Of a stretch of DNA of 7,863 bases, positions 1-7,863 are shown piece after piece. Positions within the stretch are counted from its first letter, which is position 1. Each line of letters opens with the position of its first letter. The notes beneath the pieces were generated by a model. It had not been told where the DNA came from, ran no database searches, and saw only the letters and a list, made by a program, of their open reading frames with translations. The stretch lies in the NCBI GenBank assembly GCA_016839345.1, contig JAEOUL010000198.1:1-7863 (forward strand), given 5' to 3'. This DNA is from Candidatus Thorarchaeota archaeon. GTDB taxonomy: Archaea; Asgardarchaeota; Thorarchaeia; Thorarchaeales; Thorarchaeaceae. The position numbers were made by a program, and so were the translations under genes.

Positions 1-1
1 A

Positions 2-610
2 GATGATGCGGCTCCACCCAAGATGTTCGTTGCCCGTTCCTTTGACATAAACAGACCGGGGACACTGCCTGATGCAATGCAAGGGGGTGTTGTAGGAGGC
101 TCAATTGTGCAAGGCAAACTAAGCATTGGTGATGAGATTGAGATATCTCCAGGTGCGAAGGGTGAAAAAGGATTCAAACCTATCAAAGCAAAGGTTGTAA
201 GCCTGTTGTCAGGTAGTGGAAACTCACTCCAAGAAGCTTATCCTGGAGGTCTTATTGGTGTTGGAACTGCACTTGATCCTGCATCAACACGCGCAGACCG
301 GCTTGTTGGAAATGTTGTTGGAAAGGTTGGAAAGATGCCCAAGATTTTCAACAAACTCATGATTAAACCAACTCTAATGCAGCGTGTAGTGGGAATTGAA
401 TCAAAGAAAGAAGTAGAGAACCTCCGACTTAACGAGCCAATGATGCTCGTTTTGGGGACTGCTCCAACTGTAGGTGTTATCACCAGGCTTCATGGTGAAG
501 AGATTGAGTTGACTCTCAAACGGCCTGTGGTTGCAGAGAAAGGTCAGCGGATGGCTATCGGACGTAGGGTAGAGAACAAGTGGCGATTAATTGGCTATGC
601 TGAGGTTTGA
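2..610 (+). CDS. eif2g: Translation initiation factor aIF2 subunit gamma, C-terminal part (5' end outside window)
   Basis: GTP-binding core subunit of archaeal aIF2, which delivers initiator Met-tRNA to the small ribosomal subunit. The reading frame is open from base 2, so the G domain lies upstream of the window. The visible part is beta-barrel domains II and III: VARSFDINRPGT followed by GGVVGGSIVQG and GDEIEISPG, then AYPGGLIGVGTALDPA, and finally the domain III strands EPMMLVLGTAPTVG and RPVVAEKGQRMAIGRR, ending in WRLIGYAEV close to the usual C terminus. The gene sits 21 bases before a PIN-domain gene, an order commonly seen in archaea. A link with the initiator tRNA further along this window is attractive functionally, but the sequence shows only proximity. 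The family assignment is very secure. Confidence 0.96.
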   Translation, partial: DDAAPPKMFVARSFDINRPGTLPDAMQGGVVGGSIVQGKLSIGDEIEISPGAKGEKGFKPIKAKVVSLLSGSGNSLQEAYPGGLIGVGTALDPASTRADRLVGNVVGKVGKMPKIFNKLMIKPTLMQRVVGIESKKEVENLRLNEPMMLVLGTAPTVGVITRLHGEEIELTLKRPVVAEKGQRMAIGRRVENKWRLIGYAEV

Positions 611-631
611 TCGCCTGTTTTGGTGACAACC

Positions 632-1036
632 ATGCCACTTCCTGTGATAGTTGACACAAATTTCCTCACAGTACCAGCACAATTCGGAGTAGACATCTTT
701 TCTGAGGCAGAGAGAGTTCTGGAAAGAGGAGTTGAGTTTGTTCTGCTAGATTCGGTTGTAGATGAAATCAAGTCGAAGCTTGAGAGAGCAAACAGAACAG
801 AGGCTCGGATATTGAGAGTTGCCTTAGATTTAGGTCGTAGATGCACACTTGTCAGCGTCAACCTGTCAATGAAGGAAATTCCGGTGGATGACCAGCTTTT
901 GGAGCATACCAAATCTGTAGGTGGTGTTCTAGCAACAAATGATCGCGAGCTTAGGGAAAGAGCAATTTCGCAGGGAATACCAGTTCTATTACTTAAAGGT
1001 AGGAAGTATCTAGGACTAGAAGGAACTGTAATTTGA
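632..1036 (+). CDS. PIN-domain ribonuclease, Fcf1/VapC9-like
   Basis: A 134-residue single PIN domain. The expected acidic metal-binding residues are visible: D8 in VDTNF, E45 in VVDEI, D86/D87 in VDDQLL and D104 in the ATNDREL motif. The C-terminal RKYLGLEG is typical of the archaeal Fcf1/Utp24-like branch, proposed to act in rRNA processing; the toxin-like VapC label also occurs for these proteins. I chose the ATG at 632 because VIVDTN then falls at the usual distance from the N terminus; TTG 620 and GTG 623 are in-frame alternatives adding three or four residues. No antitoxin gene is adjacent, and the position right after aIF2 gamma argues for a housekeeping RNA-processing role. The exact substrate cannot be read from the sequence. 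Confidence 0.9.
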   Translation: MPLPVIVDTNFLTVPAQFGVDIFSEAERVLERGVEFVLLDSVVDEIKSKLERANRTEARILRVALDLGRRCTLVSVNLSMKEIPVDDQLLEHTKSVGGVLATNDRELRERAISQGIPVLLLKGRKYLGLEGTVI

Positions 1037-1048
1037 GACCGTGTCACA

Positions 1049-1061
1049 ACGTTTTTATGTT
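1049..1061 (+). promoter_or_regulatory. Candidate TATA box for the rpo7-spt4 transcript
   Basis: A T-rich GTTTTTATGTTTT stretch lies in the 130-base gap between the PIN gene and rpo7, the widest gap so far in the cluster. A start about 25 bases downstream would give a leader of roughly 85 bases. No clear purine BRE is present, so support is weak. Confidence 0.35.
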
Positions 1062-1166
1062 TTACAAAGCGAGTCTGCGCTGAGCCGTCGGGTCCAGACC
1101 TCAAGAAAGTCCTTGAGTCTGATTATTCTGATGAGAATCGTCCTGCTAGGCAAGGAGCGTCAATAG

Positions 1167-1757
1167 TTGTACAGTATAGTGACAGTAAAAGATGTGGTGC
1201 GAATTCCACCATCTCAGTTTGGTTCCCCAATGGAAGACGCAGCCATGCTGCACCTACGAAAGCAGCACGAAAATGTCCTAGACCGAGATGTTGGTCTGAT
1301 GATTGCAGTCATTGGAATAGATGAAATAGGTCAGGGTCGTCTGGTACCAGGTGATGGCGCAACATATCATTCAGTGACATATCGTGTACTGGTTTTCAAA
1401 CCATTACGACACGAACTTGTCGAGGGGAACGTTGTCGAACTTATGGACTTTGGTGCTTTCATTCGAATGGGGCCTCTTGACGGGCTCTGTCATGTCAGTC
1501 AAATCTGTGACGACTTCATAACCCAGGACTCAAAGGGAAATTCGCTTCTTGGCAAGGAAACTGGAAGAACTCTGTCCGAAGGTGATATGGTTCGAGCTAG
1601 AGTTACTTCGATAAGCTTTGAATCTGGTAACAAGTCAGGAAAGCTCGGTCTCACAATGAGACAGCCATTCCTGGGAAAGATTGGACCAGATCGTTCGTGG
1701 ATCGAGGAAGATGTGAAAGCAGCCCGAGGGGAAACGAAGAAGGACAAGAAGAAGTAG
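1167..1757 (+). CDS. rpoE1: DNA-directed RNA polymerase subunit Rpo7 (E')
   Basis: Stalk subunit of archaeal RNA polymerase, the counterpart of eukaryotic Rpb7, which works as a heterodimer with Rpo4. The 196-residue protein starts with MYSIVTVKDVVRIPP, the hallmark N-terminal tip domain. It continues with DVGLMIAVIGIDEIGQGRLVPGDGATYH and enters an S1 RNA-binding domain from about residue 82: VEGNVVELMDFGAFIRMGPLDG, then CHVSQI and GDMVRARVTSI. The start codon is TTG at 1167, chosen because it gives the family-typical N terminus and has GGAG at 1154-1157, nine bases away. The C terminus is Lys-rich (ETKKDKKK) and ends at about the usual length. Spt4 follows after 27 bases, the common archaeal rpoE'-rpoE'' pairing. 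Confidence 0.96.
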   Translation: MYSIVTVKDVVRIPPSQFGSPMEDAAMLHLRKQHENVLDRDVGLMIAVIGIDEIGQGRLVPGDGATYHSVTYRVLVFKPLRHELVEGNVVELMDFGAFIRMGPLDGLCHVSQICDDFITQDSKGNSLLGKETGRTLSEGDMVRARVTSISFESGNKSGKLGLTMRQPFLGKIGPDRSWIEEDVKAARGETKKDKKK

Positions 1758-1784
1758 AGCAAGGAGTGGATACTGATAGTAAAA

Positions 1785-1988
1785 ATGAGAGCTTGCCGAG
1801 CCTGTCACTACCTCACTTCAGAGAATATGTGTCCCAATTGTAAGGGTACAAATCTTACCACTTCGTATACTGGAATAGTTGTGATTCTTCCTGGACGAAA
1901 ATCTCGTGAGGACCCGAGGAAGTCTTCCTATGTTGCATCACGACTTAATATTGACAAGCCAGGGAAATATGCACTGAAAGTCCGCTAG
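1785..1988 (+). CDS. spt4: Transcription elongation factor Spt4 (RNA polymerase subunit E'')
   Basis: Small zinc-binding protein that pairs with Spt5 to form the processivity clamp on archaeal RNA polymerase. The 67-residue product has the four zinc ligands C4, C7, C16 and C19 in a CxxC-8-CxxC arrangement (RACRACHYL and MCPNCKG). The Spt5-contacting core GIVVILPGRKS follows, and the C terminus is GKYALKVR. ATG 1785 is the natural start. The nearest GGAG (1763-1766) is about 18 bases away, far for a Shine-Dalgarno element; a CTG at 1773 is in frame and better spaced but would add an unusual MIVK extension, so I did not use it. It lies directly downstream of rpo7 and is probably co-transcribed with it. 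Confidence 0.94.
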   Translation: MRACRACHYLTSENMCPNCKGTNLTTSYTGIVVILPGRKSREDPRKSSYVASRLNIDKPGKYALKVR

Positions 1989-2009
1989 ACATTTCCTTGT
2001 CTGTGGTGA

Positions 2010-2021
2010 AAGCTTTATTAG
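2010..2021 (+). promoter_or_regulatory. Candidate TATA box for the S24e-S27ae transcript
   Basis: AAGCTTTATTAG, preceded by the purine-rich GTGAAAG, lies in the 96-base gap after spt4. Transcription about 25 bases downstream would give a leader of some 45 bases before the S24e ATG at 2085. Confidence 0.45.
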
Positions 2022-2084
2022 ACATCCTCAAGTCGAACGGTTGACCCACCCCGGATGCGGTCTGACTTTCGGTAAGTGATACTA

Positions 2085-2387
2085 ATGAAAATCGAAATTC
2101 TTGAAGAACGGGAAAACAAGCCTCTTGCGAGGAAGGAGGTTGACTTTAGAGTCGACCATGCAGGCGCAGGAACTCCGAGTCGGGCTGATATCCGTGCGAA
2201 GATTGTAGCACAGTTTGACGCAGACAAAGAGAGTGTGATAATTAAGAGTCTTGATACCAAGTTCGGAGCCGGGATAACTGAGGGGTCTGCTAGAATCTAC
2301 TCTGATCCCGACCAGATGAAACGGATTGAGCTTAACCACATCGTAAAGAGGCATAAGTCAGAGGAAAAGGAAGAGGGTGAGTCCTAG
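2085..2387 (+). CDS. rps24e: 30S ribosomal protein S24e
   Basis: Archaeal/eukaryotic small-subunit ribosomal protein. The 100-residue product begins MKIEILEERENKPLARKEV and continues with FRVDHAGAGTPSR, the conserved VDHxGxxTPSR element, then DKESVIIKSLDTKFGAG and SARIYSDPDQMKRIE, all characteristic of S24e. ATG 2085 places the first beta strand at the normal position; GTG 2076 is in frame and would add only three residues. The C terminus is charged (EEKEEGES), as usual in archaea. The stop codon ends exactly one base before the S27ae start codon, which indicates a two-gene operon with tight translational coupling. Confidence 0.95.
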   Translation: MKIEILEERENKPLARKEVDFRVDHAGAGTPSRADIRAKIVAQFDADKESVIIKSLDTKFGAGITEGSARIYSDPDQMKRIELNHIVKRHKSEEKEEGES

Positions 2388-2552
2388 ATGCCAAAGGCAC
2401 ATGATATGTATAAGGTTGACAAGTCAGGAGATATTACTCGGACAAAGAAGACCTGTCCTCGTTGCGAGAAAGGCACCTTCATGGCCGAACACTTTGACCG
2501 TTTTGCGTGTGGGCGATGTGGGTACACAGAGTTCAAACGTAAAGGCAAGTAA
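2388..2552 (+). CDS. rps27ae: 30S ribosomal protein S27ae
   Basis: A 54-residue zinc-ribbon ribosomal protein, easily missed because of its size. It starts MPKAHDMYKVD, then TRTKKTCPRCEKGTFMAEH and RFACGRCGYTEFKRKGK. The zinc ligands are C23, C26, C41 and C44. The length and both CxxC knuckles match archaeal S27ae, which lacks the ubiquitin fusion found in eukaryotes. ATG 2388 directly abuts the S24e stop (2385-2387), and the purine-rich AGAGGGTGAG inside the end of S24e can act as ribosome-binding site. Many archaea have the Kae1/Bud32 gene next; here the conserved cluster ends and accessory DNA begins. Confidence 0.95.
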   Translation: MPKAHDMYKVDKSGDITRTKKTCPRCEKGTFMAEHFDRFACGRCGYTEFKRKGK

Positions 2553-2556
2553 TTGG

Positions 2557-2814
2557 TCATTCACCAACAATAGCCATTATCCATCTCACAAATAACAGCA
2601 CACCAATTATCATTGTTAGTACAATATCTACGAGGAATACTCCTGGGATGTAGACCTCTGTCCATGAAGCCAGAATGAGTGCGATTGGAAATGTCACGAT
2701 AAACGGAAGAGTGGCCACAGTCAACGAGATCTCTTCGCTAGAAACCATTGCATTCACAAGAAGGACAATCCAGATAGCATAGATTCCTACAAGGAGTGCC
2801 ACCTGCAACATCAT
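2557..2814 (-). CDS. Small three-helix membrane protein, unknown function
   Basis: An 85-residue, very hydrophobic protein with predicted membrane segments at about residues 3-23, 32-52 and 57-79, and a short polar link VSSEE between the first two. I do not recognise a family. The start ATG 2812-2814 has a GGAG about 11 bases upstream on the minus strand, and the AT-rich ACAAATAATTC (about 2840-2850) could serve as TATA box. It is convergent with S27ae, with only four bases between the stop codons. In size and layout it resembles the small membrane proteins further right, but no clear residue alignment with them is visible and no tRNA-end repeat lies beside it. Confidence 0.68.
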   Translation of the reverse strand: MMLQVALLVGIYAIWIVLLVNAMVSSEEISLTVATLPFIVTFPIALILASWTEVYIPGVFLVDIVLTMIIGVLLFVRWIMAIVGE

Positions 2815-2968
2815 TGTGATCTTACTCCAGTTTTCATTGTGTTTGAATTATTTGTGTATCATATCATTTTCTAGGCTATCTCTTTTCAACACATTCAAAG
2901 CTAGTTGGGTTAGGCGTTTTGGTTAATTCCTGTATTCTTTATTTGAACAGGTTATTGCGCGAACATGA

Positions 2969-3190
2969 TACACTATTGTATCTGCAGAGGGAACTTCAGT
3001 AGAACAATTACTATGTGACTTCAATCTATCTTATAGTACGAATTCAGAGGGGATTGATGTACGTGTATCTGGAGTTACTCCATCTCTGTATGTGACTGAT
3101 CTGTCTTTGTCAGTCATTGTTCTTGGATTGACTTTCTTAGCTGTGTTGATTCTTATTTCGAGATTCAAGAGAAAAAGTTGTAGCGGGTAG
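2969..3190 (+). pseudogene. Remnant of a C-terminally membrane-anchored protein
   Basis: An open frame of about 73 codons with no ATG or usable upstream GTG/TTG: a TGA at 2966 closes the frame and no start precedes the hydrophobic part except internal codons. It encodes a polar stretch (SVEQLLCDFNLSYSTN), then SGVTPSLYVTDLS, a single membrane helix (SVIVLGLTFLAVLILI) and a basic tail SRFKRKSCSG. This helix-plus-basic-tail ending is the same type as in the secreted protein at 4830-5618. Its last codons and stop (AGC GGG TAG) lie in a copy of the tRNA-end repeat. It reads best as the 3' remnant of a longer gene whose N-terminal part is gone; a live gene with an unusual start is less likely. Confidence 0.45.
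3177..3190 (+). repeat. tRNA-3'-end-like repeat, copy 1
   Basis: GTTGTAGCGGGTAG matches 11 of 12 bases of the core GTGGTAGCGGGT found at the 3' end of the tRNA at 6519-6530. As at the tRNA, it is preceded by a run of five A. It supplies the final codons and stop of the remnant ORF. Confidence 0.7.
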
Positions 3191-3240
3191 TTTGATTATC
3201 AAGATTATAGTATTACCTTGGTATGACAATGGTCTTGAAA

Positions 3241-3250
3241 GATTAATATG
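3241..3250 (+). promoter_or_regulatory. Candidate TATA box for the nuclease-like gene
   Basis: GATTAATATG, with GAAA before it, sits about 56-65 bases before the first plausible start codons at 3306/3309. The position allows a 30-40 base leader. Low support. Confidence 0.25.
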
Positions 3251-3305
3251 GATGGAATCACAGGTTATTCTAGGGCATGCAGGACTAAAGAATCAAACAT
3301 CAAGT

Positions 3306-3441
3306 ATGATGTCTTTACAGAGAATCGTGGAGGAGGATTATTCACATTTGGGAGGACAAGGATGAGCAGCCAGACGGACGGATTTATGACCCAGTAATTG
3401 GACTGCTTAAAGAACTCTTTAGGGCGAAAGGGAACTGTACC
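3306..3441 (+). pseudogene. Frameshifted 5' part of the nuclease-like gene
   Basis: Two ATG codons (3306, 3309) open a frame reading MMSLQRIVEEDYSHLGGQG, which stops at TGA 3363-3365. In the next frame, open from 3310 and continuous with the downstream gene, the text from 3361 reads DEQPDGRIYDPVIGLLKEL, which looks like normal protein. Joining the two at about 3350-3361 with a one-base shift would give a gene of about 180 residues, starting at 3306/3309 and running to 3858. The shift lies near GGGAGGACAAGG. It may be a real mutation or a sequencing error; the sequence alone cannot decide. Confidence 0.5.
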
Positions 3442-3858
3442 TTGGAAAGGACTGACAGATTGATTAGTAATGATATTAAGAAAGACTTAGACAATGTGGC
3501 ACTTCTTGCCCTTGGCGCAGAGAAATTGTTCCCTGATTTGATGGGGTGTCTTGATATCAAAGGACTGTTATTTTCAGAAGAAAGTAGATTGATAGTAGTG
3601 AAAATAGAGATGGGTGTTTTAACTCTCAAAGATTTATACCAAGTAAAGATGTTTGCTGAAGTATTTCAAGCGTACTACGCTTTTCTTATTTCTCCTGAAG
3701 GATTTCAGGGTGAACAAAGAAGAGTGATCGTCGAAATCCCTGAATTACTCAACTTTTGTACTCAGGATTATGAACGTCAAATCATAGTAATGTATTGGCG
3801 AAAAAACACTCTTGAGATAGATGAGGAACTATGTAAAGAAGACCCGTTTGTAACTTGA
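3442..3858 (+). CDS. PD-(D/E)XK nuclease-like protein, possibly inactive, probably missing its N terminus
   Basis: A 138-residue frame counted from TTG 3442; the frame is open upstream to 3310, and the true N terminus probably lies in another frame (see 3306-3441). Residues 30-83 have the look of a restriction-endonuclease-like core: PDLMGCLD with D32, a strand-rich IVVKIEMG, then LTLKDLYQVKMFAEVFQAYYAFLIS, a helix rich in aromatic residues leading into a strand. In this fold the second strand normally carries ExK; here positions 54-56 read K-I-E, so the expected acid and lysine appear exchanged. The protein may therefore not cut DNA. It lies between copies 1 and 2 of the tRNA-end repeat as the sole gene of that segment. 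The fold assignment is a pattern judgement, moderately sure; the function is unknown. Confidence 0.6.
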   Translation: MERTDRLISNDIKKDLDNVALLALGAEKLFPDLMGCLDIKGLLFSEESRLIVVKIEMGVLTLKDLYQVKMFAEVFQAYYAFLISPEGFQGEQRRVIVEIPELLNFCTQDYERQIIVMYWRKNTLEIDEELCKEDPFVT

Positions 3859-3910
3859 GTTCGTATCTAGTTGAAACAATATAAGAAATCGAAATGAGAA
3901 CAATAGGATT

Positions 3911-3950
3911 GTGGCAACGGGTAGTGTTACTGTGATGGTAAGATTGAACT
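3911..3950 (+). repeat. tRNA-3'-end-like repeat, copy 2 (long form)
   Basis: Begins GTGGCAACGGGT, 10 of 12 core bases, and continues with TAGTGTTACTG, then a near match to ATGATAAGATTAAACT. This extended segment is shared with the copies at 5791 and 6130. It closes the segment of the nuclease-like gene and opens that of the membrane protein at 3976. Confidence 0.7.
3939..3950 (+). promoter_or_regulatory. Repeat-borne TATA-like box before the membrane protein at 3976
   Basis: TAAGATTGAACT inside the long repeat begins 37 bases before ATG 3976. The equivalent box lies 40 and 38 bases before the starts at 5859 and 6196. The constant spacing suits an archaeal TATA box that gives a very short leader. 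Confidence 0.45.
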
Positions 3951-3975
3951 CAAACTTTGTATTAATTATCAATTG

Positions 3976-4287
3976 ATGTTTAATCCATCTTTACTCATTC
4001 CGTTCATATGCCTAGGAGCGTTAGTTGCCTCTCTGGTTACTGGGTTATTCCTCAGGTATGTATATGGACACACAAAATCGCGTATGGTTTCTCAAGCGAT
4101 ACTAATCATTCTGGGTGCGTTCGGAGTCTTCCTTATTATCTTTGGTTGGTCGTGGATACTGCTTCAACTTCCAAGAGTAGAATATTTTTGGAGCGCCTTG
4201 GGAGCCTCGATTATTGCTTCACTGATTTTTGGGATATTTGTGACATCCGGACTGAATAAGGATGAGAAAAAGAAGAGAGAGTGGTAG
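3976..4287 (+). CDS. Small three-helix membrane protein, type I (paralogue of 6196-6513)
   Basis: A 103-residue integral membrane protein with predicted helices at about 5-26, 40-62 and 70-91. Basic residues after helix 1 (LRYVYGHTKSR) and a charged tail (NKDEKKKREW) suggest a cytoplasmic loop 1 and C terminus. The stretch SQAILIILGAFGVFLIIFGW is matched by SQAIVVILGAFGVFFVIFSW in the protein at 6196, and LRYVY, SLIFGIFVTS and LNKDE also match, so the two are clear paralogues. I do not recognise a named family. ATG 3976 is preferred; TTG 3973 would add one residue. The stop codon is the TAG in GAGTGGTAGCGG, so the tRNA-end repeat supplies the last Trp codon and the stop. Confidence 0.75.
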   Translation: MFNPSLLIPFICLGALVASLVTGLFLRYVYGHTKSRMVSQAILIILGAFGVFLIIFGWSWILLQLPRVEYFWSALGASIIASLIFGIFVTSGLNKDEKKKREW

Positions 4288-4290
4288 CGG
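4281..4290 (+). repeat. tRNA-3'-end-like repeat, copy 3 (short)
   Basis: GTGGTAGCGG, an exact match to the first 10 core bases, then divergent sequence. It overlaps the stop codon of the preceding gene. The 96 bases from here to ATG 4387 hold no gene. They contain AT-rich CAGATTAATC (4360-4369) and TCTATAAAATCC (4371-4382), either of which could be part of the promoter of the next gene. Confidence 0.7.
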
Positions 4291-4386
4291 CTTAATCTGC
4301 AATATTTACTCGCTTTAAGATGATTGAGAATGAAAAGCCTACTCGAAACATAAGTTTGAACAGATTAATCTTCTATAAAATCCACG

Positions 4387-4704
4387 ATGCAATCCTCCGA
4401 ATCGATGCTTATTCCGATTGTCCTACTTGCTTTAGTCCTAACCTTACTAACCCTTGGAGTTCCATTGGCGACCTACAAAGGTCGATGGACTCAATGGTCA
4501 TTGCGAGCCAGAATAGGCCTCTTGTTAATCTTGGCTATCTCCACTGGAGTAACTATCTCTTTCCTGATGATGACGGATTTTGTTGTGTATTTTATCGCAA
4601 ATGACATCGCTGTGATTTTCGCTATTCTCATCATCATCTATGGGGTCTGTTCCAGCTCGTCATTCAGACAGTTTCTCAAAGAGAAAAGAAGTGGTAGCGG
4701 GTAG
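4387..4704 (+). CDS. Small three-helix membrane protein, type II (paralogue of 5859-6119), with repeat-encoded tail
   Basis: A 105-residue membrane protein with predicted helices at about 8-28, 40-62 and 64-88. It aligns with the 86-residue protein at 5859: PLATYKGRWTQWSLRARI corresponds to PLYRYKGKISESSILLRL, and LLLILAISTGVTISFL to LLILLAFGAGSTVFVL. The start ATG 4387 (MQSSES) gives the same N-terminal length as that paralogue; an internal ATG at 4405 is less likely. The tail FLKEKRSGSG extends beyond the paralogue because the frame runs into the tRNA-end repeat, which encodes SGSG and the TAG stop. No family recognised. Confidence 0.75.
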   Translation: MQSSESMLIPIVLLALVLTLLTLGVPLATYKGRWTQWSLRARIGLLLILAISTGVTISFLMMTDFVVYFIANDIAVIFAILIIIYGVCSSSSFRQFLKEKRSGSG

Positions 4705-4706
4705 TG
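4691..4706 (+). repeat. tRNA-3'-end repeat, copy 4 (exact core)
   Basis: GTGGTAGCGGGT is identical to 6519-6530 at the tRNA 3' end, followed by AGTG as in the long copies; similarity then ends. It marks the boundary between the gene at 4387 and the segment holding the opposite-strand gene. Confidence 0.8.
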
Positions 4707-4785
4707 ATGGATAGAGGTTGTCGAAACATCACTATCTGATTTGTTTTTCAGAAAAAGTCAAAGAAGAAATGAGCTTGGAGAGAGA

Positions 4786-4810
4786 TGGTTCCTCAATTTT
4801 CGAGGAACCA
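4786..4810. repeat. Perfect inverted repeat (hairpin) after the secreted-protein gene
   Basis: TGGTTCCTC and GAGGAACCA form a perfect 9-bp stem around the 7-base loop AATTTTC. It lies 20 bases beyond the stop codon of the minus-strand gene at 4830. No T tract follows on either strand, so it may be an mRNA 3'-end stabiliser or processing site more than a classic terminator. Confidence 0.6.
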
Positions 4811-4829
4811 CATCGGATTCCTAATCAAT

Positions 4830-5618
4830 TCACTTTCTCAACCTGATGACTACGCCAATAATCACTACCACTGCAATTCCTCCTCCAACAACAAGGAGGA
4901 TTGTCATGGTTGTTGGTAGCAGTCCAGAATATGGTTGAACAACTATGTTGTCGAGTGCTATTCCGGCTTCAGCAGTGAATGTGAACAGGTCGCTTGTTGT
5001 GTGATCCGAATTCTCAGCCGTGATTTCCAAAGTGCCGTTAAAATACACCGCAAAATTCCCATTTGGATCTCGAGTAATATCGATATGATACCATCCAGAA
5101 ACCTCTTCCAAATCATAAAATCCCAATGAAACTAAATACGGACTCACTGAGGGTCTACGATACAGGAGGAATCCAGTGCTCCAACGATCATACAGACCCG
5201 TAACTGGGATGATACCATACTCGAATGGATATGAAGAAAAATTCGTAGGATCCAATACTGGACTTCCAGATACAAATGCAATATAGCAACGTTCCATTGG
5301 AGTGTCTACACAATGGACATCAAAAGCCCATGAGCCATAAGCCACGTTACTTGTCCGATATGCTTCATTCCAGTACGGACCATAAGCACGCATTGTTTTG
5401 TCATCAGCCGTGATGTTCCCAGGGATCTTCGTCCATGGAGGGTAAGCCGGGCTGAATCCTTGGACATCCCATCCATCGATGTTTCCATCATTAAAGTCAT
5501 CCGACCATGCCTCCTCCTGACTGATTACGAAATCAACCTGCTTAGCAGAAGACATGGTTGGAAGCACTAAACATAGAACGAGTGCTAGTGTGAGCAAACT
5601 CACCTTCTTCTTAATCAC
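4830..5618 (-). CDS. Secreted, C-terminally membrane-anchored protein with concanavalin/LamG-like domain
   Basis: A 262-residue surface protein. Residues 1-25 form a signal peptide (MIKKKVSLLTLALVLCLVLP, cut after about SSA). The ectodomain opens with SDDFNDGNIDGWDVQG, the usual first strand of concanavalin-like jelly-roll domains, and later has GWYHIDITRDPNGNFAVYFNG, typical of the strand pair in such folds. Two Cys close together (VHCVDTPMERC) could form a disulfide. A single helix (TILLVVGGGIAVVVIIGVV) and RLRK tail anchor it, a common archaeal surface-protein plan. The start is GTG 5616-5618: GGAGGAGA lies at 5623-5630, five bases away, and it yields a clean signal peptide; an in-frame ATG at 5649-5651 would precede this ribosome site. 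It is the only opposite-strand gene between tRNA-end repeats. Carbohydrate binding is possible but unproven. Confidence 0.8.
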   Translation of the reverse strand: MIKKKVSLLTLALVLCLVLPTMSSAKQVDFVISQEEAWSDDFNDGNIDGWDVQGFSPAYPPWTKIPGNITADDKTMRAYGPYWNEAYRTSNVAYGSWAFDVHCVDTPMERCYIAFVSGSPVLDPTNFSSYPFEYGIIPVTGLYDRWSTGFLLYRRPSVSPYLVSLGFYDLEEVSGWYHIDITRDPNGNFAVYFNGTLEITAENSDHTTSDLFTFTAEAGIALDNIVVQPYSGLLPTTMTILLVVGGGIAVVVIIGVVIRLRK

Positions 5619-5663
5619 ATTCTCTCCTCCACTTAACCATAGGACACACAATAAAATTGAGCC

Positions 5664-5676
5664 ACACTATAAGATT
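5664..5676 (-). promoter_or_regulatory. Candidate TATA box for the secreted-protein gene
   Basis: On the minus strand AATCTTATAGTG lies about 46-58 bases before the GTG start, which leaves room for a leader containing the GGAGGAGA site. TTTTAT at 5652-5657 is an alternative. Low support. Confidence 0.3.
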
Positions 5677-5740
5677 GAGTCATTAATTAATGAGATTGAT
5701 AGTGGAATAATGTACAAAATAAGAAAAGGAGAGGGTGATT

Positions 5741-5755
5741 CCGGTATCGGGTAAT
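5741..5755 (+). repeat. Degenerate tRNA-3'-end-like repeat, copy 5
   Basis: CCGGTATCGGGTAAT matches 9 of 12 core bases. It is preceded by the purine-rich AAGAAAAGGAGAGG, similar to the A/G-rich sequence before other copies. The next copy is only 50 bases away, so these two may bracket a deleted segment. Confidence 0.45.
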
Positions 5756-5790
5756 CCCATTTGAAAATGAAGAAAATTGTCTGTTTTTAA

Positions 5791-5830
5791 GTGGTAGAGG
5801 GTAGTGTTACTGGAATGATAAGATTAAATT
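5791..5830 (+). repeat. tRNA-3'-end-like repeat, copy 6 (long form)
   Basis: GTGGTAGAGGGT (11 of 12 core bases), then TAGTGTTACTGGAATG and ATAAGATTAAATT. It is almost identical over nearly 40 bases to the copy at 6130-6169 and opens the segment of the gene at 5859. Confidence 0.8.
5819..5830 (+). promoter_or_regulatory. Repeat-borne TATA-like box before the membrane protein at 5859
   Basis: TAAGATTAAATT starts 40 bases before ATG 5859, in the same place in the repeat as the boxes at 3939 and 6158. Confidence 0.45.
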
Positions 5831-5858
5831 AAGACCAAAGAATGTATCATGTTCGAAA

Positions 5859-6119
5859 ATGCAACTCTTTGACCCAAGCTTTCCAATCCTTGCGATACTC
5901 ATTGGATCGGTGGTGGCAAGCTTACTCCTTGCACCACCATTATATCGTTATAAAGGTAAGATTTCGGAGTCGTCAATCCTACTAAGATTGGCATTGTTGA
6001 TTCTATTGGCCTTTGGAGCAGGATCCACTGTGTTTGTCCTTCTTGTTGATCCTATCTACATCGGTTTTGCATTCCTTTTTGTCCTACCATTCGCTGTCTG
6101 CTTTATGCTTAGGAAATGA
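5859..6119 (+). CDS. Small three-helix membrane protein, type II (paralogue of 4387-4704)
   Basis: An 86-residue, strongly hydrophobic protein with helices at about 8-28, 41-62 and 64-83 and a very short basic end (MLRK). The PLYRYKG motif after helix 1 and LLILLAFGAGSTVFVLL in helix 2 align with the protein at 4387. It also shares the general plan (helix, short basic loop, helix pair) with the type I proteins, so all four may descend from one ancestor; this wider relation is inference. The start ATG 5859 lies 28 bases after the TATA-like box of repeat copy 6. No Shine-Dalgarno is evident, consistent with a leaderless or nearly leaderless mRNA. Function unknown. Confidence 0.75.
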   Translation: MQLFDPSFPILAILIGSVVASLLLAPPLYRYKGKISESSILLRLALLILLAFGAGSTVFVLLVDPIYIGFAFLFVLPFAVCFMLRK

Positions 6120-6129
6120 TGAAAGAAAG

Positions 6130-6169
6130 ATGGTAGCGGGTAGTGTTACTGGAATGATAAGACTAAACT
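6130..6169 (+). repeat. tRNA-3'-end repeat, copy 7 (long form)
   Basis: ATGGTAGCGGGT (11 of 12 core bases), then TAGTGTTACTGGAATG and ATAAGACTAAACT. It differs from copy 6 at only a few positions. It lies 10 bases after the stop of the gene at 5859 and opens the last segment before the tRNA. Confidence 0.8.
6158..6169 (+). promoter_or_regulatory. Repeat-borne TATA-like box before the membrane protein at 6196
   Basis: TAAGACTAAACT starts 38 bases before ATG 6196, matching the spacing at the two other long repeats. This supports 6196 as the start of the next gene over the internal ATG at 6220. Confidence 0.45.
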
Positions 6170-6195
6170 CAGTCTTCAGTATTCTTTATTGACAA

Positions 6196-6513
6196 ATGTA
6201 TTATGTCGAACTTTATGATATGACTTGGCCATTGACATTTATGTTAATTTACGTGGGAGCAATAGCAACCTCGATCATTGTAGGATTCTATCTCAGATAC
6301 ATATATAGAAACTCAGAGTTACGTGTGTTTTCTCAGGCGATAGTGGTCATCCTAGGTGCGTTTGGAGTCTTCTTTGTTATCTTTAGTTGGTCGTTACTAT
6401 TTTTTGACCTGGGCGTACCTCTAGGAGTTTTGTTGCCTACCTATGGATTCGCGGTTATTTATTCTCTAATCTTTGGACTACTTGTAACCTCACGGATGAA
6501 CAAGACCGAATAG
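6196..6513 (+). CDS. Small three-helix membrane protein, type I (paralogue of 3976-4287)
   Basis: A 105-residue membrane protein with helices at about 12-34, 48-70 and 76-97. Identity with the protein at 3976 is obvious in LRYIY, SQAIVVILGAFGVFFVIFSW and SLIFGLLVTSRMNKTE. The N-terminal MYYVELYD has no counterpart in that paralogue, so ATG 6220 (MTWPLTF) is an alternative start giving equal length; the promoter spacing favours 6196. The gene is convergent with the initiator tRNA: its stop (6511-6513) is six bases from the encoded CCA end, and the intervening AAAAA is the tRNA's T-run terminator on the other strand. Function unknown. Confidence 0.75.
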   Translation: MYYVELYDMTWPLTFMLIYVGAIATSIIVGFYLRYIYRNSELRVFSQAIVVILGAFGVFFVIFSWSLLFFDLGVPLGVLLPTYGFAVIYSLIFGLLVTSRMNKTE

Positions 6514-6518
6514 AAAAA
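6514..6518 (-). terminator. Oligo-T terminator of the tRNA gene
   Basis: On the minus strand TTTTT follows directly after the encoded CCA and one C. A short T-run is the standard archaeal termination signal for tRNA genes. Confidence 0.55.
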
Positions 6519-6558
6519 GTGGTAGCGGGTGGAAGATTTGAACTTCCGATCTCGGGGT

Positions 6559-6579
6559 TTCTCCGAGCTACGAGGCTCA
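6559..6579 (-). other. tRNA intron at canonical position 37/38
   Basis: A 21-base intron, TGAGCCTCGTAG followed by CTCGGAGAA. GAGC/GCTC forms the intron stem with a six-base loop, and CUC of the anticodon loop pairs with GAG. Three-base bulges UAU and AAA lie on either side, which fits a bulge-helix-bulge substrate with cuts UA|U and AA|A. One A-G mismatch lies in the central helix. Confidence 0.8.
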
Positions 6580-6600
6580 TATGAGCCCCGCGGGATAGGC

Positions 6601-6631
6601 TTCACCCACGTGCGGACAAATCCGCACAGGA
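6601..6631 (-). other. Probable D-loop intron of the tRNA (between G18 and G19)
   Basis: A 31-base insertion with a seven-base-pair stem GTGCGGA/TCCGCAC around TTTG. The borders were set by the need for G18-G19 in the mature D-loop. The flanking bulge-helix-bulge is imperfect (C-G, C-G, a G-U and an A-G mismatch, with unequal bulges), so the cut sites are less certain than for the anticodon intron. Confidence 0.6.
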
Positions 6632-6697
6632 CTGGCTTCCCCAACCCGCTTTTACTTAAACTTTTGTTTGAACAATCGCAGGAGTCAAGGCCTTAGG

Positions 6698-6760
6698 CCC
6701 CAACCCGCTATGCTTGGAATGGGGTTTGGCTGCGGGAGTTTTAAAGTTATTCGTAGGACT
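6698..6760 (-). repeat. tRNA promoter plus tRNA 5'-end repeat, copy R1
   Basis: On the minus strand: TCCTACGAATAACTTTAAAA, a less conserved middle, then AAGCATAGCGGGTTGGGG. The last 12 bases (6698-6709) equal bases 1-12 of the initiator tRNA. R1 and R2 (7447-7509) share their ends nearly perfectly and differ in about 20 middle bases. R1 begins directly after the stop codon of the gene at 6761. Only 47 bases separate its tRNA-like end from the true tRNA start. Confidence 0.8.
6738..6747 (-). promoter_or_regulatory. TATA box in repeat R1, likely promoter of the initiator tRNA
   Basis: ACTTTAAAAC lies 29 bases before the tRNA-like AGCGGG at 6709, the normal spacing for an archaeal tRNA promoter. 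No comparable box is seen 25-35 bases before the true tRNA start at 6650. Transcription probably starts here and gives a precursor with a leader of about 59 bases. Confidence 0.55.
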
Positions 6761-7276
6761 TTAGCAGGAGCTAGCGTTTTTGGAATCAACTAGAGGACGA
6801 GTTGACTGTTTTCGCATCTGATGAAGCACCATGAGAGCCACAATCGCCAGGATAGATGGGATAGGGAGAAGCAGAATGTAGTCTATCCGGTACGCAACGA
6901 AAATTACGCCACCAATCAAAAAGAAGGTGAATTCATACTGAGCATAAAGAACCAAAGCAGCGACCACCCATACAACTAGGGACCGGTGGCTAGTTCTGGA
7001 CGAGTAGAGGATAATGGCCGACTGAACAATACCACATGAAATCCAGAAAACCACTAGAATAAGGAGGGTAGGATTTGGATGGGCAAAAATCGTGAAAGGG
7101 TTGGGTCCTGACCCGTAGAACCAGATTCGCTGGTTCAACAGACTGTAACGGCCCCAGACGAAGTACAACCAAGTTTCATATTCCTCGAACATGAACGAGA
7201 AGCTCACTACAGCAAATGGAGTGACAATTGTAGACACCAGTACAGCCAGCGCCGCGACCGGATATCGTTTCTGCAA
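6761..7276 (-). CDS. Four-helix membrane protein, unknown function
   Basis: A 171-residue membrane protein with hydrophobic segments at about 8-30, 69-92, 101-126 and 131-152. The loop between helices 1 and 2 is long and aromatic (YETWLYFVWGRYSL, FYGSGPNPF). The C-terminal tail RKQSTRPLVDSKNASSC is polar. I do not recognise a family. The start is TTG 7274-7276, strongly supported by GGGGAGG at 7284-7290, seven bases upstream; no ATG lies near. TCTATATTCC at about 7295-7304 is AT-rich but too close to be a certain TATA box. The gene is the only sizeable content between repeats R1 and R2, and R1 starts immediately after its stop codon. Confidence 0.72.
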   Translation of the reverse strand: MQKRYPVAALAVLVSTIVTPFAVVSFSFMFEEYETWLYFVWGRYSLLNQRIWFYGSGPNPFTIFAHPNPTLLILVVFWISCGIVQSAIILYSSRTSHRSLVVWVVAALVLYAQYEFTFFLIGGVIFVAYRIDYILLLPIPSILAIVALMVLHQMRKQSTRPLVDSKNASSC

Positions 7277-7312
7277 TGACAGACCTCCCCACGGAATATA
7301 GAGTCGGAAGTA

Positions 7313-7444
7313 GTGAAAAACATGTGGATTCCTTCGTCGTCACCCATGTTTAGAAGACTTGAGAGTCTAGAGATACGGTCCGGGGTGTCAAGACCTCTGT
7401 TTGTTGAATACTTTGGTGAGATAATAAAGAAATGGTTTGACTAA
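7313..7444 (+). CDS. Short ORF of about 43 codons, possibly a gene fragment
   Basis: Starting at GTG 7313 or ATG 7322, the frame encodes MWIPSSSPMFRRLESLEIRS and ends YFGEIIKKWFD at TAA 7442-7444, three bases before repeat R2. The composition is protein-like and amphipathic, with no membrane helix. There is no clear ribosome-binding site, and I recognise no family. It may be a small protein, the 3' piece of a truncated gene, or chance. It fills most of the 170-base gap between the two minus-strand genes that is not repeat. Confidence 0.25.
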   Translation: MKNMWIPSSSPMFRRLESLEIRSGVSRPLFVEYFGEIIKKWFD

Positions 7445-7446
7445 GC

Positions 7447-7509
7447 CCCCAACCCGCTATGCTTGAGCTGGACATCGCAGCGTGAGTTTTAAAGTAATTC
7501 GTAGGATTT
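7447..7509 (-). repeat. tRNA promoter plus tRNA 5'-end repeat, copy R2
   Basis: On the minus strand: AATCCTACGAATTACTTTAA, then AACTC, a variable middle, and AAGCATAGCGGGTTGGGG. Bases 7447-7458 equal tRNA bases 1-12. It begins two bases after the stop codon of the flavoprotein gene. It looks like the original promoter and first bases of a tRNA gene that once followed the flavoprotein gene directly, now cut off from the rest of the tRNA. Confidence 0.8.
7486..7495 (-). promoter_or_regulatory. TATA box in repeat R2
   Basis: ACTTTAAAAC, identical to the box in R1, lies 28 bases before the tRNA-like AGCGGG at 7458. Transcription from here would make an RNA that starts as the initiator tRNA but departs after 12-13 bases and reads towards the gene fragment at 7313-7444 in antisense. 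Confidence 0.5.
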
Positions 7510-7511
7510 GA

Positions 7512-7863
7512 CTATTTCACCTTCTTCGCAAACTCTTTTCCGAAATTGAAGGCTTGGTCCAGTTCTGCATCATCTGGCACCCATTTCACCGTGAAGGGTT
7601 CCATAACTATGTCCATCTTTCCCTTCTCCATAGACTCCTGAATCTTATTCGTTGCTCCTCCGCCCCACCCATAGGACCCGAAGGCAGCGCATTTCTTTCC
7701 AGCAGGTTTCAAGACTTCTAGATCAGAAAGAACAGAGGCAACAGTTGGGAGAATGTCATTATGTAGAGTAGCACTTCCTACAAGGATTCCCTTAGCCTCC
7801 AACAGGTCCGCCATGATGTCACTGCGGTCGCTGTGAGGGATGAGTTTTAGTATAGGTTCCAAG
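7512..7863 (-). CDS. FprA-type flavoprotein (A-type flavodiiron protein), C-terminal flavodoxin domain, partial
   Basis: C-terminal end of a flavodiiron protein, which reduces O2 to water or NO to N2O using electrons from F420H2 or rubredoxin in the cytoplasm. The visible 117 codons are the end of the FMN-binding flavodoxin domain: EAKGILVGSATLHNDILPTV, the family signature for the second FMN loop, then GKKCAAFGSYGWGGGA and the third loop, ending FGKEFAKKVK. The N-terminal metallo-beta-lactamase-like diiron domain lies outside the window; the TTG at the edge is internal, not a start. The stop is TAG at 7512-7514. Repeat R2 follows within two bases. In this context it is the ordinary chromosomal gene bordering the tRNA-linked cassette region. 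Confidence 0.93.
   Translation of the reverse strand, partial: LEPILKLIPHSDRSDIMADLLEAKGILVGSATLHNDILPTVASVLSDLEVLKPAGKKCAAFGSYGWGGGATNKIQESMEKGKMDIVMEPFTVKWVPDDAELDQAFNFGKEFAKKVK

Follow-up and report, generated by a model that had tools for sequence, protein, structure and literature searches.

Copies of a tRNA 3' end separate small gene units in an array beside a presumed initiator tRNA gene of Thorarchaeota

A CAT-anticodon tRNA gene with two introns lies at positions 6520-6650 on the minus strand of a 7,863-nt stretch of Thorarchaeota DNA (the window, by which we mean the whole stretch analysed), and on its 3' side stands an array of small gene units separated by copies of the tRNA 3' end. 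The copies, their confinement to one side and one strand of the tRNA gene, and differences between genomes in the units present, with breakpoints at the copies, are documented below. We propose, with a probability of roughly 0.6, that the 3' end of this tRNA, which we take from its sequence to be the initiator, is a recombination site at which small units integrate, so building the array.

Results

The tRNA gene and its 5' side

ARAGORN reported no tRNA in the raw window, and it misreads the gene at 6520-6650 when this is left unspliced. Once the anticodon-loop intron (20 nt) and the D-loop intron (about 32 nt) had been removed by hand, with hand-set ends, the program folded the sequence into a complete cloverleaf whose 8-nt loop contains CAT, under the label 'tRNA-?(Met|Tyr)(cata)'. 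The body of this tRNA (AGCGGGYTGGGGAAGCC ... RCCCGCTACCA) is present at 31 other unique loci. The 5' side of the gene carries two further copies of its promoter region, the outer one separated from the tRNA by an ORF at 6761-7276.

6520..6650, minus strand: tRNA gene, CAT, array anchor (ARAGORN on the hand-spliced sequence; 31 other loci); introns in the anticodon loop at about 6560-6579 and in the D-loop at about 6599-6630
6692..6761, minus strand: second copy of the tRNA promoter region with the tRNA's first 12 nt (6698-6709), 5' side
7441..7509, minus strand: outer copy of the tRNA promoter region with the tRNA's first 12 nt (7447-7458)

At L001 and at L071, a locus from the same genome as L011, the counterpart of the 7441..7509 region continues directly into the tRNA. 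A T-loop intron, considered as a barrier to integration, was rejected as such: copies of the tRNA end occur at 2 of 9 loci with this intron and at 11 of 20 without it (excluding three loci truncated at a contig end), a difference that is not significant (p = 0.13). Contig ends less than 300 bp 3' of the tRNA, considered as a sign of population heterogeneity, were found at 3 of 32 loci, too few for that reading.

Core copies and cassettes in the window

The 12-mer GTGGTAGCGGGT, hereafter the core, is found on the plus strand exactly at 4691 and 6519, with one mismatch at 3177, 4281, 5791 and 6130, with two at 3911 and with three at 5741; all eight sites are on this strand. The original prediction had named the two exact sites and had described those at 3177, 3911, 4281, 5791 and 6130 as partial, and each of these was recovered with at most two mismatches. 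It had also listed 5741 as a 9/12 match, and this site was dropped because a match with three mismatches is at chance level and no homology breakpoint is found there. With this one subtraction the repeat observation is confirmed: beyond the tRNA's own 3' end there are six copies, all of them 3' of the tRNA and in the same orientation, as had been claimed. At up to three mismatches the two strands together hold 12 matches (shuffle mean 2.9, largest 8, 200 shuffles). At up to one mismatch there are 6 on the plus strand, the tRNA's own included, and 0 on the minus strand (shuffle mean 0.01, largest 1, 300 shuffles). In the following list the core copies are given on the strand of the tRNA gene, and the intervals between them are numbered outward as cassettes.

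6519..6530, minus strand: core copy 0, formed by the 3' end of the tRNA itself (ACCCGCTACCAC)
6142..6518, plus strand: cassette 1, small membrane protein (ORF 6196-6513)
6130..6141, minus strand: core copy 1; homology to L063 begins here
5803..6129, plus strand: cassette 2, small membrane protein (ORF 5859-6119)
5791..5802, minus strand: core copy 2
4703..5790, minus strand: cassette 3, secreted, membrane-anchored-looking protein (ORF 4830-5651)
4691..4702, minus strand: core copy 3, exact 12-mer
4293..4690, plus strand: cassette 4, small membrane protein (ORF 4387-4704, stop inside the core)
4281..4292, minus strand: core copy 4
3923..4280, plus strand: cassette 5, small membrane protein (ORF 3973-4287)
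3911..3922, minus strand: core copy 5, which differs from the 12-mer at two positions and carries the GTAACACT arm common to cassettes 1, 2 and 5
3189..3910, plus strand: cassette 6, 138-aa protein (ORF 3442-3858)
3177..3188, minus strand: core copy 6, the last copy found in the window

The block common to these copies is short (12-22 bp) and the window copies do not contain the T-arm, in agreement with the claim that similarity ends abruptly past the core. That claim holds for the T-arm side in this window; it does not hold for the other side, where the pyrimidine tract 3' of CCA is also common to the copies, nor for other genomes, where the common block extends into the T-arm or further and some copies hold a longer, degenerate tRNA 3' half. 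Because the pyrimidine tract has been copied too, the copies stem from the gene and not from the mature tRNA. A plus-strand core copy resembles a primer-binding site, and tRNA-primed reverse transcription was rejected as a source of the copies because they include the gene's 3' trailer. The core does not decay progressively away from the tRNA (Spearman 0.17, p = 0.38).

About one gene per interval had been predicted, and this is true of all six. Cassettes 1, 2, 4 and 5 (4/6) encode related small membrane proteins, and local duplication therefore contributes to the array; an arm of about 40 bp past the core is common to cassettes 1, 2 and 5. The protein of cassette 1 is related to that of cassette 5 (44% aa) and to that of a cassette in G027 (57% aa). 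Cassette 2 has a core-to-core relative in G027 (81.5% DNA) and a partial one in G002 (70.9%), where the unit adjoins the tRNA. The G027 relative of cassette 2 is directly followed by a core-to-core relative of cassette 5 (72.8% DNA) that also matches cassette 1 (70.4%), cassette 3 being absent between them. Unrelated genes had also been predicted among the cassettes, and the array does carry unrelated cargo. The best relative of cassette 3 among 47 genomes is in G016 at C1:778671 (71% aa), and the only exact core copy of that genome is at C1:355483. The 138-aa protein of cassette 6 has no Pfam match, and the closest match to this cassette among the 47 genomes is on contig C207 of G001, off the tRNA contig (C82).

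Distribution of the core among related loci and genomes

At 32 unique tRNA loci, a count that includes the window and leaves out the duplicate genomes L072, L011 and L017, 27 copies lie on the 3' side and on the same strand (14 exact), compared with 2 on the opposite strand of the 3' side and 0 and 1 on the 5' side. The 27 include matches at L060 (8324) and L069 (17085, oriented coordinates) that were not treated as cores, and at least these 2 resemble chance matches in coding sequence. The frequency of the 12-mer away from this tRNA, on which the original prediction could have foundered, was determined in 10 related genomes: at one mismatch it is rarer than its reversed control, so that there is no genome-wide enrichment, and 10 of the 12 exact copies sit at the tRNA locus. 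Other tRNAs, as a control, gave 0 repeats, only 5 (a small number) being usable in the loci examined. Of 9 pattern matches in viral contigs, 7 resemble tRNA genes on inspection by eye; the other 2 do not, and one of them is inside a phage ORF. None resembles a cassette, and the GTAACAC arm had 0 matches in these contigs.

The largest arrays are those of G024, with 31 sites on two contigs, and G023, with 7 on one, always with one strand per contig. These counts come from a model scan with rough E-values; 14 of the 38 sites had served to build the model, so that their match was given in advance, and three of the G024 sites, the weakest, are borderline. No intact tRNA gene was seen on these array contigs. 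The two genomes have units in common that are bounded by sites and differently arranged; several G024 units are interrelated at 66-88% DNA identity and others have no BLASTN relative in the array. A T-arm hairpin was considered as a structural, attC-like site and rejected, since T-arm pairing in the 38 sites (88.8%) does not exceed that in shuffles (88.5%) and no structural covariation was detected.

Intervals have a median length of 886 bp (41 intervals) and mostly contain a single gene, some having several ORFs. The orientation of the longest ORF per interval is 25 vs 13 (p = 0.07), and 16 vs 14 in G024 and G023; L080 belongs to the interval set and stands outside the conservation and orientation statistics. 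The core lists used in the interval, conservation and breakpoint analyses were hand-picked, from regex matches and a few decayed copies backed by common arms, a choice that accounts for part of the conservation at the core positions and leaves that of the flanking pyrimidine tract unaffected.

Units differ between genomes at the core copies

Rather than the same genes in fixed order, the outcome that would have spoken against the original prediction, related genomes display differences in the intervals present, in their neighbours and in their order. Homology breakpoints fall at a core copy in 42 of 79 cases, against 6.7 expected and a maximum of 19 in 5000 randomisations, and 37 fall away from any core. 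The breakpoint window (-12..+50 around the core) was chosen after some junctions had been seen, and the 79 breakpoints are not independent, since both partners of a match contribute ends and some face the end of the partner's contig.

Individual cases illustrate these differences. At L012 the tRNA is followed by TTTACTATAGCTAA, and at L007 a 1029-bp unit stands between the two, so that the flank is displaced; here TTTACTATAGTTAA follows a core copy that has changed at two positions. One unit gives core-to-core matches of 90-92% between G004, G043 and G045; its tRNA-side neighbours differ in all three genomes and its far-side neighbour differs in G004. G004 and G045 also place it differently with respect to two other units, and G045 has extra copies of it. 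In G003 and G033 the flanks are 88-90% identical and the units between them have no BLASTN match to each other, and in another case the same core adjoins one unit in one genome and an unrelated unit in another. Different genomes share units of about 340-480 bp over their full core-to-core length, and some of these units occupy different positions. Not all junctions are clean, as one unit in G004 has a far end without a core. Some intervals are large and contain defence genes, among them a 5.2-kb interval in G018 that encodes an AlbA_2-Argonaute protein. All comparisons involve MAGs from distinct species, a distance at which neither the direction nor the rate of events can be read.

Search for a recombinase

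As predicted, the window contains no integrase among the 10 proteins scanned. In six-frame searches of the 47 genomes of the class, which are MAGs and may be incomplete, PF00589 had 36 matches in 18 genomes, none in an array interval and none in G024 or G023; the match nearest to cores is on contig C24 of G004, which carries core copies 15 kb away. The SSV-type integrase that the original prediction had in mind (PF16795) was found in 0/47 genomes, the Sulfolobus acidocaldarius control being detected. Serine recombinases (PF00239) occur in 14/47 genomes, with none in an array interval and 0 in G024 and G023, and neither of these two families offers a candidate. Taken together, the three profiles have no match in any array interval of the 47 genomes, and seven array genomes have no match to them at all. 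No recombination gene turned up among the interval proteins scanned against Pfam, which were a part of the total. With a Thorarchaeota integrase profile, the matches in seven array genomes (G002, G005, G006, G023, G024, G027 and G043) were all short and confined to a C-terminal, zinc-ribbon-like part. G045, G033, G001 and G022 encode a related group of tyrosine recombinases, about 390 aa long, none of which adjoins a core. Inside the integrase gene on C50 of G045 there is a core-like 11-mer with one mismatch, of a kind estimated to arise by chance about once per two such stretches.

Discussion

How the array may have formed

In the mechanism that we favour, small DNA units of 0.3-2 kb, mostly with one gene, would integrate at the 3' end of the tRNA gene. 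Each integration would keep the tRNA whole, displace the older flank outward and put between units a duplicate of the tRNA 3' end, made up of the 3' strand of the acceptor, CCA and the pyrimidine tract; repeated events would produce an array, from which units might be exchanged or lost at the copies. A site-specific recombinase would presumably act in trans, a tyrosine recombinase from another element being our first guess, the unit would be a circular intermediate, and events would run in the direction of insertion and not deletion. Several observations weigh against this mechanism: no array interval has a recombinase match, the block common to the window copies is short, core decay follows no gradient, genes are related in four window cassettes as are several G024 units, and some junctions and breakpoints lie away from cores. 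The original prediction of a cassette array built by repeated insertion is thus upheld as to a modular array with tRNA-end boundaries and units that vary between genomes, and its reaction, direction and enzyme are inferred only.

The most serious alternative, to which we assign a distinctly lower probability, is that the units are eroded integrase-bearing elements, tRNA-targeting islands accreted in a graveyard without present mobility. Tandem integration at one locus occurs in archaea, according to the available text of PMC8371274, and the large intervals with defence genes, such as that of G018, and the copies that retain a longer, degenerate tRNA 3' half would fit. Against this, the units of about 340-480 bp that recur core to core across genomes are too small for an integrase, and neither PF00589 nor PF00239 matches within the array intervals of the 47 genomes. 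An improbable alternative, raised as a simpler rival in the original prediction, is tandem duplication of the tRNA end together with a small membrane protein gene, after which the short repeats recombined, by homology or microhomology, and reshuffled the copies. It explains part of the window, given the related proteins of cassettes 1, 2, 4 and 5, the arm shared by three of these and the interrelated units of G024; it leaves unexplained the unrelated cargo in one array, cargo relatives elsewhere in other genomes, the swap of a unit for an unrelated one at the same core and the G024 units without BLASTN relatives. That the repeats are chance or regulatory motifs (a terminator, part of a promoter or an antisense to the tRNA) with no role in recombination is very improbable, for although copies lie near ORF ends and the pyrimidine-rich 3' tract belongs to the repeat, their frequency far exceeds that in shuffles, they keep to a single side and a single strand of one tRNA, and homology breakpoints fall on them.

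Relation to known systems

The array behaves like an integron or like accreting tRNA islands but falls outside the integrons. CIMEs and accreted islands are tandem units that lack an integrase and lie between att-like copies of the 3' end of a tRNA. The units described here are likewise in tandem, without recombination genes and between tRNA 3'-end copies; they differ in being mostly single-gene units with the median length given above, with up to 31 sites per genome and at the initiator tRNA. By comparison, integrated elements in Thaumarchaeota have a median length of 16.8 kb according to the available text of PMC6563490. The archaeal elements that target tRNA genes include SSV-, pNOB8- and SNJ2-types (PMC8371274, in the text available); unlike these, the present units have no integrase, and the SSV-type profile is absent from all 47 genomes. 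Archaeal integrons, including those of Asgard genomes, are described in the available text of Ghaly et al. (2022, PMC9668308) as tandem small genes with a repeated site between them. The present array is similar in its tandem small units, with about one ORF each and one repeated site between them; it differs in that the site is a tRNA 3' end and not attC, that no integrase gene accompanies the array in the window or in the intervals of the 47 genomes, and that ORF orientation is weakly biased or unbiased.

Tentatively, and at somewhat less than even odds, Thorarchaeota may possess an integron-like capture platform with the initiator tRNA 3' end as its site, a recombinase outside the searched families and, at 31 sites in one genome, the size of a super-integron. 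Thorarchaeota are relatives of the ancestors of complex cells. If our reading is correct, an Asgard archaeal group would have a second, independent design of gene-cassette array, in which an essential tRNA gene serves as the docking site for cassettes down to about 340 bp, with cargo that spans membrane, secreted and defence proteins. It would also provide a concrete site and sequence for tracing a new recombinase, and a locus at which recently gained genes could be read in organisms that are mainly known through metagenomes.

The 5' side of the window has a parallel of its own. In Caldiarchaeum, as described in the available text of PMC3293823, a mobile element has disrupted a tRNA-Thr gene, and a 5' fragment stands beside an intact, intron-bearing tRNA, an arrangement that resembles the 5' side of the window. 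In the portion of that report available, the case concerns one tRNA-Thr locus with a recombinase gene, whereas the present one extends over both flanks of a different tRNA and numerous units.

The array at the tRNA locus

The array is real, locus-specific, modular and variable; its mechanism we infer. The core, a 12-mer that matches the tRNA 3' end, occurs in the window at six sites on one strand and none on the other when a single mismatch is permitted, compared with a mean of 0.01 sites in shuffled sequence. A mismatch search recovered the core positions of the original prediction with the exception of the one at 5741, where the match is at chance level. Seven cores bound six intervals of 339-1100 bp and, as had been proposed, each of these cassettes holds about one gene. 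Related small membrane proteins are encoded by four of the six, and the opposite-strand secreted protein that had been noticed is indeed a 273-aa, secreted-looking product of the other strand. The description of one cassette protein as nuclease-like was not confirmed; this cassette encodes a 138-aa protein that lacks a Pfam match.

Matches to the eIF2-gamma fragment (positions 2-607) occur at 22 loci, every one titled Candidatus Thorarchaeota, the best with 95% amino-acid identity. The genome that contains this best locus (G001) belongs to a class of 47 genomes, which served as the comparison set. According to Pfam, the left part of the window encodes the eIF2-gamma C-terminus and a PIN protein; it also contains ORFs that, from their sequences, look RpoE-, Spt4-, S24e- and S27ae-like. 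The right end encodes a flavodoxin-like C-terminus, with a score slightly under the Pfam cut-off.

That the 12-mer might simply be common genome-wide is contradicted by data from 10 related genomes, in every one of which it is rarer (at one mismatch or fewer) than its reversed control. Of the 12 exact copies in these genomes, 10 belong to the tRNA locus; another array contig, G004 C24, has one, and the last lies elsewhere, on G007 C148. The one-sided, single-orientation placement seen in the window also holds over the tRNA loci as a set. At 32 unique tRNA loci, including the window, copies with at most one mismatch number 27 (14 of them exact) on the 3' side and same strand and 2 on the 3' opposite strand, while the 5' counts are 0 and 1. 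Extra copies, one or more, are present at 13 of these loci. The remaining 19 have none, in at least three cases (L015, L066 and L070) because the contig ends there.

Units vary between genomes

The comparative evidence says that the units move, in a direction that comparison does not give. The flank that abuts the tRNA in locus L012 is displaced in L007, where a 1029-bp unit intervenes and a core copy stands before the flank. Cassettes 2 and 5 have relatives that adjoin in G027, whereas the window has cassettes 3 and 4 between them, ending at cores; however, the second G027 unit is about equally similar to cassettes 1 and 5, so that reordering is an alternative reading. Movement of units is also suggested by one that matches from core to core at 90-92% among G004, G043 and G045 with differing tRNA-side neighbours. 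G004 and G045 also differ in how three units are ordered, and G045 has further copies of the 90-92% unit. G003 and G033 share flanks that are 88-90% identical around units without a BLASTN match, and one G018 unit retains its ends around a central block of about 5 kb, which encodes an AlbA_2-Argonaute protein together with a second protein whose DarG-like match is weak. Across 17 contigs, 42 of 79 homology breakpoints fall between -12 and +50 bp from a core; 6.7 are expected at random, and the maximum in 5000 randomisations was 19. For cassettes 3 and 6, the best relatives among the 47 genomes sit off the tRNA locus, a pattern like that of captured genes. The picture is nevertheless not a clean one: 37 of the 79 breakpoints lie away from any core, a core is missing at one G004 junction, and the decay of the cores does not follow their distance from the tRNA.

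Large arrays in two relatives

When 227 Asgard-phylum genomes were scanned for the exact pattern, five genomes of the class (G004, G018, G023, G024 and G045) had two copies on one contig and none of the 180 outside it did, although the pattern is Thorarchaeota-derived and the tRNAs of other Asgard groups may simply not share it. In G024 a 32.7-kb contig bears 23 sites and a second contig 8; G023 has 7 on a single contig. On each contig all sites share one strand. With a stricter filter applied to the 47 genomes, G024 has 28 sites, G023 has 6 and the others 0-3. The repeated block in G024 and G023 spans the variable region and T-arm to CCA, and ARAGORN found no tRNA gene on these array contigs. 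Among the proteins encoded in array intervals are a Rce1-type protease, a luciferase-like oxidoreductase, a beta-helix protein, an acyltransferase and a methyltransferase. Several G024 units are mutually related, and two neighbouring G023 units lie on separate contigs in G024.

Recombinases and known systems

No recognisable recombinase was found in the array intervals. Tyrosine recombinase (PF00589) matches occur in 18 of the 47 genomes, all of them outside the array intervals; the closest, on G004 C24, is separated from core copies by 15 kb. SSV-type (PF16795) matches occur in 0 of 47 and serine recombinase (PF00239) matches in 14. G002, G005, G006, G023, G024, G027 and G043 match none of the three. 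A profile built from 13 Thorarchaeota integrases and run on nine array genomes has real relatives only in G045; the other eight yield short C-terminal matches, zinc-ribbon-like by position, apart from which G018 has a separate PF00589 match. The enzyme may thus be absent from the assemblies, borne by a transient element or of an unsearched family. As a separate observation, a PF00589 match at E <= 0.001 is lacking from 29 of the 47 genomes, where a XerA-type recombinase may therefore have diverged, been missed or be absent altogether.

The array resembles integrons in its one-gene units, repeated site and exchange, but of the tested integron features it shows only the layout. In layout it does agree with accreted tRNA islands that lack an integrase. 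Heimdallarchaeal elements that sit at tRNA genes have been described, though not as such arrays in the passages covered (PMC8813620). The titles and abstract openings searched, with slight coverage of subscription journals and bioRxiv excluded, contain no description of such arrays in Thorarchaeota.

The tRNA gene and its 5' side

ARAGORN reported no tRNA in the raw window. Once a 20-nt anticodon-loop intron and a D-loop intron of about 32 nt were removed by hand, it drew a complete cloverleaf, labelled Met|Tyr, whose 8-nt anticodon loop contains CAT; from its sequence, this is presumably the initiator tRNA. The features concerned are:

6520-6650, minus strand: tRNA gene (CAT)
6692-6761: promoter region plus first 12 nt of the tRNA, inner copy
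7441-7509: the same, outer copy, set apart by a 171-aa ORF

The tRNA body recurs at 31 other unique loci. Over the 32 loci the gene has up to three introns (D-loop, anticodon-loop, T-loop) in varying combinations; 3' copies are present at 2 of 9 loci with a T-loop intron and 11 of 20 without, a difference that is not significant (p = 0.13). Relative to the S27ae cluster the orientation of the tRNA varies: it faces the cluster in some genomes and the opposite way in others (L001, L006, L011 and the window versus L007, L009, L012, L015 and L017). L055 carries an inverted core immediately 5' of its tRNA, which would permit inversion.

From the duplicated 5' segment, it looks as if insertion has occurred at the tRNA 5' end in the window as well. 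The promoter is directly joined to the tRNA in L071 and L001; the gap has some 60 or more extra bp in L009, L012, L007, L069, L057 and L091, in several of which a TTGTTCAAA-like motif recurs upstream of the tRNA. The L009 upstream region contains a decayed copy of the tRNA 5' end.

G018 has two such tRNA loci, L055 and L057, and may be a mixed genome. The product of L057 6180-9089, within an array interval, is a protein of 969 aa that combines an AlbA_2 (Schlafen) domain at its N-terminus with a class I Argonaute part. Immediately 3' of a tRNA copy, L055 (4596-7289) encodes a type II restriction enzyme and a C5 cytosine methylase.
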